DNA from: Anaerolineae bacterium
Lineage (GTDB): Bacteria; Chloroflexota; Anaerolineae; Aggregatilineales; Ch27
Assembly: GCA_013178165.1 (NCBI GenBank)
Contig: JABLXG010000023.1
Location: 1-64,000, forward strand
Reading direction: 5' to 3'
Length of the DNA stretch: 64,000 nucleotides
The translations under genes and the position numbers were made by a program. Shown one piece after another: positions 1 through 64,000 of the stretch. The first letter of the stretch is position 1; every line of letters starts with the position of its first letter. The notes under the pieces were generated by a model. The model ran no database searches. It saw nothing but the letters and a program-made list of their open reading frames with translations, and was not told where the DNA came from.

Positions 1-2
1 AA

Positions 3-266
3 GCCGAGTGCGCTGAGGGCATGCATCGCTGGGCGGATCAGCATCGTATCGCGCGGGCTTACAAGAAGAACGAACAGGCTTTCATTGAAGCCTTCAACGG
101 CACGCTGCGCCGTGAGGAGTTTGGCGCTCTCAAGTTCCGGGGCGATGAATTGGAGCTGGCCCAGCAGTATGCCGATGCTTTTCTCGACTACTATCACCAC
201 CGGCGCCCCCATCTCTCACTCGGCATGCTCACGCCCGCTCGTTTCGCTGAGTCGCATTTGCCTTGA
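3..266 (+). CDS. Transposase C-terminal fragment (IS3/IS481-type DDE integrase), cut by window edge
   Basis: The reading frame is open from the first bases of the window, so the 5' part lies outside it. The residues visible match the end of the DDE integrase core of IS3/IS481-type transposases: the catalytic Glu sits in 'FIEAFNGTLRREEF', followed by the 'YYHHRRPHLSLG' segment typical of the C-terminus. The first two catalytic Asp residues would lie upstream and are not seen. The first Met, at 21, is not the true start. I cannot tell whether the element is intact. No terminal repeat was recognised between the stop and the glycosyltransferase gene 80 bases downstream. Confidence 0.8.
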   Translation, partial: AECAEGMHRWADQHRIARAYKKNEQAFIEAFNGTLRREEFGALKFRGDELELAQQYADAFLDYYHHRRPHLSLGMLTPARFAESHLP

Positions 267-346
267 GAGAATGCGGCCCCTGGACAATCCCGCCGCGAAC
301 GGCTAACATCGACTCCGCTGTATCCCACCGGGGAGGATAGTGAACC

Positions 347-1648
347 GTGCCCCTGGCCGGCGACAGGCCCCTGCGCATCCTGCTGATTTCCCGCTGCCCA
401 CCTTATCCGCTGCATCTGGGCGACCGGCTGATTCCCTACCATCTGGTGCGGGAGCTTTCCCGCCGCGATCACCGGGTGGACCTGCTGGCCTTCTATCAGC
501 AGCCGGAAGACATGGCCGATGTGCCTCATTACCGCCTGTTCTTCGACAGCGTGACTCTGATCCGGGAGCCAGCCCGCAGCCCCCTGAGCCTGTTGACACG
601 CGCCCTGCGCCCCGATCGCCGCTTTCCTGCCTGCCGGGAACGGAGCTGGTCACCGGAGATGTGGGATGCCATCGCCGACCGTCTGGGGAATCAGCCCCAT
701 AAGGTGGATGTGGTGCACCTGTTCGGCGGCGTGCAGGTCTACGAGTTCCGGGCGCTGGCCTGCGCTTACCCCAACCTGATCGCGCCTTACGAGAGCTACA
801 GCCTGTTTCTGGAGCGGGCGCTGACCCAGGCCCGCCATCCGCTTGAACGGGCGCGGGTAGGGCTGCAGCGGGTCATGGCCCGCCATTACGAGTCCTGGAT
901 GTTTAGCGGCTATCAGCGCGCGGTGGTGGTTTCCGAGCAAGATGCCCGTACCCTGCGTCGCCTGACGCCAGGGCTGCCGGTGGCCGTCATCCCTAACGGC
1001 GTCGACCTGGAGCGTTTTGTTCCGACGGAGCACGAGCCGGATACACCGACGCTGATCTTCACCGGCAATTATGACTACGCCCCTAATGTGGACGCTGCCC
1101 TGCTGTTGATCCGGGAGATTTTCCCGGCGGTCAGGCGGGCCATTCCGGAGGCGGAACTGCTGATCGTGGGGCATAATCCGCCTGCTGAGTTGCGCCGGCT
1201 GGAAGGCGGCGGCGTGCGCGTGACCGGGCGCGTGCCGGACCTGCGGCCTTACCTGGATGACGCCCATGTGTACGTCAGCCCGCTGCGGGTAGGCGCGGGC
1301 ATCAAAAACAAGATTCTGGAGGCGATGGCCATGCAAACCGCGGTGGTCGCCACGCCGATGAGCTGCGACGGCATCGATATCCGCGATGGCCGGGATGTGA
1401 TCCTCGCCAGGGAGCCTGCCGAGATCAGCCGGGCGGCAATCCGGTTGCTGCAGGACGCCGAATTGCGCCGCCGGATCGCTCACCATGGCCGCCGCCTGGT
1501 GGAGACCCGCTACACCTGGGGGCATGTCGCCAGCGCCTACGAAGACCTCTACAGCCAGCTGATCCGCGAATATGACAGGTCCGGCGGCGCCTGCCCGGAC
1601 TCCAGTCGCGCAGCCGGGATGCCCTCCACGAGGCGCAGCGATCGATGA
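347..1648 (+). CDS. Glycosyltransferase family 4 (GT-B)
   Basis: A 433-residue GT-B glycosyltransferase that would move a sugar from an activated donor to a glycan or lipid acceptor at the cytoplasmic face of the membrane. The N-terminal half (about 1-190) carries the acceptor-side Rossmann fold, starting 'RILLISRCPPYP'. The C-terminal half has 'PNGVD' (about 219), 'FTGNYDYAPN' and a GT4-like donor-site region ending 'GIKNKILEAMA', with the conserved Glu. It resembles the group linked to exosortase/PEP-CTERM polysaccharide loci, but no exosortase is seen here. The GTG start at 347 follows GGGAGG (331-336). Its stop overlaps the start of the next glycosyltransferase (ATGA), so the two are translationally coupled. 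Substrate unknown. Confidence 0.85.
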   Translation: MPLAGDRPLRILLISRCPPYPLHLGDRLIPYHLVRELSRRDHRVDLLAFYQQPEDMADVPHYRLFFDSVTLIREPARSPLSLLTRALRPDRRFPACRERSWSPEMWDAIADRLGNQPHKVDVVHLFGGVQVYEFRALACAYPNLIAPYESYSLFLERALTQARHPLERARVGLQRVMARHYESWMFSGYQRAVVVSEQDARTLRRLTPGLPVAVIPNGVDLERFVPTEHEPDTPTLIFTGNYDYAPNVDAALLLIREIFPAVRRAIPEAELLIVGHNPPAELRRLEGGGVRVTGRVPDLRPYLDDAHVYVSPLRVGAGIKNKILEAMAMQTAVVATPMSCDGIDIRDGRDVILAREPAEISRAAIRLLQDAELRRRIAHHGRRLVETRYTWGHVASAYEDLYSQLIREYDRSGGACPDSSRAAGMPSTRRSDR

Positions 1649-2409
1649 TTCAGGCTACGGTTCCCGCCCCCGTTCGGACGCCTTCCGGCGATTCTGCCGC
1701 CCGTGTTGTGGTGATCATCCCGGCTTACAACGAGGCGGGCCATATCGCCCAGATCATCGACCGGGTGCGCGCCAGCGTGCCGGGGGCCGCCATCTGCGTG
1801 ATCAACGATGGCAGCAAGGATGATACCGGGCGTGTCGCCGCTGCCGCCGGGGCCATCACCCTCAACATGCCCTTCAACGTTGGGATCGGCGCGGCTGTCC
1901 AGACCGGCTTTCTTTACGCCTACCGTCATGATTACGCCATGGCGGTTCGCCTGGATGGCGACGGCCAGCACCCGCCGGAGATCATCCCGACACTGCTGGA
2001 GGCATTGCAGCGCGGCGACGCAGACATGATCATCGGCTCGCGCTTTCTGACGGTGGAACCGGCCGCCTACCGCGGTACGCTGCCGCGCCGGGTTGGCATC
2101 CGCTTACTGGCCTGGGTGATCGGCTGGCTGACCGGCCAGCCGCCGACCGACCCCACCAGCGGCCTGCTGGCCGCCAACCGCCGGGCAATCGCTTTCTGCG
2201 CCCACGAATACCCCCACGATTACCCGGAGCCGGAAGCCCGCGTGCTGATGCACCGGGCCGGGTTGCGCGTGCGGGAAGTGCCGGCGGCCATGCGCGAACG
2301 GCTGGGCGGCGTGTCATCGATCACCACGGCGCGATCGGTGTATTATATGAGCAAAGTGCTGCTGGCCCTGCTGCTGGACGCTATCCGCAGGCCGCGCTGG
2401 AAGGGCTGA
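1645..2409 (+). CDS. Glycosyltransferase family 2 (dolichyl-phosphate mannose synthase-like)
   Basis: A 254-residue GT-A enzyme of the DPM1/GtrB-like group, which transfers a sugar from a nucleotide sugar to a polyprenyl phosphate or similar acceptor. The N-terminal nucleotide-binding motif 'VVIIPAYNEAGHI' (about 21-33) and the metal-binding 'LDGDGQHPPE' DxD motif are clear. It lacks C-terminal transmembrane helices, so it is probably a peripheral membrane protein. It starts inside the stop codon of the preceding GT4 gene and belongs to the same transcript, together with the J-domain protein and the DUF2304 protein. A DUF2304 protein beside a DPM-like GT2 is a common pairing in polysaccharide loci. 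Confidence 0.88.
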   Translation: MIQATVPAPVRTPSGDSAARVVVIIPAYNEAGHIAQIIDRVRASVPGAAICVINDGSKDDTGRVAAAAGAITLNMPFNVGIGAAVQTGFLYAYRHDYAMAVRLDGDGQHPPEIIPTLLEALQRGDADMIIGSRFLTVEPAAYRGTLPRRVGIRLLAWVIGWLTGQPPTDPTSGLLAANRRAIAFCAHEYPHDYPEPEARVLMHRAGLRVREVPAAMRERLGGVSSITTARSVYYMSKVLLALLLDAIRRPRWKG

Positions 2410-2480
2410 TCGGCAGCCGCACTGGCAGGCCAGGCGTTTTGTTGCTTTGCCCGTGCAGGGGTGGGAAACCGGGAGCGTTG

Positions 2481-3293
2481 GTGAACGATTACGCCCAGCA
2501 GATCGCCCGCCTGCAGGCGGAAATCGAGGATCAACAGGTCATTCTGAGCGATCTTGAAGCCGAGGTCGCCGATCTACGCCGCGACGTGAGCGCATTCCAG
2601 AAGCGGTACGAGCGCATTGTCCGCCCGGTTGAGGTGCGTCTGGAAGCGGCGCGGGCGGCCATCGCCGAACTGGAACGCCAGCAATACCTGCGGCGGGCGC
2701 ATCCCCTGGGCGGCGGCAGGCCGCTGGAAGATACCTGGCAGCCGCCGGAAGGCTATGTGCCGGTGGAGGAGCAGTACCGGCGAACCTGGCAGGTTCCTCC
2801 GCCATCACCGGAAGAGCCTGCGCCGGTGCGCCCGGCGGCGACCGACCTGGCCGGGATGAGCATCAAGCAACTCTACCGCCAGCTGGCCCGCCGCTATCAC
2901 CCCGATCTGGCGACCGATCCGGCGGAACGCGCCTTCCGCAACGACCTGATGGCCCGCATCAACGCTGCCTATACTGCCCGCGACCTGGGAGCGTTGCAGG
3001 CGTTGGCCCGCCAGCCGGAAGGCGCTCACCCGGAGCAGCCGCTGGCCGCCCTGCGCCTGCAGGAACTGGAGCAGATCGCCCGCCAGCTCAGGCGCCGCAT
3101 CGCCGATCTCAAGCTGGAAAAGGCCGACCTGCTCTATGGCGACATGCTGCGTCTGTCGCTGGAAGAGAAGCTGGTCCGTCGGCAAGGCCGCAACCTGCTG
3201 GCGGAGATCGTCGCCCGGCTGGAGCGCGAGTATGATGAGGCCATGGCCCGCCTGGAGCAACTCCGGCGTAGCCAGCACAGCGGCGATGGCTGA
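2481..3293 (+). CDS. Coiled-coil protein with a central J domain (DnaJ-like)
   Basis: A soluble protein of about 270 residues. An N-terminal coiled coil (about 1-70, rich in E, Q, R, L) is followed by a Pro-rich stretch, then a compact J domain with the diagnostic HPD in 'LARRYHPDLATD' (about 142-147), and a long C-terminal coiled coil. The HPD motif predicts that it stimulates an Hsp70 ATPase; no DnaK gene is nearby. The open frame extends to a TTG at 2439, but I prefer the GTG at 2481 (product begins MNDYAQQIARL) because GGGAG lies just upstream and the extra residues look non-coding. The partner and client are unknown. Its place among glycosyltransferases may be incidental. Confidence 0.78.
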   Translation: MNDYAQQIARLQAEIEDQQVILSDLEAEVADLRRDVSAFQKRYERIVRPVEVRLEAARAAIAELERQQYLRRAHPLGGGRPLEDTWQPPEGYVPVEEQYRRTWQVPPPSPEEPAPVRPAATDLAGMSIKQLYRQLARRYHPDLATDPAERAFRNDLMARINAAYTARDLGALQALARQPEGAHPEQPLAALRLQELEQIARQLRRRIADLKLEKADLLYGDMLRLSLEEKLVRRQGRNLLAEIVARLEREYDEAMARLEQLRRSQHSGDG

Positions 3294-3363
3294 TCGTGCG
3301 CCGGGCGGTGAATCCAGCAGGATCGATTGAGCGCCATAACCGCTACCTGAAACAGGAAATCCC

Positions 3364-3735
3364 ATGGATCGTCAAACGCTGGTAGGCCTGATTGTCACGC
3401 TGGGCATCCTGCTGGGGGTGCTGGAACTGGTGCGCCGGCGGCGGCTGCGCGAGGAATACTCGCTGCTGTGGATCCTGACCGCCATCGCCCTGACCGTGCT
3501 CAACCTGTGGAGCGCGCCGCTGGACTGGTTCGCCGCGCTGACCGGCATCTTCCGACCAACGGTGCTGTTCGTCATTGCGGTGGGGTTCTTCCTGCTGATA
3601 CTGCTCTATTACAGCACCGTGCTGACCCGCCTGGCTGACCAGAACAAAGACCTGGCCCAGGAGATCGCGCTGCTGCGCCATGAGATCGAGCAGTTGCGCC
3701 GCGCCGGGCAGGAAAATCCCCCTGCAGAGGGCTGA
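3364..3735 (+). CDS. DUF2304 small membrane protein
   Basis: A 123-residue protein with three hydrophobic helices (about 4-21, 33-51 and 63-83) and a C-terminal charged coiled coil (about 85-115). The order, the 'RRRRLREEYSLLW' loop after helix 1 and the length fit DUF2304, a family of unknown function usually encoded beside GT2 enzymes that act on polyprenyl phosphates. It may anchor or assist the glycosyltransferase at 1645-2409; this is inferred from the recurring gene neighbourhood. Start ATG at 3364; a possible AGGAAA ribosome-binding sequence lies about 8 bases upstream. Confidence 0.8.
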   Translation: MDRQTLVGLIVTLGILLGVLELVRRRRLREEYSLLWILTAIALTVLNLWSAPLDWFAALTGIFRPTVLFVIAVGFFLLILLYYSTVLTRLADQNKDLAQEIALLRHEIEQLRRAGQENPPAEG

Positions 3736-3751
3736 GGCAGCGGCGGGTAGC

Positions 3752-4753
3752 TCATTCCCGCAGGATCAGGCCCATACGCCGGTAAACGCACCGCTGCCGG
3801 AAGCCCAGCATCCTGGCCGCGGCCAGCAGTGGCGGCTGCCAGGCGGCAATCGATAGTTCGATCCGCTGCCCAGGGCTGGCCCAGATCGTTTCCTGGAGCA
3901 AGGTGGCCAGCAGCGCCGCCAGCGGCGCGGGATGGGCGGGATCGGCCTGCACGCTGAGCGCATTGGTGCCGCCGGGACGAGTCCGGACGCTGCATCCACC
4001 CAGGGCGACTGTCGTACCGTCCAGAGTGCGCAGGGCGAATAGCAGGGCGTGCTGGCCGGAAAGACGCTCAAACAGCGGGACGGCAACGCGCAGTGAGCGC
4101 GGCATACGGAAGCGGCGGGGTTCCACCGGCTCAAAGCGCTTGACCGCCCCCGGCGTGATCCGCCGGGCCAACGCCAGGCGCGTCTCCCAGTCAAAGCGAT
4201 CCAGCGGGCCGAGCGCGTAGCCGTCCGGCAGCAACAGATCCGGTAACGTCTGCCCATCCTCCGGCAGGTACTCCAGTTCGACGCTGCCCGAATAGTGAAT
4301 GAAGCCCAGGCGCTCGTACAACGCACAGGCCGGGACATTCCCCTCCACCACGTCAAGGATCACACGCGTTGCGCCCCGTGCGCGGGCCAGCGCCAGCGCC
4401 GCTTCCACCAGTTGCCGGGCGATTCCCCGCCGCCGGTATTCCGGCAGGACGGCTACGTTGCCGATCAACCAGGTATTCGAGGCGCCCTGCCGGGTCACAT
4501 TGATCACGCCAACCGGGCGGCCGTCCTCCTCCCAGACAAAGCCGCGCATGATATCCCGCAGCGGCGGGTGAAGGAGTCCCAGCAGGCGCAGCAGCGGCCA
4601 CGTACGTTGTAGCCCGCGCAGCGATTCCAGTAGCCCTTTGCGCTGGTCAGTGTCCAGTGACCATTCGGGATGCTCAGGGTACTGAAACGCGGAGGGCAGG
4701 ACCCCAGCCAGGGTAGCCGCATCAGCGGGAAGGCGGAATGGCCGGATGGGCAT
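3752..4753 (-). CDS. GNAT-family N-acetyltransferase, two-domain
   Basis: A 333-residue acyltransferase. The acetyl-CoA-binding motif A is clear in 'VAVLPEYRRRGIARQLVEAAL' (about 125-145), followed by the 'ALYERLGF' motif B region. The second half (about 190-330) is weaker and probably a divergent second GNAT fold or substrate domain, as in other GNATs of more than 300 residues. It is convergent with the DUF2304 gene, 16 bases away. The start at 4753 has no convincing Shine-Dalgarno sequence. Substrate unknown. Confidence 0.75.
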   Translation of the reverse strand: MPIRPFRLPADAATLAGVLPSAFQYPEHPEWSLDTDQRKGLLESLRGLQRTWPLLRLLGLLHPPLRDIMRGFVWEEDGRPVGVINVTRQGASNTWLIGNVAVLPEYRRRGIARQLVEAALALARARGATRVILDVVEGNVPACALYERLGFIHYSGSVELEYLPEDGQTLPDLLLPDGYALGPLDRFDWETRLALARRITPGAVKRFEPVEPRRFRMPRSLRVAVPLFERLSGQHALLFALRTLDGTTVALGGCSVRTRPGGTNALSVQADPAHPAPLAALLATLLQETIWASPGQRIELSIAAWQPPLLAAARMLGFRQRCVYRRMGLILRE

Positions 4754-4824
4754 TGTCGATCCTTTCAGGCGGGCGGTGCGAGAGCGCTGGCAGTCTCGCT
4801 GTGCGGTTCAGCCCCGGATTGCAA

Positions 4825-4848
4825 GGGGCGCCCCGGCTGGGACGCCCC
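4825..4848 (-). terminator. GC-rich stem-loop after the BMP gene
   Basis: GGGGCG (4825-4830) pairs with CGCCCC (4843-4848) across 12 bases, in the 179-base gap downstream of the BMP binding protein gene (which ends at 4933 on the minus strand). There is no T-run, so this is a weak terminator call or a simple 3'-end stabilising hairpin. Confidence 0.3.
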
Positions 4849-4932
4849 CGCTATCCACTATTGGACCAGCCTGGAATCACTCTGCAGTTTGCTCTCAGAG
4901 GCTCAGGCAGGGGCTTTGCCCCCTTGCCCTCA

Positions 4933-6837
4933 CTATTCCGGCAGTTGCTGCAGGACGACGATCTCGCCGGACTTGATGGCCTCGATGGCCGCGTTGGCTG
5001 CGTCGATCACCTCAGCCGGGATGTCCACGCCGCCGTAGACGATCTTCAGACCGCCATTGGCGAAGGTCAGACTGTAGGCTTCGCCGCCATAGACACCCGT
5101 CGCCACCAGTTCGACCATGCGGCCCAGCACCGGCGTCCAGTTAAAGACCTGCGACGCCACAACCGTCTGCGGCCACGCGCCGCTCTGGTCGCTCTGAGTG
5201 CCGAACCAGTAGCCGCCCGCCGCCTGGATGGCTTCGATAGCGCCGATCACCTGCTGGGCGGAGCCGGACAGCACGTCCGCGCCAGCGGCGATCTGGGTCT
5301 GGGCTGCTTCGGCGGCGGCGGCTGTATCGCTGAAGGAGCCGGTGTAGGTCAGCAGGATTTCCGCGTCGGGGTTGCTGGCTTTGATGCCCTGCTGGAAGCC
5401 GTTGATGTACAGCAGCGCGTCGCCAGCCGGGACGGGGCCGACGATCCCGATCACATTGCTCTTGGTCAGCAGACCGGCCATCACGCCGTTGACATAGCCG
5501 CCCTGTTCGGCGTTGGCCTCGTAAGCGAAGATGTTCTCGGCGGTCTCAGAGGCGGTGCCCCAGGCAAAGGCGGTCTCCGGGTAATCCTGGGCCAGCTCGA
5601 AGAGTGAGGTGCCGTACTGCGTGCCGTGGGCGATGACCAGATCGTAGCCATCCTCGGCATAGTCGCGGAGGGCCTGGGCAGCGGCGGTCACGTCAAACAT
5701 GCCCTCGGTGTAGGCGATCTCCAGCTTTTCCGGTCCGCCAAGCTGCTGCTGCAGCTCAAGCAGGGCGCTGAAAATTGCCTGGCTCCAGGCGAGGTCGGTG
5801 ATGCTGCTGGGCATCACAATGGCAATACGGAACTGCTCCTCCGGCAGCGTGCCGAGCGGGTAGACTTCCTTGGCCATAATCCGGGCCATGGCGGCGCGGC
5901 CAGCCTCGAAGACCTCCGCGGGCACGCCCTCCAGAGCCTCGTTGAAGGCCATCTGCAGCGCGCCGTCGCCCAGCGTGGGCTGGAAGGCGATACCGCCCTT
6001 GATGCCGTTGGCGCGGGCATCCAGCATGGCCTGGATCACGGGCTGCCAGTTGTAGACCTGGGCAGCGACCACGGTATCCGGCCAGACCTCGGCCTGGTTG
6101 GTGTCGGTGGCGAACCAGTAGCCCTTGGCGCTCTGGATGGCTTCCACCGCGCCGGGCACCTGCTGAGCGGAACCGGTCAGGATATCAGCCCCGGCGGCGA
6201 TGTGGGCCTGCGCGGCGCTGGCCGCGGCGGCGGTATCGCCAAACGAGCCGGTGTACGTGATCAGCACTTCGGCGTCAGGATTGGAAGCGTTGACGCCCTG
6301 GACAAAGCCGTTGTTGTACAGGATGGCGTCGCCAGCGGGAACGGGGCCGACAATGCCGATGATGTTGCTCTTGGTGAGCAACCCGGCCATCACGCCGTTG
6401 ACGTAGCCGCCTTCCTGCGCCCGCGCGCCATAGGCGAAGACGTTGGTGATCCCGCGATCAACGCCGGTGTCAGAGGCGGTGCCCCAGGCAAACGAGGTCT
6501 CCGGGTATTCCGGGGCCAGCTCGAAGAGCGAGGTGCCATACTGCGCGCCGTGGGCGATCACCAGGTCGTAGCCCTCGTCGCCAAAGTCGCGCATGGCCTC
6601 GGTGGCGGCGGTGACATCGAACATGCCCTCGATATAGGTGATCTGCAGCGCACTCTCGCCGCCCATGGCCCCCTGGACGGCCAGCAGGCCCTCGTACATG
6701 CTCTGGCTCCAGGCCAGGTCATTGCCGCTGCTGGGCAGGATCAGGCCGACCTTGATCGGCTCCTGGGCGCTAACTGATCCCATAGCGGCCACCAGCAGGG
6801 CGACAATCAACAGGCTGACCAGCATTTGTCTACGCAT
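4933..6837 (-). CDS. Double-length BMP-family ABC substrate-binding protein
   Basis: A secreted binding protein of about 634 residues, roughly twice the usual size of the Bmp/PnrA/BmpA family (about 350), which binds purine nucleosides or related compounds. Signal peptide 1-25 ends 'MGSVSA'; no lipobox Cys. Two full BMP domains follow in tandem (about 26-310 and 335-634). They share long near-identical stretches: 'EGMFDVTAA', 'YGTSLFELA', 'YVNGVMAGLLTKSN', 'IGIVGPVPAGDA' and 'GSAQQV' each appear twice. The start is ATG 6837 (MRRQMLVS), preceded by GAGGAGAG; a longer frame to 6882 has no such site. The permease genes follow upstream on the same strand. The duplication is not an obvious assembly error because the halves differ throughout. 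Confidence 0.9.
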   Translation of the reverse strand: MRRQMLVSLLIVALLVAAMGSVSAQEPIKVGLILPSSGNDLAWSQSMYEGLLAVQGAMGGESALQITYIEGMFDVTAATEAMRDFGDEGYDLVIAHGAQYGTSLFELAPEYPETSFAWGTASDTGVDRGITNVFAYGARAQEGGYVNGVMAGLLTKSNIIGIVGPVPAGDAILYNNGFVQGVNASNPDAEVLITYTGSFGDTAAAASAAQAHIAAGADILTGSAQQVPGAVEAIQSAKGYWFATDTNQAEVWPDTVVAAQVYNWQPVIQAMLDARANGIKGGIAFQPTLGDGALQMAFNEALEGVPAEVFEAGRAAMARIMAKEVYPLGTLPEEQFRIAIVMPSSITDLAWSQAIFSALLELQQQLGGPEKLEIAYTEGMFDVTAAAQALRDYAEDGYDLVIAHGTQYGTSLFELAQDYPETAFAWGTASETAENIFAYEANAEQGGYVNGVMAGLLTKSNVIGIVGPVPAGDALLYINGFQQGIKASNPDAEILLTYTGSFSDTAAAAEAAQTQIAAGADVLSGSAQQVIGAIEAIQAAGGYWFGTQSDQSGAWPQTVVASQVFNWTPVLGRMVELVATGVYGGEAYSLTFANGGLKIVYGGVDIPAEVIDAANAAIEAIKSGEIVVLQQLPE

Positions 6838-6984
6838 CCGCTTTTCTCTCCTCAACTTAAGATGAACGAACTTTGACCGCACAGGCCGGAGCCTGGGGAC
6901 AACAAGAACGATATTTGACTCTCACTGTAGGGGCGGTTCCGCCAGGCTGTCAAGCCGGCAGTATTCGCGCCGCTTTCCCGCCCG

Positions 6985-7941
6985 CTAGCCCTCCTCACGC
7001 TCGAATGGCTTGGTCAGCGCCGCCGGTTCCACACGCTTGCGCTCCCGCGCGAAGATCAACACGACAATAATCAACACGTAAGGGACCATGATCAGCAGGT
7101 TGGGGGGGATATTGATCGTCACGCCCCGCAGGCTGTTGAAGATCTGAACGAAGTTCTGCAGGATGCTGGCCGCGCTGAACAGCAGCGCCCCGCCCATCAC
7201 CCGCCAGGGCGACCACGCCCCGAAGTACACCAGCGCCACGGCGATGAACCCTGCGCCAGCCGTCATATTCTCCTGAAAGACATTGGTGATAGCGATCGAT
7301 AGCGACGCACCCGCCAGCCCGGCCATCATCCCGCCCAGGGTGACGGTGATGTAGCGCACGCGGGCCACGCTGACGCCTACCGAGTCGGCAGCGGCGGGGT
7401 TCTGCCCGACGGCGCGCACCTGCAGCCCGAAGTTGGTGCGGTTGAGCACCCAGACCGAGATCGGTACCAGGGCGAAGGCGATGTAAACCAGGATGTTGTG
7501 CTGAAAAAGGGCCGTGCCGAAAAACGGCAGACCGCTCAGCACCGGGATGGTGATCGGCTGGAAACCCCGGACGGTGATTACACCGCCGGCCAGCACCTTG
7601 AACAACAGGCTGGACATGCCCTGCCCGAATAGAGTGAAGCCAATCCCGCTGATGCCCTGCTGAGCCTTAAGGGTGACACTGACAAAGGCCATCGCCAGCC
7701 CCATCAGGCCGCCGACGATCAACGCCGCCAGCACGCCCGCCCAGGGCGAAAGGGCCAGCCCTTTGTCGGAAACGACGAAGATGGCAAAAAAAGCCCCCAT
7801 CAGCATGATGCCTTCCACACCCAGGTTCAGCACGCCTGACCGCTGGGCAAAGACTTCCCCCAGGGAGGCGAACAGAAATGGCGTGGCAAAGAGCAGTGTC
7901 AGCCGCACAATCTCGGAGATAACGCCCAGAATGTCGGTCAT
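6985..7941 (-). CDS. ABC transporter permease, nucleoside/BMP type (second permease)
   Basis: A 318-residue polytopic membrane protein of the LivH/RbsC-like superfamily, most like the YufQ/NupQ permease that works with BMP binding proteins. Eight or more hydrophobic helices are visible; 'QRSGVLNLGVEGIMLMGAF' near the N-terminus and 'VRAVGQNPAAADSVGVSV' (the cytoplasmic loop that contacts the ATPase) are family hallmarks. Its start codon overlaps the stop of the upstream permease (7938-7941, ATGA), so the pair is coupled. The BMP binding protein follows 147 bases downstream. Confidence 0.9.
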   Translation of the reverse strand: MTDILGVISEIVRLTLLFATPFLFASLGEVFAQRSGVLNLGVEGIMLMGAFFAIFVVSDKGLALSPWAGVLAALIVGGLMGLAMAFVSVTLKAQQGISGIGFTLFGQGMSSLLFKVLAGGVITVRGFQPITIPVLSGLPFFGTALFQHNILVYIAFALVPISVWVLNRTNFGLQVRAVGQNPAAADSVGVSVARVRYITVTLGGMMAGLAGASLSIAITNVFQENMTAGAGFIAVALVYFGAWSPWRVMGGALLFSAASILQNFVQIFNSLRGVTINIPPNLLIMVPYVLIIVVLIFARERKRVEPAALTKPFEREEG

Positions 7942-9071
7942 GCGGAAGCCTCCTGCCGGGCGACGGGGGTCACTTCTGCCGCGCTGACCTGACGGCGAGC
8001 CGACCGGCGGCGCACCCAGATTTCGCTGCTGACCACGAAGACCACCACCAGCCCCTGCAGAGCGACGATCGTTGCCGAGGGCACCTGCACCGTGCGCTGC
8101 ATCCGGTCCGCGCCGACCAGCAGCGCCCCGAATAGAATAGCCGATGGCACTGCCCCGATCGGATGTAGCCGTCCGAAGAGCGCCACCACAATCCCGGAGA
8201 AGCCGTAACCGACGGCGAAGCCTTCCACCATCCGGTGGGTCACACCGGTGACCTCCACCGCGCCAGCCAGCCCGGCCAGCGCCCCGCTAAGGATCAGCGA
8301 CAGGGCCATATAGCGCGGCACCGAGATGCCAGCGTAGCGGGCGGCGTCGCGGTTCTCGCCAACGGCGCGGATGCGATAGCCGATCGTCGTCCGCCACAGC
8401 AGGGCGTAGACGATCGCCGCCATCGCCAGCGCCACAAACAGGCCGATGTGAATCTGGGAGGGCGGGGCCAGCCGTCCCAGCCAGACGTCTTCCGGCAGGG
8501 CGGAGGATTGCGGCACCCGTGTGCCCAGCTTGACCTGTTCCGGATCGATCATCGGGCCGCTGAGCAGGTAGATCAGGAGCTGGATGGCGATCTCGTTCAT
8601 CATCACGGTGCTGAGAATCTCGTTGACGTCAAAGCGGGCTTTGAGGATGCCCGGCACCGCGCCCCAGGTCGCTCCCGCCGTCGCGCCCACGATCAAGGTG
8701 AGGATAGCCAGCAACCCGCCCGGCAACTGTCCGGCCAGCGCCAGCGAAAAAGCGGTGGCGCTGATCGCCCCGATGAACAGCTGCCCCTCCGCGCCGATAT
8801 TGATCATTCCGCCGCGGTAGGCGATGCAGATGCCGATAGCCACCAGTAGCAGCGGCGTGGCGCGGGTTAGCGTGCGGAACAGGCTGCGGTCGTCGCCAAA
8901 GGCGCCATTCAGCATCGCGCTATAAGCTTCGATGGGGTTCTTGCCAAGGGCCAGGAGGATGATCGCGCCTACCGAAAGCGCCAGCAACACGGCGACCAGC
9001 GGGGCCAGGGTCGCCACCGGGTCGCCACCCAACAAACGAGTGAGCCTGGGTCGAGAGGACATAGGGGACAT
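7938..9071 (-). CDS. ABC transporter permease, nucleoside/BMP type (first permease)
   Basis: A 377-residue polytopic protein of the YufP/NupP type, partner of the permease at 6985-7941. Features are 'YRGGMINIGAEGQLFIGAI' in the N-terminal half and 'IRAVGENRDAARYAGISVPRY' in the coupling loop. Two in-frame ATGs (9071 and 9062) are possible and neither has a clear Shine-Dalgarno sequence. In most genomes an ATP-binding protein with two nucleotide-binding domains (YufO/NupO) lies immediately upstream of this permease; here the upstream DNA is 230 bases of non-coding sequence and then unrelated genes on the other strand, so the ATPase must be encoded elsewhere. Confidence 0.9.
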   Translation of the reverse strand: MSPMSSRPRLTRLLGGDPVATLAPLVAVLLALSVGAIILLALGKNPIEAYSAMLNGAFGDDRSLFRTLTRATPLLLVAIGICIAYRGGMINIGAEGQLFIGAISATAFSLALAGQLPGGLLAILTLIVGATAGATWGAVPGILKARFDVNEILSTVMMNEIAIQLLIYLLSGPMIDPEQVKLGTRVPQSSALPEDVWLGRLAPPSQIHIGLFVALAMAAIVYALLWRTTIGYRIRAVGENRDAARYAGISVPRYMALSLILSGALAGLAGAVEVTGVTHRMVEGFAVGYGFSGIVVALFGRLHPIGAVPSAILFGALLVGADRMQRTVQVPSATIVALQGLVVVFVVSSEIWVRRRSARRQVSAAEVTPVARQEASA

Positions 9072-9304
9072 AGGGGCCTCAAAGCCGTAAATGCGCTTCG
9101 CCTGTCTGACTTTAGTGTACCTGATAGTGGGCTGTCAAGGAATTTGGCCCGCCTGACGCAGAGAAAAGCCGTTAGCGGCTCTGGCTGCTGTTTTTCGCCA
9201 CGCCTGCGACTTCCGGCGGGCTGGCGCGTCTAACCAGGCAGCGCCATACTTCTGGCGTGGAGCAGTTCTTAACGCCCAGACTGTGACACTGGAGGGATGC
9301 CTTG
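9072..9304. other. Intergenic region between divergent permease and rhodanese genes
   Basis: About 230 bases separate the first base of the minus-strand permease operon from the rhodanese lipoprotein. It must hold both promoters, but I see no strong -35/-10 pair. GGAGGG at 9291-9296 is the ribosome-binding site of the rhodanese gene. No RNA gene or long repeat recognised. Confidence 0.5.
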
Positions 9305-9739
9305 ATGCGCACCATTCGCTGGTTCTTCCCGGCGTTGCTTGTGCTGATCGCTGTCGCTGCCGGTTGCGGTTCCGCTGCCCCGCAGAGTGCCGATCTGCCC
9401 CGCCTGATCAGCCCGCAGGACGCTGCGGCGCGGCTGGCCGCGGATGAGCATACCGTTCTGCTGGATGTGCGCACGCCGGAAGAGTGGGCCAACGATGGCC
9501 GTTCCCCGGACGCGATCCTGATCCCCCTGCAGGAGCTGGAAGTGCGGGTGAACGAGCTGAATAAAAACGACACGATCATTGTCATCTGCCGCAGTGGCAA
9601 CCGCAGCCAGCCCGCCGCCGAATTCCTGCGCCAGCAGGGCTTCAGCCGTGTGACTGAGGTTGAGGGCGGGATGCGTGCCTGGGCCAGCCAGGGGCTGCCC
9701 ATCGAGTGCGACGTGGCCACCTGCGCCCTGGCCCCGTAA
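9305..9739 (+). CDS. Rhodanese-domain lipoprotein
   Basis: A 144-residue exported protein. The signal peptide ends in a lipobox-like 'VAAGCGS', giving an acylated Cys at about 20. The rhodanese fold follows, with 'LLDVRTPEEWAND' (the CH2A-type segment) and the active-site loop 'CRSGNRS' (Cys at about 98), which can carry a persulfide. It ends 'VEGGMRAWASQGLP', typical of single-domain rhodaneses of the PspE/GlpE type. Likely roles are sulfur transfer or redox chemistry outside the membrane. I take ATG 9305 (8 bases after GGAGGG) over the TTG at 9302. Two extra Cys near the C-terminus ('CDVATC') could form a disulfide. Confidence 0.88.
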   Translation: MRTIRWFFPALLVLIAVAAGCGSAAPQSADLPRLISPQDAAARLAADEHTVLLDVRTPEEWANDGRSPDAILIPLQELEVRVNELNKNDTIIVICRSGNRSQPAAEFLRQQGFSRVTEVEGGMRAWASQGLPIECDVATCALAP

Positions 9740-9761
9740 GCGTCGGGTATAAGGAGTACGG

Positions 9762-10775
9762 ATGAACATCCTGATTCTGGGCGGGACGCGCTTCATCGGC
9801 GTGCCCGTAGTGTGGCAGCTTCAGGCGGCGGGGCACCGCGTGGCCGTCTTCACGCGGGGGCGTAGCGCCGCCCCGCTGCCAGACGGCGTGCTGCGCCTGA
9901 CTGGCGACATCGCCGCGCTGGACGAGGCGCGGGACGCTTTTGCCGCCTTTGCGCCGGATGTCATCCTGCACAATGTGATCCTCACCGCGGAGCACGCCGC
10001 CACCTTGATGCGCGTCGGCAAGGGGCTGGCGCGGCGCGTGGTCATGCTCAGCAGCCTGGATGTCTACCGCGCCTATGGCCGCCTGCACGGCTCGGAACCA
10101 GGGCCGATCGAGCTGCTGCCGCTGACCGAGGACTCGCCGCTGCGAGAGCAGCGATACCCTTACCGGGCGACGGCCCCCGCGCCGGATCACCCCTTTTACA
10201 ACTACGACAAAATCCCTGCCGAGCAGATCGTGCTTGGCGATCCTGATCTGCCGGGCACCGTTCTGCGCCTGCCGATGGTGATCGGCCCACGCGACTATCA
10301 GCGCCGCCTGCTGCCCTTCCTGAGGCCGATGCTGGATGGGCGGCCAGCCATTGTTATGGCTGCCAGCTATGCCGCCTGGCGCTCTACCTATGGCTATGTG
10401 GACAATGTAGCGGCAGCAATCGCCCTGGCCTGCACCGATGAGCGCGCCGCCGGGCGCGTCTACAACGTCGCCGACGCCAGCCCAACCATCCATGAACTGG
10501 CCGGTCTGGTGGCGGAGGCGGTCGGCTGGACGGGCCGCCTGGTCATCCGCCCGGATGAAACGCTTCCCCCGGCGCTGCGCCCGGAAGCCAACCTCAGCCA
10601 GCATCTGGTGGCCTCGGCGGCCCGCATCACCGCCGAACTGGGCTACCGCCCCGCTGTGCCGCTGGTGGAAGCCGTCCGGCGGACGGTGGCCTGGGAGCGC
10701 GACAACCCGCCCGACTCCCTGCCGGAGGGCCTGCTCCACTACGAGGCCGAGGACGAGGTCTTACGTGGCCTGTAG
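9762..10775 (+). CDS. NAD-dependent epimerase/dehydratase (extended SDR)
   Basis: A 337-residue extended short-chain dehydrogenase/reductase. The dinucleotide-binding motif is 'ILGGTRFIGVPV' (a GGTRFIG variant of GxxGxxG, as in the CSP41/sugar-nucleotide epimerase-like group). 'MLSSLDVYRAYG' holds the Ser/Tyr region and 'FYNYDKIPAEQ' the YxxxK catalytic pair (Tyr about 147, Lys about 149 displaced). The C-terminal half ('YVDNVAAAIALA', 'YNVADASPTIHEL') is the substrate domain. The gene starts 22 bases after the rhodanese gene and is probably cotranscribed. The substrate is likely a nucleotide sugar, but this is family-level inference. Confidence 0.85.
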   Translation: MNILILGGTRFIGVPVVWQLQAAGHRVAVFTRGRSAAPLPDGVLRLTGDIAALDEARDAFAAFAPDVILHNVILTAEHAATLMRVGKGLARRVVMLSSLDVYRAYGRLHGSEPGPIELLPLTEDSPLREQRYPYRATAPAPDHPFYNYDKIPAEQIVLGDPDLPGTVLRLPMVIGPRDYQRRLLPFLRPMLDGRPAIVMAASYAAWRSTYGYVDNVAAAIALACTDERAAGRVYNVADASPTIHELAGLVAEAVGWTGRLVIRPDETLPPALRPEANLSQHLVASAARITAELGYRPAVPLVEAVRRTVAWERDNPPDSLPEGLLHYEAEDEVLRGL

Positions 10776-10816
10776 GGCGCGCGCCCCCACACAGCCATCT
10801 GCCGCCCGGCCTGGTC

Positions 10817-10822
10817 TATAAT
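10817..10822 (+). promoter_or_regulatory. TATAAT -10 box before the Mth938-like gene
   Basis: A perfect TATAAT lies 8 to 35 bases before the candidate starts of the Mth938-like protein. No good -35 hexamer is seen at 17 bases. A transcript from this box would begin near 10829-10830, right at an in-frame ATG (10830), so translation could be leaderless from there. Confidence 0.5.
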
Positions 10823-10856
10823 GAGGGCAATGGATGAGGTGGTTCCGGAGGTGGCC

Positions 10857-11210
10857 ATGAAAGCCAGGCTGGTCAAATTTGGGGAAATCCGGATCGAAGG
10901 GCGTACCTACGACTACGACATTGTGATCACCGCTGGCGTGGTCAGCAAGCGGCGCAAGAAGCCCTCTAAACCGTTCCGCGACCAGTACAACCACACTCCC
11001 CTCTCGGCCCAGGAGGATATCCCCTGGGGTGGCAGAAGGCTGATCATCGGCACCGGCGCAGAGGGCCGGCTGCCGATCATGCCGGAAGTCTACGCGGAGG
11101 CAGCGCAGCGCGGCATCGAGATCGTGGCTGTGTCCACCGGAGAAGCCTGTGAGCTGCTGCGCGAGATGGACCCTGCTGATGTGCACGCCATCCTGCACGT
11201 CACCTGCTGA
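10857..11210 (+). CDS. Mth938-like domain protein (DUF498)
   Basis: A protein of about 117 residues of the Mth938/NDUFAF3-like fold. Members of this family in eukaryotes assist respiratory complex I assembly; the bacterial role is unknown. Seen here: 'FGEIRIEGRTYDYDIVI', 'IPWGGRRLIIGTGAEGRLPI' (the conserved glycine-rich core) and 'VSTGEACELLREM'. The start is unsettled: ATG 10857 follows GGAGGT by 4 bases, while ATG 10830 sits where a leaderless transcript from the TATAAT at 10817 would begin; ATG 10821 overlaps that box and is unlikely. It lies 12 bases before the spermidine-synthase-like gene and is probably in its operon. Confidence 0.85.
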   Translation: MKARLVKFGEIRIEGRTYDYDIVITAGVVSKRRKKPSKPFRDQYNHTPLSAQEDIPWGGRRLIIGTGAEGRLPIMPEVYAEAAQRGIEIVAVSTGEACELLREMDPADVHAILHVTC

Positions 11211-11222
11211 ACAGGGCGGACG

Positions 11223-13619
11223 ATGGCGACACTGCTGGGCATGGGATTGCTTTCCGCAGCGGCGCTGGTGCTGCAGGTGGCGCTGACCCGCGTCTTTTCC
11301 ATCGCCCAGTTTTACCATTTCGCCTTCCTGGTGATCAGCCTGGCCCTGCTGGGCTTCGGGGCCAGTGGATCGCTGCTGGTGTTGTGGCCGGGTCTGCGCC
11401 GCCCGGAGCGCGGGGCGTGGCACGCCCTGGGCTTTGCCCTCAGCAGTGTTGCCGCTTACCTGTTCGTCAACCTCCTGCCGTTTGATTCGTACAGCATCGC
11501 CTGGGATCGGGCGCAGGTGGCCCTGCTGGCGGCCAACCTGCTGGCCCTGGCCGTGCCCTTCGCCTTCGCCGGGGCGCTGATCGCCGCCCTGCTCAGCGCG
11601 GAAGCCGCCCGCGCCGGGCGAATCTACAGCGCCAACCTGGTCGGCTCGGCGGCGGGGGCGGCGCTGGCCCCGCTGCTGATCGGCGCACTGGGCAGCGAGC
11701 GGGCCGTTCTGCTGGGCGCGGCGCTGGGAGCGGTTGCGGCGCTCGTCCTGGTGGAACGCGGGCGGCGCGCCCTGCGGACCGCCTCCTGGGGGAGTCTGGC
11801 TGCCATCCTGCTGCTAATGGTGGCGCTCCCCGACCCATTGCAGATCCACCCTTCACCCTACAAGCGGCTCAGCCAGTTCCGCCTGAACCCGGACGCCACG
11901 ATCGTCGCCACACGCCAGAATGCCTACGCCCGGCTGGATATCGTCGCCAGCCCGACCATCCACTCTGCGCCAGGCCTCAGCCTGACCTATCTTGGGGGGC
12001 TGCCATCGCAGATCGGCCTGCTGATTGACGGCGACGTGCTGTTGCCGGTCATGGAGACACACGGCGCGCCGCTGGCGCTGGCCCGCGCCCTGCCCACAGC
12101 TCCCGCCTATGCCCTGCGCCCCGGCGCCAGCGTCGTCGTGCTCGGCTCCGGCGGCAATATGGAGACCTGGGCGGCGCTGGTGAATGGCGCACGGGCAGTG
12201 ACAGTTGTCGAGCCGAACCGCCTGGTCTACGATGCGCTGACGGACGACCTGCGCGGCGTGGCCGGGATCGCCGGCTACCCGCATGTGGATATCCTCCACC
12301 GCGAAATCCGGACGTTCGCCCAGGAACGGCCCGCCCGCTACGACATAGCGGTGCTGACGCTGGCCGACAATTACCGCCCGATCACCTCCGGCGCGTTCAC
12401 CCTGACCGAAAACTACACGCTGACGGTCGAAGCCTTCCGCGCCTATCTGGACCTGCTCAACCCGGACGGCCTGCTGGTCTTCAGCCGCTGGCTGCAATCG
12501 CCACCCAGCGAGACGCCGCGCGCCCTGGCGCTCGTGCTGGAGGCGCTGGCTGACCGCGTCCCTGACCCGCGCGATCACATCTTCGTTTTCCGCTCCTTCC
12601 AGACGGCGACCTTTCTTGTCAAGCCAATGCCATTCACGATGGCGGAGGTCAAGGCGCTGCTGGACGCCATCGAGCGCCTGCGCTACGACCTGGTCCTGGC
12701 CCCGGATATGCCCGATCTGGCGGAGCGGATGGCCGGGCTGGTCAACCGCTTCGCCCGGCTGGAGACGCCAATCTACCACGAGACGCTCACCACCCTGGCC
12801 GACGCGCCCGACCGGGCCGCTTTCTACGCCGCCTATGACTTCGATATCCGCCCGCCGACCGACGATCACCCGTTCTTCTTCCATTTTTTCCGCTGGCGGC
12901 AGACGCCGGAAGTCCTGCAGAATCTGGGGACGCGCTGGCAGCCGTTCGGGGGGAGCGGATTCTTCGTGCTGCTGGCGCTGCTGATCTTCGCTGCTGTGGC
13001 GGCGCTGCTATTCGTACTGGTCCCGGTCGCGCTGCGGTCGCGCTTCCGGGAGGCACTGCGCGGGGCGGGACGCGGGCGGGCGCCCCGCGTTGCCGTCTAC
13101 TTTGCCGCGATCGGGCTGGCTTACCTGCTGGTGGAAGTCGCCCTGATCCAGACGTACATGCTGACGCTGGGCCAGCCGACGCTGGCCGTCGCGGTCGTGA
13201 TCGGGGCGCTGCTGCTGTGGTCGGGCGTCGGCAGCGCCCGGCTGGGCCAGCGGGCCGGGCGGTGGTGGATCGCGGCGCTGGCTGTCATCATCGCCCTGAC
13301 CCCGCTGATCGTCCGGTTGCTGACGCCGCTGCTGTTGCCGCTGCCGCTGGCGCTGCGCGTCGCGGCGGTGATCGCCCTGATCGCGCCGCCGGGCCTGCTG
13401 ATGGGCGTGCCCTTCCCGCGCGGGATCGCCGCCCTGCGCGGCACGCCGGCCCTGGTGCCGTGGGCCTGGGCGGTCAACGGCGGGGCGTCGGTGATCAGCG
13501 CCGTGCTGGCTGTGATCGTAGCCCTGTCGTGGGGCTTCACGGTGGTGTTGCTCTGTGGCGGCGTGCTGTACCTGCTGGCGGCGATACTGGCCGACTCAGG
13601 AAAGGAAGGTGAAGGATGA
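11223..13619 (+). CDS. Spermidine synthase-like multi-span membrane protein
   Basis: A 798-residue fusion of membrane and methyltransferase-like parts. Residues 1-200 hold six or so hydrophobic helices, beginning with 'LVLQVALTRVFSIAQFYHFAF', a signature of the spermidine-synthase-like transporter/enzyme group. The middle (about 300-470) has a SpeE/Rossmann-type domain: 'VVVLGSGGNMETWAALVNGARAVTVVEPN' is the nucleotide-binding segment and 'HREIRTFAQERPARYDIAVL' follows. The C-terminus (about 580-798) returns to 6-7 helices. The Asp residues that bind polyamines in true SpeE are not obvious, so aminopropyl transfer should not be assumed. It overlaps the next gene by 4 bases. Confidence 0.8.
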   Translation: MATLLGMGLLSAAALVLQVALTRVFSIAQFYHFAFLVISLALLGFGASGSLLVLWPGLRRPERGAWHALGFALSSVAAYLFVNLLPFDSYSIAWDRAQVALLAANLLALAVPFAFAGALIAALLSAEAARAGRIYSANLVGSAAGAALAPLLIGALGSERAVLLGAALGAVAALVLVERGRRALRTASWGSLAAILLLMVALPDPLQIHPSPYKRLSQFRLNPDATIVATRQNAYARLDIVASPTIHSAPGLSLTYLGGLPSQIGLLIDGDVLLPVMETHGAPLALARALPTAPAYALRPGASVVVLGSGGNMETWAALVNGARAVTVVEPNRLVYDALTDDLRGVAGIAGYPHVDILHREIRTFAQERPARYDIAVLTLADNYRPITSGAFTLTENYTLTVEAFRAYLDLLNPDGLLVFSRWLQSPPSETPRALALVLEALADRVPDPRDHIFVFRSFQTATFLVKPMPFTMAEVKALLDAIERLRYDLVLAPDMPDLAERMAGLVNRFARLETPIYHETLTTLADAPDRAAFYAAYDFDIRPPTDDHPFFFHFFRWRQTPEVLQNLGTRWQPFGGSGFFVLLALLIFAAVAALLFVLVPVALRSRFREALRGAGRGRAPRVAVYFAAIGLAYLLVEVALIQTYMLTLGQPTLAVAVVIGALLLWSGVGSARLGQRAGRWWIAALAVIIALTPLIVRLLTPLLLPLPLALRVAAVIALIAPPGLLMGVPFPRGIAALRGTPALVPWAWAVNGGASVISAVLAVIVALSWGFTVVLLCGGVLYLLAAILADSGKEGEG

Positions 13620-14125
13620 TGCGCCTGTTACGCAGCGGGCCGTTGGCCGTCCTGCTTTCGCTGATTCTGCTGGTGATCCTGGTCGTGGTGCTGGTGGACG
13701 GCGCGTTCACCCTGTTGACGCGCCCGCAGTACGTGACGGTGGATATTCCTCTGCCAGGAGGCGAAGCCTGGGGTCCCGCCCAGACCGCCCGCGCGACCTT
13801 CAACAATGGCACCGCTGCTCTGGACGTACGCTGGCAGGCGACGACGCTGGCCAGCGGGGCAACCTGGGAAGAGGCATTGACCATCTTCCGCGATACCCTG
13901 ATCGGTCAGGGCTGGGCGCCGCTGGCCGCGCCCCCGGCCATTGATCCGTGCCCGGCCGTCCTGGAAGAGCTGGGGATGGGCGGGGCGGCGACGACCTGCT
14001 TCGGCCCGGCGGATCACGACCGCCCGGATCGTCAGCCGCCGCTGGTCTGCCTGGCCGGGGAAGCAGCTGGCGATAGCCTGCGTGTGGCGCTGATCACGGC
14101 CTCTGCTCCCCACGCCAACTGGTAG
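13616..14125 (+). CDS. Unrecognised single-pass membrane protein
   Basis: I do not recognise this 169-residue protein. One helix (about 9-30, 'LAVLLSLILLVILVVVLVDG') anchors it with most of the chain outside the membrane. The rest reads as a soluble beta-rich domain with four Cys (two in 'DPCPAVLEELGM...TTCFG', one in 'LVCLAG'), compatible with extracytoplasmic disulfides. It starts within the stop of the spermidine-synthase-like gene, so a joint function with that protein is likely. Confidence 0.65.
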   Translation: MMRLLRSGPLAVLLSLILLVILVVVLVDGAFTLLTRPQYVTVDIPLPGGEAWGPAQTARATFNNGTAALDVRWQATTLASGATWEEALTIFRDTLIGQGWAPLAAPPAIDPCPAVLEELGMGGAATTCFGPADHDRPDRQPPLVCLAGEAAGDSLRVALITASAPHANW

Positions 14126-14128
14126 CGA

Positions 14129-14971
14129 TCAGGTCCAGACGTTGTCTGGCGGCCAGACACCATCCGGCGGCGTGCGGCTCAGCGCCGATTCGATCACCCG
14201 CCGATCCATCCCGAAGATGTCGCTGAGCAGTTTCGGCAGCGGACGGGCCGCCGTGACCGCCAGATGTACCGGCTCCTCCCGTCCGACGGTGCGCCGCACC
14301 AGCCCTTTGTCCTCGCTGTAGCGCCAGAACTGTCCGCCGCGCAGTTTCTGGATGATCACCTCATCCAGGAAGAGGCCATCCGGCGCGTGGTCGCGCAGCA
14401 GCCGGGCGTGAAAGCGCTCCGGATCTACCGGCGTGCTGTTGACCCAAAAGGAAATCTGCTCAAACTGGCGGCTGGTGCGCCTGACCAGCCAGCGATCGGC
14501 GGCCACCGGCGCGGCGTGATAGTCGTAGACCGGCGTGGCGACGGATGTGCTGACGTCCGGGTCAAGCGGCAGGGCCGTCGGGATCGGGTAGCCGACATCA
14601 GCCAGATAGCGCGTTCCCTCCAACGTGACGATCAACGCGCAGTGCGGCTCGATCGTCTTCGTGGTCATGTCGCACAGGGCCAGCGTGCTGTGGAAGCCGA
14701 TCGCGTCCAGCACCGCCTTGAGCGCCAGGTTGCTCTCAAAGCATGTCCCGCCGGTTCCCAGCCGCAGCGCATCGGCAAAGAACGCTTCCGGCAACCGGGC
14801 GTAATCGGCGGGCGCGCCGGGCTGCTGGTGGCGGGCGATGCGCGAGGCCGATTCCCAGGGGATATGCATTGCCCAGGCCAGCAGCAGACGGTTGAGGTAA
14901 GGCAGCGTCGGCGCGGGCGGCGCGCCATTGAGGCGCAGGTGGGTCAGGATGGCGGGCAGGGGCAGGGACAT
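14129..14971 (-). CDS. Arylamine N-acetyltransferase-family protein
   Basis: A 280-residue member of the NAT (NhoA) family, which uses acetyl- or other acyl-CoA to acylate arylamines or, in biosynthetic relatives, to close amide bonds. The papain-like triad is visible: Cys in 'GTGGTCFE' (about 78), His in 'EPHCALI' (about 112) and Asp in 'LADVGYP' (about 127). The N-terminal 'LLLAWAMHIPWES' matches the family's first helical segment. The gene is convergent with the preceding one with only 3 bases between stops. Substrate unknown. Confidence 0.85.
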   Translation of the reverse strand: MSLPLPAILTHLRLNGAPPAPTLPYLNRLLLAWAMHIPWESASRIARHQQPGAPADYARLPEAFFADALRLGTGGTCFESNLALKAVLDAIGFHSTLALCDMTTKTIEPHCALIVTLEGTRYLADVGYPIPTALPLDPDVSTSVATPVYDYHAAPVAADRWLVRRTSRQFEQISFWVNSTPVDPERFHARLLRDHAPDGLFLDEVIIQKLRGGQFWRYSEDKGLVRRTVGREEPVHLAVTAARPLPKLLSDIFGMDRRVIESALSRTPPDGVWPPDNVWT

Positions 14972-15009
14972 GGCGGGCGTCTCCCGACCGGGCGGCTGAT
15001 CTGGAACAG

Positions 15010-15468
15010 CTACACGTCCTCGCGATCGCGCTTGGTGAAGTAGATCACACCCTCAAAACGGCTGTAGCCGGCTTTCTCAAAGAGGGCGATGCTGGCCTCG
15101 TTCCAGGCCTCGACATGGGCGGCCAGGACGTGCAGGCCGCGCTCATCGTGCAACACGCGCTCGCATTCCCGGATCAGGCGCAGGCCCAGCCCGTGCCGCC
15201 GGTAGTCAGGATGGACAGCCAGTCGGTTGATCCAGCCGCGGCGGCTGTCGGTGGTAGCCAGCGCCACGCCCACCAGCCGTTTCTGCCCGTTCTCTGGCCC
15301 TACCTCCAGGCCGATCGCCACCTGGCAACCGGAGGCGAGTTGAGCGGCAAATGCCTCCCGCGAATCGCGGCCTACCGGGCGGATGTGCAGCCCGGCGGCT
15401 TCCCACAGGGCGCGTATGGCGTCATAGTCGGCAGCGGTCAGGATACGGACGGTGATGGTATCGGTCAT
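15010..15468 (-). CDS. GNAT-family N-acetyltransferase
   Basis: A 152-residue single-domain GNAT. Motif A reads 'LAVHPDYRRHGLGLRLIRECE' (about 87-107) and the C-terminal 'ALFEKAGYSRFEGVIYF' is the motif B/beta-7 region. Function is acyl transfer from CoA to an amine; the target is unknown. It lies downstream of nuoE on the same strand, separated by 85 bases that contain two competing hairpins, and 38 bases ahead of the arylamine acetyltransferase. Confidence 0.85.
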   Translation of the reverse strand: MTDTITVRILTAADYDAIRALWEAAGLHIRPVGRDSREAFAAQLASGCQVAIGLEVGPENGQKRLVGVALATTDSRRGWINRLAVHPDYRRHGLGLRLIRECERVLHDERGLHVLAAHVEAWNEASIALFEKAGYSRFEGVIYFTKRDREDV

Positions 15469-15477
15469 CGGTTTTAG

Positions 15478-15520
15478 GCCCCTGAATCAGCAGGGGCGTA
15501 CCGGAGATCATACGCCCCTG
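15478..15520 (-). terminator. Two mutually exclusive stem-loops between nuoE and the GNAT gene
   Basis: CAGGGGCGTA (15491-15500) pairs perfectly with TACGCCCCTG (15511-15520), a 10-bp stem with a 10-base loop that can be prolonged by ATCAG/CTGAT with a bulge. The same CAGGGGC can instead pair with GCCCCTG at 15478-15484 (7 bp, 6-base loop). It may act as terminator of nuoE or as an attenuator-like leader of the GNAT gene. No U-run follows. Confidence 0.5.
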
Positions 15521-15553
15521 GTGCTGATGTCGATGGCAACCTGGCGGAGCGTC

Positions 15554-16081
15554 TTACCCGGCGTCGCCGTCGCCGGACGGCTGCCCGGCGCTGGCTGACG
15601 CTTCCGCTGCCGCCGCAGCGCGCCAGCCCGCGATCAATTCCCGGATTACGGCCATGTCCAGGTTCTCATAATAATGGAAGTTGCACTGTAGCACCGGCGC
15701 TTTGTCACAGGCAGCCAGGCACATCACCCGTTCGACCGTGAACAGGCCGTCAGCGGTTGTACCGCCGTCTTCCACGCCCAGCTCGGCCAGCAGCTTCTGG
15801 TAGAACTCCTCCGCGCCGCGCAGGGCGCAGGGCAGATCGGTGCAGACCTGGAGCCAGTACTTGCCCTTCGGCTCCTCGCGGAACATGGTGTAGAAACCGG
15901 CGATGGAGCGCACCTGGGTGGGGTCCACGCCGATCAACTCGCCGATCTCCACCAGCGCCCCGTCGGTGATGTAGCCGTATTCTTCCTGCGCCAGGTAAAG
16001 CAGGGGCATCACCGCCGAACGGCGGTCGGGGTACTTGGCAAAGATCGCCTCGATGCGATCGGGATATTTCTCTTTGAGCAT
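15554..16081 (-). CDS. nuoE: NADH-quinone oxidoreductase subunit E-like (NuoE) [2Fe-2S] protein
   Basis: A 175-residue thioredoxin-fold ferredoxin, the 24 kDa subunit of complex I or of NAD-linked hydrogenases and formate dehydrogenases. The four [2Fe-2S] ligands are visible: Cys x4 Cys in 'VCTDLPCAL' and Cys x3 Cys in 'MCLAACDKAP'. The helical N-terminus ('RSAVMPLLYLAQEEYGYI') is typical. The C-terminus ends in an Ala/Ser-rich tail not needed for the fold. It is not accompanied by nuoF or nuoG in this window, so its partner lies elsewhere. AAGAGGT lies about 10 bases upstream. Immediately upstream is a cluster of DnaA boxes. Confidence 0.88.
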   Translation of the reverse strand: MLKEKYPDRIEAIFAKYPDRRSAVMPLLYLAQEEYGYITDGALVEIGELIGVDPTQVRSIAGFYTMFREEPKGKYWLQVCTDLPCALRGAEEFYQKLLAELGVEDGGTTADGLFTVERVMCLAACDKAPVLQCNFHYYENLDMAVIRELIAGWRAAAAAEASASAGQPSGDGDAG

Positions 16082-16249
16082 GAGCGCGCATTACCTCTTG
16101 AATTGCGTGGCCGGGCACTGGAGCAAACTATAACACATCGCGTCTGCTCTGCCAGCGGTTCTCGCCCCTGACCTTTCGTCGTCGCGGAATAGCGAGCGGG
16201 AAAAGGGACCGGGAGGCAGGGCAGTCTCCCGGCAGCGCCGGCAGGTATC

Positions 16250-16342
16250 TGTGGATAAGCGAGGGGAAGATTGTGGATAAGGCGGGCGGAAGTTGTGGAT
16301 GGCTGGGGATGGTTGGGTGGATAAGCGGGCAGGTTATCCACA
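16250..16342. other. Phased DnaA-box array (possible oriC or DnaA-titration/regulatory site)
   Basis: TTATCCACA, the classical high-affinity DnaA box, occurs three times without mismatch: reversed at 16250-16258 and 16272-16280, and forward at 16334-16342. TGTGGATGG (16294-16302) and GGTGGATAA (16316-16324) are near matches in the same orientation as the first two. The first four boxes begin exactly 22 bases apart, about two helical turns, so they face one side of the DNA. No dnaA, dnaN or rpmH gene is nearby, so an origin, a titration site or a DnaA-regulated promoter all remain possible. Confidence 0.7.
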
Positions 16343-16381
16343 GGCAGCCTGCCTAACCCTGCGCCGGGTCCCATAAGCAGA

Positions 16382-16417
16382 GCGGGAAGGTACGGTCGGC
16401 GTGCCGTACCTTCCCGC
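16382..16417 (-). terminator. 14-bp perfect inverted repeat
   Basis: GCGGGAAGGTACGG (16382-16395) and CCGTACCTTCCCGC (16404-16417) form a perfect 14-bp stem with an 8-base loop, 27 bases after the stop of the minus-strand gene at 16444. Position fits a terminator for that gene; there is no T-tract on its strand. It also separates that gene from the DnaA-box array. Confidence 0.6.
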
Positions 16418-16443
16418 AGGCGGAAAAGTGCATTCAGGGAGGA

Positions 16444-17487
16444 TTATTCGCGGGTCACCGTGCCGGTAGCCAGCCCGATCGACAGGCTGGTATCCCGCGC
16501 CGCAGGGATGCCATAGTAAAGATAGTATGTTTCATCCACGACGACCAGCGTTGGCCACCATGGCGCATCCAGGGCGCTCAGGGCCACGATCGGCGCGTCG
16601 CCGATGCGCGTCCAGTGGATGCCGTCTGCGCTGCTGGCGTAGCCGATGCCGGGCAAGACACCTGCCTCCTCTACATGGGCGCAGGGCAGCCCAAAGTAGA
16701 CCATATCCCAGCCCGCTGGCCCGGCCCATACACTGGCTTTTTGCACCGTGCCGCCATCCCAGGAACCCGGCGGCCCAACGTCCAGCACCGGGTCGTAGCG
16801 CATGAATGGCCGCAGTTCCACCTCCGGATCGTCATACTTCTCAAAGGTCAGACCATCCGGGGAGATGGCCAGGCCGATGGATGGCCGCAGGTAGGTATCC
16901 CAGCCGGTGTAGTAGAGCAGGATCGTGTCATCCTGGCGGACGGCGTCGGTCGCCGCGATGTAGTGATCCCATGAGCCGGATGTGCCTTCCAGCACCGGCT
17001 GGCTTTCGATCATCCAGGGGCCGGTGGGCGCGGCGGAAGTGGCCCGCAGGATCGAGCGAGCGGGCATGATCCCCGGCAGGGGGTGAGGATTGAGGTACAG
17101 CACCCAGCCGCCATCATGCAGGACCGCCCCTACGGAAACACCACACTCAAAAGGACGGCGGCAGCGCTGGATGATCGGGTTGCCGACGTAACGGGTCCAG
17201 ATCACGCCGTCTTCCGATGTGGCGTAGCCTACCGCCCAGGCTTCACGCTCCAGGGAGGTGCCGCCTGTGTAGAACAGGTGGAAGCGCCCGTCCACGTAGA
17301 TCACATCGCCGGGCATGACAAAGCCGGAATCCCAGGCCCCTGCCGGACCGGGCAGCAGCACGGGCGCGGCCCGTGGCGTAAAAACCACCTCCGTAACTGC
17401 TCCGCCGGTCTGGGCGGCCAGGGCAGCGGGGAATAGCAAACCGGCCAACGCTGCCAGCGCAAGCGTGAATACACGGCGATAGAGCAT
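16444..17487 (-). CDS. Secreted five-bladed beta-propeller glycosidase-like protein
   Basis: A 347-residue exported protein with signal peptide (1-26, ending 'AALAAQ'). Repeated blades of the type 'GDVIYVDGRFHLFYTGGTS' and 'AVGYATSEDGVIWTR', then 'IGLAISPDGLTFEKYDDPEV' and 'IGYASSADGIHWTR', match the five-bladed propeller shared by GH43, GH32/68 and GH130 enzymes. Asp residues in the early 'WDSGFVMPGD' segment could be catalytic, but I cannot assign a family or substrate. The start is ATG 17487, 6 bases after a near-perfect AAGGAGGT; a GTG one codon earlier is too close. It probably acts on extracellular glycans. Confidence 0.72.
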   Translation of the reverse strand: MLYRRVFTLALAALAGLLFPAALAAQTGGAVTEVVFTPRAAPVLLPGPAGAWDSGFVMPGDVIYVDGRFHLFYTGGTSLEREAWAVGYATSEDGVIWTRYVGNPIIQRCRRPFECGVSVGAVLHDGGWVLYLNPHPLPGIMPARSILRATSAAPTGPWMIESQPVLEGTSGSWDHYIAATDAVRQDDTILLYYTGWDTYLRPSIGLAISPDGLTFEKYDDPEVELRPFMRYDPVLDVGPPGSWDGGTVQKASVWAGPAGWDMVYFGLPCAHVEEAGVLPGIGYASSADGIHWTRIGDAPIVALSALDAPWWPTLVVVDETYYLYYGIPAARDTSLSIGLATGTVTRE

Positions 17488-17724
17488 CACACCTTACCTC
17501 CTTTGGTGAAGGCTACCGCAGGCAGGCAGCTTGCGGCAGCGGCTGCCGGGGGGCGCCGGGGTGTGATGGGAGCGGAAAGGGCGGAGCAACGGAGCACCGG
17601 TCGGCAGACGACCGGAGCGCAAGACAACCAGCACGCCATCGCCGGAGTGCTTCAGGCGAGGCAACGCGAACCCTCTACCCTTATTAAACGGCAGGCGGCG
17701 AGGGGTGTCAATATTGCCGGGTGT
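17488..17724. other. Intergenic region upstream of the beta-propeller gene
   Basis: About 240 bases with the strong Shine-Dalgarno sequence of the minus-strand propeller gene (AAGGAGGT at about 17494-17501). Otherwise GC-rich, with no recognised RNA gene. The open frame on the plus strand here has no coding character. Confidence 0.45.
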
Positions 17725-18063
17725 TCACCCGGCGAAAAAGCCGAAGTCCACGTAGCCGCATAGCGCGCCCTGAAAGGTGAGCAGGCCGTGATCTTTAAAG
17801 ACAAAGACGCGCCGGTCGTGCCGCTTGAGTTTCTTTTTCAGGCTGTTCCATTGCGAACGAGTCGGTGTGCTCTGCCCTTCCGCCAGGGTGAAATAGTCCA
17901 GGCTGAAGATGGCGCGGAAATGCCCGTCCTCATAGCGGTTGAGCTGGCGCAGGCTGGTCTTGTCCCGACCAGGGGCGGTAAGCACCGTGGCGGCAAACCG
18001 GTGGACGGCGTCGTAGGGGCGCGGATGGAAACGCGGCAGGTTATCAGACATATGATCCGGCAT
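17725..18063 (-). CDS. Unrecognised small protein
   Basis: I do not recognise this 112-residue (or 108 if started at the second Met, about 18051) soluble protein. It has a basic, mixed composition: 'RPYDAVHRFAATVLTAPGRDKTSLRQLNRY' then a lysine-rich 'WNSLKKKLKRHDRRVFVFKDHG'. No signal peptide, membrane helix or Cys pair. A CAGGAG sits just upstream of the first ATG but too close to it, and 13 bases before the second. Coding status rests on composition and length. Confidence 0.55.
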   Translation of the reverse strand: MPDHMSDNLPRFHPRPYDAVHRFAATVLTAPGRDKTSLRQLNRYEDGHFRAIFSLDYFTLAEGQSTPTRSQWNSLKKKLKRHDRRVFVFKDHGLLTFQGALCGYVDFGFFAG

Positions 18064-18171
18064 GCTCCTGACGTGATCGTGCTTTCCTGCGGCGGGGCCG
18101 CCAGATGTGCCATCCCCGCCGCCATTCCAGTATAGCCGGGAACTTTTGGGGCGCGACAGGCGTCATAGGGT

Positions 18172-18195
18172 ATGGCGGGCGTGACCCGCCGCCAT
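18172..18195 (+). other. Hairpin upstream of the SIMPL gene
   Basis: ATGGCGGG (18172-18179) pairs with CCCGCCGCCAT (18185-18195) with one bulged G and a short loop. It lies about 50 bases before the SIMPL start, in the gap from the divergent small gene. Role unknown. Confidence 0.35.
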
Positions 18196-18244
18196 CGACC
18201 TATCATATTCTGGATGCCCATACTGTAGAGGGGAGTTTTACACC

Positions 18245-18982
18245 ATGAGGAAGCACTGGATGATCACCGGCATGGCTGCCCTGGCGCTGACCGCTCTGGC
18301 GGCGGCGCTTGCCATCAGCGGCGCAATCGGTGCGCCGGTCGCCGCGCAAAGTCCCGCCCCCGGCACGATTACCGTGCGCGGACTCGGAGAAGCCAGCGGC
18401 GCGCCTGATGTCGCCTATGTGTCGCTGGGCGTCGATACGCGCAACGCCAGCCTGAGCGAGGCGATGAGCGAGGCGAACAGTGTGATGAACGCCGTAATCG
18501 AGGCCGTGCGCGGCCTGGAGATCGCCGCCGAGGATATTCAGACCGTTGATTTCAGCGTCTGGTCAGACGAACCAATGACTCCGGAAGGCACTCCCGCTGA
18601 AGGGACGCGCTTCTACCGCGTGACCAATGTCGTGCGCATCACCGTGCGCGACACAAGTCTGATGCAGAACGTGATCGATGCGGCAGTGGCCGCCGGCGCT
18701 AACCGCATCTACGGCGTAACCTTTGGCCTGGAGGACCCTGCCGCGCTGGAGCGCGACGCCCGCCTGGCTGCCCTGGAAAACGCCCGCGAACGCGCCGCGC
18801 AGATCGCTGAGGCTATCGGCGTGACCCTGGGCGAGCCTACGATTGTGGTTGAGGGCGACTCCTTTGGCCAGGGCGTGGTCATGGACATGGCGGCTCGCGG
18901 CCTGGGCGGGGGCGGCGGAATCCAGCAGGGCCAGCTCAGCGTCCAGGTGCAGGTGCAGGTCACCTTTGCGACGGTGCGCTAA
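18245..18982 (+). CDS. SIMPL (DUF541) domain exported protein
   Basis: A 245-residue exported protein with an N-terminal signal sequence (about 1-35). It shows the DUF541/SIMPL core: 'ITVRGLGEASGAPDVAYVSLGV' at the start of the mature part, 'VVRITVRDTSLMQNVIDAAVAAGANRIYGVTFGLED' in the middle and the 'LAALENARERAAQIAEAIGVTLGEP' helix near the end. SIMPL proteins form oligomeric barrels at the cell surface in some bacteria; the biochemical role is unsettled. AGAGGGGAG at about 18226-18234 precedes ATG 18245. It stands alone. Confidence 0.88.
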   Translation: MRKHWMITGMAALALTALAAALAISGAIGAPVAAQSPAPGTITVRGLGEASGAPDVAYVSLGVDTRNASLSEAMSEANSVMNAVIEAVRGLEIAAEDIQTVDFSVWSDEPMTPEGTPAEGTRFYRVTNVVRITVRDTSLMQNVIDAAVAAGANRIYGVTFGLEDPAALERDARLAALENARERAAQIAEAIGVTLGEPTIVVEGDSFGQGVVMDMAARGLGGGGGIQQGQLSVQVQVQVTFATVR

Positions 18983-19548
18983 CAGCTGGTGCAGCAAGTC
19001 CTGAAACAGGCGGGGCGCGCCGGGCCGGATGCACCCCGCCTGTGCCGTCTTGCCGGCGGTGATTCATGCCTGGCAGGATTAGGCACGTTGCACAGGCAGG
19101 CTTGATCCCTGGCCTGAGTCGTTGTAGAGTGAAAATAACAACGGCCCGTAACCAAACAATGCCCATTGGCCAGGGCCACCAATGGGGGAGCCGCCTGAAT
19201 ACCCGCCAACGGCTGGCAGTCGGGATAGCGGGCGCGGGACGCCTCATCTACAACAGATCGTTGTAAGTACGCCGGAATGGCGCCTTGGGAGGGCAGTCTC
19301 CGCCAGGGGAAAAGATCCCACCACCGCGCGGAAAGAAGCGATTCAGCTGGCTCCAGTTTCAAGTGCAGCGGTCCGTCCAGGTGGCGGACCGCTTGCTTTT
19401 GCGGGCGTTCTATGCTGGAGCGCCGCTGGAGCGCCCCCTGCCCGCTGGCCGCTATCCCTGCCGCAGAGGTCGGTGTACAATCCGTGCAGCCACTGACAGC
19501 GCCGCTGTCGGCACCAATCCGACCGGTGACAGGGAGAGTCACAGACCT
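18983..19548. other. Long gene-free region with hairpins
   Basis: 566 bases without a credible gene. It holds CCCATTGG/CCAATGGG (19162-19169 with 19179-19186, 9-base loop), CGTTGT/ACAACG around 19120-19145, and a terminator-like hairpin AGCGGTCCG/CGGACCGCT (19367-19375 with 19385-19393) followed by TGCTTTT. An unannotated small RNA or a leader for the gene at 19549 is possible. I found no known riboswitch signature. Confidence 0.45.
19367..19400 (+). terminator. Rho-independent terminator-like hairpin
   Basis: AGCGGTCCG and CGGACCGCT form a perfect 9-bp stem with a 9-base loop and are followed by TGCTTTT. It lies 385 bases after the SIMPL gene and 149 before the next one, so it more likely ends a short RNA starting in this gap, or the SIMPL transcript. 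Confidence 0.5.
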
Positions 19549-20172
19549 ATGCGCGAGAATGAGGAAGCACGGGCCAGCGCACTGGAAGAGATCAAGACGA
19601 TCATGACCCGCCGCCAGCTGCAGGTGGAACTGCTGGAACGGCGGATGGAAGCTTTCACCGCCCGGCTGTTCGCCGGTTTTGAGGAAGGCATCCGCCGCCT
19701 GAACGAGGCGGGCGTACAGAACATCAGCGCCCCGCGCTACTCCAAGCACCCCGTAGGTGGCTGGCGGCGCGTCCTGCAGATCGGGATCGAAGACTGGCGG
19801 ATCGCCGCCGTGCCGCTGGCAGGTGTTGCCTGGCCCAACGTCAACGATGAGGCCATGATCCCCGGCCAGGCCTTCAAGGAGCCATGCGGGCGGCTGGCCT
19901 TCTTTCTCCTGCAGGGCGACGACCTGCAGGCTACCGCTTTCTACGATGTGATTGTCCTGCTCGATGGTTCCTGGTTTGCCTGGGGCTATGGCTGGCCCAA
20001 ACAACAGGACGACATGGACAACACCGATTTTGTCGCCCTGGCGCTGGATTTGCTGGCTACCTTCGTTAAGGACATCCACCTGACCTGGGGCACGCGCAAC
20101 GAGACTACCCTAACCGACGCCATGGACCCCAAGCGGCGGGCCTACCGCTTTGGCCTGCCGGGGCGGGAATAA
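19549..20172 (+). CDS. Unrecognised cytoplasmic protein
   Basis: I do not recognise this 207-residue protein. The N-terminus (about 1-55) is a charged coiled coil with 'RRQLQVELLERRMEAF'. The rest is a mixed alpha/beta domain rich in aromatic residues ('FYDVIVLLDGSWFAWGYGWPKQQDDMDNTDF') with no catalytic motif I can name. ATG 19549 follows AGGGAGAG by about 10 bases; an upstream open frame to 19285 lacks coding character. It is convergent with hisA (7 bases between stops). Confidence 0.6.
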   Translation: MRENEEARASALEEIKTIMTRRQLQVELLERRMEAFTARLFAGFEEGIRRLNEAGVQNISAPRYSKHPVGGWRRVLQIGIEDWRIAAVPLAGVAWPNVNDEAMIPGQAFKEPCGRLAFFLLQGDDLQATAFYDVIVLLDGSWFAWGYGWPKQQDDMDNTDFVALALDLLATFVKDIHLTWGTRNETTLTDAMDPKRRAYRFGLPGRE

Positions 20173-20179
20173 GCCCGGC

Positions 20180-20905
20180 TCAGGACAGATCAGCGGCGAC
20201 GCGCAGGGCGTCAGCCAGGCTGAAGACGCCTTCGTACAGCGCCTTGCCCACCACTGCCCCGGCCACCTGACCGGTCGCCCGCAAGGCGCGGATGTCTTCC
20301 AGGCTGGCCACGCCGCCGGAGGCGATGACCTGCAGGCCGGTTTCCACCGCCAGGCGGGCCGTACCGGCCACGTCCACTCCCTGCAGCCCGCCATCGCGGA
20401 CGATATCGGTGTACAGGGCGTGTACCGCCCCGCGCCGGGCCAGCGCCCGCCCCAGTTCAACCGGCGTCCAGGCGGAAGCCGCTTGCCAGCCATGGATGGC
20501 TACCTGCCCGCCGCGTGAATCCAGGGCGACGGCCAGCCGCTCCGCTCCCCAGCGGGCCACGAACGCCTCTACCAGCGCCGGGTCCTGAGCGACCGCCGTG
20601 CCCAGGATCACCCGCGCTGCGCCCGCGTCAAACGCCCGCGCTGCGTCCTCCAGTGAGCGGATGCCCCCGCCAAACTGAATCGGGATGCCCAGGCCGGCCA
20701 GCCTGCCCAGGACGGCCAGGTTATCATTGGCCGTTTGGAAAGCGCCGTCCAGGTTGATCACGTGCAGCCAGGCTGCCCCGGCCTCCTGCCAGCGGTGGGC
20801 GACGGCCAGCGGGTCGGCGCTGTAATGGGTCTGGCGGGCGGGATCGCCCTGTTGCAGGCGGACAACCTGCCCGCCGCGCAGATCGATGGCAGGGTAGAGA
20901 ATCAT
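20180..20905 (-). CDS. hisA: HisA: ProFAR isomerase
   Basis: Phosphoribosylformimino-5-aminoimidazole carboxamide ribotide isomerase, the fourth enzyme of histidine synthesis; a 241-residue TIM barrel. The start 'MILYPAIDLRGGQVVRL' carries the catalytic Asp at position 8. 'IQFGGGIRSLEDA' is the first phosphate-binding loop, 'YTDIVRDGGLQG' holds the second catalytic Asp, and 'VIASGGVASLEDI' is the second phosphate loop. I place the start at ATG 20905; an in-frame Met at 20944 adds 13 residues absent from the family. It follows hisH after 103 bases. hisF, the partner of HisH, is not in the window. Confidence 0.95.
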   Translation of the reverse strand: MILYPAIDLRGGQVVRLQQGDPARQTHYSADPLAVAHRWQEAGAAWLHVINLDGAFQTANDNLAVLGRLAGLGIPIQFGGGIRSLEDAARAFDAGAARVILGTAVAQDPALVEAFVARWGAERLAVALDSRGGQVAIHGWQAASAWTPVELGRALARRGAVHALYTDIVRDGGLQGVDVAGTARLAVETGLQVIASGGVASLEDIRALRATGQVAGAVVGKALYEGVFSLADALRVAADLS

Positions 20906-21008
20906 AGGCAACCTGTCTGCAAATCCGTTTTGGAGCCCAGACAAAAGGTTTTAAACCCCTCGTTATCCAGCCCAGGCGGCGGATAGACACTCAATCCAAT
21001 ATAGGCGC

Positions 21009-21620
21009 TCAGCCCACCATTGCCACAAAGTTACGCAGGAGGCGCAGGCCGACCGCCTGGCTCTTTTCCGGGTGGAATTGCACGCCGTAGACGTTGTCCC
21101 GCGCCACTACCGCCGGGAAGGCCACCCCGTAATCGCAGGTAGCCACCACGTCAGCAGGATCGGTCGGAGCGCAGAGGTAGCTATGGACGAAGTAGGCGTA
21201 ATCACCGGCGGCGATCCCGGCCAGCAGCGGTGACTCCTGGACGGGCTGCAGCTGGTTCCAGCCCATGTGCGGGACCTTCAGGCCCGGCAGCGTCGGGAAG
21301 CGGACGACCCGCCCGGCCAGCAGGCCCAGCCCGGCATGTTCGCCCTGTTCCTCGCTGACCTCAAAGAGAAACTGCATCCCCAGGCAGATGCCCAGCAGCG
21401 GCACATCGCGCTCGACGGCTTCCCGGATGGCCGGTTCAAAGCCGCGCGCCCGCAGACGGGCCATGCCCGCCCCAAAAGCGCCCACCCCCGGCAGGATGAT
21501 CGCCTGCGCGCCTGCCAGATCGTCCGGTACAGCGGCCACGCGGGCCGCCGCGCCCAGGTGGCTAAGGGCATGCAGCACGCTGCGCAGGTTACTGGCTTCG
21601 TAGTCAATGACTGCGATCAT
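21009..21620 (-). CDS. hisH: HisH: imidazole glycerol phosphate synthase, glutaminase subunit
   Basis: A 203-residue class I glutamine amidotransferase that passes ammonia to HisF in the step making imidazole glycerol phosphate and AICAR. The oxyanion region 'PGVGAFGAGMARL', the nucleophile Cys in 'LGICLGMQFLFE' (about 79) and the His-Glu pair in 'VQFHPEKSQ' (about 187) are intact. GAGGAC lies upstream of the ATG. It starts 15 bases after the DUF503 gene and precedes hisA, so the three form one minus-strand operon. Confidence 0.95.
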   Translation of the reverse strand: MIAVIDYEASNLRSVLHALSHLGAAARVAAVPDDLAGAQAIILPGVGAFGAGMARLRARGFEPAIREAVERDVPLLGICLGMQFLFEVSEEQGEHAGLGLLAGRVVRFPTLPGLKVPHMGWNQLQPVQESPLLAGIAAGDYAYFVHSYLCAPTDPADVVATCDYGVAFPAVVARDNVYGVQFHPEKSQAVGLRLLRNFVAMVG

Positions 21621-21635
21621 AGTCCTCGCCGTCCC

Positions 21636-21926
21636 TCAAACATGAATGGCTTCGATGGCGTAGTCCACAACTTCCAGGTCAGGACGGTAGTCTTCGATCC
21701 AGCGCACGACGTTTTCCAGCACCTGCTCGGCATGGCTGGCGCTGGTGCTGACGGCAGCCAGCCCGATCGTGCTGGATTGCCACACATCATGCAGGTCGAC
21801 CTCCGCCGCGGCAACATGGAACTTCTTGTGCACGCCGGCGATCAGGCCTCTGAGCACGCTGCGCTTTTGCTTGAGCGAGCTGACGCCCGGCAAAGTGAGT
21901 TCGATCTGGCAGGTGGCAACGACCAT
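21636..21926 (-). CDS. DUF503 (YlxP-like) protein
   Basis: A 96-residue protein of the DUF503 family (YlxP in Bacillus, encoded there beside translation factor genes). Hallmarks are 'SLKQKRSVLRGLI' near the N-terminus and 'VSTSASHAEQVLENVVRWIED' later on. Family function is unsettled; ribosome assembly links have been suggested. GGGGATGAG precedes the ATG. It is the first gene of the operon with hisH and hisA, which is not its usual setting. Confidence 0.85.
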   Translation of the reverse strand: MVVATCQIELTLPGVSSLKQKRSVLRGLIAGVHKKFHVAAAEVDLHDVWQSSTIGLAAVSTSASHAEQVLENVVRWIEDYRPDLEVVDYAIEAIHV

Positions 21927-22104
21927 AGCTCATCCCCCGGTGGCACGCCGGATCACCCTTTGCGTACAGGCTGCCAGCATACCATCCCCGGCGCAAATTG
22001 CACACAAAAACATACCTGGCCCGCTTGACAGACCTCCCCCGCCGGGATAACACTGGCAATGAGCGGTATGCCGGAATGTAAGAGGCCGGAGGAGGGCCGG
22101 AGCC

Positions 22105-22878
22105 GTGAACCGCAACCCGCTCTCTCGCGAGCACCTGCTGGCGGTGGCGGCGCGGGTCGGGGGGTGGCATCGTCGGGATTATACCCGCGTACGCGCCACC
22201 CGCGACCCCGTGCCCTGGTATTACGCCGAGATCGTGCGCCGCTACCTGCGCCCGACCGACAGCGTGCTGGATATTGGTACAGGTAGCGGGCGGCAATTCC
22301 TGAGCCTGGCCCGCTTCTTTGCCCGTGGCGTGGGGATCGACCCGGATGAAGCGCTGATCCAGGCGGCCCAGGCCAACCTGCCGCCTGCGCTGGCGGGGCG
22401 GATCGCCTTCCTGACGATGCCCATCCACGACCTGCATTTCCCTGACGAGTCGTTTGACGTGGTGCTCAACCGCCAGGCCATCATCCATGTGGACGAAACA
22501 GTGCGCGTGTTGCGGCCCGGCGGCCTGTTCATCACCCAGCAGGTCGGCCCGCGTAACGCCGAAAACATCACCCGCGTCTTTGGCTGTACGGCGAGCGGGC
22601 AGTACCGCGCAGTGGCCGGGCAGGACCCGGACAGCGTGGCGGCGGCCTTCCAGGCTCGCGGGTGCGCGATCGTGTGCCGGGCGGAGTACAACGTGCCGTA
22701 CTACTACGCCGACCTGAACTCGCTGGTTTTCTGGTTGCAGGCGGTTCCCCTGCCGGAAGACTTCGACATGGCCCGCCACTGGGAGCAGGTGGCGCACATC
22801 GCCGCCGCCTATACTACGCCGCGCGGCATCGCCACCAACGAGCATCGCCTGCTGCTCATTGTTCGCAAAGCGCTGTGA
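22105..22878 (+). CDS. Class I SAM-dependent methyltransferase
   Basis: A 257-residue Rossmann-fold methyltransferase. The SAM-binding motif I is 'VLDIGTGSGRQFLSLA' (about 51-66), with the acidic motif in 'GVGIDPDEALIQAA' and the post-motif 'FPDESFDVVLNRQAIIHVDETVRVLRPGG'. The type is that of small-molecule methyltransferases of the UbiE/RlmA-like superfamily; the substrate is unknown. The start is GTG 22105 after GGAGG at about 22090. The downstream MFS gene begins 31 bases later. Confidence 0.85.
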   Translation: MNRNPLSREHLLAVAARVGGWHRRDYTRVRATRDPVPWYYAEIVRRYLRPTDSVLDIGTGSGRQFLSLARFFARGVGIDPDEALIQAAQANLPPALAGRIAFLTMPIHDLHFPDESFDVVLNRQAIIHVDETVRVLRPGGLFITQQVGPRNAENITRVFGCTASGQYRAVAGQDPDSVAAAFQARGCAIVCRAEYNVPYYYADLNSLVFWLQAVPLPEDFDMARHWEQVAHIAAAYTTPRGIATNEHRLLLIVRKAL

Positions 22879-22909
22879 TCTGCACCGAAAGGGAAATAGC
22901 GCCATTCAT

Positions 22910-24160
22910 ATGTCTCAGACCACCATCCCCCGTACCGAAGCTTCCCGCCCCGCCTGGCGGAGCCTGCCGCGCAATGTCTGGGTGGTCACCGCCACCAGCT
23001 TCCTGACCGATGTTTCCAGCAACATGCTCTTTGACCTGATGCCGCTCTTCCTGGCCAACGTGCTGGGCGTCAAGACCAACGTCATCGGCCTGATCGAAGG
23101 CATCGCGGAGACAACCGCCAGCCTGCTCAAGATTTTCTCCGGCTGGCTTTCCGACCGGCTGCGCGCCCGCAAGTGGCTGACAGTGGCCGGGTATGGCCTT
23201 TCAACCGTCGCCAAGCCGTTTCTGTACATCGTCACGTCGTGGTGGGGGGTGCTGGCTGTGCGCGTCACGGACCGCATCGGCAAGGGCATCCGCACCGCCC
23301 CGCGTGACGCCCTGGTCGCCGCCAGCATCGACGCCGATCACCGCGGCCTGGCCTTTGGCTTGCACCGCATGGGCGATACGCTCGGCGCGGCGACTGGCAT
23401 CCTGATCGCCCTGCTGATTGTGTTGGCGACCCAGGCCGGCGGCCTGACCCTCAGCCGGGAGACCTTCCAGGTGGTCGTGATCGCCAGCATCATCCCGGCG
23501 GTGCTGGCCGTGATCGTCCTGGCCGCCGGGGCGCAGGATGTGCCGGTTACCAGCCAGGCGGAAGCACCGCGCCTGACCCTGCGCGGTTTTGACCGGCGCT
23601 TCTATGGCTTTCTGCTGGCGGTGACGGTCTTCACGCTGGGCAATTCGGCAGACGCCTTCCTGATCCTGCGCGCTCAGGAACGGGGGCTGACTGTGGCCGG
23701 CGTGATGGGGATGGTGCTGACCTTCAACCTGATCTACGCGCTGATCTCCGGCCCGGCGGGCGTGCTCTCTGACCGGATCGGCCGCTACCGGCTGATCGTC
23801 GGCGGCTGGCTGGTCTATGGCCTGCTGTACCTGGGCTTCGCCCTGGTGGAACAGGCATGGCAGATGTGGGCGTTGTACGGCCTGTACGGCATTTACTATG
23901 GGGCGGTGGAGGGTAACGCCCGTGCGCTGGTCGCCGACCTGGTTCCGGAGGAAAAGCGCGGCACGGCTTACGGCGTGTATAATGCGGCGGTGGGCGTACT
24001 GGCCCTGCCTGCCAGCGTGATCGCCGGCCTGCTGTGGAGCGGGATCGGCGGCTGGGCGGGCTTCGGACCGCGGGCGCCGTTTCTGTTCGGGGCGGTCCTG
24101 GCCCTGATCGCGGTGATCCTGCTGCGGATCGGGCTGACCCCACCAGCAGACGACCGTTAG
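22910..24160 (+). CDS. MFS transporter (12-helix)
   Basis: A 416-residue major facilitator with about 12 hydrophobic helices. 'SGWLSDRLRARKWLTVAGYG' is the loop 2-3 signature (DRxGRR-like) and 'DRIGKGIRTAPRDALVAAS' in the helix 4 region is typical of the group annotated as multidrug-efflux-like MFS proteins in Chloroflexi and Proteobacteria. A longer frame starts at 22859 inside the methyltransferase gene, but ATG 22910 (MSQTTIPR) is the better start. Substrate unknown. Confidence 0.85.
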   Translation: MSQTTIPRTEASRPAWRSLPRNVWVVTATSFLTDVSSNMLFDLMPLFLANVLGVKTNVIGLIEGIAETTASLLKIFSGWLSDRLRARKWLTVAGYGLSTVAKPFLYIVTSWWGVLAVRVTDRIGKGIRTAPRDALVAASIDADHRGLAFGLHRMGDTLGAATGILIALLIVLATQAGGLTLSRETFQVVVIASIIPAVLAVIVLAAGAQDVPVTSQAEAPRLTLRGFDRRFYGFLLAVTVFTLGNSADAFLILRAQERGLTVAGVMGMVLTFNLIYALISGPAGVLSDRIGRYRLIVGGWLVYGLLYLGFALVEQAWQMWALYGLYGIYYGAVEGNARALVADLVPEEKRGTAYGVYNAAVGVLALPASVIAGLLWSGIGGWAGFGPRAPFLFGAVLALIAVILLRIGLTPPADDR

Positions 24161-24185
24161 CGAGCAGGCAGTTCAGGGGGCGAGC

Positions 24186-25148
24186 ATGAAGATCACGGTG
24201 TTTGCGCCGGGGGTGGTCCGCGAGGCCGCGCCAGAGGAGTTGCCCGCGTTGCTGGCGACGGATGGCACGCTCTTCTGGGTTGATATGACCGGCCCGACAG
24301 ACGAAGACCTGCATGTCCTCAGCGAAGTGTTCCGTTTTCACCCGCTGGCTATTGAGGACACTCATAACCAGGAACAGCGTCCCAAGGTTGAGACCTACGC
24401 GAACGAGACATTCATTATCTTCAACGCGGTAACCCTGAACGGGGACGAGACATTTGCCACCCGTGAACTGGATGTGTTTCTGGGGGAGCGCTTCCTGGTC
24501 ACTGTTCATGCCGCCCCGGAACCGCTGGTGGAGGAGGCGCTGCGCCGGGTTTGCCGCGCCCCGGCGCAGCTGGCCGCTTCTGCCCGCCACCTGTGCTACG
24601 TGCTGGCCGATGTGCTGGTCGACCATATCTTCCCGGTGATGGACGCGATAGAGCAGGAGAGCGAAATCCTCAGCGATATCGTCCTGGCCCAGCCGGATCA
24701 GAGCAGCCTCAACCGCCTGTTCACGCTCAAACGCTGGGGGGCGGAAGTGTGGCGGCTGGTCTGGGTGCAGCGGGAGATGCTCAACGATCTGGCCCACGAG
24801 TGGGATATCCAGGGCGGCGGCACCGATCTGCGCTACTACATGCGCGATGTGATCGACCACCTGACCCTGCTGGCCGATATGATGAGCGTCCAGCGCGACA
24901 TGATCACCGGCCTGATCGACCTGTACATGTCGGCCACCTCCAACCGCCTGAACGTCATCGTCAACCGCCTGACGGTGATCACAGTTGCCATCGGCGTGCT
25001 GACTGTCTTCGGCGGCTTTTACGGGATGAACTTCCTGCAGACCTGGCCGCCGTTTGAGGCCTGGTGGGGGGTGCCGGTTGTCATCCTGATGATGGCGGCG
25101 GTGGTGGCCGTACTGTTGCGGGAGTTCCGGCGGCGCGGTTACCTGTAG
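24186..25148 (+). CDS. corA: CorA-family divalent cation channel
   Basis: A 320-residue CorA-type Mg2+/Co2+ channel. The large N-terminal cytoplasmic domain has 'FHPLAIEDTHNQEQRPKVETY', and the stalk helix runs to about 250. Two helices follow at the C-terminus, with the pore signature YGMN in 'GGFYGMNFLQTWPPFE' at the end of the first. The length and order match the family. ATG 24186 follows GGGGGCG. It starts 25 bases after the MFS gene. A strong promoter then separates it from the cytochrome gene. Confidence 0.93.
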   Translation: MKITVFAPGVVREAAPEELPALLATDGTLFWVDMTGPTDEDLHVLSEVFRFHPLAIEDTHNQEQRPKVETYANETFIIFNAVTLNGDETFATRELDVFLGERFLVTVHAAPEPLVEEALRRVCRAPAQLAASARHLCYVLADVLVDHIFPVMDAIEQESEILSDIVLAQPDQSSLNRLFTLKRWGAEVWRLVWVQREMLNDLAHEWDIQGGGTDLRYYMRDVIDHLTLLADMMSVQRDMITGLIDLYMSATSNRLNVIVNRLTVITVAIGVLTVFGGFYGMNFLQTWPPFEAWWGVPVVILMMAAVVAVLLREFRRRGYL

Positions 25149-25287
25149 AGGCAGACAATAAGCGACAGGAGAAACCGGTAGGCCAGCCCGTCGGCAGGCC
25201 GCAAAGAGCCGCGAACAGTGGGTGGAAACAGGGCAGGCGGCTGGCATACCATGCCTCAGCGGGGGTCTCCCGGCCTCCTTTGCCTGC

Positions 25288-25316
25288 TTGCCAGTCATTT
25301 TCCAGACTGTTATAAT
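25288..25316 (+). promoter_or_regulatory. Sigma-70-type promoter of the cytochrome c lipoprotein gene
   Basis: TTGCCA (25288-25293) and TATAAT (25311-25316) are separated by exactly 17 bases. The expected start of transcription is near 25323, giving a 46-base leader before ATG 25369. This is one of the best promoter matches in the window. Confidence 0.75.
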
Positions 25317-25368
25317 CCAATTCGTTTGCTGCGTTTTTCACAGTTACCGGAGCAAGGGACAGAAGACC

Positions 25369-25941
25369 ATGACCGGAATCTTACGTATGGCGGCGCTCCT
25401 CGCCCTGGCAGTGCTGCTGCTGGCAGCCTGTGGCGCGCCAGCCTATATCAGCGAGGGCGAACACGGGGTGAGCGACAACGGCCATGCTGCTGTTGAAGGC
25501 CAGGAATCGACCTCCGGCAGCGGAGAAACAGCCGGAGCAGACGCCCCGGCAGCAACTGACGCCGATAGCGGCGGGCACATGCATCCTGCTGTGGGATCCG
25601 CCCAGCCCGCCGAGCTACCCGTCCCGCTGGGCGATCCAGGCCGGGGCGCAGAACTGTTCAACACGATGTTCAGCGAGGTTGGCTTTGCCTGTGCCACCTG
25701 CCACCGGGTCGATTCGGAGGAGCAACTGGTCGGCCCCGGCCTGCTCAACGTGGCCAGCCATGCCGCCGGGCATGTTCCTGGGTTGAGCGTGGAGGAATAC
25801 CTGTACCAGTCGATCACCGATCCAGGCGCTTATGTGGTGCCAGGCTTCCCGGATAACCTGATGCCGCGCACTTACCGCGAGCTGTTCACCGACGAGCAGA
25901 TCGGCGACCTGATGGCTTACCTGCTGTCGCTGAGCGGCTAA
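25369..25941 (+). CDS. Monohaem cytochrome c lipoprotein
   Basis: A 190-residue exported protein. The signal peptide ends in the lipobox 'LLLAACGAP', giving an acylated Cys at about 21. A Gly/Ala/Ser/Glu-rich spacer (about 30-95) leads to a class I cytochrome c: haem attachment 'CATCHRVDSEEQLVGPGL' and the distal Met ligand in 'PDNLMPRTYRELFTDEQIGDLMAYLLSL'. It probably carries electrons at the outer face of the membrane. An upstream open frame to 25222 is rejected because the leader at 25317-25368 lies inside it. No other cytochrome or oxidase gene is near. Confidence 0.92.
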   Translation: MTGILRMAALLALAVLLLAACGAPAYISEGEHGVSDNGHAAVEGQESTSGSGETAGADAPAATDADSGGHMHPAVGSAQPAELPVPLGDPGRGAELFNTMFSEVGFACATCHRVDSEEQLVGPGLLNVASHAAGHVPGLSVEEYLYQSITDPGAYVVPGFPDNLMPRTYRELFTDEQIGDLMAYLLSLSG

Positions 25942-25992
25942 GACGTTCCGACCCGTTACGAGGGTTGGATAGCCCCGCTGGCCCGGCTTCAC

Positions 25993-25998
25993 TATAAT
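25993..25998 (+). promoter_or_regulatory. TATAAT -10 box of the SH3 repeat protein gene
   Basis: A perfect TATAAT lies 45 bases before the ATG at 26043. The nearest -35-like hexamer (TTGGAT, 25965-25970) is 22 bases away, too far for a standard promoter, so the -35 is weak or absent. Confidence 0.45.
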
Positions 25999-26042
25999 GG
26001 AGCTACAGGCATGGAGAGCAGCGGCAGGAGAGGACACGGGCC

Positions 26043-27422
26043 ATGCACACGGCGGTGAATTTGCGCGGTGGAAGAATCGGGAGCGGGCTGGGGCGGCTGG
26101 CGCTGTTGATCGCCTTGCTGGCCGGGCTGGCGCTGGCGCTCAGCGGCGCGGCAGGGATTGCCGCTCAGGAGGAGCGCGCGCCGGTTGTGCTGGTCACGAC
26201 GGCCAATCTGCATCTGCGTGCTGCGCCAAGCACGGCCTCGGCCATCTACTACACCGCTCCGCAGGGCACAACCGTGACCGCTACGGCCATCAGCCCCAAC
26301 TTCAACTGGCTGCGCGTGACCTATAACGGCCAGGGTGGCTGGATGGCCCGCCAGTACCTGGAGCTGCAATCCGGCGACGTGGCGACGCTGCCCATCTCCA
26401 GCGATCACGTCCCTCCGGCGGTGATCTCCCCCTCGCCGATGCTGGGCCTGGGCGATGTCATCGTCGAGGCGCTGGTTGATGTCCACCTGCGCACTGATCC
26501 TGAAGTGGTGGAGGACGACCCGGCCACCACATTTGAAGAGACCAATGTCATCACCGTTATCCCCGCCGGGCGCACGGTTTCAGCGCGTTCGATCAGTGCG
26601 GATGGGCTGTGGGTGTTTGTGGAATATGGCTCCTACCGCGGCTGGGTGCGCGGGCGCTACCTGAACGCCGTCGGCGGGCGGGTGCCGCCGCCGTTCATCG
26701 CCTCTGTGCCGATCGATGAGGGCGGGATCGGCTTCGTCGCCGACTCGACAGCGATCCTGCCGGGCCAGTGCACCACTCTGCGCTGGGCCGTGCAGGGCGA
26801 TGGCTCGGTTTACTACAAGGCGCGGGCGGTAGCCAGCCAGGGCGCGCGCCAGGAATGCCCCACCCAGACCACCCGCTACAGCCTGACGGTCGTCCGGCCC
26901 GGCTACCGGATCGAGCAGCGCTTTGTGACGGTGGCCATCACCCAGGCCCGCGCTGAATTCCGGGCCACGGCTCAGATGATCCAGCTTGGCCAGTGTGTCA
27001 CCCTGAGCTGGGAAACCCAGGCTATTGACCGGGTGTACTACAACGGCGAACCGGCGCCAGTGGCCCTCAATGGTTCCCGCGAGGAATGTCCGCGCCAGAC
27101 GACCACCTACCGCCTGCGGGCTGTCACCCTGACCGGGCAGACCATCGACCGCGAACTGACCATCACGGTTTATTCCGGCCCGCAACCCGGCCAGCAGGTG
27201 ATTATCTCCTTCTACGCCAACCCGGCCCTGATCTCCGCCGGTCAGTGCGTCGACCTGATCTGGAACACCTCCGGCGCGGTGCAGATCTACTACCAGGGGC
27301 AGCCTGTCGGGCCGAACGGCACGCGCCAGGAATGCCCACTGGCTACCACGACCTACATTCTGCGCGTCTATACCATCGATAACCGGACGCTGGAATACCA
27401 GGCGATGGTGACGGTGCAATAG
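26043..27422 (+). CDS. Exported protein with two SH3b domains and three Cys-pair beta repeats
   Basis: A 459-residue exported protein. The signal sequence (about 1-42) is followed by two bacterial SH3-like domains (about 50-105 with 'LVTTANLHLRAAPSTASAIYY', and about 140-200). Then three repeats of about 85 residues follow, each with 'GQC', a 'L.W' strand, '.YY.G' and 'QECP..TT.Y.LRV': 'LPGQCTTLRWAV', 'QLGQCVTLSWET' and 'SAGQCVDLIWNT'. The two Cys in each probably form a disulfide. SH3b domains often bind cell-wall peptides or glycans; no catalytic domain is present. It looks like a surface structural or receptor protein. Confidence 0.8.
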   Translation: MHTAVNLRGGRIGSGLGRLALLIALLAGLALALSGAAGIAAQEERAPVVLVTTANLHLRAAPSTASAIYYTAPQGTTVTATAISPNFNWLRVTYNGQGGWMARQYLELQSGDVATLPISSDHVPPAVISPSPMLGLGDVIVEALVDVHLRTDPEVVEDDPATTFEETNVITVIPAGRTVSARSISADGLWVFVEYGSYRGWVRGRYLNAVGGRVPPPFIASVPIDEGGIGFVADSTAILPGQCTTLRWAVQGDGSVYYKARAVASQGARQECPTQTTRYSLTVVRPGYRIEQRFVTVAITQARAEFRATAQMIQLGQCVTLSWETQAIDRVYYNGEPAPVALNGSREECPRQTTTYRLRAVTLTGQTIDRELTITVYSGPQPGQQVIISFYANPALISAGQCVDLIWNTSGAVQIYYQGQPVGPNGTRQECPLATTTYILRVYTIDNRTLEYQAMVTVQ

Positions 27423-27450
27423 AAAAGCGGGGAGCAGGGAATCAGGAAGC

Positions 27451-27501
27451 GGGAGGCCGGATGGGGGGGTAAGCTAGGAATTGCCCCTCATCTGGCCTCC
27501 C
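27451..27501 (+). terminator. Long imperfect hairpin after the SH3 repeat gene
   Basis: GGGAGGCCGGATGGGGGG (27451-27468) pairs with GCCCCTCATCTGGCCTCCC (27483-27501), about 16 of 18 pairs, 29 bases after the stop. A pyrimidine-rich tail follows (to about 27533). It fits a terminator but also resembles the REP-like palindromes seen at 49818 and elsewhere. Confidence 0.6.
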
Positions 27502-27633
27502 GGCCTCTGTTCCCGCCTCCTGCCTCTTCTTCTGCCCGTTGCTGGCGCGTATGGGGCCTGGGCGAAAGTTGTGCTATGGTAAAGGTAACATCACCGCCGC
27601 CCGCCCGAAAACCTGAGTAGAAGCCGGACGATC

Positions 27634-28296
27634 ATGATTGAGCTTCCGCTGTTTCCGCTGCACACCGTCCTGTTCCCCGGTATGCCGCTGACCCTCCACG
27701 TTTTTGAGGAACGCTATAAGCTGATGATCCGGCGCTGCCTGGAGCAGACGCTGACCTTTGGCGTTGTGCTGATCGAGCATGGCGCGGAAGCGCTCGGCCC
27801 GCTGCCCGTGCCGTACCGCATCGGTTGCACCGCTCATATCCTGGAGGTGGAGACGCTCAGCCAGGGCCGGTTGAACATCAGCGCGCTGGGGCGCAGCCGC
27901 TTCCTGATCGAAACGCTCGATGCGGAGACCCAGCCGTACCTGATCGGCCAGGTCAGCCTGATCCCGCTGCCCGGCGAGGACACGGCGGCACTGCGGCGGG
28001 CCGATCGCCGGTTACGCGGCTGGGTAGAACGCTACCTGCAAGCGCTCAAGCGCGCCGGGCAGATCGACACTGTCCCCATTGAGCATCTGCCCCGGGACCC
28101 GCTGGCCTTTGCCTATCTGGCCGCCACATTGCTTCAGGTCCCCCCGTTGCAAAAGCAGGCCCTCCTGGCCGCGCCCGATGCCCTACAACTGGTGACCGAC
28201 CTGAATGTCCTCTACCGCCGCGAGGTCACCCTGCTGGCCGCCCTGCTGGAAAAACCGGGCGACTCCCGCCGGGCGGAGAACTTCCGCCTCAACTGA
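27634..28296 (+). CDS. Lon N-terminal-type substrate-binding protein
   Basis: A 220-residue protein consisting of the Lon protease N-terminal (LAN/PUA-like) domain without ATPase or protease parts. The opening 'ELPLFPLHTVLFPGMPLTLHVFEERYKLMI' is the family signature. Stand-alone copies are widespread; the role is thought to be substrate binding or folding, but is unproven. ATG 27634; no close Shine-Dalgarno sequence stands out. It is monocistronic, between a hairpin and the MarR gene's promoter. Confidence 0.88.
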   Translation: MIELPLFPLHTVLFPGMPLTLHVFEERYKLMIRRCLEQTLTFGVVLIEHGAEALGPLPVPYRIGCTAHILEVETLSQGRLNISALGRSRFLIETLDAETQPYLIGQVSLIPLPGEDTAALRRADRRLRGWVERYLQALKRAGQIDTVPIEHLPRDPLAFAYLAATLLQVPPLQKQALLAAPDALQLVTDLNVLYRREVTLLAALLEKPGDSRRAENFRLN

Positions 28297-28341
28297 TCAG
28301 GCGTTGACTTGTGCGAATCATCCAGTGAGCTTTTGTTCAAC

Positions 28342-28370
28342 TTGACGATCGGGGCCATCCGGCATAAAAT
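28342..28370 (+). promoter_or_regulatory. Promoter of the MarR-family gene
   Basis: TTGACG (28342-28347) and TAAAAT (28365-28370) are 17 bases apart. The expected transcription start, near 28377, falls inside the inverted repeat at 28374-28392. Confidence 0.7.
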
Positions 28371-28373
28371 AAT

Positions 28374-28392
28374 TGCAACCGCAATCGTTGCA
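28374..28392. promoter_or_regulatory. Candidate MarR operator
   Basis: TGCAAC (28374-28379) and GTTGCA (28387-28392) form a perfect inverted repeat with 7 bases between. It overlaps the predicted transcription start and the DNA just after the -10 box of the MarR gene. Position and TTGCAA-type half-sites fit autorepression by a MarR dimer. Confidence 0.55.
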
Positions 28393-28454
28393 GCCCGAAC
28401 AATCTGCGTGACGATCAGTGCCCTTGTTACTCCCTGCTTAATAAGGAGCTGGTC

Positions 28455-28934
28455 TTGGATCATGTATCTCCCGGGGCACGCACTTCGGTTCAGCTGCAGT
28501 ACCGTATGATCCACAACATTTATGTCCTCCTCGATGACGGCGATCGGCGTGTACTGCAGCGTTTTGGCCTGACTCTGCCCCAGTATCGGGTACTCAAAGC
28601 ACTGGCTGAGGAGCGCGATGTGCGCCTGACCGCGCTGAGCGATCGGTTGCTGCGGGCCAAGAGCACGATCACCCGCATTGTTGATCAACTGGAGCGCGAT
28701 GGGCTGGTGACTCGCGCTTCGGATTCAGACGATCGTCGCGCCTGGCGGCTGGCGCTGACTCCCGCCGGGGTCGAGTTGCTACAGGCGGCCCGCGCTGCGC
28801 ATGAAGAAGCCGTGGCCTACCGCTTCAATCAGGCGCTGGATGCTGGTGAGCAGGCCCGGTTTTCCGAGCTGCTGACCAAGCTGCACGATTCGCTGGTGGA
28901 TACGCTGAACACGCTGGGCTGTAGAGAGGAGTAG
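28455..28934 (+). CDS. MarR-family transcriptional regulator
   Basis: A 159-residue winged-helix dimeric regulator. 'TLPQYRVLKALAEERDVRLTALSDRLLRAKSTITRIVDQLERDGLVTRASDSDDRRAWRLALTPAGVELL' is the wHTH with recognition helix and the DDRR wing typical of MarR. TTG 28455 is the start: AAGGAG at 28443-28448 is at the right distance and no ATG is better. The gene precedes the maltose operon in the same direction with 256 bases between, so it might also control malE, but its own operator is the clearer target. Ligand unknown. Confidence 0.88.
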   Translation: MDHVSPGARTSVQLQYRMIHNIYVLLDDGDRRVLQRFGLTLPQYRVLKALAEERDVRLTALSDRLLRAKSTITRIVDQLERDGLVTRASDSDDRRAWRLALTPAGVELLQAARAAHEEAVAYRFNQALDAGEQARFSELLTKLHDSLVDTLNTLGCREE

Positions 28935-29076
28935 CAACGGAAGGCGACAGGACCGTCGGCCCCCTGCATATTGCCAGGCCGCAGGCAAATAGCTTTAAGC
29001 CTCTTGCCCGGAGCATTCTAGAACGTTTTTGTAGGGAAGTATTCAGGTGATAACTGGCTCCAGAATGATTAAGCAA

Positions 29077-29156
29077 GTGTTTGCACACAGGAAGGAGGTG
29101 GCAAACACAAAAATACCTGTGGCAATCGGTTGACGCGTTTCGCAACCGTCCGTCAA
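29077..29156. promoter_or_regulatory. Upstream region of malE with two inverted repeats
   Basis: GTGTTTGC (29077-29084) and GCAAACAC (29101-29108) form a perfect inverted repeat 16 bases apart; the half-sites recall LacI-family operators, known regulators of maltose genes. A second, TTGACG (29130-29135) with CGTCAA (29151-29156), follows; its left arm could also serve as a -35 box, with TCAATT as a weak -10. The gap also contains AAGGAGGTG (29092-29100) with no start codon after it. Confidence 0.45.
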
Positions 29157-29190
29157 TTTCGCAGTGCCTGAGTGTTACGGAGGAGTGAGC

Positions 29191-30687
29191 ATGAAGAAGC
29201 ACCTGATGTTGTTGACTATCGTCATCCTGATTCTGGGCAGCCTGGCTCCGGCGCTGGCGCAGGAAGCAACCTCGCTGGTGATCTGGGCGGATGACACCCG
29301 CGCGCCGATCCTGGCGGAAGTCGGCAAGGCTTTCACCGAGGAATACGGCGTGGAGGTGATCGTGCAGGAGATGGGTTTCGGCGATATCCGTGACGGCCTC
29401 AAGGTCGCCGGCCCCGCGGGTGAAGGCCCGGACATCATCATCGGCGCCCATGACTGGTTGGGCGAGCTGGTGATCAACGGCCTGCTGGCCCCGATCGACC
29501 TGGGCGATAAGGCGGCGGAGTTCTTCGCGCCGGCGGTGGACGCCTTCACCTATGACGGCGTTCTCTACGGCATGCCCTATGCGATGGAAAACCTGGCCTT
29601 CATCTACAACCCTGAGCTGGTGGAAACCCCACCCACCACGTGGACCGAGGTGAAGGAACTCTCTGCTGAAATCCAGGCTTCCGGCGCGGCCAAGTACGGC
29701 TACATCATCCGCACCAACGACCCCTATCACTGGATGCCCATGTTCAGCGCCTTTGGCGGTTATGTCTTTGGGCGTGATGAAGTGGGCGCTTATGATCCCA
29801 CTGATATCGGCCTGGACAGCGAAGGCGCGCTGGCGGCTGGCGCTTACCTGCAGAGCCTGGTCGAAGAAGGCCTGCTGGTCCCCGATATTGACTACGACAT
29901 CGAGCACACCATGTTCGAGACCGGCGAAGCGGCCATGATCGTGACTGGCCCCTGGGCACTGCCGCGTATCAAGGCCTCCGGCGTGCCGTATGCGGTGACC
30001 ATGATCCCCGGCGAGGTTCAACCCGCCAGCCCCTTCCTGGGCGTACAGGGCTTCATGATCAGCGCCTTCAGCCAGAACCAGATGCTGGCGGAAATCTTCC
30101 TGCTGGACTACGTGGCTAACGCTGACGTCATGCAGCAGATCTTCGACGCCGATCCACGCCCGTCCGCTTACCTGGCCGTGCGGGAAGCCATCACTGATCC
30201 AGACATCGCCGGTTTCGTGGCTGCCGGGGCGAATGGCGCGGCCATGCCCGCCATCCCGGAGATGGCCTCCGTCTGGACGGCCTGGGGCAACGCGATGGAG
30301 CTGATCATCCGCCAGACCGAAAGCGCTGAGGCTGCCCTGACCAACGCCGCGGCGCAGGTGCGCGAGCTGCTGGCCACCGACCTGAGCAGCATGGTCAACA
30401 TCCCTGGCTCCTGGCAGGCGGCGGTAGGTTGCGCCAGCGACTGGGACCCGGCCTGCAAGGTGACCGCCCTGACCGACAACGGCGACGGTACCTTCTCCGG
30501 TACGTTCAACATCCCGGCTGGCAGCTATGAGTACAAGGCCGCCCTGGGCGGTAGCTGGGGCGAGAACTACGGTGTCGATGGTGTCCGCGATGGCGGCAAC
30601 TACTCGCTGGTTCTGGAAGCCGACTCGGTCGTGACCTTCACCTACGACTCCGCAACCCACCTGGTGACCGTGACCATCGGGGAATAA
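29191..30687 (+). CDS. Maltose/maltodextrin-binding protein with a C-terminal X25-type module
   Basis: A 498-residue exported solute-binding protein (cluster of MalE). Signal peptide 1-24, ending 'APALAQ'; no lipobox Cys. Residues 25-400 are the two-lobed binding fold with '[26 protein letters not shown]' and '[16 protein letters not shown]'. The last 95 residues ('[23 protein letters not shown]...[18 protein letters not shown]') match the X25 starch-associated module of pullulanases and similar enzymes, which is not normal in MalE. ATG 29191 follows GGAGGAG by 5 bases. First gene of the malE-malF-malG-GH13 set. Confidence 0.9.
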
Positions 30688-30691
30688 AACC

Positions 30692-32287
30692 ATGAGTGCG
30701 CTGAGCACCAATGCGGGGGGCCCGAAGGGGCTCCCCGCCCTCATATCAGGACAGATCTTAAAACTGGTCGGCCTAGCCATCCTGGATGCGTTCGGGCTAT
30801 TGTTGTTTTATGCGTTCTGGTACAGCGGCAATGCCGCCCTGGCCCTGATCATCGCCGTCATCACCATCGGGATGAATGTGGTGATCTTTGTGCCGCGTCT
30901 CTACCCCCTCCGCTGGATGTCGCCCGGCCTGGCGCTGATGATCCTGCTGGTCATCTACCCGCTGCTGTTCACCATCAGCACCGCCTTCACCAATTACAGC
31001 GACGGCCACCTGTTCAGCAAGGAGCAGGCCATCGCCCTGCACAGCAAGGCCACCTTTACACCGGAAGATGCGCCAACTTACCGTTTCACCCCCTACGTCA
31101 ACAAGGCTGACCCGACCGACTACGCCCTTTGGCTGACACGGGAAGGCGACGCCGGAACCGAGGTGATCTTCGCCAAGGAAGGCGAGCCGCTGGTGATCCT
31201 GGAGGGCGTTGATCCGGAGCCGCCGGAGGAATATGAGGGCTACCGGCCACTGGAGCGCCGTGAGCTGGTCGCCGCCCTGAGCGTGCTGGAGAAGGCCCAG
31301 TTTGGCGAGGAGCCGAATACCGTTACGGTGGTCTCCGCGGCGCGGGGTGTGGCAGCCCGCAGCCTGCAGCGTTACGTCTGGAACGCAGAACTGAACGGCC
31401 TGGAAGATCGTCAGACTGGCCTCTTCTACGCCGCTGATGATGAGACCGGCTCGTTCATTGCCAACAAGGGCAGGGCGGAGCAGCAGGAGCTGCAACCCGG
31501 CTACTGGGTCGGCGTTGCCTTCGATAACTTCCGCCGCTTTGTGGAAAGCCCGGCGCTGCGCGGGCCGCTGGTGCAGGTGTTCGTCTGGACGGTGGCCTTT
31601 GCCTTCTTCTCCGTGATGACCACGTTTGTGGCCGGGCTGATCATGGCTCTGGTGCTCAACAGCCCGGACATCCCTGGCCGCAAAGTCATCCGCTCGTTGT
31701 TGATCATCCCCTACGCTATCCCTGGCGTGATCAGCATCCTGGTCTGGAAGGGGATGATGAATCCCAACCTGGGCGTGCTGGCGCGGTCGTTCGGCATCAA
31801 CCCGCCCTGGTTCTCTGACCCGCTGTGGGCCAAGATCGGTATCCTGCTGATCAACCTGTGGCTGGGCTACCCGTACATGATGCTGATCTGCAGCGGCGCA
31901 CTTCAGGCCATCCCGACCGACATCTATGAGGCGTCATCCGTGGACGGGGCCAATCCCTGGCAACGCTTCTGGAGCATCACCCTGCCGCTGCTGCTGGTGA
32001 CGGTTGGCCCGCTGCTGATTGCGTCCTTCACCTTCAATTTCAATAACTTTGTGGTGGTGGAGGCGTTCAACAAAGGTGGCCCGCCCATCCCCGGTACGCT
32101 GACCCCGGCTGGCTATACCGATATCCTGATCAGTTACACCTACCGCCTGGCTTTCGGATCCGGGCGCGGTGCGGACTACGGCCTGGCTTCGGCCATCACG
32201 ATCATCATCTTCGCCATCGTGGCTGGCGTGACGCTGCTCCAGTTCCGCTTTACCGGGCAGTGGGAGGAGGTGTCGGAAAATGTCTAG
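30692..32287 (+). CDS. malF: MalF-type sugar ABC permease
   Basis: A 531-residue permease with about eight helices and a large soluble insertion (about 115-270) between helices 3 and 4, matching the P2 loop of MalF that contacts the binding protein. The coupling motif is 'EASSVDGANPWQRFWSITLPLL' (EAA loop, about 412-433). Length agrees with MalF (about 515). It starts 4 bases after malE's stop and overlaps malG by 8 bases. The ATP-binding protein (MalK) is not in the window and is presumably encoded elsewhere, as is common for these systems. Confidence 0.92.
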   Translation: MSALSTNAGGPKGLPALISGQILKLVGLAILDAFGLLLFYAFWYSGNAALALIIAVITIGMNVVIFVPRLYPLRWMSPGLALMILLVIYPLLFTISTAFTNYSDGHLFSKEQAIALHSKATFTPEDAPTYRFTPYVNKADPTDYALWLTREGDAGTEVIFAKEGEPLVILEGVDPEPPEEYEGYRPLERRELVAALSVLEKAQFGEEPNTVTVVSAARGVAARSLQRYVWNAELNGLEDRQTGLFYAADDETGSFIANKGRAEQQELQPGYWVGVAFDNFRRFVESPALRGPLVQVFVWTVAFAFFSVMTTFVAGLIMALVLNSPDIPGRKVIRSLLIIPYAIPGVISILVWKGMMNPNLGVLARSFGINPPWFSDPLWAKIGILLINLWLGYPYMMLICSGALQAIPTDIYEASSVDGANPWQRFWSITLPLLLVTVGPLLIASFTFNFNNFVVVEAFNKGGPPIPGTLTPAGYTDILISYTYRLAFGSGRGADYGLASAITIIIFAIVAGVTLLQFRFTGQWEEVSENV

Positions 32288-33242
32288 TCACACGGAAAGC
32301 CGCATGGTGGTCGGTAGCTGGGAGAAGCGGTTGGAGCTGACCTTGCGCTGGGTGGTGATCGTTATTGCCGTCGCCTTCGCCCTGTTCCCGGTGGTGTGGA
32401 TCTTTTCCGCCGCTTTCAATCCGACAGGCAACCTGGCCAACCAGACCCTGATCCCGCAGGGCGTGGACTCGTTGGACGAACTGCTGACCAACTTCCGCGG
32501 CCTGCTGGTTGAGGATGTCGAGATCCATCCCTTCTGGAACTGGCTGGGTAACTCGATCTTCGTCGCCAGCATCACTTCCATCCTGACCGTGATAGTGGCG
32601 GCGCTGAGCGCGTATGCGTTCTCCCGCTTCCGCTTTGCCGGGCGGCGTAACCTGCTGGTGCTGGTGTTGCTGATCCAGGTCTTCCCCAACATGCTGGCCA
32701 TGGTCGCCCTGTTCCTGATCCTGCAGCAGATCGGCAAGCTGCCGGAATACATCCCGCAGGCGTTGCCCTTCCTGGAAGGGATCAACTGGTCGTTTTTCTC
32801 CCTGTTCGGCCTCAACAGCCTGGGCGGCCTGATCCTGGTCTACATGGGCGGGGCGATGGGCATCAACACCTGGCTGATGAAAGGTTTCTTTGATTCCGTC
32901 CCGCGGGACATCGACGAATCGGCGCAGGTGGACGGCGCCAGCCACTGGCAGACCTTCTGGATGCTGATCTTCCCGCTGGTGCGGCCTATCCTGGCGGTGG
33001 TGGCGATCCTGTCCTTTATCGGCACAATCAACGAATTTGTGCTGGCCCGCGTTATGCTCCGCGATAAGACCACGTGGACGCTGATGGTGGGCCTGTACAA
33101 CTACGTGAGTGATAACTTCGCCCGCGACTGGGGCAAGTTTGCGGCGGGCGCGCTGATCAGCGCGACCCCGATCGTCATCCTCTACATCGCGCTCCAGGAT
33201 CAGATCGTCGGCGGTCTGACCCAGGGGGCAGTCAAAGGCTAG
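32280..33242 (+). CDS. malG: MalG-type sugar ABC permease
   Basis: A 320-residue inner-membrane permease with six helices; the EAA loop reads 'DESAQVDGASHWQTFWMLIFPL' (about 217-238). The GGAGGAGG-type site in the end of malF (about 32264-32271) precedes the ATG at 32280. It pairs with MalF to import maltodextrins captured by the MalE-X25 protein. Confidence 0.93.
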   Translation: MSSHTESRMVVGSWEKRLELTLRWVVIVIAVAFALFPVVWIFSAAFNPTGNLANQTLIPQGVDSLDELLTNFRGLLVEDVEIHPFWNWLGNSIFVASITSILTVIVAALSAYAFSRFRFAGRRNLLVLVLLIQVFPNMLAMVALFLILQQIGKLPEYIPQALPFLEGINWSFFSLFGLNSLGGLILVYMGGAMGINTWLMKGFFDSVPRDIDESAQVDGASHWQTFWMLIFPLVRPILAVVAILSFIGTINEFVLARVMLRDKTTWTLMVGLYNYVSDNFARDWGKFAAGALISATPIVILYIALQDQIVGGLTQGAVKG

Positions 33243-33399
33243 AGCAGGGCGGCTGGCCGCCCTGCCAGCAGGTAGAAACAGGCCCGTGAGCCTGCCGTGC
33301 CGATCCTGGCGGGCAGGTTGAGCGGGCTATTTTGCGCCGCGCTATTGCGCATCGGGTTGGGCGGCCTTTGCCGTGCCATCATGCTGGGACACAACATTT
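33243..33399. other. Gap between malG and the GH13 gene
   Basis: 157 bases with no recognised gene. A weak GGCGGGC hairpin lies just after malG. No good promoter is visible, so the GH13 gene may be read from the maltose operon. Confidence 0.4.
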
Positions 33400-35022
33400 A
33401 TGGAAGAGCACATCTTCGGAACATACGCGACTGATGATCTGAAACTGGTCCATCACCGGGCCATGCGGCGCGGTCTTCAGCACGGGCACGCCCTCAGCCC
33501 TGCCGATCCGCTGCCCGGTCAGCCGGTTACCCTGACCGTCTGTGTCGGGCCGGAACTGGCGGTTACGGCGATGGCCGCTTACTACACCACCGACGGCAGT
33601 ATCCCCGCTGGCGCACGCGGTGTAGCGGAGCATGGCGCGGCCATCCCGTTTGCGCTGGTGGAAACCGTCTGGGATTCACTGGTCTGGGATTACCTGCAAA
33701 TCTGGCAGGCGACGCTGCCCGCCCAGCCGGAAGGAACCCTGGTGCGCTACCGGATCGGGGCCTGGGCGGAAGGCGCGCCGGAAGTCTTCGCCAACTGGCC
33801 CGACCCCCAGATCACGGTTGAGCTTTCGGCGGAGGCGTTCTTCCATCAGCGACCCGCGCCGGTTATCCCGCCCGGCGATCCGGCGGCGGGGATGATCTTC
33901 GCCTATTCGGTTGACCGCTTCACCCCGCCGGCCTGGGCCTATGATGCCGTGATCTACGAGATCTTCCCGGATCGCTTCTACCCCGGCGATGGGCGCGCCT
34001 GGCGACAGACGACGGACATGAACAGTTTCTGTGGCGGGACATTGCGGGGCATCATCCACAAGCTGGATTATGTGGCCGATCTTGGCGCCAACGCGATCTG
34101 GCTGACTCCGATCTTTCCCAGCCCGACTCATCACGGTTACGACGCGACCGATTACCGCCGGGTGGAGCCACGCCTGGGCAGTGAGGATGACCTGCATGAG
34201 CTGGTTGAGGAAGCTCACGCCCGCGGCATCCGGATCATCCTCGATCTGGTGTGCAACCATGTCTCCCACCGGCATCCGATATTCGTGGAGGCGCTCAAGA
34301 ATCCGCACAGCCGCTACCGGGAGTGGTTCACCTTCAACGATTCGAAGATCGGCTACCGGTCGTTCTTCGGCGTCAGGCAGATGCCACAGCTCAACCTGCA
34401 GCATCCTGAGGCGCGGGAATGGATGATCGGCCACGCCGTCTACTGGCTGAAGGAATTTGACGTAGACGGCTACCGGCTGGACTACGCCCTGGGGCCAGGG
34501 CCGGACTTCTGGGCGGATTTCACCCGCGCCTGCAAGGCGGCCAAAGCGGACTGTTTTGTCTTCGGGGAGATCATCGATTCCCCAGGCGAGATTCGCCGCT
34601 ATGTGGGCCGGCTGGATGGCAACCTGGACTTTCACGTAGAAGCTGCCCTGCGCCGGACGTATGGTTACCGGACGTGGTCGGAGGCGCAGCTAGAGCACTT
34701 CCTGGCGCGGCACCGGGACTACTTCCCGGAGACGTTTATCATGCCGACCTTTCTGGATAACCACGATACTGACCGCTTCCTGTTCATCGCTGGCGGGGAT
34801 AAAGATGCCCTGCGGCGGGCCGCCGCTGCGCAGATGCGCTTGCCCGCGCCGCCGGTAATCTACTACGGCACGGAGGTCGGGCTGAGCCAGGAGCGCAGTA
34901 AGCAGGGCCTGGGGCTGGAGGTCAGCCGGGCGGTGATGCCCTGGGGGGCGGAGCAGGACCGCGACCTGCTGGCCTTTTACCGGGAGATCATCGCCGGGCG
35001 CAAAGCCCGCCGGGGGCGCTGA
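33400..35022 (+). CDS. GH13 alpha-glycosidase (cyclomaltodextrinase/neopullulanase-like) without domain C
   Basis: A 540-residue enzyme of glycoside hydrolase family 13 that would cleave the imported dextrins. An N-terminal beta domain (about 25-150, CBM34-like) precedes the TIM barrel. Catalytic residues are visible: nucleophile Asp in 'VDGYRLDYAL', acid Glu in 'VFGEIIDSPG' and the transition-state Asp in 'FLDNHDTDRF'. The chain stops soon after the barrel ('REIIAGRKARRGR'), so the usual C-terminal beta-sandwich of about 80 residues is missing; no frameshifted remnant is seen downstream. No signal peptide, so it acts in the cytoplasm. An in-frame GTG at 33373 adds nine residues; neither start has a clear ribosome site. 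Confidence 0.88.
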   Translation: MEEHIFGTYATDDLKLVHHRAMRRGLQHGHALSPADPLPGQPVTLTVCVGPELAVTAMAAYYTTDGSIPAGARGVAEHGAAIPFALVETVWDSLVWDYLQIWQATLPAQPEGTLVRYRIGAWAEGAPEVFANWPDPQITVELSAEAFFHQRPAPVIPPGDPAAGMIFAYSVDRFTPPAWAYDAVIYEIFPDRFYPGDGRAWRQTTDMNSFCGGTLRGIIHKLDYVADLGANAIWLTPIFPSPTHHGYDATDYRRVEPRLGSEDDLHELVEEAHARGIRIILDLVCNHVSHRHPIFVEALKNPHSRYREWFTFNDSKIGYRSFFGVRQMPQLNLQHPEAREWMIGHAVYWLKEFDVDGYRLDYALGPGPDFWADFTRACKAAKADCFVFGEIIDSPGEIRRYVGRLDGNLDFHVEAALRRTYGYRTWSEAQLEHFLARHRDYFPETFIMPTFLDNHDTDRFLFIAGGDKDALRRAAAAQMRLPAPPVIYYGTEVGLSQERSKQGLGLEVSRAVMPWGAEQDRDLLAFYREIIAGRKARRGR

Positions 35023-35127
35023 CAGACGTTCATCGATCAGGTCTTCACGCCCAAAAGCTGCTACAATAAACAGGCGCGGGCGGAAGACCGCCCGCTGGCG
35101 ATTGACCCTGCAACGGATACGACGGAT
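35023..35127. other. Gap after the GH13 gene with a TACAAT box
   Basis: 105 bases. TACAAT (about 35062-35067, within 'gctacaataaac') is a plausible -10 box for the gene at 35128. No other element recognised. Confidence 0.4.
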
Positions 35128-35496
35128 ATGACGCGCATTGTGGTTTCCCTCCTGATCGGCCTGGCGGCGGGAATCGGGCTGGGGCTGTACATCGGCTGGG
35201 TGCAGGCCCCGGTCGAATATGTGGACAGCCCGCTGAGCATGCTCGACCAGCCTCACCGGGACGACTACACCGTCATGATCGCCTATGGCTACGCCGCTGA
35301 TGGCGACCTGACCGGCGCTGTCGAGCGGTTGCGCCGGCTGCAGGTTGCCAGCGTGCCCGACTACGTGCAGGCCCTGACCGAGCGTTACATCTCGCAGGGT
35401 CGTAACGTGGCCGACATTCGCCGTCTGGTGGCGCTGGCTGAGGCGATGGGCCGCCTGACGCCGTTGATGGAGGCTTACCGCGCGCCGGCTCCGTGA
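35128..35496 (+). CDS. Small single-pass membrane protein, paralogue of the next gene
   Basis: I do not recognise the family. A 122-residue protein with one N-terminal helix (about 4-24, 'VVSLLIGLAAGIGLGLYIGWV') followed by 'QAPVEYVDSPLSMLDQPHRDDYTVMIAYGYAADGDLTGAVERL'. This segment is clearly homologous to the next protein ('YAWLIDPVVEYDTQPYQLSAEARRDYLIAISLAYRADGDLRRAVERL'), with the same spacing. The soluble part looks helical and TPR-like. Confidence 0.7.
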   Translation: MTRIVVSLLIGLAAGIGLGLYIGWVQAPVEYVDSPLSMLDQPHRDDYTVMIAYGYAADGDLTGAVERLRRLQVASVPDYVQALTERYISQGRNVADIRRLVALAEAMGRLTPLMEAYRAPAP

Positions 35497-35541
35497 TAAC
35501 CGACGCGTGGCTGACCCGCACACTGCTTAACGGACGACCAC

Positions 35542-36414
35542 ATGGCGAGGAATTATCGCATTTCGTGGGTCGGGTTGCTGCTGGGACTGATCATCGGGCT
35601 GGCCCTGGGGCTGACCTACGCCTGGCTGATCGACCCGGTCGTGGAATATGACACCCAGCCTTACCAGCTGAGCGCCGAAGCCCGCCGCGACTATCTGATC
35701 GCGATCAGCCTGGCCTACCGCGCCGATGGCGACCTGCGTCGCGCTGTCGAGCGGCTGGTGGAACTGCGCCTGCCGGGCGATCCCTTCCAGGCCGTGGCCA
35801 ACGCCGCCTGCGATTTGTTCCTGCAGGGGGTGGACAATAACACCGAGCGCAACACGATCGAAGCCATGATCGCCCTCTACAGCCCGCAAGGGCGTTCCGG
35901 CTGTGCCGATCAGAGCGGCCTGTTCCTGGTGACGCTGGCCACGCCAACGCCCTTCCCGACGGCGATCCCGGTCACGCCGACGCTCGTCCCACCGCCGACC
36001 AAGACACCCACGGCAGCCGTCCCGCTACTGCTGACGCCGCCGACCGTCGCTCCTACCCGCACACCGACCGAAGTCCCCCAGGTTGACGATTACATCATCG
36101 CCAACATCCAGACATTCTGCAGCGTGACGCTGGCCGGGGTGATCGAAGTCTATGTCCAGTGGCCGGGCGTAGGCGACCAGCCGGGTATTCCGGTGCGTGT
36201 CGCCTGGGACGGCGGCGAGGATCGCTTCTTCACCGGTCTCAAGCCGGAGCGTGGGGCCGGTTACGCCGACTTCCAGATGGAAGCCAACCGATCCTACACC
36301 GTCGAATTGCCGGACCGCAGCCGCCGCAGCAACCCGCTGGCCGCCTCCCCGTGCACCACCGAAAGCGGTGAACGCTCCACCACCTCCTACCGCGTGGTCT
36401 TCCGCCGCAGTTAG
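35542..36414 (+). CDS. Single-pass membrane protein with Pro/Thr-rich linker and C-terminal beta domain
   Basis: A 290-residue protein. The N-terminal third (1-120) is a longer copy of the preceding protein: one helix, then the same 'EYDTQPYQLSAEARRDYL' segment. It continues with a Pro/Thr-rich linker (about 132-180, 'TPTPFPTAIPVTPTLVPPPTKTPT') and a C-terminal domain (about 185-290) with two Cys ('IQTFCSVTL' and 'AASPCTTES') that is beta-rich. Orientation is N-in, with the linker and beta domain outside. Probably cotranscribed with the smaller paralogue, 45 bases upstream. Function unknown; a cell-surface role fits. Confidence 0.72.
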   Translation: MARNYRISWVGLLLGLIIGLALGLTYAWLIDPVVEYDTQPYQLSAEARRDYLIAISLAYRADGDLRRAVERLVELRLPGDPFQAVANAACDLFLQGVDNNTERNTIEAMIALYSPQGRSGCADQSGLFLVTLATPTPFPTAIPVTPTLVPPPTKTPTAAVPLLLTPPTVAPTRTPTEVPQVDDYIIANIQTFCSVTLAGVIEVYVQWPGVGDQPGIPVRVAWDGGEDRFFTGLKPERGAGYADFQMEANRSYTVELPDRSRRSNPLAASPCTTESGERSTTSYRVVFRRS

Positions 36415-36609
36415 GTATGGAAAGCAAAACCACGCGGGGACTCTGCAGGGGAGCGCCGCCTGCCAGGTCTCCTGGCCCCGCTTCTGGTAGCATTTGCCTC
36501 CAGCCTTCCGGCCTGTGACAGGCCTGACCTGCTTTCCTCGCCTGGCTATCCCCCGGCGAACGGGCTGAGTATACTAAGGATAGGGTCAGTCTTGAGGATG
36601 AGGTAAGGC
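36415..36609. other. Gap before the chemosensory operon
   Basis: 195 bases. GCGGGG...CCCCGC (about 36438-36484) forms a weak stem. TATACT (about 36569-36574) is a candidate -10 box for the CheW gene at 36610, about 36 bases before its ATG. No matching -35 is visible. Confidence 0.4.
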
Positions 36610-37179
36610 ATGGCGGACATTCAATGGGAGGACGTCTGGCGCCGCCTGGATTGGGACCGCCAGGAGCGTCGCTACGCCGACCAGATCCTTGCCCAGCGCA
36701 CCGCCAAGTACGCCCGCCTGGTGGAGGAGGGCGCTCCGCTCGATCAGGCGACGCTGAGCACCCTGGTCTTCATCCGGGCCGGTGAACGCTACGCCCTGCC
36801 GGTAGCGCATGTACTGCGCGGGGCGGCGCCGGCGCGGGTTACGCCGCTACCCGGCGTGCCGCCCTGCTATCGGGGCGTGATCAGCCTGCGCGGGCGCATC
36901 CTCTCCGTGCTGGATCTACCGCGCCTGTGGGGTCTGCCGGTGGATCGGGACCCGCCCAACCCGCGCCTGATCGTTATCCAGGCTGCCCGGCTGATGCTGG
37001 CCCTGCTGGCGGACGACATTCTGGAAATTGCACATATCCCGCTCAGCGCGATCGTCCCTCCGCTCGCTGCTGGCATCGGGCTGGCCCATGTTCAGGGCCT
37101 CAGCCCGGACGGTACGATTCTTGTGGATGTGGCCAGCCTGGCCGCCGATCCCCGCCTTAACGTGCATGACGAGCTGTAG
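36610..37179 (+). CDS. cheW: CheW-domain coupling protein with N-terminal extension
   Basis: A 189-residue CheW. The first 45 residues are a charged helical extension not seen in minimal CheW ('WEDVWRRLDWDRQERRYADQILAQRTAKYARL'). The CheW beta domain follows, with 'TLVFIRAGERYALPVAHVLRG', 'VTPLPGVPPCYRGVISLRGRILSVLDLPRLWGL' and 'VDVASLAADP'. It couples receptors to the CheA kinase. First gene of an eight-gene operon that runs to 44254. The helical extension could mediate an additional contact or oligomerisation. Confidence 0.9.
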   Translation: MADIQWEDVWRRLDWDRQERRYADQILAQRTAKYARLVEEGAPLDQATLSTLVFIRAGERYALPVAHVLRGAAPARVTPLPGVPPCYRGVISLRGRILSVLDLPRLWGLPVDRDPPNPRLIVIQAARLMLALLADDILEIAHIPLSAIVPPLAAGIGLAHVQGLSPDGTILVDVASLAADPRLNVHDEL

Positions 37180-37199
37180 AAAGCTGGACAGGTGTTGCC

Positions 37200-38513
37200 G
37201 TGAGCCAAGACAGGGTAATCTCCCAACTGCCAGAGCGGGCCGCCCCTGCGGCCTCCACCCCGCGACCCTTGCTGAACCGCCAGGTGTTGGCGCTCGGCCT
37301 GTTGAGCCTGTTGCCGCTGGCGTTGCTGGCGCTCGGCGCGCTGCTGGCCGCCAACGCCCTGGCTGCCAGCTTGAGCCAGGCCGATCTGCCCGCCACTGCC
37401 AGGCAGCAGGCCGCTGACCTGCCGGGCCAGATCGCCAGCATGGGGCTGGTGGTGGCCCTGGCGACATTGTTCGGGGTAATGGTGCTGGCGGCGCGTCAAC
37501 GGGGTCGCCAGCAGCAGGCGGAAGATGAGCGTCTCCGGCGGATCATGGACTTCGTCGGGCAGGTCAACAGCGGCGATCTGACCGCCCGTCTCGCCGCCCG
37601 CCCGGATGACGACCTGAGCTTCCGCAAGCTGGCCGAGGCGCTCAATGTGATGACCGACGGCATCCACCGCATGACCATCGAAGTCCGCACGGCCATCCAG
37701 GGACTTTCCGCTTCGGCGGATGAAATCCTGCACGCCACTGCCCGCCAGATCGACGCCGCCACCCAGCAGGACACCGTCGTTGCCCAGACCACCGCCACTG
37801 TCAACGAGGTACGGGCCACCGTCACCCAGACCGCCGAACGCGCCCAGCACGTGGCGGAAAACGCCCAGGCCTCGATCGAAGTCTCCCGTTCCGGGGAGCA
37901 GGCCGTTGCCGACGCGATCGAGGGCATGCACCTGATCCGCCGCAAGGTGGAAGATATCGCCGATAACATCCTGATTCTCTCCGAACACACCCAGCAGATC
38001 GGGGAGATCATCGCCACTGTCAACAGCATCGCCGACCAGTCCAAGATGCTGGCCCTCAACGCCAGCGTGGAAGCCGCCCGCGCCGGGGAAGAGGGCAAAG
38101 GCTTCGCCGTGGTCGCCCTGGAAGTCCGCAACCTGGCCGAGCAAAGCCGCGAGGCCACCGCCCAGGTCCGCGATATTCTCAGCGAAATCCAGCGGGCCAC
38201 CAACGCGGCGGTCATGGTCACCGAGGAGGGCACCAAAGGCGTCGATCGGGGCGTCAGCCTGGTTGACCGCGCCGGGCAGACCATTAAGGAGCTGGCCAGC
38301 ACCATTGAGGAAAACGCCGTCGCTGCCGTCCAGATCGCGGCCAGCACCCGCCAGCAGGCCGTCGGCATGGATCAACTCACCAACGCCATGCACACCATCA
38401 AGGAAGCCACTGTCGAGGCCACCGAAAGCACCATGAAGGTGGAACGCAATGTCCAGCAGCTGCGGGGAATCGCCGCCCACATGGGCGCCAGCCTCAACCG
38501 CTACCGCGTGTAA
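37200..38513 (+). CDS. Methyl-accepting chemotaxis protein-like receptor with almost no sensor domain
   Basis: A 437-residue receptor. Two helices at about 30-52 and 82-101 leave only about 28 residues outside the membrane, far too few for a ligand-binding domain. A HAMP-like segment (about 115-165, 'QVNSGDLTARLAARPDDDLSFRKLAEALN') leads to the long signalling coiled coil. Its tip reads 'SKMLALNASVEAARAGEEGKGFAVVALEVRNLAEQS'. No C-terminal NWETF-type tether. GTG 37200. The signal must come through the membrane or another protein. Methylation sites may exist, yet no CheR is encoded here. Confidence 0.9.
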   Translation: MSQDRVISQLPERAAPAASTPRPLLNRQVLALGLLSLLPLALLALGALLAANALAASLSQADLPATARQQAADLPGQIASMGLVVALATLFGVMVLAARQRGRQQQAEDERLRRIMDFVGQVNSGDLTARLAARPDDDLSFRKLAEALNVMTDGIHRMTIEVRTAIQGLSASADEILHATARQIDAATQQDTVVAQTTATVNEVRATVTQTAERAQHVAENAQASIEVSRSGEQAVADAIEGMHLIRRKVEDIADNILILSEHTQQIGEIIATVNSIADQSKMLALNASVEAARAGEEGKGFAVVALEVRNLAEQSREATAQVRDILSEIQRATNAAVMVTEEGTKGVDRGVSLVDRAGQTIKELASTIEENAVAAVQIAASTRQQAVGMDQLTNAMHTIKEATVEATESTMKVERNVQQLRGIAAHMGASLNRYRV

Positions 38514-38539
38514 GCGCCCATTCCAGGGGCCGGGGAGCC

Positions 38540-40789
38540 GTGGTAACCACACCGTCTGATGACCTGCTCGCCATCTTCTGGGGGGAAGCCACCGACTATC
38601 TGGAGGCGCTCAACCGCATTCTGCTCCAGCTGGAGGTGACTGCCCCCGGCGATGATGCCGCCTCCCGCCTGCGCGAGGTCGCCCGTATCGCTCACAGCCT
38701 CAAGGGCGCGGCCCGCGCCGTCGGCCAGACGGCCATTGAAAAGCTGGCCCACCACATGGAGGATATCTTTGGCCTGGCGCTGGCCGGTCAACTGGTACTC
38801 ACCCCGGCGGTCTGCGACGCCCTGTATGACGGTCTGGACCTGATCCAGCTCTTTGCGGAAGGTTCAGCCGTTTCCCCCGACTTGGTGGAACAGGCCGTGC
38901 ATGGCCTGCAAACCGCCGCCAGCAGCCATGCCGCCGCCGAAACTGTTGAACTGACTGCCGTGCCGTCGGAAGTCCTGCCGGCGGTCACGTATGCGACTGA
39001 TGACACGGTACGGGTCAGCCTGAGCAAGCTCGACCAGCTCATGGGCCAGACCAGCGAGTTGCTGCTGGCCCGCATGCACAGCGAGCAACGCCGTCAGGAT
39101 GTCCAGTCGCTGCTGGAAGAGCACCACCGCTGGCGGCGGCTGTGGCGGCAGGCCCGCCCCGCCTACATCCGGGCCACCCGCCGCCTGCGCGATTCACGCT
39201 CCCCCGGCGCTCCCGCTGAGGGCAGCGCCGACCTGTTCGCCCTGCTGGATTTTCTGGATAGCACCCAACATTACCTGGCCGAGTCTGGCCGCCATCTGGC
39301 GGCGCTGGGGCGGGCGCTGGCCCAGGATAACCTGCACCTGACCGCGCTGGTGGACGCTTTGCAGGCCGATATCGCCAGTGTGCGCATGTTGCCCTTCGCC
39401 ACCATCCTGGGCGCTTTCCAGCGCATGGTGCGCGACCTGGCCCGCGCCGATGGCAAGGAGGTCGCGCTGGCTGTGGAGGGCGCACAGGTCGAGCTGGACA
39501 AGCACGTCCTGGAAATGCTCAAGGACCCGCTGATGCACATTCTGCGCAACGCTGTCGACCATGGCATTGAGCCGCCTGACGTCCGCGTTGCTGCTGGCAA
39601 GCCTCCCGCCGGGACCATCCGGCTGACCGTCAGTACGCGGGGGCACGACATTCACGTTGCTGTGCACGACGACGGGCGCGGTATCGACCCGGAAGCTGTC
39701 AGCCGGCGCGCTCTGGAAGCCGGTCTGATCGGCGAAGTGGACGCCAAAGATCTATCCGATGATGAGATCACCGCCCTGATCTTCGAGCCGGGTTTTTCCA
39801 CCGCCAGCCGGGTGACTCCCGTCTCCGGGCGGGGGCTGGGGCTGGATGTCGTCCGCCGGCGGGTGGAGGCGCTGCGCGGGCGGCTGTGGGTGGAAAACCG
39901 CCCCGGCCAGGGCGTGACCTTTCACCTGATCGTCCCCGTTTCGTTGACACGCACCCGCTGCCTGCTGGCCCGCATCGGCCCGGAGACTTACGCCATCCCC
40001 CTGACCAGCGTGACGCGCATCATCACTGTCGATCCGGCGGCGGTTTTTGCGGTAGAAAGTCGCCCGATGATCGAGGTCGATGGGCGGCCCGTTCCCCTGA
40101 CCCACCTGGCGACAGTGCTGGAACGCCCCGATCCGCCCGCGCCGCTTTCCTCCGCCTCCCCGATTCTGATCCTGCACTCCACCGAACATCGCCAGGCGGC
40201 TTTCATCATCGACGAACTGGTCAGCGAGCAGGAACTGGTGCTCAAAGCGCTGGGGGAAGAGCTGGGGCATGTCCGCAACGTGGCTGGCGCGGCGATCCTG
40301 GGCACCGGCGAGGTGATCATCGTGCTCAACCCCTCCGACTTGATCAAGAGCGCCCGCCGGGCGCGGGCCGCCATCACCCGCGCCTCCCAGATTCCTGCCG
40401 TTCCGGAGGTGGCAGCGCCGGGCCGACCCTGCATCCTGATCATTGACGATTCGCTGACCACGCGCACGCTGGAAAAGAACATCCTGGAGGCAGCAGGTTT
40501 TCAGGTGCGGACGGCAACCGACGCCGACGAAGCATTGCGCGTGCTGCTTGAGCACCCAATCGACGTGATCGTATCCGATATCGAGATGCCCGGCCTGAAC
40601 GGATTCGACCTGACCCGCCGCCTGAAGGCCGATGCCCGCTGGCGGGATATCCCGGTCATCCTGGTGACCTCCCGCGATTCGCCCGGCGATCGGGAGCGCG
40701 GCCTGCAGGCTGGCGCGGACGCTTACGTGGCTAAGTCCGAATTTGACCAGGATGAGTTGCTGCGAATCATCGGGCAGATGGTGGTATGA
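38540..40789 (+). CDS. cheA: CheA-type histidine kinase fused to a receiver domain
   Basis: A 749-residue hybrid kinase. P1 (Hpt) carries the phosphorylated His in 'RIAHSLKGAARAVG' (about 52). No P2 docking domain is recognisable. The P3 region is enlarged (about 160-310). P4 (ATPase) has the N box 'HILRNAVDHGIEPP' and 'DDGRGIDPE', 'GRGLGLDVVRRRVE'. P5 (CheW-like) runs from about 470. The C-terminal receiver (about 630-749) has the phosphoacceptor Asp in 'VIVSDIEMPGLNGF', the acidic pair in 'ILIIDDSLTTR' and Lys in 'AYVAKSEFDQ'. CheA-REC fusions are typical of FrzE- and ChpA-type systems. GTG 38540 follows GGGGAG. Overlaps cheB by 4 bases. Confidence 0.92.
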   Translation: MVTTPSDDLLAIFWGEATDYLEALNRILLQLEVTAPGDDAASRLREVARIAHSLKGAARAVGQTAIEKLAHHMEDIFGLALAGQLVLTPAVCDALYDGLDLIQLFAEGSAVSPDLVEQAVHGLQTAASSHAAAETVELTAVPSEVLPAVTYATDDTVRVSLSKLDQLMGQTSELLLARMHSEQRRQDVQSLLEEHHRWRRLWRQARPAYIRATRRLRDSRSPGAPAEGSADLFALLDFLDSTQHYLAESGRHLAALGRALAQDNLHLTALVDALQADIASVRMLPFATILGAFQRMVRDLARADGKEVALAVEGAQVELDKHVLEMLKDPLMHILRNAVDHGIEPPDVRVAAGKPPAGTIRLTVSTRGHDIHVAVHDDGRGIDPEAVSRRALEAGLIGEVDAKDLSDDEITALIFEPGFSTASRVTPVSGRGLGLDVVRRRVEALRGRLWVENRPGQGVTFHLIVPVSLTRTRCLLARIGPETYAIPLTSVTRIITVDPAAVFAVESRPMIEVDGRPVPLTHLATVLERPDPPAPLSSASPILILHSTEHRQAAFIIDELVSEQELVLKALGEELGHVRNVAGAAILGTGEVIIVLNPSDLIKSARRARAAITRASQIPAVPEVAAPGRPCILIIDDSLTTRTLEKNILEAAGFQVRTATDADEALRVLLEHPIDVIVSDIEMPGLNGFDLTRRLKADARWRDIPVILVTSRDSPGDRERGLQAGADAYVAKSEFDQDELLRIIGQMVV

Positions 40790-41856
40790 CAGCTGTGGAC
40801 AGGAAGTTGCGCGTCCTGATCGTTGATGATAGCGCCACCGTGCGGCGCTTCCTCTCCGACCTGGTTAACAGCACGCCCGACATGACGGTAGTCGGCGAAG
40901 CGCGTGACGGCCAGGAAGCTGTGGCCATGGCCGCCAGCCTGCGCCCGGACGTGATCAGTATGGACATCCAGATGCCTGTGATGGACGGGCTGGCGGCCAC
41001 CGAGTTGCTGATGCGGCAGCAACCGCTGCCGATCGTGATCGTCAGCAGCCGCCTGGAGCGCAACGAGAAGACGGTCGATCTGGCCTTTCTGGCCCTGCAG
41101 GCCGGGGCGCTGGCCGTGCTCAAGACCCCGCCAGCCGCCAGCCATCCCGACTATCCCGCCGCCCGCGACCAGTTCCTGGGCACGCTGCGGGCGATGGCCG
41201 CCGTGAGTGTGGTGCGCCGCTGGCAAACCAGGCCGATCCCACCGACCGGCGAGACGCTGCCCCGCGCTGCGCCGCCGCTGGTGATCGCCATTGGCGCCAG
41301 CGCCGGCGGCCCGATGGCCCTGCACACCATCCTGGGCGCGCTACCCGCCGATTTTCCGATCCCGATCGCGGTGGTGCAGCACATGGCCGAGGGCTTCATT
41401 GAAGGGCTGGTGCGCTGGTTGGACGGCAGCAGTCGGCTGCGCGTCCGGCTGGCGGAGCCGGGACAGCTCCTGCAGCCGGGTGAAGTGACCGTCGCCAGTA
41501 GCGCCGGTCATCTGACGCTGCACCGTGTTGGTGACCGCGCCCGCGCTTATGTGGATACTGAGCGCGGCCCCACACCCTACCAGCCGTCCGTTGACCGTCT
41601 CTTTGCCTCGATTGCCGAGGGCTTTGGCCCGCGGGCCGTAGGCATCCTGCTGACAGGCATGGGCGATGACGGTGCGCACGGGCTGCTGCAGATGCGCCAG
41701 CGGGGCGCGCGGACGATCGCGCAGGACGAAGAGTCCTGCCTGGTGTATGGGATGCCACGTGCGGCGGTGGAACTGGGCGCAGTGGAGCAGGTGTTGCCGC
41801 TGAAGGCTATCGCCCCGGCTCTGCTGACGCTGGCACAAACCGTTCAACCGCGGTAA
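40786..41856 (+). CDS. cheB: CheB: receptor methylesterase with receiver domain
   Basis: A 356-residue CheB. The N-terminal receiver has 'VLIVDDSATVRRFL' and the phosphorylated Asp in 'VISMDIQMPVMDGL'. The C-terminal esterase (about 165-350) shows the triad: Ser in 'IGASAGGPMAL', His in 'VVQHMAEGFIEGL' and Asp in 'TGMGDDGAHGL'. It removes methyl groups (or amidates) from receptor Glu/Gln residues. Its methylating counterpart CheR is absent from the cluster and from the window, so either another locus supplies it or this CheB mainly deamidates. Starts within the cheA stop codon. Confidence 0.93.
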   Translation: MTAVDRKLRVLIVDDSATVRRFLSDLVNSTPDMTVVGEARDGQEAVAMAASLRPDVISMDIQMPVMDGLAATELLMRQQPLPIVIVSSRLERNEKTVDLAFLALQAGALAVLKTPPAASHPDYPAARDQFLGTLRAMAAVSVVRRWQTRPIPPTGETLPRAAPPLVIAIGASAGGPMALHTILGALPADFPIPIAVVQHMAEGFIEGLVRWLDGSSRLRVRLAEPGQLLQPGEVTVASSAGHLTLHRVGDRARAYVDTERGPTPYQPSVDRLFASIAEGFGPRAVGILLTGMGDDGAHGLLQMRQRGARTIAQDEESCLVYGMPRAAVELGAVEQVLPLKAIAPALLTLAQTVQPR

Positions 41857-41994
41857 GAATTTCTTCCTATGGCAGTAGAGAGCCTCAATGCCGTGATACA
41901 CTGAAGAAAAGGTCTGGCACACCAGCGATGATCAGGCGGCCAGCGCTGCCAGCAGGCCGTCGATCGCTACGCAGAGGGGGTAAGGAGCACAGGC
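41857..41994. other. Gap between cheB and cheY
   Basis: 138 bases, the only sizeable break in the operon. AAGGAGC (about 41982-41988) precedes the ATG of the response regulator. A TGATACACT element (about 41896-41904) could be an internal -10. No terminator hairpin is visible. Confidence 0.4.
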
Positions 41995-42369
41995 ATGGCG
42001 CCCGAAGTATTACTGGTAGAGGACAGCCGCACCCAGGCGGCGCAGATCAAGGAGACGCTGGAAAGCGTGGGGCTGAAGGTGCGCGTCGCTTATGATGGCC
42101 CGGAAGGTCTCCGCGAGGCGTTGGAAAACCCCCCGGCGCTTGTTGTGCTGGATGTCAAGTTGCCCACGATGGACGGCTTTCAGGTCTGCCGCCGGTTAAA
42201 GCGTCACCCGGCCACCCAGCACATCCCGGTCATCATGCTCACGGAAAAGGCCAGCGCCAAGGCCACGATGTCCGGCCTGCAGGCCGGGGCCGACGATTAC
42301 ATCCCGAAGGATATCTTTGCTTCGGAGCATCTGATCACCACCCTGCGCGAACTGGGTGTACTGGAGTAG
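41995..42369 (+). CDS. cheY: CheY-type single-domain response regulator
   Basis: A 124-residue stand-alone receiver. All catalytic positions are present: acidic pair in 'LLVEDSRTQAAQI', phosphoacceptor Asp in 'LVVLDVKLPTMDGF', Thr in 'VIMLTEKAS' and Lys in 'DDYIPKDIF'. It should be phosphorylated by the CheA-REC kinase and carry the output. Whether the target is a flagellar motor, type IV pili or another device cannot be told; none of those genes is in the window. Confidence 0.9.
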   Translation: MAPEVLLVEDSRTQAAQIKETLESVGLKVRVAYDGPEGLREALENPPALVVLDVKLPTMDGFQVCRRLKRHPATQHIPVIMLTEKASAKATMSGLQAGADDYIPKDIFASEHLITTLRELGVLE

Positions 42370-42393
42370 GGCCACCCCTGAGGAACCTGAACC

Positions 42394-42837
42394 ATGGCCA
42401 AGGACGATTATGTCGTCATCCCGCCGGTGCTCACTGTCCCTGTCGAAGATAGCATGGACATCATGATCGCGCGGGATACCGCCCGGCGCGCCGCCGGTCT
42501 GCTTGGCTTTGCCCCGGCCTTCCGCGCTCAACTGGCGGGCGCGGCGGGTGCGCTGGCAGAACTGGTGCTCAAGACCGGGACGCTGCACGAGATCGACTTC
42601 AAAGGTGTGCAACGCGGCAGGGATGTGGGCATCCAGATCTCCTGTCAGGCCCGCTGGCTGACCAACGTCTCTCCCGCCAATGTGGAGATGGCCCTGCGGG
42701 CCAAACTGGGCGATCTGGTGGATGATATCGCCCTGATCGGGAACGCCCCGCCGGTGATCACCCTGACCATGTGGCTTACCGCGCCACGGGAGATCAGGGA
42801 CACGGAAAACCCGCCGCTGGATGAGCCGGAATCATGA
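42394..42837 (+). CDS. RsbT-like anti-sigma-factor/ATPase-fold protein
   Basis: A 147-residue protein whose core (about 18-110) resembles RsbT/RsbW-type GHKL ATPases: 'VPVEDSMDIMIARDTARRAAGLLGFAPAFRAQLAGAAGALAELVLKTG' matches the N-terminal part of RsbT, up to the helix with the Asn-type metal ligand (here the position reads Glu-Leu-Val-Leu, without a clear Asn). A longer beta part follows. RsbT relatives act in partner-switching complexes with STAS proteins; no STAS protein is encoded here. Placed between cheY and cheW, with a 4-base overlap with the latter, so it is a component of this system. Confidence 0.7.
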   Translation: MAKDDYVVIPPVLTVPVEDSMDIMIARDTARRAAGLLGFAPAFRAQLAGAAGALAELVLKTGTLHEIDFKGVQRGRDVGIQISCQARWLTNVSPANVEMALRAKLGDLVDDIALIGNAPPVITLTMWLTAPREIRDTENPPLDEPES

Positions 42838-43301
42838 GCGTCGAATCGATCCCTGTGCTGATCTGTATGGCCGGTGAGCGGCCTTACGCCCTGCCGGTGG
42901 ACGACATTCTGGAGGTGGCGGCGCTGGTGGCGATCACGCCGTTGCCCGCCGCCCCGCCGGAAATCGTCGGCGTGGTCAACCGGCGCGGGGCGGCCCTGCC
43001 GCTGCTTGATCTGCGCCGCTGCCTGGGGCATCCGGCCCGCCCGCTGGACCTGACTACCCTGTTTGTCGTGGTGCAGGCGCCCGACGCCAGCACCGGCAGG
43101 CAACGGATGGCCGGCCTGATCACCGATGACATCCGCGGGGTGATCCACCTGCCGGCGACAGCCAGGCAACTCCCTGCCACCGGTGGCCCTTTCGTGCGCG
43201 GCATGGCGATCGTCGATGATGTGCCGGTGCTGGTGCTGGATGTTGCGGCGCTGCTGCGCGCTTACGCGCCGCCCGATCTGATCGGTGAGAGGATGGCATG
43301 A
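42834..43301 (+). CDS. cheW: Second CheW-domain protein
   Basis: A 155-residue minimal CheW: 'LICMAGERPYALPVDDILEVAALVAITPLPAAPPEIVGVVNRRGAALPLLDLRRCLG' is the first half, and 'LVLDVAALLRAY' closes the fold. It overlaps both neighbours by 4 bases. It shares the 'ERYALPV / ERPYALPV' and 'LPG.PP / LPAAPPEIVGV' features with the CheW at 36610 but lacks its N-terminal helical extension. Two CheW proteins can give distinct array contacts or competing couplings. Confidence 0.9.
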   Translation: MSVESIPVLICMAGERPYALPVDDILEVAALVAITPLPAAPPEIVGVVNRRGAALPLLDLRRCLGHPARPLDLTTLFVVVQAPDASTGRQRMAGLITDDIRGVIHLPATARQLPATGGPFVRGMAIVDDVPVLVLDVAALLRAYAPPDLIGERMA

Positions 43302-44254
43302 CCGAGCAAGACTTCAAGCGCCACGAACGCATCCTGATCGTCGCCAGGGATGACGAATTGCGCGAAGCGCTGGTCGATACGCTGGAGAACGCTGGCGGCT
43401 ACCTGACCAGTCAGGCCACCAGCTTTGAGGAGGCCCTGAGCGAACTGCTGCTTAGCGATTTTAGCCTGGTGATCACCGAGACCGAGTTGCCCGACCTGAG
43501 TGGCATGGACCTGCTGGCCGTAGTCGGCGGGCTGCGCCCCGGCATTTCGGTGATGATGATTGACGACGATCTGTCAGCCAAATCAGCCGTGGCTGCCTTC
43601 CGCCTGGGCGCGGTGGATTACCTGTACAAGCCGGTCAACCTGGAATTTATCCTCATGCAGGTTGAACGGGAGATGATGGCCAAACGCGCCCGCGCTGTCC
43701 CGCCGCCACCGGAGCCGCCGCGCCACGTGACGCCCCGCAACCGCGAGTTACGGCTCAACCCCGACACCCGCGCCGCCGCCCTGATGCTCAACCGCGCCCA
43801 GTTCAAGCGCATCACCGTTGAACTCAACCGGCTGCGCGCCCATGTACGGGCCAATTTCGTCGGCCTGGTGGATGCAGACGGCAACATGATCGGCGCGGCG
43901 GGCACACTGGAAGACTACGACCTGACGCTGCTGACCAAAGCCCTGGCCATCGATCACGACGCCACCAAGTCGCTGGCGGCCATCCTGGATGAGAACCGCT
44001 TCCATTCGACCTACTTTGAGGGTGAGCACAGCGGTGTCTATATCATCGAGTTCGGACGGCCCTACCTGGTCTCGCTGGCAGTGATCTGCCCGGTGGATGT
44101 CAAGCCGGGCATGGTCTGGCTCTATAGCAAACGCACCGCCGCCACAATTGACGAAATTCTGCAGTCCATACCGGCCCCTCGCGCGGTGCCCAACCTGCAA
44201 CCTGAAGACTCTTCTCCGGAGGCTTCCCCGCCGGATGAGGAGGCCTCACGCTGA
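43298..44254 (+). CDS. Degenerate receiver fused to a roadblock/LC7-like domain
   Basis: A 318-residue two-domain protein. The N-terminal half (1-125) has the receiver fold ('ERILIVARDDELREALVDTLENAGG'), but the phosphoacceptor Asp is Glu ('LVITETELPDLSG') and the first acidic pair is altered to Ala-Arg; Lys ('YLYKPVN') is kept. So it probably cannot be phosphorylated and may mimic the phosphorylated state. A Pro-rich linker (about 130-145) leads to a roadblock/LC7-type domain (about 165-285) with 'LNRLRAHVRANFVGLVDADGNMIGAAG', where small GTPases or partners of the MglB type bind. The tail is acidic. Last gene of the operon. Confidence 0.78.
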   Translation: MTEQDFKRHERILIVARDDELREALVDTLENAGGYLTSQATSFEEALSELLLSDFSLVITETELPDLSGMDLLAVVGGLRPGISVMMIDDDLSAKSAVAAFRLGAVDYLYKPVNLEFILMQVEREMMAKRARAVPPPPEPPRHVTPRNRELRLNPDTRAAALMLNRAQFKRITVELNRLRAHVRANFVGLVDADGNMIGAAGTLEDYDLTLLTKALAIDHDATKSLAAILDENRFHSTYFEGEHSGVYIIEFGRPYLVSLAVICPVDVKPGMVWLYSKRTAATIDEILQSIPAPRAVPNLQPEDSSPEASPPDEEASR

Positions 44255-44630
44255 AGCTGGCACCCTCACCCCGGCCAAGGTACGGCCCTGTCATCTGTGG
44301 CGTCGAGGTCGTCTGGGTTGTGGTTACCGTCAATGGCGTCTGGCGACCCGGAGAATCATAGCCACACTCCCAGGGCAGCTGCTGTCAACGACTGTGACTG
44401 CGACCCTGACTACATCTCGCGACCACAAACCATGACTGTTCCTGTCTACGGGCCTCCTGGCTCCGCCCCCCTTTCCGTTCAATGGGGGGATCTGCGCGTA
44501 GCGCAGCGGGGGTGAGGCCCAGCGCACAGCCAATTCGCATTTCAACGGGGTTCGATACACTACTCTGGCTTTCCGGCTGACCGCGCCTGCCGGTAGGGTA
44601 TAATCAGGACAACGGTCAGCGAGTCTGAGG
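44255..44630. other. Intergenic region with two hairpins
   Basis: 376 bases without a recognised gene. CTGCGC-GTA-GCGCAG (about 44491-44505) is a perfect 6-bp hairpin, and GGCCT...AGGCC with CCCCC...GGGGG (about 44452-44519) forms a longer surrounding stem. Either may terminate the chemosensory operon. TATAAT (44599-44604) starts the next transcript. Confidence 0.5.
44599..44604 (+). promoter_or_regulatory. TATAAT -10 box before the small membrane protein
   Basis: A perfect TATAAT 27 bases before the ATG at 44631. The expected -35 position reads GCTGAC, a weak match to TTGACA. Confidence 0.5.
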
Positions 44631-44876
44631 ATGGCGGCGATGTGGTTTCGACCGGACAGCACGGATACGACGCAGTTTCTACGCGCCGCCTGGGATATCG
44701 GCCACTGGTTGATTCTGGGGCCGGCCGTCGGGGCGCTGGGATTGTTGGTCTTCTCCATCCTGATCGGCGTCCGCCCGGAAAGCTGGATGAACGCCATTGC
44801 CTGGGGCGCAGCATTCGGGATGATGGCCGGTGTCGCGGTGACCGGCAGCAAATGGCTGGCTCACTGGAAGGTGTAA
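44631..44876 (+). CDS. Small two-helix membrane protein
   Basis: I do not recognise this 81-residue protein. Two hydrophobic helices (about 27-47 and 54-72) with short ends. Three ATGs are possible near the start (44631, 44640); the first is preceded by TCTGAGG. It begins a set of four same-strand genes for exported repeat proteins. Confidence 0.55.
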   Translation: MAAMWFRPDSTDTTQFLRAAWDIGHWLILGPAVGALGLLVFSILIGVRPESWMNAIAWGAAFGMMAGVAVTGSKWLAHWKV

Positions 44877-44913
44877 AGCCCCGCTTGCCGGGAACAGCTA
44901 CAGGAGAGGGGAT

Positions 44914-46452
44914 ATGAGGCGCACGGGCGTCATTGTGCTGATCGCATTGGGCGGATTACTGCTGACCGCCTGCGAATCGTCACCGCTGTTGGTGGCGTCG
45001 ACTGCCTTTGCGCCAACGGTTCCCCCGCCGCCGGGCACGCCGGTCAGCGGGGCGGAGACGATTATCCTGACTCCGGAGGCTCCAATGGCCGGCGCGATCC
45101 AGACGCAGGGCCAGGAGCATCGCTACACCTTCCACGCTGAGGCTGGCCAGGCAGTCACGATCGTGATGCAGGCCCCGCCCGGCGGTCTGCTGGACAGCTA
45201 CCTGGAGTTGCGCGGGCCGGACGGCGCGACGCTGGTCGTCAACGACGACGGCGGGGGCGGCGTTGATAGCCGCATTGACAATTTCATCCTGCCGGTCAGC
45301 GGGGAGTACACCCTGCTGGCGTACGGTTTCAACCATGCCAGCCTCGGCAGTTACGGCCTGCGCCTGAGCCTGGGGACGCCTATCCCGACGCCTACCCCCA
45401 CGCCAACCCTGCCTCCCGGTGGCGGGTCGATCAGCATCGGGCAGACGCGCCGAGGGGCGATCAATACCTCCGGACAGGCCGATCTCTGGCAATTTTCCGC
45501 CCGGCCTGGCCAGTATGTCACCATCAATCTGCGGGCGGTCAGCGGCACCGCCTTTGACCCCTATCTGGAAGTGCTTGATCCCGATGGCTTGGTCGTGCGC
45601 ATCGACGATGACAGCGGCGGCAGGCTGGACGCCCGCATCACCAACCTGCTCCTGACCCGCAGCGGCGCCTATACCCTGCGCGTCAGCAGCCAGAGCGGCC
45701 GCATCGGCGCTTACGAGCTGGCGCTACAGGCGGGCCAGCCGCCTACGCCCACCCCCCTGCCGCCTACACCCGGCCCCTCTCCCACACCGTTCATCCGCCT
45801 CCTCACCCTGGGCCAACCGGTAGAGGCGGAATTGCGGCCCCATGTTGGCGGCGACATGTACCGCCTGTACGTGGAAGAGCCGCTGGCGGTGGAAATCCTG
45901 CTGGAGGCGCTGAACGAACAACTCAACCTCTACCTGGAACTGACCGAGCCGGTTTCCGGCAGCCAGATGCTGGTAGATTACAACGGTGCGTCCTCGGTGG
46001 TGTACCTGCCCAGTATCTTTCTGCGCATGCGCGGCGAGTACACTTTCCGCGTGCTGGGCGTGGAAAGCCGTTTCATCCCCTATCGGCTGCTGATCAACCG
46101 GGTGGATTCCACCACCGGGGCAAGCGGCGGGCCGCTGGCTTATGGCCAGGGCGTCAGCGGCGCGCTGATCTTCCCCGGCCAGGAAGATGTCTGGACATTC
46201 GAGGGATGGGCTGGCGACCGGGTCACCATCATGATGAAGGGCGCCGGGGTCGACTCCTACCTGCAACTGTTCGATCCCACCGGTGCGCAGATCGCCGCCA
46301 ACGATGATCTGCGCGGCGCTAGCTCGCTGGATGCCCGTCTGGAGCGCGTGCCCCTGCCGGTGGATGGCACGTACCGGATTGTGGCCTCCAGCTACCGTTC
46401 CCGGACGTTCGGCCCGTACCGGCTGCTGCTGTTCCGCGTGGACGGTGGATGA
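44914..46452 (+). CDS. Lipoprotein with four PPC-like beta repeats
   Basis: A 512-residue exported lipoprotein; the lipobox 'LLLTACESS' puts the acylated Cys at about 19. Four repeats of about 100 residues follow, matching pre-peptidase C-terminal (PPC)-type beta sandwiches. Each has a signal of the type 'VNDDGGGGVDSRIDN', 'IDDDSGGRLDARITN', 'LVDYNGASSVVYLPS' or 'AANDDLRGASSLDAR', and an aromatic 'YTL' strand. The Pro/Thr linkers 'IPTPTPTPTLPPGGG' and 'PTPTPLPPTPGPSPTP' separate repeats. No protease domain is attached. A surface binding or structural role is likely. The stop overlaps the next start (ATGA). Confidence 0.8.
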   Translation: MRRTGVIVLIALGGLLLTACESSPLLVASTAFAPTVPPPPGTPVSGAETIILTPEAPMAGAIQTQGQEHRYTFHAEAGQAVTIVMQAPPGGLLDSYLELRGPDGATLVVNDDGGGGVDSRIDNFILPVSGEYTLLAYGFNHASLGSYGLRLSLGTPIPTPTPTPTLPPGGGSISIGQTRRGAINTSGQADLWQFSARPGQYVTINLRAVSGTAFDPYLEVLDPDGLVVRIDDDSGGRLDARITNLLLTRSGAYTLRVSSQSGRIGAYELALQAGQPPTPTPLPPTPGPSPTPFIRLLTLGQPVEAELRPHVGGDMYRLYVEEPLAVEILLEALNEQLNLYLELTEPVSGSQMLVDYNGASSVVYLPSIFLRMRGEYTFRVLGVESRFIPYRLLINRVDSTTGASGGPLAYGQGVSGALIFPGQEDVWTFEGWAGDRVTIMMKGAGVDSYLQLFDPTGAQIAANDDLRGASSLDARLERVPLPVDGTYRIVASSYRSRTFGPYRLLLFRVDGG

Positions 46453-47621
46453 CAGGCCATCCGCCGGGGATGACGATGATCCGACGCCTGAGCCTCATCT
46501 GTCTGCTCACTCTTGTGACTACCGGTGCCCCGGTCGAGCCTGTGCAGGCCCAGGGCGACCCCCTGACCTTTGGCCAGCCGATCGAAGCCATCCTGCCGCC
46601 AGGCGCGATCCATACCTACACCTTCCGCAGCGAAGGCCAGGATCGGGTGAGCGCCGCCATGACCACGACTGACCCGGCGCTTGATCCGGTTCTTGTCCTG
46701 TATGACCCGGCAGGTACGCTGATCGCCTTCAGCGATGACGCAGCCCCCGGTCAGCGCGACGCAGCCCTGGTCGACGTGCCGCTGACCGCGCCCGGCGTCT
46801 ACACGCTGGTGGCCCGTTCTTATGGCCGGCGGGGCGGCGGCGCGTACACGCTGGAGGTCTCCAGCCGCCGCGCCGGGATGCTGGCCGAAAGCACGCCGAT
46901 CGCGCTTGGAGAGACGGCAACAGGGGAGATTCGCGCCCTCGGGCAGGTCGACCGCTGGTTGTTTGAGGGCGTCGCCGGGCAGGTCATCAGCATCGGCCTG
47001 GATGCTGCGCCGGGTTCGGGCCTCGACCCGCTGCTGGAGCTACTGGCGGCGGATGGTTCCTTGCTGGCAACGAGCGACGATGAAGGCGGCGGGCGTAACA
47101 GCCTGATCAGCGGCTTCGTCCTGCCGTCCGCCGGCCCATACGTAATCGTTGCTCGTGCCTGGGGCCATACCTCGACCGGGCCGTATACCCTGCATCTGAT
47201 GGAAGGGGTGCACACTCCGGCTCCCCTCCCTGCTGCATCCTCCCCGACTCCCGCGCCGGTGCTGGAGGTGCTGCCGCCGGTCAGCCAGATCGGGGCAATC
47301 GCCCCCGGTGAGGTGGTCAACGGTCTGCTGCCCGCCGGGACGATGCACCTCTGGACGCTGACGGTGGATAGGCCGCTGCAGCTTGATGTACGGCTTGAAG
47401 GGATCGATGGGGCGCTGGACACGCTGCTGGACGTGATCGGTCCGGACGGCGTCCTGCTGGCCCGCGATGATGATGGCGGCGGGGGCGGAGGTAGCCGCCT
47501 GCCGGTCCTGCGCCTGCCTGCCGCCGGGACGTACACCCTGCGCGTGCGCGCCTACCTGGCTGCCGGGCAGGGCGCTTACCGCCTGAGCGTGAGCCAGCCA
47601 GCCAGTATGGCGGGCGACTGA
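46449..47621 (+). CDS. Exported protein with three PPC-like beta repeats
   Basis: A 390-residue exported protein with signal peptide (about 1-35, ending 'VEPVQAQ'). Three repeats of the same kind as in the preceding lipoprotein: 'LIAFSDDAAPGQRDAALVDV', 'LLATSDDEGGGRNSLISGF' and 'LLARDDDGGGGGGSRLPVL' are equivalent segments. The two genes probably arose by duplication and are translationally coupled. Unlike its neighbour it has no lipobox, so it may be released or bound to the first protein. Confidence 0.78.
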   Translation: MTGHPPGMTMIRRLSLICLLTLVTTGAPVEPVQAQGDPLTFGQPIEAILPPGAIHTYTFRSEGQDRVSAAMTTTDPALDPVLVLYDPAGTLIAFSDDAAPGQRDAALVDVPLTAPGVYTLVARSYGRRGGGAYTLEVSSRRAGMLAESTPIALGETATGEIRALGQVDRWLFEGVAGQVISIGLDAAPGSGLDPLLELLAADGSLLATSDDEGGGRNSLISGFVLPSAGPYVIVARAWGHTSTGPYTLHLMEGVHTPAPLPAASSPTPAPVLEVLPPVSQIGAIAPGEVVNGLLPAGTMHLWTLTVDRPLQLDVRLEGIDGALDTLLDVIGPDGVLLARDDDGGGGGGSRLPVLRLPAAGTYTLRVRAYLAAGQGAYRLSVSQPASMAGD

Positions 47622-47712
47622 TAGCCACCCTTTCCTAGCCATCGGCGACGGGCAGTTGTGGTATCATGGCGTTAGTTTTGGTGGCTAACCACTGGCAGGG
47701 AAGGGTTGACCC

Positions 47713-49809
47713 ATGAGTCAGGTGCAGATGCGCAGGGCGGTTCTGGCGCTGCTCGGTGTGCTGCTGACGCTGGCAGCCTGCCAGCCCACGCCTACCCCGG
47801 AGATTCCGCGTGTGGCTGTTTTGCCCACCGCTACCCAGACGGACACGCCTGTGCCGCCGACCGTCACGCCGGTCGTGACGCCAACTGTCACGCTAACCCC
47901 CAGCCTGACTCTGACGCCGTCTTCTACCTGGACGCCCTATATCATTATCGCCACCTACACGCCGTCAATCACCTATACGCCCAGCCTGACCTACACGCCT
48001 TCCAACACGCCAACCCCCACTAACACGTTCACGCCCTCCCCGCCGCCGACCTTCACCCCGACCCAGGATCAGCCCGCCCCGGTGGTGGTGGCGGTGGCGC
48101 CGGATGTGCCGGGCCTGGTCACACCGCGCGATCCGCGTTGCCTGCCTACCACAACCACGATCACGGCCAACATCGAATCCAGCGTGGGGCTGTACACGCT
48201 GCGCCTGAACTACGTCTACAACACCCAGCCGGGGCAGGTCATCCTGATGGTCAACCAGGAAGGCAACCTGTACACCGCCGAACTGGGTCCCTTTGACCAG
48301 CCGGGGCAGGTGGCCTACTGGCTGTCGATGGCCGATAACTGGGGCAAATGGGTCACCACCGACCCGCAGCAGATCACCATCGCCGAATGCGATGTTGACG
48401 CGCTGAACGCTACCGCCGCCGCTGCTGCCACCAACGCTCTGACGGCTACCGCGCTGGCCGTCTTTGGCGGCGGGGGCAATCCGCTGGCCTTCCGCGCCGC
48501 CGACTTTGACCTGACCACGCCTTACCAGACGCCCATCCGGGTTACCTTTGCTGCCGTGAATGGCACGCCGCCTTACCGCTTCCTGATCAACAGCAACCCT
48601 GCCAACGGGCGGCTGATCGTGCTGGACGCCCAGACTGTCGAGTACCGGCCCAATGCGGGCTTCCTGGGCAATGACACCTTTACGTACCTGGCCAGTGACA
48701 GCAGCGGGCAGTCCGATGTGGGCATTGTGCGCGTGACCGTCGGCTCTAACCCGCTGGAGGCGGTCAGTCAGACGATCAGCGTCCCGCTGGATGCGGTCAA
48801 CTTCCCGATCACGCTGCAGGCCCGCAATGGCGTGCCGCCGTATACCACGGTGACCATCGTCACCTCGCCAGCGCAGGGCACGCTGACGCCCGACGGCATT
48901 GACCCGTTCAAGTTCTACTACACCCCACCGGCGGGCTTTACCGGCACAACCCAGTTTGTCTGGAGCGTGACGGACAGCAGCCCGGCCTATGCGCAGGGCA
49001 CGATCACGCTCAATGTCACCCCGCCCCCGCCAGGTGGCAAGATCGTCTTTGCCTCCAACAGCAGCGGGAACTGGGAAATCTACACCATGAATGCTGACGG
49101 ATCCGGCATCACCAACGTCTCCAACGCGCCAGCGTCGGATGAGCGCCAGCCAGCCCTCTCGCCGGATGGCTCGCGGATCGCCTTTATGTCCAACCGCGAT
49201 GGCAACGCCAACATCTACGTGATGAACGTGGATGGCTCCGGCGTGACCGCTCTGACTGCTGACCCGGCTACTGATAGTCAGCCGGCCTGGTCGCCGGACG
49301 GCAACTTCATCGCCTTTGTCTCTGACCGCAACGACAGTGCCGAAATCTGGCGGATGCAGGCCAGCGGCGCATCCCCCACCCGCCTCACCAGCAATTTCGT
49401 CAGCGACCAGCACCCGACCTATTCGCCGGACGGGCAGCGCATCGCCTTCCAGCGCGACGGCGGCGGCAGCACCCAGATCTACTCGATCCGGGCCAGCGAC
49501 GGCGGCGGGGAGCAGCAGCTGACTTCCAGCGGCGCCAACGTTGAACCCGACTGGGGCGCTAACGGGCGGATTGTCTTTGCTTCGAACCGCGATGGCGGGA
49601 GCTTTGACATCTTCGTGATGAATGGTGATGGCTCCGGCCAGGCCCGCCTGGTGAACAGCCCGCCTAACCGCTGGCCAGCCTGGTCGGGGGACGCTAACTG
49701 GGTGGTGTACTACCGTGACAACGGCGGTTCATGGGCGGTCTACCGCGCCTGGCGCGATGGCTCCGGGGAGACATTGCTAGCTTCCGGCGGGCTGGAGCCG
49801 GACTGGTAG
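47713..49809 (+). CDS. Lipoprotein with Pro/Thr stalk, cadherin-like repeats and PD40 propeller
   Basis: A 698-residue exported lipoprotein; lipobox 'LLTLAACQPT'. A Pro/Thr stalk (about 25-120) reaches a short beta domain with two Cys. Two tandem bacterial cadherin-like (tandem-95) modules follow (about 255-430), with 'YRPNAGFLGNDTFTYLASDSSG' and 'FYYTPPAGFTGTTQFVWSVTDSS'. The C-terminus (about 440-698) holds six TolB/PD40 blades, each 'NADGSGITNVSN... PALSPDGSRIAFMSNRDGNANIYVMN'-like. The propeller may bind another protein or glycan. Start ATG 47713 about 7 bases after a GGGAAGGG site. Cotranscription with the PPC genes is possible. Confidence 0.85.
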   Translation: MSQVQMRRAVLALLGVLLTLAACQPTPTPEIPRVAVLPTATQTDTPVPPTVTPVVTPTVTLTPSLTLTPSSTWTPYIIIATYTPSITYTPSLTYTPSNTPTPTNTFTPSPPPTFTPTQDQPAPVVVAVAPDVPGLVTPRDPRCLPTTTTITANIESSVGLYTLRLNYVYNTQPGQVILMVNQEGNLYTAELGPFDQPGQVAYWLSMADNWGKWVTTDPQQITIAECDVDALNATAAAAATNALTATALAVFGGGGNPLAFRAADFDLTTPYQTPIRVTFAAVNGTPPYRFLINSNPANGRLIVLDAQTVEYRPNAGFLGNDTFTYLASDSSGQSDVGIVRVTVGSNPLEAVSQTISVPLDAVNFPITLQARNGVPPYTTVTIVTSPAQGTLTPDGIDPFKFYYTPPAGFTGTTQFVWSVTDSSPAYAQGTITLNVTPPPPGGKIVFASNSSGNWEIYTMNADGSGITNVSNAPASDERQPALSPDGSRIAFMSNRDGNANIYVMNVDGSGVTALTADPATDSQPAWSPDGNFIAFVSDRNDSAEIWRMQASGASPTRLTSNFVSDQHPTYSPDGQRIAFQRDGGGSTQIYSIRASDGGGEQQLTSSGANVEPDWGANGRIVFASNRDGGSFDIFVMNGDGSGQARLVNSPPNRWPAWSGDANWVVYYRDNGGSWAVYRAWRDGSGETLLASGGLEPDW

Positions 49810-49817
49810 GAAAGGGA

Positions 49818-49861
49818 CCAGGAGACCGGGAGAAGCGCAGATGTTGCTCCCGGCCTCCTGG
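49818..49861 (+). terminator. Near-perfect 15-bp hairpin after the PD40 lipoprotein
   Basis: CCAGGAGACCGGGAG (49818-49832) pairs with CTCCCGGCCTCCTGG (49847-49861), 14 of 15 positions. It is 9 bases after the stop and probably ends that transcript. Its GACCGGGAG core recurs in other gaps of the window. Confidence 0.65.
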
Positions 49862-50547
49862 CCCCTGCACATGCTGTCGTCGCTGTAAACTGCTACGCTG
49901 GAACAAGCAGCGGGGTACAGCGGTGGCGGGGCGCCCGCGCACCCTGTTAATCTTCGGGCGCAGTACCGCCATATCTCCCGGTAATTTCCCGGTCTCCCGA
50001 CCTGGCCTCCTGTTCTCCCGGTCTCTTTCTTGCATAATCGGATGCAACAGCGCATAATAATAGATGTTAAGAATTTGTGTCATGAGCGTGGTTTTCCGCC
50101 ACGCGCAAAGCTTGCATCCGATAGAACATACCAGTCTGGTCAATTGACTCCGCCGTTCAGGATTGACGGGCGGAACCCGGCTAAAGACAAAAAAGTCAGG
50201 CAGTGGCATCCGGGTTCTGCCGCGGGGTTCCCGACCCGACACAAGGGCCGGGAACGTCCAGGCGGACGTGACAGGTAGCGGGCCGGTGCGGCCCTGGACA
50301 GCCGAAGATCACAACCCCATTCCGGGGAGATGGATAGATGGGTGAAAACCCGCCATTCGGTTTACTGACCCGATTGACGAAAAACCTTGGCCCCGAAGGT
50401 TGTTTTCCGATCGCCTGCGGGGATCAGTCGTCGATCTGGAATCAACAGGTTCTTCAGGGAATCTTGACCTGAAGAATTGATCGTTTTCCGCGCCTGAGTC
50501 CGTTGTTCTGTCGCTGCGCCGGTTGTATACACTGGCCGCCAAGCTTT

Positions 50548-50582
50548 GCCGTGGCGAACCCGCCACGGCTTTTGTGTTTTTT
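50548..50582 (+). terminator. Strong rho-independent terminator before recX
   Basis: GCCGTGGCG (50548-50556) and CGCCACGGC (50561-50569) form a perfect 9-bp stem with an AACC loop, followed by TTTTGTGTTTTTT (50570-50582). It lies only 14 bases before the recX start, and RNA reading through it would carry the GAGGAGG ribosome site. It is either the end of the upstream RNA or an attenuator of recX and rny. Confidence 0.85.
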
Positions 50583-50596
50583 GAGGAGGGCAGCCC

Positions 50597-51259
50597 GTGC
50601 CCGGCCAGATCACCGCCCTGGAAGTCCAGGCCCGCAACAAGGAGCGGGTGAATGTCTACCTTGACGGCGAATACGCTTTTGCGCTGCCACTGGTAGAAGC
50701 GGCCCGCCTGCGACGTGGCCAGGTGCTGACCGAAGCGGAGATCGCCGAACTGAAAGCGCGTGACGCAGTCGCTACCGCGCTGGATCGGGCCGTGCGCTTC
50801 CTCTCTTACCGCCCTCGCTCCATCAGCGAGGTGCGCCGCAACCTGCAGGAAAAAGGCGTCGAACCACCGGTGATCGATCAGGTCATCGCCGAGCTTGAAC
50901 GCCTGGGTTACTTGGACGACCTGGCTTTCGCCCGCTACTGGGTGCAGAACCGTGACGAATTCCGCCCACGTGGCCCCCTGGCATTGCGGCAGGAGCTTAA
51001 GCAAAAGGGCATCTCAGGCTCGATCATCACTCAGGTGCTCGGCGAAGTCGACTTCGCTGAGGCCGCTTACCGGGCGGCCAGGGCGCAGGCGGCCCGCTGG
51101 ACAAGCCTGAACCGCCAGGTCTTCCGGCAAAAGCTGTACGCCTACCTGGCCCGCCGTGGCTTCCCGACCGAAACCTGCCGGGAAGTGCTTGATCGCCTGC
51201 TGGCGGAGCTTGAGTTGCCCGCTGACGACCGGATTGATGATGACGAATGGCAGGAGTAA
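50597..51259 (+). CDS. recX: RecX-family regulator of RecA
   Basis: A 220-residue RecX, which binds RecA filaments and modulates recombination. Three tandem three-helix repeats are visible: 'LDRAVRFLSYRPRSISEVRRNLQEKGVEPPVIDQVIAELERLGYLDDLAFARYWVQNR', then 'GPLALRQELKQKGISGSIITQVL' and 'NRQVFRQKLYAYLARRGFPTETCREVLDRLL'. Start GTG 50597, 7 bases after GAGGAGG. recA, usually just upstream, is absent; the structured region takes its place. The gene overlaps the possible first ATG of rny and is coupled to it. Confidence 0.93.
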   Translation: MPGQITALEVQARNKERVNVYLDGEYAFALPLVEAARLRRGQVLTEAEIAELKARDAVATALDRAVRFLSYRPRSISEVRRNLQEKGVEPPVIDQVIAELERLGYLDDLAFARYWVQNRDEFRPRGPLALRQELKQKGISGSIITQVLGEVDFAEAAYRAARAQAARWTSLNRQVFRQKLYAYLARRGFPTETCREVLDRLLAELELPADDRIDDDEWQE

Positions 51260-51264
51260 ACAGC

Positions 51265-52794
51265 ATGGAAGTATTCGCCGTGATCGTGGCCGCTGTGGTA
51301 GGCCTGATCATCGGGGGCGGGGCGGTGTGGTACTACGCCAACAGCCGCTCCAACAAGCGACGGCTGGCGGCGGAAGAAGAAGCCGCCCGCCTGATCGCGG
51401 AGGCCGAAGCCCGCGCCCTTGAGATCGAAGACCAGGCCAAAAGCAACGCGCTGGAAGTGGAACGGGAGGCCAGCAAGCTTGTCGAGCGTCGCCGGCGCGA
51501 ACTGGAACGGGAAGAAGACCGCCTGCAAAAGCGCCGTGAAGACCTGGATCAGCGCATCGAGCGCCTGGACCAGCGCGAGCAGGCCCTGAATAAACGTCAG
51601 AGCAAGATCGATAAGCGGGCTGCCGAGATCGAAGCCCTGCACCAGCAGCATCTGGACGAACTGCAGCGCGTGGCGCAGATGACTGTCGAAGAAGCGCGCG
51701 AGCATTTGCTCAACGCAGTCGAACAGGAAGCCCGCCAGGATATGGCCCGCCGCATCCGCGAGGTCGAGGCCGAGCTAAAAGCTACCGCCGATGACCGCGC
51801 CCGCGACATCATCTCGCTGGCCATCCAGCGCATTGCCTCTGAGCATGTCTCCGAAACCGCGGTCAGCGTGGTGGTCCTGCCCTCCGATGAGATGAAGGGC
51901 CGCATCATCGGACGCAACGGGCGCAACATCCGCGCCTTTGAGCAGGCTACTGGCGTCGATGTTGTCGTCGATGACACGCCGGAAGCAGTCACCATCAGCA
52001 GCTTTAACCCTGTGCGGCGCGAGGTCGCCAAGCGGGCGTTGGCCAAGCTGGTTGTAGATGGTCGCATCCACCCGGCCCGGATCGAAAAACTGGTGGAAGA
52101 TTCGCGCAAGGAAGTCGAGCGGGTGATCCAGGAAGAGGGCGAGCGCGCCGTCTACGAAGTCGGCCTGCCCGGCCTGCACCCGGAGTTGATCAAGCTGGTC
52201 GGCCAGCTCAAGTTCCGCACCAGCTACGGCCAGAACCAGCACGCCCATGCCATCGAAACCGCCCATATCGCCGGGATCATCGCTGCCGAACTGGGCGCCG
52301 ATGTCACCGTTGCCAAGATGGGCGGCCTGCTGCATGACATCGGCAAGGCCGTTGACCATGACATGGAAGGCACGCACGCCGCGCTGGGTGCGGAACTGGC
52401 CCGCCGCTATAAAGTGCCGGAGAAGGTGGTCAATTGCATTGCTTCCCACCACCATGAGGAAGAGCAGACGTGCGTGGAAGCCGTGATCGTGGAGGCCGCC
52501 GATGCTATCAGCGGCGCCCGGCCCGGCGCCCGGCGGGAGAGCCTGGAATCGTACATCAAGCGCGTCAAGGCGCTGGAGGACCTGGCGGCGGCCTTCCCCG
52601 GTGTGGAGCAATGCTACGCCCTGCAGGCCGGGCGTGAGGTGCGGATCATCGTCCGCCCGGAAGAGATCGACGACCTGGCTGCGCTGCGGCTGGCCCGCGA
52701 TATCGCCCGCAAGATCGAAGAGACGATGCAATACCCCGGCCAGATCAAAGTGCAGGTCATCCGGGAAACGCGCTCAACGGATTACGCCCGCTGA
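51265..52794 (+). CDS. rny: Ribonuclease Y
   Basis: A 509-residue membrane-anchored endoribonuclease that starts mRNA decay. One N-terminal helix ('VFAVIVAAVVGLIIGGGAVWYY') is followed by a long coiled coil (about 25-190). The KH domain has 'GRIIGRNGRNIRAFEQATGVDVVVDDTPEAVTISSFNP', and the HD domain 'MGGLLHDIGKAVDHDMEG' with the His-Asp metal pair. The sequence ends 'QIKVQVIRETRSTDYAR', as in the family. I prefer ATG 51265 (after GGCAGGAG) to the ATG 51247 inside recX, which adds six residues. Partner and regulator at once: recX upstream is in the same operon. Confidence 0.95.
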   Translation: MEVFAVIVAAVVGLIIGGGAVWYYANSRSNKRRLAAEEEAARLIAEAEARALEIEDQAKSNALEVEREASKLVERRRRELEREEDRLQKRREDLDQRIERLDQREQALNKRQSKIDKRAAEIEALHQQHLDELQRVAQMTVEEAREHLLNAVEQEARQDMARRIREVEAELKATADDRARDIISLAIQRIASEHVSETAVSVVVLPSDEMKGRIIGRNGRNIRAFEQATGVDVVVDDTPEAVTISSFNPVRREVAKRALAKLVVDGRIHPARIEKLVEDSRKEVERVIQEEGERAVYEVGLPGLHPELIKLVGQLKFRTSYGQNQHAHAIETAHIAGIIAAELGADVTVAKMGGLLHDIGKAVDHDMEGTHAALGAELARRYKVPEKVVNCIASHHHEEEQTCVEAVIVEAADAISGARPGARRESLESYIKRVKALEDLAAAFPGVEQCYALQAGREVRIIVRPEEIDDLAALRLARDIARKIEETMQYPGQIKVQVIRETRSTDYAR

Positions 52795-52885
52795 TCGCCA
52801 GCTCGAAACAGCATCGCCAGCGGAGGCGCTCCACCCGGACGCCTCCGCTGTTCATTTCTTTGTTCCCTGGCTGGGAAGGGCCGCC

Positions 52886-53221
52886 TCAGCCAATCGGCTC
52901 CGGATCGCGGTCGTGGAACTCCAGGTCGACGAGCGGCTCTTCCTTGTGGACGGTGCGCACACGGGCGCGCTCCGCGCAGGGGCCGACATGCTCGCACCAC
53001 CAGTCGCGCTCATCCCAGGCCGGTCCCCAGGGACCCTGGGGCGGGAACTGGGCATCCCACCAGCCTTCACAGGCAGCGCAGCAAAAATGACGCTCCGGCA
53101 AGGCATGGCGGTCTCGCTGGATGACTTTCTGATTGCCGGGCTGGCGGGTGATGTAGAAATCGACTGTGATCTCGGTGCCGCAGCCGTCGCAGACGAGGAT
53201 CGGTACAAGGCGCTTGCTCAT
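52886..53221 (-). CDS. Zinc-ribbon-like small protein
   Basis: I recognise no family. A 111-residue protein with CxxC pairs suggestive of zinc binding: 'VCDGCGTEITVDFY' near the N-terminus and 'HFCCAACEGWWD' in the middle. The C-terminus is acidic. It lay downstream of the YkgJ-type gene before an IS element landed between them; 133 bases now separate its start from the IS end. Confidence 0.6.
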   Translation of the reverse strand: MSKRLVPILVCDGCGTEITVDFYITRQPGNQKVIQRDRHALPERHFCCAACEGWWDAQFPPQGPWGPAWDERDWWCEHVGPCAERARVRTVHKEEPLVDLEFHDRDPEPIG

Positions 53222-53345
53222 GATCTGCCTCCCGAACGGACTGCTTCGGACGGGAGAGCCGCCGGGGAAGGCGGCGCGGCAGTGTCAGGGGGTAAGGCGA
53301 TGAAGCGGGGATGACAGACACCCGATCACTCTCATTATACACCGA

Positions 53346-54580
53346 ACAGGTCGCTAGGGCAATCGCATGTGCTTCTCTAATCTGGGCATAGCACGCGGAA
53401 TAGATAGTCATTGTCCCAGCCGGCCATCTTGCGTTTGGCCGCGATACCCACTTTGACGGATTTATCCTGTTTGAGCAGGTGGTTGCCATGTGGCGGAGCA
53501 CGGCCATGTTCTGGGGGGCATGGTCTTTGCGAAGGCGGGCTTCATCTTCACGGAAAGCGATGTCCAGCACCCAGTGGAGGCCGTTTTCAATCTGCCAATG
53601 GGCCTGGATGCGCTGCAAGAACTGCCGGGCGGAAGCCCGCCAACTACTGATGAAGTAGCGGGTTGTGATTTCCGTCCTGGTACCGATGGTGCGCACGGTT
53701 ATCAGTTTGACCAGGCTGGTTAGGCGTGGCCAGGTGGACGCACGGCGCAGGTAGGCCCAGTAATCGGGGTGGGCCACGACCCAACAGTGCCGGATTTCAC
53801 GGCGGCCATGCCCTTCGGTGACCTGTTTGTAGTCATCGTAGAGCGCATCGGCATATTCGGTGTCTTCAAAACCCTCAAATAACATCTCCAGGTCTTCGTA
53901 GAGTGTGCCCTGGTTCTCTTTGACCGCCAGGATGTAGTCGGCATCTGCCGCCACGATAGCCTCGGCAATCGCACTTTGTGTGCCCATGGCGTCAATCGTC
54001 ACCACACACCCGGTTATGTCCAGGGCCTCTAACAACGGCGGTATGGCGGTGATTTCATTGCTTTTGTCCTCCACCTGCCGCTGTCCCAGCACCAGTCGGT
54101 TCGCTGTTGCCCAGGCATTCACCATCCAAATGCCCTCTCGGCCATGGGGCCGGTCATGCGACCGCCGTAGCTTCTTGCCATCCACACTGACTAACTGACC
54201 TTGCGTGTGTTGGCACAGGCTTTGTGTCCAGGTGATGAACCGGGCTTGAAACGCTTCCGGGTCTAGCCAGCGAAACACTCGGCCAAAGGTGTCATGCGAC
54301 GGTATCCCATGGCTCAAGTCCAGGAAGCTTGCCAGCCACCCCTGCTTCGCCTTGCCGTACCGTTCGATGTCTACCCAGTTGTCGGCTCCACAAATCACCC
54401 CCAGGATGGCGATGACAATGATATTCATCAGCGGATGTGTGCATTATGGTCATTGCGCGGGTCTTCCAGGTCTGCAAAGTATGCGAGCAAGCTCGTTTCG
54501 GGTAGCATGGCAGCCTCCTTGTCGTTTGGCTGCCATTGTCCTACATTAGAGTTTCACATGCGATTGCCCTAACAGGTCGC
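53346..54580 (-). mobile_element. ISAs1-family insertion element with frameshifted transposase
   Basis: Terminal inverted repeats of 17 bases are perfect: TAGGGCAATCGCATGTG at 53355-53371 and its complement at 54555-54571. The 9-bp ACAGGTCGC at 53346-53354 repeats at 54572-54580, a target duplication (10 bp if the flanking A is counted). Length including repeats is about 1,217 bases. The insertion lies in the 3' end of the YkgJ-type gene and rewrites its last residues. The transposase is broken by two frameshifts, so the copy is probably immobile by itself. Confidence 0.93.
53377..54508 (-). pseudogene. ISAs1-family transposase with two frameshifts
   Basis: The reading frame starts at ATG 54508 (after AAGGAGG) as MLPETSLLAYFADLEDPRNDHNAH, the usual ISAs1 N-terminus, then loses frame near 54436: the following 'HPLMNIIVIAILGVICGADNW' is in another frame. 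From there it runs intact ('IPSHDTFGRVFRWLDPEAF', 'VSVDGKKLRRSHD', 'AVKENQGTLYEDLE', 'LRKDHAPQNMAVLRHMA'). Near 53484 a second one-base loss shifts out the expected ending 'LLKQDKSVKVGIAAKRKMAGWDNDYLFRVLCPD', which ends at 53377 in the proper frame. Each defect is explained by one missing base. Programmed frameshifting is unlikely because neither site is a slippery A/T stretch in the family's usual place. Confidence 0.88.
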
Positions 54581-55094
54581 CATTGAAGCGACGGCTGAGC
54601 GCATCCAGTACATGATAGATGATCGGGCAGCTGCCCGCCCCCGCCAGTGTATCGGCCAGTGTCCAGCGGAAGTCAGGGGTGAACGCCGGATAGGTACGGC
54701 AGGATTCCGGGCGCCAGGCGTAAACCCGGCACAGCCGGCCATCCAGAAAGGCACAGGGGTGGCAGTTGAGTTTGCCCCATTCGTCTACCGCCGCTGTATC
54801 GCGGTCGATGTGCCGGGCGATGACTTCCTCAACCGGGAGGCCCAATCCTTCGGCCAGCCGCGCAGCATCTGCCGGAGTCAGGTAGACATCCAGCGTCCGG
54901 CAGCAGTGGGCGCACTGCGTGCAGTCGATGGCGGCGACGATCGGCGCGGCCACTGCTTCCACCAGGGCGTCCAGCGCCGGATCGGGCAGTTCATCTTCCA
55001 GCAGTTCCAGCGTGTAGCGTAGCACCTCGAATTCATCCCGCCGGGCGGCGGCCAGGGCGGCGATGCGCTCCAGATCGGTTTCCAGGGTGCTCAT
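54546..55094 (-). CDS. YkgJ-family CxxCxxCC cluster protein with an IS-derived C-terminus
   Basis: A 182-residue protein with the Fe/Zn-cluster motif 'CTQCAHCCRT' (about 72-81) and 'CHPCAFLDGRLCRVYAWRPESCRTYP', typical of YkgJ/FliB-like proteins of uncertain role, often linked to metal or methyl-lysine chemistry. Start ATG 55094 after GGAGG. The last eight residues ('LGQSHVKL') and the stop come from the inserted IS; joining both flanks of the target duplication gives the original end 'FGV' and a TAA at 53335-53337. The change is small and far from the Cys cluster, so the protein is probably functional. Confidence 0.82.
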   Translation of the reverse strand: MSTLETDLERIAALAAARRDEFEVLRYTLELLEDELPDPALDALVEAVAAPIVAAIDCTQCAHCCRTLDVYLTPADAARLAEGLGLPVEEVIARHIDRDTAAVDEWGKLNCHPCAFLDGRLCRVYAWRPESCRTYPAFTPDFRWTLADTLAGAGSCPIIYHVLDALSRRFNGDLLGQSHVKL

Positions 55095-55117
55095 GGAAGC
55101 CTCCACGGGGCGGGCAA

Positions 55118-57958
55118 TCAGGGCGCGGCCTGCCCCAGGCGGCCAACGATCTGACCGCTGCGCATGGTGATCCACACCTGCCCCTCGCGGATGCGCAGGC
55201 CCAGCACTTCCGACGAGTCAATGGCGCGGCATTCGTCGCCGGTGGAAGGCCGTGCGCTGACCGCCCAGACCTCGATCAGGTAGTCGCCATCGGGCAGCTC
55301 TTCCAGGCTCAGGCCGCGGGCGTCCGGCGGGCGGTACAGACGTCCCCAGGGGATCACATAGCGGGGCACGCTGGCCGCACCGCGATCCTCATAAAGCGGG
55401 TTGAACATCCGGTCAATGGCGCTGCTGAGGGCGCTATGGATGCGGATCAGGTAAGCGCCGCCAGGGTTGAAACCGCCCTCGACCGACGGCGCAGGTTCCC
55501 AGGTCAGCAGGATACCCTGTTCGGTCAGTGTGGCGGTCACACCGCGCGGCGCGCCGGTCAGCCGGTACTGGCCGCGATGCGCTATGCTCAGGCGGCGACC
55601 GGTTACCTCTACGCCATTGTGCAGCGGGATCATGGTGTAGTTGCCCGGCAGGAGCGAGCGCCCGTAACCGTGATAGACAAAATGGCGGGCGGGCATCCCT
55701 GTCTCCCGGTGTGGAGAAAGCATGTACGATTGCTCCGCCACATCGGCGGGGCCAACCGCCCAGATCGCGTCGACATAGGTGCCGTCGATGGCTGCCTCCA
55801 GGGCCACGCCTTCCTCGCCGGTGGCAAAGTCCTGCAGGCAGTAAGCGTCGCCTAGCCGCCAGACCAGATCGATGTCGTCGCGCGGGCTAAGCAGATTGAC
55901 CACGAAATCGTCAAACAGGATGGGCAGGGCCGATCCCTCCGCCACCGTCAGGAGACCGGATGGGCCGATCGATTCGGGCAACGGGTTGGCCACCACGCCC
56001 AGCCGCACGCCATCGAGATGCACGATCGCCAGGCGGTCGCGCCCTTCCAGACGCAGAGTGTGCCAGACAAAGCCGCTGATCGGCTGGTTGAATTCTCCCA
56101 GCAGGGTATTCTGCCGCTGGCAGGTTCCGCCGACCGGCGGCTGGTTGTTGTAGAGGATGGTGATGCCGCCCTCGTTGACACTGGCCTGCAGGCTCTGGCA
56201 GCGGGTCAGGTCGCCGAACAGGTCAAAGCTGAACGCGCCGCCCTGGCCCAGCAGAAAACTGAATTGAACTGAGAAGTGCCGGCCCCAGTCAGCGGCGTCC
56301 AGGCGGCGACCGCTGCCCACCACCCCCGCCCACAGAACCATGTTGCCCTCGGCCATGTCCAGCCGCCAGCCGGCTGGCAACTCCCAGCGTCCCGCCCCGC
56401 CGCTGAAATCATCCAGCACGCGGACACTTTCCGGCCAGTCCACCGGGACCGGCGAAGGGGTGACCGTCGGGATGGGGGATGGGATGATCGTGGCTGTTGG
56501 CGCCGTTTCGGTGGAAAGACGGGCCAGAGTCGCCAGCACGATGGCCTGCTGCGTGGCGGGCACGTCCGGCGTGCTGGTGGGCGTATCGGATGGCGTCAGG
56601 GTTGGGCGTGGCGTGTTAGTGATCGTGGGCGTGGCCGTCGGCGTCACTGTTGCGGTCGGCGTGGCGGAAGCGGTCGGCGTGGCGCTGGGCGTCGCCGTTG
56701 GCGTGGCTGTGGGCGTGATGGTGGGTGTCGCCGTCGCTGTCGGGGATGACGTGGCGGAAGGCGTCGGCGTCTCAGTTGGCGTGGCGGAAAGCGTCGGCGT
56801 CGGCGAAGCGGTCGGTGTTGGCGACGGGCTGGGCGTGAGCGTCGGTTCTGGCGTGGCCGTGACGATGAATGGCGTCAGGGTCGGGCGCGGTGTGGCTGGC
56901 ACTGCTACCGCGCCGCCGAACGGCGTGGCGGTGACGATCAGCGGCGTGAAGGTTGGCGGGGGTGTCCGCGTGGCGGCGAATGCTGCAGCTGTCGGGGTCG
57001 ACTCAGCCCCTCGGCGGGAGAGCCACAGCCCGCCCGCGCCGATCAGCACAACGGCCACAATCGCCGCCAGGGCCAGCAACCGCCGCCGCCAGCGATGATA
57101 GGCCGGGAAGCGGCCATCCCGCCTTTTGGTCACCCCGTCCGCCGGTTGACCGGCTTCCAGGTCGGCGGCGACCCGGCGCATCAGGTTGTAGCGCCGCGCC
57201 GGCAGCTTTTCCAGGCAGCGTTCGATGATGGCGGCGTAACCGGGCGGCAGGTCAGGGCGGATCTCGCGCAGGTCAGGCGTGGGATCATTCCAGATGGCGT
57301 GCATGGTCGCCATCTCAGTGCGCCCATAGAAAGGCAATTGCCCGGCCAGCATCTCGAACATCACCACGCCCAGGCTCCAGATGTCGTCGGTCTGGCGGGC
57401 GGGTGCGCCGGCCCACCGCTGGGGACTCATGTAGTAAGGGCTGCCGCCGTGATAGGGCGTGTCCGGGTTTTCCGGCTGCTCCAGCAGCCAGGCCACGCCG
57501 AAGTCGGAAAGTTTGGGCACGCCTTCCGGGGTGAGCAGGATATTCTCCGGCTTGAGGTCGCGGTGGATGATCCCGTTGTCATGGGCGCGGGTCAGCGCGT
57601 CGGTGACGGCCAGGACAATCCGGCGGAAGGTTTCCTCATTCAGCGGGCCGGAGGCGGCCAGGAAGTCCAGCAGGTTGCCACCCTCGACATGCTCCATGAC
57701 GATAAAGTGCTGGCCCTCAAAGCTGAAGTCTTCGATGTATTCGATGATGTTGGGATGATTGAGCCGGCGCAGGATGCCGGCTTCCAGCCGGAAGCGGTTG
57801 AGGTAAGCTTTATCGCGGGCCAGGCGGGGATCGAGCGCCTTGATCGCCACGCGCCGGTTGTACTGCCAGCTATCGACGGCCAGGAAGACCTCGCCCATGC
57901 CACCACGGCCTAGCGACTGGATCAGCGTATAGCGTTCGTTGAGCGTTCTCCCGATCAT
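55118..57958 (-). CDS. Receptor-like Ser/Thr protein kinase with extracellular domains
   Basis: A 946-residue membrane kinase. Kinase domain (1-275) is complete: glycine loop 'GRGGMGEVF', Lys in 'RVAIKALD', catalytic 'IIHRDLKPENI' and Mg-binding 'LSDFGVAWL'. One helix (about 288-310, 'LLALAAIVAVVLIGAGGLWL') is followed by a Pro/Thr-rich stalk (about 320-520) and an extracellular region (about 530-946) with a concanavalin/LamG-like beta domain ('SVQFSFLLGQGGAFSFDLF', 'IVHLDGVRLGVV') and a second beta domain. It would phosphorylate cytoplasmic substrates on external cues. It follows a pseudokinase of the same architecture; 88 bases separate them. Confidence 0.9.
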   Translation of the reverse strand: MIGRTLNERYTLIQSLGRGGMGEVFLAVDSWQYNRRVAIKALDPRLARDKAYLNRFRLEAGILRRLNHPNIIEYIEDFSFEGQHFIVMEHVEGGNLLDFLAASGPLNEETFRRIVLAVTDALTRAHDNGIIHRDLKPENILLTPEGVPKLSDFGVAWLLEQPENPDTPYHGGSPYYMSPQRWAGAPARQTDDIWSLGVVMFEMLAGQLPFYGRTEMATMHAIWNDPTPDLREIRPDLPPGYAAIIERCLEKLPARRYNLMRRVAADLEAGQPADGVTKRRDGRFPAYHRWRRRLLALAAIVAVVLIGAGGLWLSRRGAESTPTAAAFAATRTPPPTFTPLIVTATPFGGAVAVPATPRPTLTPFIVTATPEPTLTPSPSPTPTASPTPTLSATPTETPTPSATSSPTATATPTITPTATPTATPSATPTASATPTATVTPTATPTITNTPRPTLTPSDTPTSTPDVPATQQAIVLATLARLSTETAPTATIIPSPIPTVTPSPVPVDWPESVRVLDDFSGGAGRWELPAGWRLDMAEGNMVLWAGVVGSGRRLDAADWGRHFSVQFSFLLGQGGAFSFDLFGDLTRCQSLQASVNEGGITILYNNQPPVGGTCQRQNTLLGEFNQPISGFVWHTLRLEGRDRLAIVHLDGVRLGVVANPLPESIGPSGLLTVAEGSALPILFDDFVVNLLSPRDDIDLVWRLGDAYCLQDFATGEEGVALEAAIDGTYVDAIWAVGPADVAEQSYMLSPHRETGMPARHFVYHGYGRSLLPGNYTMIPLHNGVEVTGRRLSIAHRGQYRLTGAPRGVTATLTEQGILLTWEPAPSVEGGFNPGGAYLIRIHSALSSAIDRMFNPLYEDRGAASVPRYVIPWGRLYRPPDARGLSLEELPDGDYLIEVWAVSARPSTGDECRAIDSSEVLGLRIREGQVWITMRSGQIVGRLGQAAP

Positions 57959-58046
57959 CGGTGTCCTGCCGCTTCCAGCGGGCGCTTCAGGAACAGCGCC
58001 GCTTCCTCCCGCGAATCCGCATCATCGTCGTAAACAAAGGGTGCAC

Positions 58047-60383
58047 TCATGAGCCGGACGACGCTGGCGGCCAGAGGCCAGGCCGGGCGCAGATCTGCAG
58101 GTTATCCAGCCAGGGCGCGCTGTCAATGGTGGCGTTGATGGCCAGGGCGCTGAATGGCGCCAGTTCGTCATTGTCAATTACCAGCAGCGCGGCCCGCGAT
58201 CCCGCTGCGGTGTAGACGTTAAGCTGGAAGACGCTGCGTCCTTCCACCAGCGGCTGGAAGCCCATGTCTACCGTTACCCATTCGTCAAAGGGCACCGACA
58301 CCAGTGAAGATACCGTCTCCGGCTGGCCGCCGCGCACTTTTTCCAGCAGCAGGCCGGTATTTGTCTCTGCATTACCCAGTGCCCAGGTTAGCCGCCAGCC
58401 GATACGGTTGGCCGCCGTTCCCGCCGGCACGAAGCTGAGCGTCAGGGGCGGGGTGACGGCGCGCGGGACCAGCATGTCGAAACGAACGCGGGCGTATCCT
58501 GCCGGGATGGGGATGGCCCAGGTGCCGGTCTGCGTCAGGTGCAGGGCGGCGTCCCGGCCAATCTGCTCGTTGAGGAAGCCGCCGGGCAGTGTCCCCGGCA
58601 GACCGCTGAGAGTGGTGAAATCGCTGAAGAAGACCAGTTGCTCCCCGGCAAAGCACTGCGGCAGGGCGCTGGAAGCGGTGCGGGCCGGGTGAAGCTGGCG
58701 GAGGACAGCAGCGACTGGCGTCAGGGCGGCGCTGGTGGCGGCCAGATCGGGCGTTGGTGTGGGGGCCAGGCGGGTCTCCAGTGCCGTCTGGGTCGCCGCG
58801 ATGATAGCGGCGCGGGTCAGGAACGCCTCCAGGTTGGCGGTGGCTGTCGCATTGGGCGTGCTGGTGGCCGTCGCTGTGGGCGTGGGGGAAAGAGTCGGCG
58901 AAGGTGTCCACGTGGCGGTGGCGGTGGCGGTGGGCGTGTCAGTCGCGGTGGGCGTGGCGGTTGCCGTCGGCGGCGGTGTAGGCGTCGGCGAGAGCGTGGG
59001 CGTCTCCGTGGCCGTGGCGGTAGCGGTGGCCGTGGCGCTGGGCGTGACCGTCGGCGATGGCGTGATCGAAGGCGTGAAAGTCGCCGTTGGCGTGTCGGAA
59101 GGTGTGAAGGTGGGCAGGGGTGTATTGGTGATCACCAGCGGCGTCCAGGTGGCGCTGGGCGTCAGGGTGGCCGTTGGCGGCCCGCCCGGCTGGAAAGGCA
59201 GGATGATCGGGGTCGGGGTGGGCGTTGGTGTGGAGAAGACAAGTACCCCCGCGATCCGGATCGGCGTAGGGGTGGGCTGGTAACCGGTCACCAGGGCTAC
59301 CCCACCGCCCGCCGGAATGGCCAGCAGTAACACCACAAAGAGCAGGAATAGCCCCCAGGAAAGCAGCGGGCTGCGCCGGCGCGGCATCAGCCCGGAGCGC
59401 CGCCCCGGCCAGCGCACCGTCCCGCGTTCCAGGTCGGAGATCACCGCGCCCAGGCTGCGGTAACGACGCCAGGGGTCTTTTTCCAGCAGGCGCTCGATGA
59501 TCGCCACCAGGCCGCGCGGCACGCGCCCGCGCAGGTTAGGCGTCGCCTGGTGGAGCACGCGGTTCATGATGTCGGCGTCATTGTTGCCTTCAAAGGGTAG
59601 CCGCCCGCTGGCCATCTGGAACAGCAGCACACCCAGATTCCAGATGTCATCGGACATGGTGGTGGGCTGGCCCTGCCAGCGCTGCGGGCTGGTGTAGCTG
59701 GAGACCCGCAACCGGGCGCTGGTCGTCACCAGCCGCCGGTTTTCCAGCAGCCGGTAGGACGAGAAATTGGTGATGACCAGCCGGAAGTCGCCAGGCGTAT
59801 CGGCAGGATGCTCCTCGCTGCTCGGAGCAGGGCGGGTCGGGACATGACGGTCAGCAATGGGTCGGGTGTCCTCTTCTGCGCCGGGCGGCTGGCCGCCATG
59901 ATGGGGATGGGCGGCAGCCAGCGCGGGCAGGGCGCGCTTGGGCACAACATAGATATTGGCGGGCCGTAGATCGCCATGAATGACCCCTTCGACATGGGCG
60001 GCGGCCAGCGTACGGGCCAGGGAAAGCGCCCACCGGCGCCACTGCGCCGGGGGTAACGGCCCATGTTCTGCCAGGTACCTGTCCAGCGGTGGGCCGGGCA
60101 GGTAAGGCCGCACCATGTGCAGGCTGTTGTGGTGAAAGAAAATGTCTTCGTATGCGGCAATGGTCGGCAGGTTCAGGGAACGCAACTTGGCCGCGTCGCC
60201 CTCAAACGCGGCCAGAACGTCAGCGTTCAGCGCCAGGTTAGGGGCCAGGGTGCGGATGACCACCAGGTAACCAGTTTTCAGATCTTCCGCCAGGAAGACA
60301 TCACCCATCGGCCCGTGCTCAAGCAGCTGACCGGGTCGGTATCGATCGTGAAGAAGAGTCGCCTGCGCTGTGAACATGCTCAT
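58047..60383 (-). CDS. Pseudokinase with Pro/Thr stalk and extracellular beta domain
   Basis: A 778-residue membrane protein built like the adjacent kinase: kinase-like domain (1-330), helix (about 345-370), Pro/Thr stalk (about 375-530) and an extracellular domain (about 540-778, LamG-like). The active-site residues are lost: the Lys of VAIK is Arg ('[10 protein letters not shown]'), HRDLKPEN reads 'HGDLRPANI' and DFG reads 'TNFSSYRL', so ATP-Mg binding for catalysis is unlikely. It keeps the C-lobe '[32 protein letters not shown]'. Start is ATG 60383 with a near-leaderless promoter. First gene of the operon with kinase and YkgJ gene. Probably a regulator or partner of the kinase. Confidence 0.85.
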
Positions 60384-60392
60384 TGGCAGGCT

Positions 60393-60422
60393 ATTATACC
60401 GGCAGACCGCCACACCCCTCAA
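60393..60422 (-). promoter_or_regulatory. Promoter giving a near-leaderless pseudokinase mRNA
   Basis: On the minus strand TTGAGG (60417-60422) and TATAAT (60393-60398) are 18 bases apart. Only 9 bases separate TATAAT from the ATG at 60383, so transcription should begin at or within a few bases of the start codon. No Shine-Dalgarno site fits in that space. Confidence 0.7.
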
Positions 60423-60568
60423 CTGGCCACGATCCCGGTACAGGGATGGGGAGCAGGCAGTCGGCGCCAGCGGAGCGGCCTCCTGGCCTCTTTGCTCCTG
60501 CCAGTGGTCGCATGCCTTCCGGTTTTGCCTGCACCCGGCATGGCGGGGTCAGGGTATAGTAGGTGGCC

Positions 60569-61828
60569 ATGCGCCGCCTGTCGCCAGCAAGGATGATCAC
60601 CCTCATGCCTCCTGCCAGCCGGACCGCCCTGCATTCCGCCGCTGCCCCGGTCCCTGCTGTGGGGGATGGGCGCTTTCAGGCTGGGCGCGTGCTGGTCACC
60701 GCCGCCGCCCATGCGGTGCACGACATGTATACGGCCTTCCTGGCGCCGCTGCTGCCGCACTTCATCGCGGTGCTGGCGCTCTCCAAGACCCAGGCCGGGA
60801 CGCTGACCGTCTTCATGCAGTTCCCCTCGCTGCTGCAGCCAGCGATTGGCCATCTGGCTGATCGCTATGCCCTGCGCGCCATCGTCATACTGGCCCCGGC
60901 GGCGGCGGGCATCCTGATGAGCCTGCTGGGGGTGATCTCCAGCTACGTGATGCTGGCCGTCCTGCTGACTCTGACCGGCCTGGTCTCTGCCGGGCTGCAC
61001 AGCGTGGGGCCGGTCATGGTCGGGCGGCACTCCGGGGCGGCGCTGGGGCGCGGCATGAGTCTGTGGATGGTTGGCGGGGAACTGGGGCGGACGGTCGGGC
61101 CGCTGCTGATCGTCAGCGCCATCGGGGAAGGTAGCATCCTGAACGCTTCCTGGTTGATGATCTTCGGCCTGCTGGCCTCAGGGTTGCTATACCTGGTCCT
61201 GCGGCGCGGGCCGGAGCCGACGGTTGCCGTCCGCCTGGAACAGCCCCTGCCGGTGCGGACGGCCCTGCGGAGCATGGGGCCGTTCCTGCTTCCCCTCTCG
61301 CTGATTCTGGCCCTGCCGATGTTGCTAAATGTAGCGCTGACTACCTACCTGCCCACCTTCCTGACGGAAGAAGGCGATAGTCTGCAGCTAGCCGGGGTAG
61401 CGCTGGCCATCCTGCAGGCGGCGGGCGTAGCCGGGGCCTTACTGGGTGGCTCGATCAGCGACCGGATCGGACGTCGGCCATCGCTGGCCGGGGCGATGCT
61501 GGTTGCGCCGCTGCTGTTGCTGATCTTCCTGACGGTGGAGGGGATGGCCCGCCTGCCGCTGCTGATCCTGATGGGCTTCTTCACACTGGCGATAACGCCG
61601 GTGATCATGGCTCTGGTGCAGGAGAGCTACCCGGAGAATCGCGCCCTGGCCAACGGCATCTATATGGCCCTCAGTTTCACCATCCGTTCCGGGGCGGTGA
61701 TTGTGCTGGGATTGCTGGCGGACGGGTTGGGGATGCCGACCGCGTTTATAATCAGCGCGGCCCTGGCCCTGCTGGGCGTGCCAGCGGTAGCCCTGTTGCC
61801 GGGGCGGAACAACGATCGTACGCGCTAG
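60569..61828 (+). CDS. MFS transporter
   Basis: A 419-residue (from ATG 60569) major facilitator with about 12 helices. 'HDMYTAFLAPLLPHFIAVLALSKTQAGTL' is the first helix region, typical of the FSR/fosmidomycin-resistance-like group; 'SDRIGRRPSLAGAML' in the middle is the second loop 2-3 signature. TATAGT lies 8 bases ahead of the ATG, so translation could be leaderless; later ATGs (60593, 60608) are alternatives, the last with AAGGATGAT upstream. Divergent from the pseudokinase. The stop overlaps the stop of the PfkB gene (CTAG shared). Substrate unknown. Confidence 0.83.
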   Translation: MRRLSPARMITLMPPASRTALHSAAAPVPAVGDGRFQAGRVLVTAAAHAVHDMYTAFLAPLLPHFIAVLALSKTQAGTLTVFMQFPSLLQPAIGHLADRYALRAIVILAPAAAGILMSLLGVISSYVMLAVLLTLTGLVSAGLHSVGPVMVGRHSGAALGRGMSLWMVGGELGRTVGPLLIVSAIGEGSILNASWLMIFGLLASGLLYLVLRRGPEPTVAVRLEQPLPVRTALRSMGPFLLPLSLILALPMLLNVALTTYLPTFLTEEGDSLQLAGVALAILQAAGVAGALLGGSISDRIGRRPSLAGAMLVAPLLLLIFLTVEGMARLPLLILMGFFTLAITPVIMALVQESYPENRALANGIYMALSFTIRSGAVIVLGLLADGLGMPTAFIISAALALLGVPAVALLPGRNNDRTR

Positions 61829-62691
61829 AGCAAAGCCCGCAGGCGCGGGGCCTCCAGCACGCGGCGCATGCTTTCCAGCGATGGTGCGCCGGGGTCGCCG
61901 CAATGTTCCACAAACGAACTGGCCACGTTAACCGCTACGATCATCGCCCGATCCCAGTTGCCGGGGTGGCGCAGCAGGGTGACGAACAACGCCGCAGCAA
62001 AGACATCGCCCGCACCGGTCGGATGGCATAGCCGGGCGATCTGCGGCGCGGCATAGTCACGGCGCACACCGCCCAGGTAGAGCGACGCGCCATTGTAATT
62101 GCGCGTCACCACCAACGCCCGCGCCAGGGCCGCATATTCCTGTTCCAGCGCCTCGGAATGGCCCAGGTCTTCGTCGCTGAGGACGGTCACGGCATGGGGC
62201 AGCATGGCCGCCGCCTGCGCCCATGGCACCGGCGATACATGTCCGGCCTCATCCCAGGTGCGCATATAACCCTGCGGCGTGATGCCCACCAGTGAAGCGG
62301 GGAAGTTCTCCGGGCGAATCGTGGCGTCCAGGCTGGGTGTGATCGGGCCGAGGTGGACGATCGGGGCGCGTCGCCAGCTCTCCGGTACATCGGCCAGGCC
62401 CAGCGTCCGCGCATGGCCTTCCACCACCTGTACACGCCCGGCTTCAGTATACGTGTTGACAAAAATGGTGGAGCTTTCCGCCGGGATCAGGTGCACATCC
62501 AGTCCATCCAGGCCGTGCAGGCCAGCCAGGACGGGATCGGCGGGGTGGGCGCTGGTCACAATGCCAACGCGCAGGCCCATCGCCCGCGCCACTACCGATG
62601 AATAGGCGACTGTGCCGCCCAGCTGTGGACCGGCTGGCGTGCGGTCGTGAGCGACATGGCCCAGCACCAGGTAGTCAACGGGGGAAGTCAT
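61825..62691 (-). CDS. PfkB-family carbohydrate/nucleoside kinase
   Basis: A 288-residue ribokinase-fold enzyme. The N-terminal 'YLVLGHVAHD' replaces the usual G-E motif, 'GGTVAYSSVVARAMGLRVGIVTSAH' binds substrate, and the C-terminal 'CHPTGAGDVFAAALFVTLL' has the catalytic Asp and GAGD anion hole. Likely phosphorylates a sugar or nucleoside. I take ATG 62691 (MTSPVDYL); an in-frame Met at 62724 is unlikely. No close Shine-Dalgarno site. Convergent with the MFS gene. Confidence 0.85.
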   Translation of the reverse strand: MTSPVDYLVLGHVAHDRTPAGPQLGGTVAYSSVVARAMGLRVGIVTSAHPADPVLAGLHGLDGLDVHLIPAESSTIFVNTYTEAGRVQVVEGHARTLGLADVPESWRRAPIVHLGPITPSLDATIRPENFPASLVGITPQGYMRTWDEAGHVSPVPWAQAAAMLPHAVTVLSDEDLGHSEALEQEYAALARALVVTRNYNGASLYLGGVRRDYAAPQIARLCHPTGAGDVFAAALFVTLLRHPGNWDRAMIVAVNVASSFVEHCGDPGAPSLESMRRVLEAPRLRALL

Positions 62692-62724
62692 GATGGCATC
62701 ATTTCTAGCGGCGGACGCGGTCAC

Positions 62725-62957
62725 AGGGCAGGCGCGGCAGGGCCATTATGCCGGGATAGAAGGCCGGTGGCAAGGGGCAGAAGGCAAGAGCATGGAGACC
62801 GGGAGGCCTGTTCTACTGCCCACTCCCTGCTTGCATCCTTGCGCCTGGCCCGGTCTGACCATTGACCGGCTTTACCTGCTAACCGTCAGCCATGACGGTA
62901 TCAATAAACGGAAAAGAGATTCAAGATCAAATAACCCTGTCAAATCAAAAGATAATG
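62725..62957. other. Gap with a direct repeat at the IS border
   Basis: 233 bases. GATAATGTTACCG occurs at about 62951-62963 and again at about 62986-62998, each next to the stop of the transposase gene; they are probably part of the element's end. The stretch 62790-62840 contains GACCGGGAG, also seen in other gaps. No gene recognised. Confidence 0.45.
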
Positions 62958-64000
62958 TTACCGAGCGGAGACGGTTCGTTCATTTGATAATGTTACCGGG
63001 CTGTCCTCTCCTTTCTGGGAGTGTTGGGGAGCGAAAAGGGTCAAGTAGACGTTCTGGGTATCGCCGGGAGCCGCCAGCGGCAAGGCAAAGAGTTGGTCGA
63101 GTAGGTCATAGATGCGCTGGCGTAGACGACGGGGATTAGTCGCCTGGCGAAGCGCTTGGAGTTGGTTCTGCTGGGTAGGCGTAAGGGCACCCGCGGCGCA
63201 CACGCGGTCGAAGGGGGTCTGGGCACGGTCAAAGCGACGGGTGAGCTGAGCGGGCTGGTCGGTGCTGGCGGACAGATAGGTTTTCTCGGTTAGGCGGAGC
63301 ACGGGCTGGAAGAAGTTGTAATAGAGCCACATGGCGTCATAGATGTGGTTGAGCAGGTTGGTCTGGGCGACGGTGTCGAGACGGTCGTAGCCCAGATAAG
63401 CACGCACAAGCGTATCGTTTTTCTGTTCGACGAAGCGATTGTCGTTTTTCTGCCAGGCCCGGCTGCGCGATAGGTGCACGCCGACCACCGTCGTTTGCCA
63501 GAAGCGCAGCAGGTGCTGGTTGAAGAATTCGCTGCCGTTATCGGGATGTATTTGGCGAACCGGGAAAGGCAGGCGGGCCAGGATGCGGCGGAAGGCGTCT
63601 TGCATCACCAGAAAGCTGCGGCCCAACACCGCCACCCGCTCGCTCCAGCCCGTGGCCACATCCACCATCTGCAGGGTATGCACATAGTGCCCGGAAGCAG
63701 ACACCCCACAGTGATGCACCAGGTCCACTTCAAAGTGACCGGGCTGTGTTTCCTGCCAGGCAATCCGCCCGGCAGGAATAGTGCGCCTCAGTGTGTTTGC
63801 TCGTTCTGGTCCACCCCGCGGCAGGCGCGGGCGGTCACGGCGTTGGTCGGCCAGCAAGCGCCGCACACTCGACACACTGATCCGTCCCAACTGCTCCCGC
63901 ACGGGCGCCGTCAACCTCAGCTCACCGTGTCGCTCTAGCTGCTCAGCCACCCACCCCAGGTTCGGTTGCAGTCGCTCCGCACACACCCAGTCCAGACTTT
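62958..64000 (-). CDS. DDE transposase (integrase core), cut by window edge
   Basis: At least 347 residues; the frame is open through the end of the window ('VLDWVCAERLQPNLGWVAEQLERHGELRLTA'), so the N-terminus is outside. The catalytic core shows Asp in 'HFEVDLVHHCG', Asp in 'QIHPDNGSEFFNQHLL' and Glu in 'NDNRFVEQKNDTLVRAYLG'. The C-terminal half after the core is long. It belongs to the IS481-like/rve superfamily, family assignment uncertain. It is distinct from the transposase fragment at the left edge. Confidence 0.82.
   Translation of the reverse strand, partial: SLDWVCAERLQPNLGWVAEQLERHGELRLTAPVREQLGRISVSSVRRLLADQRRDRPRLPRGGPERANTLRRTIPAGRIAWQETQPGHFEVDLVHHCGVSASGHYVHTLQMVDVATGWSERVAVLGRSFLVMQDAFRRILARLPFPVRQIHPDNGSEFFNQHLLRFWQTTVVGVHLSRSRAWQKNDNRFVEQKNDTLVRAYLGYDRLDTVAQTNLLNHIYDAMWLYYNFFQPVLRLTEKTYLSASTDQPAQLTRRFDRAQTPFDRVCAAGALTPTQQNQLQALRQATNPRRLRQRIYDLLDQLFALPLAAPGDTQNVYLTLFAPQHSQKGEDSPVTLSNERTVSAR

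Follow-up and report, generated by a model that had tools for sequence, protein, structure and literature searches.

A pseudo-receiver fused to an MglB-like roadblock domain in a conserved chemosensory gene block of Anaerolineae

What can a receiver domain do in a chemosensory system when Glu occupies the place of its phosphoacceptor Asp and its output is a roadblock domain? The question is raised by a single open reading frame in an Anaerolineae genome of the order Aggregatilineales (assembly GCA_013178165.1). It lies in the window, that is, the whole stretch of 64,000 nucleotides analysed here (contig JABLXG010000023.1, positions 1 to 64,000). A 2025 review (PMC12632262) describes as a mystery the way in which bacterial pseudo-receivers are activated and inactivated, and the first-pass annotation of this DNA had proposed that the Glu mimics a phosphorylated Asp and that the fusion tethers the control of an MglA-type GTPase to the chemosensory array.

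The fusion protein and its gene block

The fusion closes a run of chemosensory genes, all on the plus strand:

36610–37179, plus strand: CheW1 (CheW, 78 bits)
37200–38513, plus strand: methyl-accepting chemotaxis protein (MCPsignal, 130 bits)
38540–40789, plus strand: CheA with a C-terminal canonical receiver (Hpt, HATPase, CheW and Response_reg), an optional member of the cluster, present upstream in roughly half of the loci
40786–41856, plus strand: CheB (CheB_methylest, 205 bits), present in 33/33 loci
41995–42369, plus strand: CheY with the canonical acceptor Asp (Pfam, 93 bits)
42394–42837, plus strand: degenerate RsbT-type HATPase (structure model, Foldseek and profile search), overlapping cheW2 by 4 bases
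42834–43301, plus strand: CheW2 (CheW, 91 bits), its stop sharing 4 bases (ATGA) with the fusion start
43298–44254, plus strand: fusion of a pseudo-receiver and an MglB-like roadblock domain (open reading frame of 318 amino acids with an ATG start; Response_reg and MglB matches; AlphaFold2 model)
43328–43669, plus strand: receiver-like domain, residues 11–124 (A16-R17, E61, D89, Y108 and K111 in an alignment of 42 distinct sequences)
43772–44191, plus strand: MglB-like roadblock/LC7 domain, residues 159–298 (profile match to MglB 6h5b, E 2e-14, and Foldseek match to MglB)

Residues 12–119 of the fusion give a full-length match to Pfam Response_reg (PF00072, positions 1–107 of 111) of 48.7 bits, over the cut-off of 30.2 bits. 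The C-terminal half is nearest to MglB, the GAP of MglA, both in sequence and in fold. Residues 161–292 match the MglB model NF052242 of NCBIfam with 34.7 bits, well under its equivalog cut-off of 200, and the MglB chains 6h5b, 6izw and 6hjm of the PDB are matched by the single sequence with E about 4e-9, a value that improves to 2e-14 for 6h5b when the family profile is the query. The AlphaFold2 model has a mean pLDDT of 84.5 and a pTM of 0.48, the latter being low, in our reading, by reason of two predicted domains joined by a weakly predicted linker. Both folds are recovered in it. The receiver half superposes on 7w9h over 115 columns at 0.9 Å, and on solved receivers overall at about 0.9–1.6 Å; the roadblock half superposes on MglB at about 4 Å, and the Foldseek TM to 6hjm is about 0.76 by target length. 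The roadblock domain foreseen in the first-pass annotation is thus borne out by the MglB matches and by Foldseek, Pfam Robl_LC7 taken alone staying at 20.5 bits, under its 23-bit cut-off.

The same order of genes, cheB-cheY-degenerate rsbT-cheW2-fusion with the fusion last, was found in all 33 species loci fetched; several of these come from close relatives, and the independent observations are therefore fewer than 33. Being co-encoded with core che genes across species, the fusion counts as a component of the Che system, and the first annotation of a pseudo-receiver with a roadblock domain among chemosensory genes is supported by its domain matches and by this block. The cheW1, MCP and cheA-receiver genes precede the block, as they do in the window, in 15 of the 33 loci; about 12 lack them in the visible upstream stretch, and the remainder are cut by contig ends. 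Spacing is tight at the downstream end: cheW2 of the window overlaps both of its neighbours by four bases, and a start codon of the fusion lies within about −20 to +24 bases of the cheW2 stop in 32 of the loci. The block of at least one genome (G009, locus L225) has no cheW2 between its two neighbours, and hence cheW2 is not strictly required. The CheY of the block is 69–99% identical across loci, well over its neighbours, CheB reaching about 44–67% outside the nearest relative. A flagellar output of this system is unlikely, since a profile search of the window genome gave no match to flagellin and the genome encodes two secretion/pilus-type ATPases.

The gene at 42394–42837 is conserved in all 33 che loci. 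Its product of 147 residues has no convincing sequence match in Pfam, NCBIfam or the PDB; its structure model (pLDDT 88.6) matches RsbW/SpoIIAB in Foldseek with E 7.5e-6, and the profile of its family matches the N-terminal half of canonical RsbT genes from other Chloroflexota with E about 1e-8. It shares the fold of the RsbT/RsbW-SpoIIAB family and is distantly homologous to RsbT. In each of the three loci read, the canonical RsbT match adjoins a STAS gene of the RsbS-like type, whereas the window gene lies in a Che block and not beside an rsbS-like gene. Canonical RsbT carries the N-box SELARNIFLYAG and the G1 box DQGPGI; at these positions the window family reads ALAELVLKTG and QARWL. Neither the N-box Asn nor the G1 box, by which a functional RsbT/RsbW kinase holds ATP, was found in the alignment of the RsbT-like family, both being present in the canonical homologue, and for that reason the product is probably unable to bind ATP.

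A receiver pocket altered throughout the family

By alignment the pocket of the fusion consists of A16-R17 at the acidic pair, E61 at the acceptor position, D89 at the Thr/Ser site, Y108 and K111. The Glu at the acceptor, the Ala-Arg in place of the acidic pair and the retained Lys that had been read from the sequence at first pass all hold; Asp89 in place of the Thr/Ser switch residue is a further change that had not been mentioned there. With these changes, four of the five residues that serve catalysis and switching are gone. Within the window's genome 67 receiver domains could be aligned; 58 of them keep the phosphoacceptor Asp, and none but the fusion has Asp in place of the Thr/Ser.

A receiver domain that is recognised by Pfam and is devoid of the phosphoacceptor Asp is what defines the PsR or ALR domains, such as those of FrzS, ChxR and RitR (PMC4395418, PMC12632262, PMC1974792), and the fusion has both properties. 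RitR resembles it further, in that its second acidic residue is Lys and its Thr/Ser is replaced by Asp (PMC4395418). The fusion differs from these proteins in its roadblock output, the word roadblock being absent from PMC4395418 and PMC12632262, and in its fixed place in a chemosensory block.

The altered pocket is not the oddity of one genome, since 41 further distinct orthologs carry the fusion. The family set comprises 42 distinct sequences, the window protein and 41 others from genome contigs and from 101 related genomes, 29 of which hold at least one clear copy. Asp18, Asp89 and Tyr108 are present in all 42 sequences and Lys111 in 41. Glu61 is present in 41; in the remaining one, the divergent paralog L076, this residue is Asp. 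Position 16 is taken by Ala, Gly or Thr and is never acidic, position 17 holds Lys or Arg in 34 sequences, and none of the 42 keeps the acidic pair. More divergent copies were also met (L224:2590-3549, L221:5411-6358, L222:7119-8039 and L223:7579-8565), three of which, L221, L223 and L224, sit outside the che block. Position 61 is Asp in L224 and Thr in L221, and both retain D89; judged on these alignments, D89 is a more constant feature of the family and its relatives than residue 61. Strong matches (E < 1e-60) in a roadblock-profile search of 396 genomes of the class came from the window's order only, and as far as searched the family appears restricted to that order.

Divergence between family members indicates that purifying selection acts on both halves of the protein, the dN/dS of measurable pairs being 0.04–0.12 for the receiver half and 0.06–0.20 for the roadblock half. 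The most conserved stretch is formed by residues 61–112, the α3-β4-α4-β5 face, with an average identity to the window protein of 86% across the family; residues 11–60 average 64%. This almost invariant α3-β5 face supports a docking role for the receiver half.

Canonical relatives, MglA and the small GTPases

Phosphorylatable REC-roadblock proteins occur across the class, and the DD, D, T and K of the pocket are kept in all 12 examined (L116–L120, L124, L126–L129, L099 and L227). They share the domain order of the fusion, with about 30% identity where measured, and differ from it in retaining the residues of which the fusion has lost all but the K. In an unrooted tree a branch supported at 100/100 sets them apart from the window family together with its paralogs. 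The C-terminal tails of L116–L119 are long and rich in Pro, with repeats of a short FEEAMKLGLL-type motif.

In two genomes, G008 and G004, the latter from the window's own taxonomic family, a canonical REC-roadblock gene shares an operon with a true MglA and a further roadblock protein. The operon of G004 (L227:11-4471) codes for a sensor kinase with a receiver, the canonical REC-roadblock protein, the second roadblock protein and MglA, and in addition for two proteins named by eye, one of them DUF4388-like with one half resembling a roadblock, the other small and roadblock-like. The most likely origin of the fusion family is a REC-roadblock regulator open to phosphorylation, like those beside MglA in these related bacteria, and its lineage would then have lost its control by phosphate and, in most genomes, MglA as a partner. 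Loss would be the natural direction of evolution but is not a proven one, since the tree is unrooted.

A search with the GTPase of G008 as query detected no true MglA in the window genome, which is 98.6% complete. Among 30 genomes true MglA was found only in G004, G008 and G009, the query being 67–70% identical to its counterparts in G004 and G009, and two of the 29 fusion-bearing genomes have it. A functional MglB would have a cognate MglA in its genome, and the window genome offers none; MglA as the partner was consequently dropped as the leading reading. The α2 helix of MglB contacts MglA (PMC6785124); the papers found on this contact gave the general α2 interface and no point mutants. The Ala-rich α2 stretch of MglB and of the MglA-linked REC-roadblock proteins (AGNVAAMGG / AANFAAA) is replaced by ALxIDHxAxxS in the fusion family. 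From MglB the fusion differs in carrying a receiver, in this changed stretch and in its genome being devoid of MglA.

By profile searches, the basis of all whole-genome statements made here, the window genome encodes four other clear roadblock proteins and two small GTPases of the Ras-like kind, one at G000:C4:51434-51964 with a DUF4388 gene beside it and one at G000:C9:82576-83067, neither of them linked to the che locus. The C4-type GTPase was found in 75 of the 101 relatives, namely in 29/29 genomes with the fusion family and in 46/72 without it (Fisher p 3e-5). This co-occurrence was rejected as evidence of a link, for nearly the whole order carries the GTPase and most genomes without it belong to a single genus, so that the association is confounded by descent and says little. 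The conserved che block, as seen in the 33 loci, includes no GTPase gene. With no MglA in the genome and no GTPase in the block, the initial proposal that the fusion tethers MglA-type GTPase control finds no support in the form in which it was put; a link to some GTPase is possible, with no positive evidence for it apart from co-occurrence.

Two known systems are comparable by description. MglC of Myxococcus xanthus, a roadblock protein, binds MglB as well as RomR, which is a receiver protein, and does not bind MglA (PMC10329633); it is likened to the fusion as a roadblock associated with a receiver without MglA binding, and not by sequence closeness, MglC being a separate small protein whereas receiver and roadblock form one chain here. 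The Frz-RomR-MglA/MglB circuit similarly links a chemosensory pathway to receiver and roadblock proteins (PMC3441718, PMC10329633), but does so with separate proteins and with phosphorylatable RomR and FrzZ, in contrast to one chain without acceptor and without MglA. No description of a REC-roadblock pseudo-receiver family, or of RsbT-like proteins in Che systems, was found in the open-access literature searched. Taken singly, Glu pseudo-receivers, roadblock proteins and Che clusters are familiar; their fixed combination with a degenerate RsbT appears to be undescribed in that literature, outside which most subscription papers lie.

Candidate roles of the fusion

The reading that we prefer, and to which we attach middling confidence, is that the fusion serves as a dedicated docking subunit or scaffold, independent of phosphorylation, of an order-specific chemosensory system. 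The roadblock half would dimerise as MglB does, the receiver half would dock through its α3-β5 face onto an operon partner (CheW2, the degenerate RsbT or the CheA/CheY machinery), and the coupled gene products may form a fixed complex at the array. This is what the fixation of the pocket losses in 42 sequences under purifying selection in both halves suggests, together with the constancy of the block in 33/33 loci, the tight spacing to cheW2 in 32/33 and the ATGA overlaps of the window. The degeneracy of the neighbouring RsbT, the intact pockets of the canonical relatives (12/12) and their separate grouping, the absence of MglA from the genome and the precedent of MglC point in the same direction. 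Against a scaffold stand the block of G009 that is devoid of cheW2, the few paralogs that lie off the block and the presence of at least one small Ras-like GTPase in every fusion-bearing genome. More tentatively, two domains without catalysis, the receiver and the RsbT-type kinase, could combine with a CheW and a dimerising roadblock into a permanent adaptor complex by which the array is diverted or organised, and this would amount to an undescribed, phosphate-free branch of Che signalling.

It seems rather unlikely that the roadblock half is instead an active GAP, a co-GAP or an anchor for one of the two small Ras-like GTPases, tethered to the chemosensory complex by the pseudo-receiver. MglB being its nearest known structure and sequence, the presence of the C4-type GTPase in every fusion-bearing genome and the occasional proximity of Group 1/5 MglA-type genes to PATAN-domain genes (PMC4316618), to which the DUF4388 neighbour may be likened, would favour such a role, but they are weighed against the descent that confounds the co-occurrence, a block devoid of GTPase genes, the missing MglA and the replaced α2 stretch. 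A receiver held in its active state by Glu61 in the manner of a phosphorylated Asp, as first annotated, is less probable still. In Asp-less receivers Glu replaces the acceptor more often than any other residue (26%; PMC4395418), Glu can partly activate some receivers, as is thought through the conserved Thr and Lys (PMC12632262), and Tyr108 is invariant in the family and Lys111 nearly so. However, all 42 sequences have Asp in the place of the Thr/Ser to which the Glu would bind, and this Asp is expected to repel it, both residues of the acidic pair are changed, and residue 61 becomes Asp or Thr in divergent relatives that keep D89. Moreover, some Glu pseudo-receivers have been shown to be independent of that residue (PMC12632262, PMC4395418), and in ChxR the Glu does not suffice to explain activity (PMC4395418). 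Of the docking unit locked on by its Glu that the first-pass annotation had envisaged, the docking is thus strengthened by the difference in conservation between residues 61–112 and 11–60, and the locking is weakened by the invariant Asp89.

Gating of the pseudo-receiver by a small molecule, or by a covalent change such as methylation of Glu61, is very improbable in our estimate. It has precedents in the ShkA pseudo-receiver, for which PMC7010744 gives c-di-GMP as the regulator, and in the methylation of Glu floated for Asp-less receivers (PMC4395418), with cheB in the block and a single CheR gene elsewhere in the window genome; no sequence sign of a ligand or methylation site was met in the other analyses. 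A decaying receiver remnant without function, as a pocket with one of its five catalytic and switch residues left could suggest, is rejected by the low dN/dS of the receiver half and the 86% identity over residues 61–112, and its probability is negligible.

For the docking subunit that we favour, more than 40 distinct orthologs are available, in which both the pocket signature (A/G16, E61, D89 and K111) and the operon context are fixed. The canonical relatives that keep the Asp provide matched pairs for studying the change from phosphate-controlled to phosphate-free signalling, and, given the degenerate RsbT close to the fusion, the block is a candidate for an assembly of signalling domains that have lost catalysis.

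Downstream of the cluster (44914–49809) the window encodes two PPC-domain proteins and a protein with a PD40 β-propeller and Ig-like domains, the whole set of which was found only in the nearest relative (L016). Farther on lies an IS element with a DDE_Tnp_1 transposase (53067–54428, minus strand), which is repeated on another contig of the genome (L095:9644-10501, G000:C4); the stretch there is 99.9% identical and adjoins, and apparently truncates, a response-regulator gene (L095:9129-9680).
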